DNA of 6,755 nt from NCBI GenBank assembly GCA_020061125.1, contig JAGUYV010000227.1:1-6755 (forward strand), in the 5' to 3' direction. A program made the translations under genes and the position numbers. This document shows positions 1 through 6,755 of this stretch, piece by piece; the first letter of the stretch is position 1; every line of letters starts with the position of its first letter. A model generated the notes under the pieces. That model saw only the letters and a list, made by a program, of their open reading frames with translations, was not told where the DNA came from and ran no database searches. Origin of the DNA: a bacterium. GTDB lineage: Bacteria > UBP15 > UBA6099 > DSWB01.

Positions 1-1253
1 ATGCGCGTGGCCGTGACCTTGATGTACTCCTGCACATCCGGCCGCGAAATGTCCAGCAGCGCCGCGCCGGTTCCGGGGTTTGCCAGAATCCACTTGGGAT
101 GCTTTTTGGCAATCGGAGAATCCGGCGCAACATGGAACGGCCGCCATACCAGGCCGGGTTTGAACCCGTGAGCGCGCACCGCGTCGGCTGCGGCCTTGAT
201 CCGCGGGGACTGGCTCAACGCATCCGGGCCGGGATCCAGAAAGATCATGTCCGGCGGAGACGAATTCGCTGCAAGCGTCCCGGCGTGTCCGGCCGCGGCC
301 TCCTTTTTCAGAACCTGATCCTCGCCTGTGAGTTGCGCGGCCAGCACGGGTTTTTGCAGGGGTGAGGCTTTCGAGTGCGCCGCAGCCAGACCCGCCAGCT
401 CATCGAGTTCTGCATTCAGGGACCCCCATGCGGGGATAAGAGCCAGGGTTTCGGAAGTGAAGCTGTCGCCCTGGGCCACACGGCGGGCCGGCCCATACAG
501 GCAATTGGCGCGGAACACGGAGAACCCTGTGCGTTCGCCCTGCGGTTCGCGCGGCGCCTGGCCCGGGGTGAAGGCATGCTCGATGCGCACATCCGCGGCG
601 GTTTGGGTCACGAAGCCCGCAACCAGCCCGCGGTTGGCGGCCGCGTCAAGTGCCGCAGCGAACCAGCAGTGCGTTCCAAGCTGCAAATCCGCGCAGGGCG
701 CGCCCGTAATCTGCGCCCGGTCCGGAGTTAGGCCAATGAAAACGCCTCCATGGGGCGGTCCGGACACAAGCGGGCTAAGCGATTCCACAAGCAGGCCCCG
801 CGTGCCGCGGTTCACAACTTTAATCGCCACCAGCACGCCCGCGGCCCGCTCGTAGGTTGTCAGAATGTTGACCAGTTCGGCGCGGGGCTTTTCCATGCGG
901 CGCGTTATGATAACCCGGCGGCCCCGGCCCACGGCATCGTTGAAATCCTCTTTATACCATGACAGGCGCGCGTCTCCGGCCATGGCCAGGGTCTGTGGCG
1001 GGCCGCCGCCCGCAATCACCACAGCTTCGGAATGCGCCTGGCTTGCCACCAGTTCACCCTGGGTGCGAGCCACATCAAAACGGCCGCTCGTCAAATCGTA
1101 TTTCACAACTACGCCTGAACCGGCGATAAACAGATATTCTCCCTGCGCGATGACATTCAGTATCTCCGGCGCGGCCTGCGCCGCGCCGCCGCAGCACAGC
1201 GCCAGAATCGCCGCAAGCAAAATATTCCTCATCCCATGGTGTCCTTGTCTCAT
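1..1253 (-). CDS. Secreted GH36-like (clan GH-D) glycoside hydrolase, 3' end outside window
   Basis: An open frame of 417 codons runs off the left edge without a stop. It begins with a Sec-type signal peptide: a basic start, then ILLAAILAL, then a likely cleavage after AQA (residue 27). No lipobox is seen. Residues about 28-310 are beta-rich and resemble the N-terminal super-sandwich of GH36. Residues about 336-417 look like the start of the catalytic barrel: MIFLDPG (336-342), GLVWRPF (368-374), KKHPKW, LLDISRPDVQEYI (399-411). This pattern is typical of GH36 alpha-galactosidases and raffinose synthase-like enzymes. The nucleophile and acid/base would lie beyond the window. The usual GWxSW and DDGW motifs are altered, so activity and substrate are uncertain. 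Start: ATG at 1253 has GGAGAGGG six bases upstream; an in-frame ATG at 1232, preceded by AAGGA, is an alternative that gives a shorter signal peptide. Confidence 0.7.
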   Translation of the reverse strand, partial: MRQGHHGMRNILLAAILALCCGGAAQAAPEILNVIAQGEYLFIAGSGVVVKYDLTSGRFDVARTQGELVASQAHSEAVVIAGGGPPQTLAMAGDARLSWYKEDFNDAVGRGRRVIITRRMEKPRAELVNILTTYERAAGVLVAIKVVNRGTRGLLVESLSPLVSGPPHGGVFIGLTPDRAQITGAPCADLQLGTHCWFAAALDAAANRGLVAGFVTQTAADVRIEHAFTPGQAPREPQGERTGFSVFRANCLYGPARRVAQGDSFTSETLALIPAWGSLNAELDELAGLAAAHSKASPLQKPVLAAQLTGEDQVLKKEAAAGHAGTLAANSSPPDMIFLDPGPDALSQSPRIKAAADAVRAHGFKPGLVWRPFHVAPDSPIAKKHPKWILANPGTGAALLDISRPDVQEYIKVTATR

Positions 1254-1305
1254 GCCGTTCCCTCTCCGGCCCGCGCCGGCATTCCAGCCGCCCTACATGG
1301 AACTG

Positions 1306-1335
1306 ATTATAGGCGCGCGCAGACTGCCCGCGCAA
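1306..1335 (-). promoter_or_regulatory. Predicted sigma70-type promoter of the GH36-like gene
   Basis: On the minus strand a perfect TATAAT (1306-1311) is preceded, after 18 bp, by TTGCGC (1330-1335), which matches the -35 consensus at three of six positions. Transcription would start near 1299, about 45 bases before the ATG at 1253. An inverted repeat of 8-bp arms, GGCGCGCG (1312-1319) and CGCGCGCC (1338-1345), spans the spacer and -35 box. It is low-complexity CG and may be chance. Confidence 0.5.
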
Positions 1336-1363
1336 CACGCGCGCCCCCTCGTGCGTTGCGGCA

Positions 1364-1392
1364 TTGACGATCCCGCCGCGCTTCTATACAAT
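1364..1392 (+). promoter_or_regulatory. Predicted sigma70-type promoter of the GreA-type gene
   Basis: TTGACG (1364-1369, five of six to consensus) and TACAAT (1387-1392, five of six) are separated by exactly 17 bp. Transcription would start near 1399, leaving a leader of about 57 bases before the ATG at 1456. This placement argues against any start upstream of 1456, although the frame stays open back to 865. Confidence 0.65.
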
Positions 1393-1427
1393 AATACTCC
1401 GGCACGGGACGATTGCTTTCACCCGCG

Positions 1428-1443
1428 CCCGAAATCTCGGGAG
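1428..1443 (+). promoter_or_regulatory. Leader hairpin overlapping the ribosome binding site
   Basis: CCCGA (1428-1432) can pair with TCGGG (1437-1441) around the loop AATC. The 3' arm contains most of the only visible Shine-Dalgarno candidate, GGGAG (1439-1443), which sits a rather long 12 bases from the ATG at 1456. The stem is only 5 bp, so a regulatory role is a weak inference. Confidence 0.3.
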
Positions 1444-1455
1444 TCCAGAAACCTC

Positions 1456-3015
1456 ATGGCTGTATCCTTTAAAGAAAACGATTTGATCTGGAACGACACC
1501 CACGGCATCGGCCGTATAACGCTGTTCGATGAGGAGGGAATCCTCATCGAATTTGATACGGGCGCCGAAGAACTTTTCGAGACCGGCCCGAAAAAACACC
1601 CGCCGCTTGTCAAACTGGACCCGGCGGGTTTTTTATTGCAATTCAGAACAGAGCCGGACGCCATGCGCGCCCTGGCTGCGGAAAAACCTGCGGACATCGT
1701 CGCCCTTTTGCACACGGATTTCGGTGATACCCTGAAAGATGCGCAGATTCAGCGCATCGTCAGCGGCCGCGCGATCGAGCCTGACGCGTGGGCCGAGTGG
1801 TGGAAGTCCGTCCAGGCCGCGCTCAAGGACGACCCGCGGTTCAATCTGGAAAAGAACTCTGTGCAATACCTCGGTGACATGGTGGAAATCGCGGGAGACC
1901 TGCTGCACGAATTCAAGACCGCTCGCAATCTCAAGGAACGGCAGCGCGCCGCGCGCAAAATCCTGAAAATGGAAGAAAAAGGCGTACCCGTTGACGACGC
2001 CAAAGAAGCCGCAATCCTGTTCTTCGCGGGCACTGCGGCCAACGCTTCGAACACCCTGGGCGCGCGGCTCGAGGCCCTGCTTTTCCTCGAAACCCTCGAT
2101 TCCGTGGAATACCGGCGGCAGAAAACATCCATCGAAGACCGCGTCAAAAACCAGGATGTGCAGGACGCCGCCCAGGCCCTGGCCGATATCACGGACAAAA
2201 TCATCGCCGGGCGTCTGCTCGACATTTACAAGGACCTGCTGGCGGATGTGTTCATTGACATCGCCTTCACGCTGACAAAACGCTATAAGAAACAGCAGCG
2301 CGACTGGATCCTGGATTCCCTGCTCGAGGACGAAAATTCCGAGTACATCAAAATCGTGCTCGACGCGGTTCTGCGGGATGTCCCCACCAACCAGCAGCCC
2401 TTCGTGTGGTTCGGCATGCGCATGCTGGAAAAACCCGAGAAGCTCATGGAGCTGGGCTATGATCGCGCCGACATTGTGCGCCGCTTCTTCAAGCTGCTGC
2501 TGGATGCGCACATCACCTCGGCGTTTTCGTCCAATCCCAAAGACGGCCCTTCGGTGAGCCGCGAGGAAGACGAAATCAAGAAATTCCTGCTCCAGAAGAA
2601 AAATATCGTCAAGCTGCTCAAGAAGCATCCGGACGAAATTGTGCTCCAGTTCGCGCATTCATACATGGACAACAAGGCCCTGTCCGACGAGGACAAAAAG
2701 GAAATGCTAAACCTGATGCGCGAAACCTGGACCAGCCTCAACTTCGAGGCTGCGGCCGCCGCGGCCGCCGCGGGCGGCGCCGCCAGCGAAATTGCGCTCA
2801 CCCAGGAAGCCTACGATAAATACGAATCCGAATACCGCGACATCGTGGATGTGCAGATGCCCGAAATCTCCAAGGAGATCGGGCGTGCGCGCGAGTTCGG
2901 AGACCTCTCGGAAAACGCCGAGTACCATGCCGCCAAGGAAAAGCAGGGCATGCTCGCCAGCCGCATGCGGTACCTGGAACGCCTTCTGGAAACGGCAAGC
3001 ATTATTTCCCAGTAA
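1456..3015 (+). CDS. greA: GreA-type transcription factor: Tudor/CarD-like domain, long helical region, GreA N-domain, no GreA C-domain
   Basis: The protein has 519 residues. Residues 5-55 look like a small beta-barrel of the Tudor or CarD/RID kind (FKENDLIW, HGIGRI, ILIEFDTG). Residues about 60-430 are largely helical and include PDAWAEWW (109-116). An eight-alanine linker (432-439) leads to a full GreA N-terminal coiled coil (448-519). There GDLSENAEYHAAKEKQ (482-497) holds the acidic tip pair D483 and E486, equivalent to D41 and E44 of E. coli GreA, which stimulate RNA cleavage by stalled RNA polymerase. The FKBP-like C-terminal domain that normally anchors GreA to polymerase is absent: the stop follows the second helix and a terminator lies 31 bases on. 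From memory, the architecture resembles the oversized GreA of Chlamydiae, which has a C-domain and is longer. Start chosen at 1456 because a promoter lies at 1364-1392 and the upstream frame overlaps the opposite gene. Confidence 0.85.
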   Translation: MAVSFKENDLIWNDTHGIGRITLFDEEGILIEFDTGAEELFETGPKKHPPLVKLDPAGFLLQFRTEPDAMRALAAEKPADIVALLHTDFGDTLKDAQIQRIVSGRAIEPDAWAEWWKSVQAALKDDPRFNLEKNSVQYLGDMVEIAGDLLHEFKTARNLKERQRAARKILKMEEKGVPVDDAKEAAILFFAGTAANASNTLGARLEALLFLETLDSVEYRRQKTSIEDRVKNQDVQDAAQALADITDKIIAGRLLDIYKDLLADVFIDIAFTLTKRYKKQQRDWILDSLLEDENSEYIKIVLDAVLRDVPTNQQPFVWFGMRMLEKPEKLMELGYDRADIVRRFFKLLLDAHITSAFSSNPKDGPSVSREEDEIKKFLLQKKNIVKLLKKHPDEIVLQFAHSYMDNKALSDEDKKEMLNLMRETWTSLNFEAAAAAAAAGGAASEIALTQEAYDKYESEYRDIVDVQMPEISKEIGRAREFGDLSENAEYHAAKEKQGMLASRMRYLERLLETASIISQ

Positions 3016-3046
3016 TGCGCTCACGAGCGAACAGACAGTAAATTCC

Positions 3047-3076
3047 AACGCCGCCCAGCGCGGCGTTTCTGTTTCT
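3047..3076 (+). terminator. Rho-independent terminator of the GreA-type gene
   Basis: AACGCCGC (3047-3054) and GCGGCGTT (3060-3067) form a perfect 8-bp stem with a 5-base loop, followed by the T-rich run TCTGTTTCT. It begins 31 bases after the stop at 3015. On the minus strand the sequence after the stem has no T-run, so it probably serves the plus-strand gene mainly, although it also lies just past the end of the convergent transporter gene. Confidence 0.7.
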
Positions 3077-3082
3077 GGCGGA

Positions 3083-4636
3083 TTAATCCGGATCCCGCCC
3101 CGCGCCCTGCGGCGCGCCGGGGTCGCGATGGTTGTTGCGCGTTGTGAATCCACGGACCCTTTCCCGCAAGGCGCCGCTCTCACTGCGGCCCACTCCAGTG
3201 AAGGGGTGAAAGGACACGCCGCCGAACGGGCGCACGCCGCGGAACACCAGGAACATGTCCCTGAAGCGCGGCTCTCCCACCGGCCGCACCTCGCGCACCG
3301 TGGGCAGGAAGAAAAACACCACGACAAACCGCATGGCCGAGGAGACCAGGAAAATGAATTGCAGCGGAGAAAGAAAAGTGACGGTGAGCGCGCCCGTGGA
3401 CAGAGTGGCCGGAGCGCGGGCGCTCAACCACGCGCCGAACATGGCGCCTAAAAAAAACCCGATGCCGTTAAAAAAGTTGAAATACGCGGCGCACCGCGCG
3501 CGCTTGGGCGGGGTCACGGCGTCGAATATGAAATTGTTGGACGCCAGGAACCAACCGGCCCAGGCCAGTCCGGCCAGCACCTGAATGGCCAGGATGTAAA
3601 TGTAATCCGTGGACAGAAACCACAGGAGCGGGATCCAGGGAGAAATGGCCGTGCAGATGCGCATGGCCGCGCGGTTGCCGAACCGGTCCGCGAATGCGCC
3701 CCACCGGTGCATGGCCAGAAACTGCGAGCCTATGAACACGCCCTGGGCGATCATGAACTGCATGTAGCTGAACCCGAGGTCGCGGAGCATATAGACCGTG
3801 AAGAACGGGGCGGCCATCTGCACGGCGAAGGTCATTAGAGACACGAAATACACGAAGTGCGCGAAGTTGGACCGGCCGCTGCGGCGCAGGAAACTCCAGA
3901 AGCTGAAATATGCGCCCTGGGGCGGATTGTAGGGCGCTTCGAAATGCCCGGCCAGAGCCAGGGTCGAGCCGACGCGCGATGCGACAGCCAGCCCCAGAAT
4001 CACTGCAAATCCCATGCGTGCAGCGCCTGTGTTGTCAAACCATTCGAGAATCAGCCCGGCCGCCGCCATGGATGCGAACAGCACGAGTTGCGACAGGCCA
4101 TTGCGAAATCCGAGATATGCGCCCCTGTTCCGTTCCGTGGTCAAATCCCCGATCAGGCTGTTCCAGGCGGGCAGCACCACGCCGTTCACCGAGAAATAAC
4201 CGATACCGAACAGCACCAGAAGCCACGGTGAGCTTGTGCCCTGCGCCACGGTCATGAACATCCAGAAAAGGATCGCGGTCTGAACGACCACCGCGCCCAC
4301 GATGATGCGCTTGCGCACGCGCAAGCGCTCCACCAGCGCAATGCCGAGGAACTGCGCGAAGGCCAGGAAAAGCTGGGGCGCGGACGCGAATGCGCCGATT
4401 TGAAAAGTGGTGGCGCCCACGGCGATGAGCAGGGGGATGAAGTAGGTTTCGCCGAATCCCACCATGGACGCGTAGAAGCAGCCGTCCGCCACGCTGTAGC
4501 GCATGCTGCGGCGTCTTTTCTCCGCAGGGATGGCCGCGGCTTCGTCAGCCGGCGCTTCCCGTGCGTGTGGTTGTGTGCTGTCCGTGTCCGGCATGATCCG
4601 GCCCGCGCGATGAAATTTGCGCTTTGTCTCCCGCAT
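3083..4636 (-). CDS. Major facilitator superfamily (MFS) transporter
   Basis: The 517-residue protein has a charged cytoplasmic N-terminus (1-48), then about 12 hydrophobic helices between residues 50 and 446. They split into two halves around a basic loop near 235-257 (SFLRRSGRS). A recognisable MFS motif A lies in the second half, WGAFADRFGNR (312-322). The matching loop of the first half (VERLRVRKR, 102-110) is degenerate. The loop after helix 4 carries SLIGDLTTERNRGAYLG (160-176), a common variant in this group. A hydrophilic tail of about 65 residues follows. It should be an inner-membrane secondary transporter. The substrate cannot be told from sequence, and the neighbours give no pathway. 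The start is uncertain: neither ATG 4636 nor the in-frame ATG 4594 has a good ribosome binding site, and 4636 fits the predicted promoter with a leader of about 30 bases. Confidence 0.85.
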   Translation of the reverse strand: MRETKRKFHRAGRIMPDTDSTQPHAREAPADEAAAIPAEKRRRSMRYSVADGCFYASMVGFGETYFIPLLIAVGATTFQIGAFASAPQLFLAFAQFLGIALVERLRVRKRIIVGAVVVQTAILFWMFMTVAQGTSSPWLLVLFGIGYFSVNGVVLPAWNSLIGDLTTERNRGAYLGFRNGLSQLVLFASMAAAGLILEWFDNTGAARMGFAVILGLAVASRVGSTLALAGHFEAPYNPPQGAYFSFWSFLRRSGRSNFAHFVYFVSLMTFAVQMAAPFFTVYMLRDLGFSYMQFMIAQGVFIGSQFLAMHRWGAFADRFGNRAAMRICTAISPWIPLLWFLSTDYIYILAIQVLAGLAWAGWFLASNNFIFDAVTPPKRARCAAYFNFFNGIGFFLGAMFGAWLSARAPATLSTGALTVTFLSPLQFIFLVSSAMRFVVVFFFLPTVREVRPVGEPRFRDMFLVFRGVRPFGGVSFHPFTGVGRSESGALRERVRGFTTRNNHRDPGAPQGAGRDPD

Positions 4637-4642
4637 TTCTGG

Positions 4643-4665
4643 AAACGCAAAGCGGTTTTCCGCTC
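4643..4665 (-). terminator. Weak terminator-like hairpin between flagellin and MFS genes
   Basis: On the minus strand GAGCGG-AAAA-CCGCTT gives a 5-bp stem plus one G-T pair, followed by TTGCGTTT. It could end flagellin transcription. It also lies right at the predicted start of the MFS transcript, so it might instead be the 5' end of that message. The stem is short and the T-run interrupted. Confidence 0.35.
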
Positions 4666-4671
4666 ATTCGA

Positions 4672-4700
4672 AGTGTATGGGCCGTTTTCTGGGATTTCAA
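4672..4700 (-). promoter_or_regulatory. Predicted sigma70-type promoter of the MFS gene
   Basis: On the minus strand TTGAAA (4695-4700, five of six) and TACACT (4672-4677, four of six) are 17 bp apart. Transcription would begin near 4665, just before the transporter start at 4636. This suggests the transporter is expressed independently of the flagellin gene upstream. Confidence 0.45.
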
Positions 4701-4713
4701 TACCGCGCGAATG

Positions 4714-4740
4714 CCCGCCGCGCTATGAGCGCACGGCGGG
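4714..4740 (-). other. GC-rich stem-loop spanning the flagellin stop codon
   Basis: CCCGCCG (4714-4720) pairs with CGGCGGG (4734-4740). Inside it, CGC (4721-4723) pairs with GCG (4729-4731) around the loop TATGA, with a two-base bulge (CA). The stop codon (4723-4725) straddles the inner stem and loop. No T-run follows on the minus strand, so it looks like an mRNA 3'-end stabiliser or a Rho-dependent end rather than an intrinsic terminator. Confidence 0.4.
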
Positions 4741-6090
4741 GCCGTCGTCTCCAACGGAGTGCTGATTCAGCAGATCGAGCACCAGGGACGGGCTGGCGTT
4801 GGCCTGGACCGCGGCGCTGGCGTTGCTTTGCGCCAGAACCTGCGATCGGGTGAGCGCGGTGATTTCCATGGCCATGTCCGCGTCCTCAATGTGCGAGCGC
4901 GCGGCTTCGATGTTGATAATTTCAGCCATGTTGTCTTCCAGGGTGTGCAGATACCGGTTCATGAGTGCGCCGTCTTCGGCGCGGCGCGTGTTCAGCGTGT
5001 CTATGGCGCCGCTGATGCTCTCAAGCGAATTGTGCGCCAGCGATGTGTTCGAGAAATTCGCGGTCACTCCAAGAGCGATGGAATCCACTTCAAAAAGGCT
5101 GATTTGCCCGGTATCCACATCCTTGATGTTTTGCGGCCCGAGCTGGACATTTCGCCCTTCCACGGGTTTTTCCGTGGGCTTGTTCACAAAGATGGCGAAG
5201 GAGGATGCAGTCGGTCCCTCGTTGTCAACGATGATGGTCCACAGTCCTTCGGCGGGATCGTCTATTATAAATTGTTCAGTGTAATAATCGCCCGTGGCGC
5301 TCAAATGCTGGCCCCATCCGTCATATTGAACGCTGGCCGCGCTGTCCATGGTTCCGATCCCGAAATCGTCGGGGTCTCCATTGTTGACTGCGGGCTGGGG
5401 CACGAACACGCCGTCATTTGACGCATAGGATTCCACGGTGCCCGGAACGCCGAAATTGAACGGGCAATACAGCCATCCGAAAGCCTCCGTACCGTCGGGA
5501 GACAACAGGTTGGCGTCCGGAAATTCCGCACCGGCCTCGAACCAGGCGAAGTTCAGTGTCACGGGCTGTCCCGTGCGGTCATAAATGGCTTTGAGATCGA
5601 GCGAAACAGTCTTGATTGCACCCTGGTAGAACCCGAAATTGCCCGCGCCAATCTCCGTCACGCTCGGGCCGAACACCTTGAGTTCGTTAAATTTCGTTTC
5701 CATGTTGATCTGATCCAGGGCTTGAATCAGAGAGGCCGCCTCGCCGGTCATCTTTTTGCGATCCGAATCCGTGAGCGTGGCCTCATTGGAAGCGCGCACG
5801 GACAATTCCTTGAGCCTAAGCAGGATGTCGTTGACTTCCTGCATGGCCGCGTCGCGCAGGCGCAGAAAGTTCACGGTGTCCTGAAGATTGGTGTTGGCCG
5901 TGCGCAGGCCCCGGATACGGGATGCCATGCCCTTGCCGATCCCCAGGCCGCTGGGGTCGTCCGCGCCGCGGTTGATAAACAGAGCGCTGCACAGGCGCTG
6001 GGTTGCATTTTGCATCCCGAAGCGGTTGAGACGGCCGTAATTGTTCGCCTTATTGGCGATGTCGTTGTTAATAAGGCTGATGATGCTCAT
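4723..6090 (-). CDS. fliC: Flagellin with a beta-sandwich insert in the variable region
   Basis: This 455-residue protein is the subunit of the flagellar filament, exported by the flagellar type III system. Residues 1-140 are the conserved N-terminal D0/D1 helices (QRLCSALFINRGADDPSGLGIG at 31-52, LRLKELSVRASN at 91-102, KFNELKVF at 133-140). Residues about 330-441 are the matching C-terminal D1/D0 part (NRYLHTLEDNMAEI, SHIEDADMAMEI, VLDLL). Between them, residues about 175-305 form a beta-rich insert with LLSPDGTEAFG and EGLWTIIVDN. These resemble P-domain or PPC-type beta-sandwiches rather than ordinary D2/D3. No HExxH protease motif is present. C34 and C209 are unusual in a flagellin. The protein continues 14 residues past the usual LDLL end. 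GGAG (6100-6103) lies nine bases before the ATG. No other flagellar gene is adjacent. The symbol follows usual flagellin naming. Confidence 0.93.
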   Translation of the reverse strand: MSIISLINNDIANKANNYGRLNRFGMQNATQRLCSALFINRGADDPSGLGIGKGMASRIRGLRTANTNLQDTVNFLRLRDAAMQEVNDILLRLKELSVRASNEATLTDSDRKKMTGEAASLIQALDQINMETKFNELKVFGPSVTEIGAGNFGFYQGAIKTVSLDLKAIYDRTGQPVTLNFAWFEAGAEFPDANLLSPDGTEAFGWLYCPFNFGVPGTVESYASNDGVFVPQPAVNNGDPDDFGIGTMDSAASVQYDGWGQHLSATGDYYTEQFIIDDPAEGLWTIIVDNEGPTASSFAIFVNKPTEKPVEGRNVQLGPQNIKDVDTGQISLFEVDSIALGVTANFSNTSLAHNSLESISGAIDTLNTRRAEDGALMNRYLHTLEDNMAEIINIEAARSHIEDADMAMEITALTRSQVLAQSNASAAVQANASPSLVLDLLNQHSVGDDGPAVRS

Positions 6091-6099
6091 GTGTCAAAA

Positions 6100-6103
6100 C
6101 TCC
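6100..6103 (-). promoter_or_regulatory. Ribosome binding site of flagellin
   Basis: On the minus strand CTGGAG ends nine bases before ATG 6090 and fixes this start. The preceding TTCC can fold weakly onto GGAG over the loop ATCT (4 bp with one wobble). Confidence 0.7.
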
Positions 6104-6236
6104 AGATGGAAACCCGGCGGCGGCAAACGGCGCTTGCGGCGTCCATGCGTACATAGAAAAACCGAATGTCCCGCAGTTCGAAGTTGTCTCGGCCCGGCTT
6201 TCAAATATTAAGTTGCTGCCGCCCCGTCATGAGCCG

Positions 6237-6264
6237 GTGTTCGCGCGGCGGCGGGCGCAAACAC
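6237..6264 (-). promoter_or_regulatory. Hairpin at the predicted 5' end of the flagellin mRNA
   Basis: On the minus strand GTGTTTGCGC and GCGCGAACAC form an unbroken 10-bp stem with one U-G wobble, around the 8-base loop CCGCCGCC. The same position would be a C-A mismatch in plus-strand RNA, so the structure favours the minus transcript. It begins three or four bases after the start predicted from the sigma28-type promoter. Such 5'-terminal stem-loops are known to protect long-lived messages. Confidence 0.5.
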
Positions 6265-6274
6265 TCTCAACATT

Positions 6275-6302
6275 ATTTCGGCAGAGATCGTCCGGGACTT
6301 TA
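6275..6302 (-). promoter_or_regulatory. Predicted sigma28 (FliA/SigD) promoter of flagellin
   Basis: On the minus strand TAAAGTCC begins at 6302 and GCCGAAAT lies at 6275-6282, with 16 bp between TAAA and GCCGAAAT. The known flagellar sigma consensus is TAAA, 14-16 bp, then GCCGATAT or GCCGATAA. The match is complete in TAAA and seven of eight to GCCGATAT. The start would be near 6268, giving a leader of about 178 bases. Confidence 0.6.
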
Positions 6303-6349
6303 GCGGTTTTCCAGAGATGCCGGAACACTGCGCGCGGCATTGCGCATTT

Positions 6350-6370
6350 GCCTGTATAATACGCACAGGC
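6350..6370 (+). promoter_or_regulatory. -10 box within an inverted repeat, upstream of the TldD/PmbA-type gene
   Basis: A perfect TATAAT lies at 6355-6360, about 46 bases before ATG 6407. No good -35 box is found 16-18 bp upstream. GCCTGT (6350-6355) and ACAGGC (6365-6370) are exact inverted copies with nine bases between them, overlapping the -10 box and the expected start. This is where a repressor operator would be placed. Confidence 0.5.
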
Positions 6371-6396
6371 GCAACGCCGTATGAATCGCACGCACT

Positions 6397-6400
6397 GGAG
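6397..6400 (+). promoter_or_regulatory. Ribosome binding site of the TldD/PmbA-type gene
   Basis: GGAG lies six bases before ATG 6407. It selects this start over the out-of-frame ATG at 6381. Confidence 0.7.
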
Positions 6401-6406
6401 CCGGAC

Positions 6407-6755
6407 ATGACGGAAATCAGGGAACAACAACTCGAAGATCTGATGAGCAGGGCCGCGGCCTCTGGAGCGCGTTTTGCGGATGTGCGAGCCGTGACCGGAG
6501 ACAGCTCCACGGTCGAGGTGCAGGACGGGCGCGTGGAAAAGGTGCACGCCACGCGCAGCCAGGGCGCGGGCGTGCGCGTTCTGGTGGGAAACGCCTGGGG
6601 TTTCGCATCGGTCAACAGTTTTCGGGAGGCGGATCTCACGGAGTGCCTTGAGCGCGCCCTGGAGCAGGCGCGCGCCCTGGCCCCGTACGCCACGGAGCCT
6701 GTCGAGCTTGCGGATTGCCCGGCATCGCGCGGCCAGGGCGGCCCCGGCGGGATTC
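6407..6755 (+). CDS. TldD/PmbA family metalloprotease, N-terminal part; 3' end outside window
   Basis: The first 116 residues are present and the frame is open to the window end. They match the N-terminal domain of the TldD/PmbA (modulator of DNA gyrase, peptidase U62) family: a short helix (EQQLEDLMSRAAASG), ARFADVRAV (21-29), VEVQDGRVEKVHATRSQGAG (36-55), then VRVLVGNAWGFASVNSF and a helix ECLERALEQARALA. In E. coli TldD and PmbA form a cytoplasmic heterodimeric zinc protease that trims small peptides, such as microcin B17 precursor or CcdA. The zinc motif HExxxH lies in the missing part. The GVRVLV...WGFAS stretch leans towards TldD, but PmbA cannot be excluded. In many genomes the two genes are adjacent, so the partner may follow outside the window. 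It is divergent from flagellin with its own -10 box. Confidence 0.85.
   Translation, partial: MTEIREQQLEDLMSRAAASGARFADVRAVTGDSSTVEVQDGRVEKVHATRSQGAGVRVLVGNAWGFASVNSFREADLTECLERALEQARALAPYATEPVELADCPASRGQGGPGGI

Follow-up and report, generated by a model that had tools for sequence, protein, structure and literature searches.

The 6,755-nucleotide stretch of DNA analyzed here (the window) comes from a bacterium of the phylum UBP15 and encodes, at positions 1456-3015 of the plus strand, a long Gre-type protein that lacks the Gre C-domain. We found that the loss of this domain is genuine and conserved across the UBP15 phylum. In the usual description, a Gre factor combines a catalytic coiled coil with a docking domain that is required for binding. 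In our estimate, the odds are about even (roughly 0.5) that the UBP15 protein is a secondary-channel cleavage factor anchored to RNA polymerase by its N-terminal barrel and helical body and not by a Gre C-domain, both the anchor and the activity being what we infer. Furthermore, every UBP15 genome encodes a second GreA with an altered tip, which changes the meaning of the truncation of the long protein.

Architecture of the long Gre-type protein

The open reading frame at 1456-3015 (plus strand, stop codon at 3013-3015) encodes 519 residues. Upstream, the same frame stays open as far as position 865. Since orthologues of other genomes share the start methionine (MAVSFKEND, MAKSFKEGD and MAVNYHEGN), position 1456 is the likely start; the other end is shared as well. 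From the N to the C terminus, the product consists of a Tudor/RID-like beta barrel, a helical solenoid of about 370 residues and, at the extreme C terminus, a GreA N-domain. The sole Pfam domain found was GreA_GreB_N (PF03449), which matched residues 447-516 over profile positions 2-71 of 71 and is therefore complete (E 1e-24). An AlphaFold2 model built with six orthologues (mean pLDDT of 76 over the 519-residue protein) placed the barrel at residues 10-61 (1483-1638), a helical repeat at residues 67-438 (1654-2769) and the coiled coil at residues 450-480 and 488-513. An Ala-rich linker of low model confidence (residues 433-444, 2752-2787) leads into the GreA N-domain, an antiparallel coiled coil (residues 446-517, 2791-3006). 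Residues 444-518 of the model were superimposed by VIA-align onto residues 2-76 of E. coli GreA (1grj) with a Z score of 12.0 and an rmsd of 0.9 Å. In alignment, the tip residues D483 (codon 2902-2904) and E486 (codon 2911-2913) fall on the acid pair of the GreA tip (D41 and E44, respectively). This is in good agreement with the original prediction, made from the DNA alone, of a complete C-terminal N-domain with both tip acids, set apart from an N-terminal barrel by a long helical stretch.

A sigma-70-like promoter (TTGACG-17-TACAAT, 1364-1392, plus strand) was found as a consensus match only. The terminator that had been predicted to follow the gene corresponds to a stem-loop at 3047-3067 (plus strand), also a consensus match only, and terminator-like matches as a class were not above chance in this region (6 found against 3.2 ± 2.2 expected). 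By reading translations, we also noted a frame that looks like an MFS transporter (3083-4636, minus strand), a flagellin-like frame (4723-6090, minus strand) and what looks like the start of a TldD/PmbA-type protein (6407-6754, plus strand). The neighborhood of the long Gre gene appears to be different in relatives.

Conservation and kinship of the C-less form

As had been predicted, no C-domain follows the N-domain: PF01272 was not matched by the window protein, even at E values up to 10. When the whole genome was searched in six frames, a single PF01272 match was obtained, on contig C133, in a separate GreA of 165 residues. Therefore, none is hidden in another frame past position 3015. The genome itself, a MAG, is fragmented into 513 contigs and about 79% complete.

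The long protein is present in all seven UBP15 genomes (three families, four genera), with 38-39% identity to the window protein. The six orthologues were recovered by an alignment query; a single-protein scan of the genome contigs gave none. The original prediction had seen no frameshift at the end of the frame, and indeed all six relatives end at the same place, so that the end points of the seven proteins differ by no more than a few residues, just past the last helix. A laboratory GreA N-domain construct stops after codon 75, which is about the same end point (PMC7527559). The D-x-x-E tip is kept in 7/7 proteins, and the tip region, AREFGDLSENAE, is among the best-conserved parts, against the 38-39% identity overall. 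In a comparison of four congeneric species, dN/dS was 0.04-0.07 for the whole protein and 0-0.07 for the coiled coil. The common end point in seven genomes and the low dN/dS thus indicate that the truncation is a maintained state and not an error. That a frameshift, an assembly error or a decaying gene had produced it, as the fragmented assembly and one in-frame TAA in the G001 copy might suggest, is extremely improbable, given seven separately assembled genomes stopping at the same residue, no second C-domain in any frame and a dN/dS far below 1.

The TAA of the G001 orthologue (L005 / L057) lies mid-solenoid (APEGI*RIGRN), in a gene that otherwise retains an intact frame and coiled coil, and may represent a sequencing error, recoding or a recent pseudogene. 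In plasmid records, only the GreA part was matched, by ordinary GreA.

No relative within the phylum carries a C-domain, and none was seen in the helical body either; these were the two places where its presence would have told against the original prediction. The body matched HEAT/ARM-type solenoids, but only with middling Z scores of up to 8.5. This resemblance of the modeled body may reflect a mere common arrangement, and we claim no solenoid family for it.

The body could be linked to a known kind of protein. Residues 3-517 aligned to positions 304-821 of the NCBIfam model PRK14720 (906 positions, E 5e-39), and residues 25-518 aligned to positions 160-639 of PRK06330 (718 positions, E 1e-21), with scores far under the curated cut-offs (134 versus 714 bits and 77 versus 697 bits, respectively). 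After removal of the GreA domain, residues 1-440 still matched PRK14720 (E 5e-15). Similarly, hhalign against the long GreA proteins of other genomes gave 99.6% (E 7e-25), and residues 67-440 alone gave 99.3% (E 5e-20). The protein is thus a long GreA minus its C-domain and its N-terminal extension. Indeed, the long GreA fusions (NF011309/PRK14720 and NF004969/PRK06330, "transcript cleavage factor/unknown domain fusion protein") have the same order of barrel, helical body and GreA N-domain and align full-length. Unlike them, the UBP15 protein has neither the GreA C-domain, the alignment ending at position 821 of 906 in PRK14720, nor the N-terminal extension, the alignment beginning at profile position 304. 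Judged by sequence, it is a divergent variant of the known long GreA proteins that occurs throughout the phylum. The designation as a GreA-type protein thus holds for the N-domain, while the membership of the body in a known long-GreA family was absent from the original prediction. With GreA and GreB, the protein shares the complete coiled-coil N-domain and both tip acids, but it lacks their C-domain and carries the N-domain at the C terminus of 519 residues. Because the FKBP-like C-domain (PF01272) is missing, we do not class it as GreA, although it may work like GreA. Our literature search found no published description of a C-less long Gre or of the function of the body.

C-less forms are rare. 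In 145 genomes, a GreA C-domain follows nearly every GreA_N match (pairing read by eye), and outside UBP15 only two GreA_N matches were without one, a 90-residue GreA-N-only frame in G107 and a 566-residue frame in G111. We also ran a long-GreA profile over 386 genomes and read the result by eye. In one match, 32 other long forms reach the C-domain; a further C-domain-bearing long form was matched in two pieces (G200), and contig ends truncate two others. Long forms stopping before the C-domain were limited to the seven UBP15 proteins and to the proteins of G111 and G247, the only genomes examined from one other phylum.

The long proteins of G111 (L067:975-2627, minus strand) and G247 (L137:1462-3099, plus strand) share the body, the coiled coil and the C-less end with UBP15, and a complete short GreA is encoded elsewhere in the genome. 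In contrast to UBP15, the tip acids are missing from their long form (EEKGTKDSHY and AAGDPDSSSY), and it is their short GreA that has a canonical tip (GDLSENAEY and GDLRENAEY); they further differ in having tandem barrels, two of which seem to stand at the start of the G111 protein and apparently also of the G247 protein. In G111, a complete greA frame is directly downstream-adjacent on the same strand. A tree that included the coil grouped UBP15 with the G111/G247 phylum at 74%, but a body-only tree did not recover this grouping; by these trees, the C-domain may have been lost once, in a shared event, or twice separately.

The short frame of G107 (C1, L066:969-1238) is a free-standing GreA N-domain with a canonical tip (GDLRENAEY). 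There is no C-domain in any nearby frame, and a transporter-like gene follows. G107 also carries a complete GreA adjoining lysS.

The short GreA and the reciprocal tip pattern

The original prediction had suggested looking for a second full GreA in the genome. Besides the 165-residue protein on contig C133, we found a complete short GreA in every other UBP15 genome. Its gene adjoins lysS wherever the neighbor is readable and is not adjacent to the gene of the long protein. At the place of the tip Asp, the UBP15 short GreA has Glu (G000 and G001), Ile (G005) or Val (genus of G002), against Asp in 18 and Glu in 1 of a comparison set of 19 other Gre proteins. The Glu of G000 and G001 is a mild change. 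In Gre of M. tuberculosis, cleavage was abolished when the tip Asp was replaced by Asn but not when the Glu was changed (PMC3132773). G005 has in addition a third Gre (G005:C589:13008-13442, L040), which is complete, has the canonical tip GDLRENAEY and may have come from contamination (estimated at 4%) or have been gained recently.

The tip is thus altered in the short GreA of UBP15 and lost in the long form of the G111/G247 phylum, so that in each phylum exactly one of the two proteins keeps a canonical tip. A second Gre match was found in 9/9 genomes with a C-less long form and was absent from 31 of the 32 genomes with a C-domain-bearing long form. The Fisher p value of this association (3e-8) is overstated, as only two phyla, that is, one or two independent events, are involved. 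The count rests on the two best candidates per genome, and each of twelve genomes rechecked without this limit gave one GreA_N.

To us, the reciprocal change in two Gre proteins of the same genomes is the most interesting part of these data. UBP15 keeps the catalytic part and drops the docking part in one protein, with the reverse in the sister GreA, and this amounts to a natural test of the unnamed body of the long GreA. Should polymerase be bound by the UBP15 protein, its body would have to be an anchor. The same would then probably apply to long GreA proteins from other bacteria, among them the chlamydial kind (PRK06330), in which the C-domain masks the question.

Possible polymerase contact and functions

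We then considered the barrel as a candidate anchor. Folded alone with 15 relatives, it reached a pLDDT of 85. Its best match among solved folds was the UvrD CTD in complex with a polymerase lobe (7egs, Z 8.2, 1.4 Å over 48 residues), followed by PcrA (5dma, Z 8.0), RapA (Z 7.2-7.5) and CarD (Z 7.1-7.2), with unrelated barrels at Z 6-7; the myosin and Spt5 barrels scored only slightly lower than these best matches. A Z score of about 8 is middling for a small barrel; Tudor-like barrels are common, and such a match of a modeled fold by itself proves no binding. In sequence, hhalign of the RID motif gave 91-95%, over just 19-26 columns, compared with 0.2% for the helical body as a control. PF02559 (CarD/TRCF RID) was matched weakly and below the cut-off by 4/6 orthologues (best E 0.042) and was not matched by the window protein itself. 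The Tudor/CarD-like barrel of the original prediction thus resembles polymerase-binding Tudor/RID domains in its modeled fold and weakly in sequence, and the family assignment stays below the cut-off. Because of this resemblance, the "different polymerase contact" proposed there is the leading idea.

The RID of CarD and Mfd and the Tudor domains of UvrD/PcrA and RapA are small barrels whose fold the UBP15 barrel resembles, and the region of the GD-V-H-GIG motif matches the RID. However, the sequence likeness is confined to those 19-26 columns, and the UBP15 protein has no helicase or DNA-binding domain attached. Mfd and CarD bind the beta1 region through the RID fold (PMC5397179). A precedent for the proposed arrangement is HelD, in which a Gre-like coiled coil for the secondary channel is joined to other polymerase-gripping domains around the beta2 lobe (PMC7749165). 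Unlike the UBP15 protein, HelD has UvrD-like NTPase domains and an N-terminal coil; Pfam found no NTPase or helicase domain in the window protein, whose body is a helical repeat in the model.

Retention and conservation of the coiled coil and of both acids most simply suggest that the protein enters the channel and helps to cleave backtracked RNA. If it does so without a C-domain, something else must hold it. We propose the following for this divergent long GreA, from which the FKBP-like C-domain and the N-terminal extension present in its relatives have been lost. The coiled coil would reach through the secondary channel of RNA polymerase, and D483 and E486 would help to hold the catalytic metal, leading to cleavage of backtracked RNA. 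The polymerase would be gripped by the barrel and the solenoid, probably at the beta subunit, a contact that would take over from the one made by the C-domain with the beta' rim helices. In these genomes, the short GreA still has its C-domain but not the canonical tip Asp, so that it may occupy the same channel as a weak or non-cleaving factor. Tentatively, Gre function might even be split throughout the phylum between a beta-anchored long factor with the catalytic tip and a C-domain-anchored short GreA that cleaves little, if at all, while competing for the channel. Against a C-less cleavage factor speaks the finding that GreA needs both domains for specific binding (PMC7527559).

The next most likely explanation, which we nevertheless consider rather unlikely, is that the main task of the body on the polymerase is a different one and that the coil only regulates in the channel, by blocking NTP entry or by changing pausing, without cleavage, like Gfh1 or DksA. 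The G111/G247 phylum argues for it and counts against the cleavage-factor reading, since the body is conserved there despite the loss of the tip acids and so must have kept a role without cleavage. In addition, Gfh1 does not cleave although its acidic tip residues are kept (PMC4598747). In UBP15, however, the canonical D-x-x-E tip is present in all seven genomes, and the weaker tip belongs to the other Gre.

It is improbable that the protein no longer acts in the secondary channel and instead serves other partners as a scaffold made of barrel, solenoid and coil. Such a role would fit the middling HEAT/ARM scaffold matches of the body and the absent C-domain, but hardly the strict conservation of the tip acids and the strong purifying selection on the coil. 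More doubtful still is a cooperation in which, by exchange or in a complex, the short GreA would contribute its C-domain, seated on the rim helices, and the long protein an active tip, making an anchor of its own needless. The co-occurrence of the two proteins in all nine C-less genomes, the lack of a second match in nearly all C-domain-bearing ones and the reciprocal losses of tip and C-domain in UBP15 would agree with it. In UBP15, the part of beta' on which the Gre C-domain docks, the rim helices, also looks intact when compared with its E. coli counterpart. Yet one channel cannot take two Gre coiled coils at once, the two UBP15 genes are non-adjacent, and the tip pattern is reversed in the G111/G247 phylum. 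We therefore favor the cleavage factor held by barrel and body.

In addition, we noticed that the beta' subunit of UBP15 carries about 230-250 extra residues within its N-terminal domain (L147, G000:C241:6900-12200; also G001, G002, G003 and G005). PF04997 matches beta' in two pieces in these five genomes and in one piece in G111. The extra residues may be a clamp insertion like the one known from Thermus.
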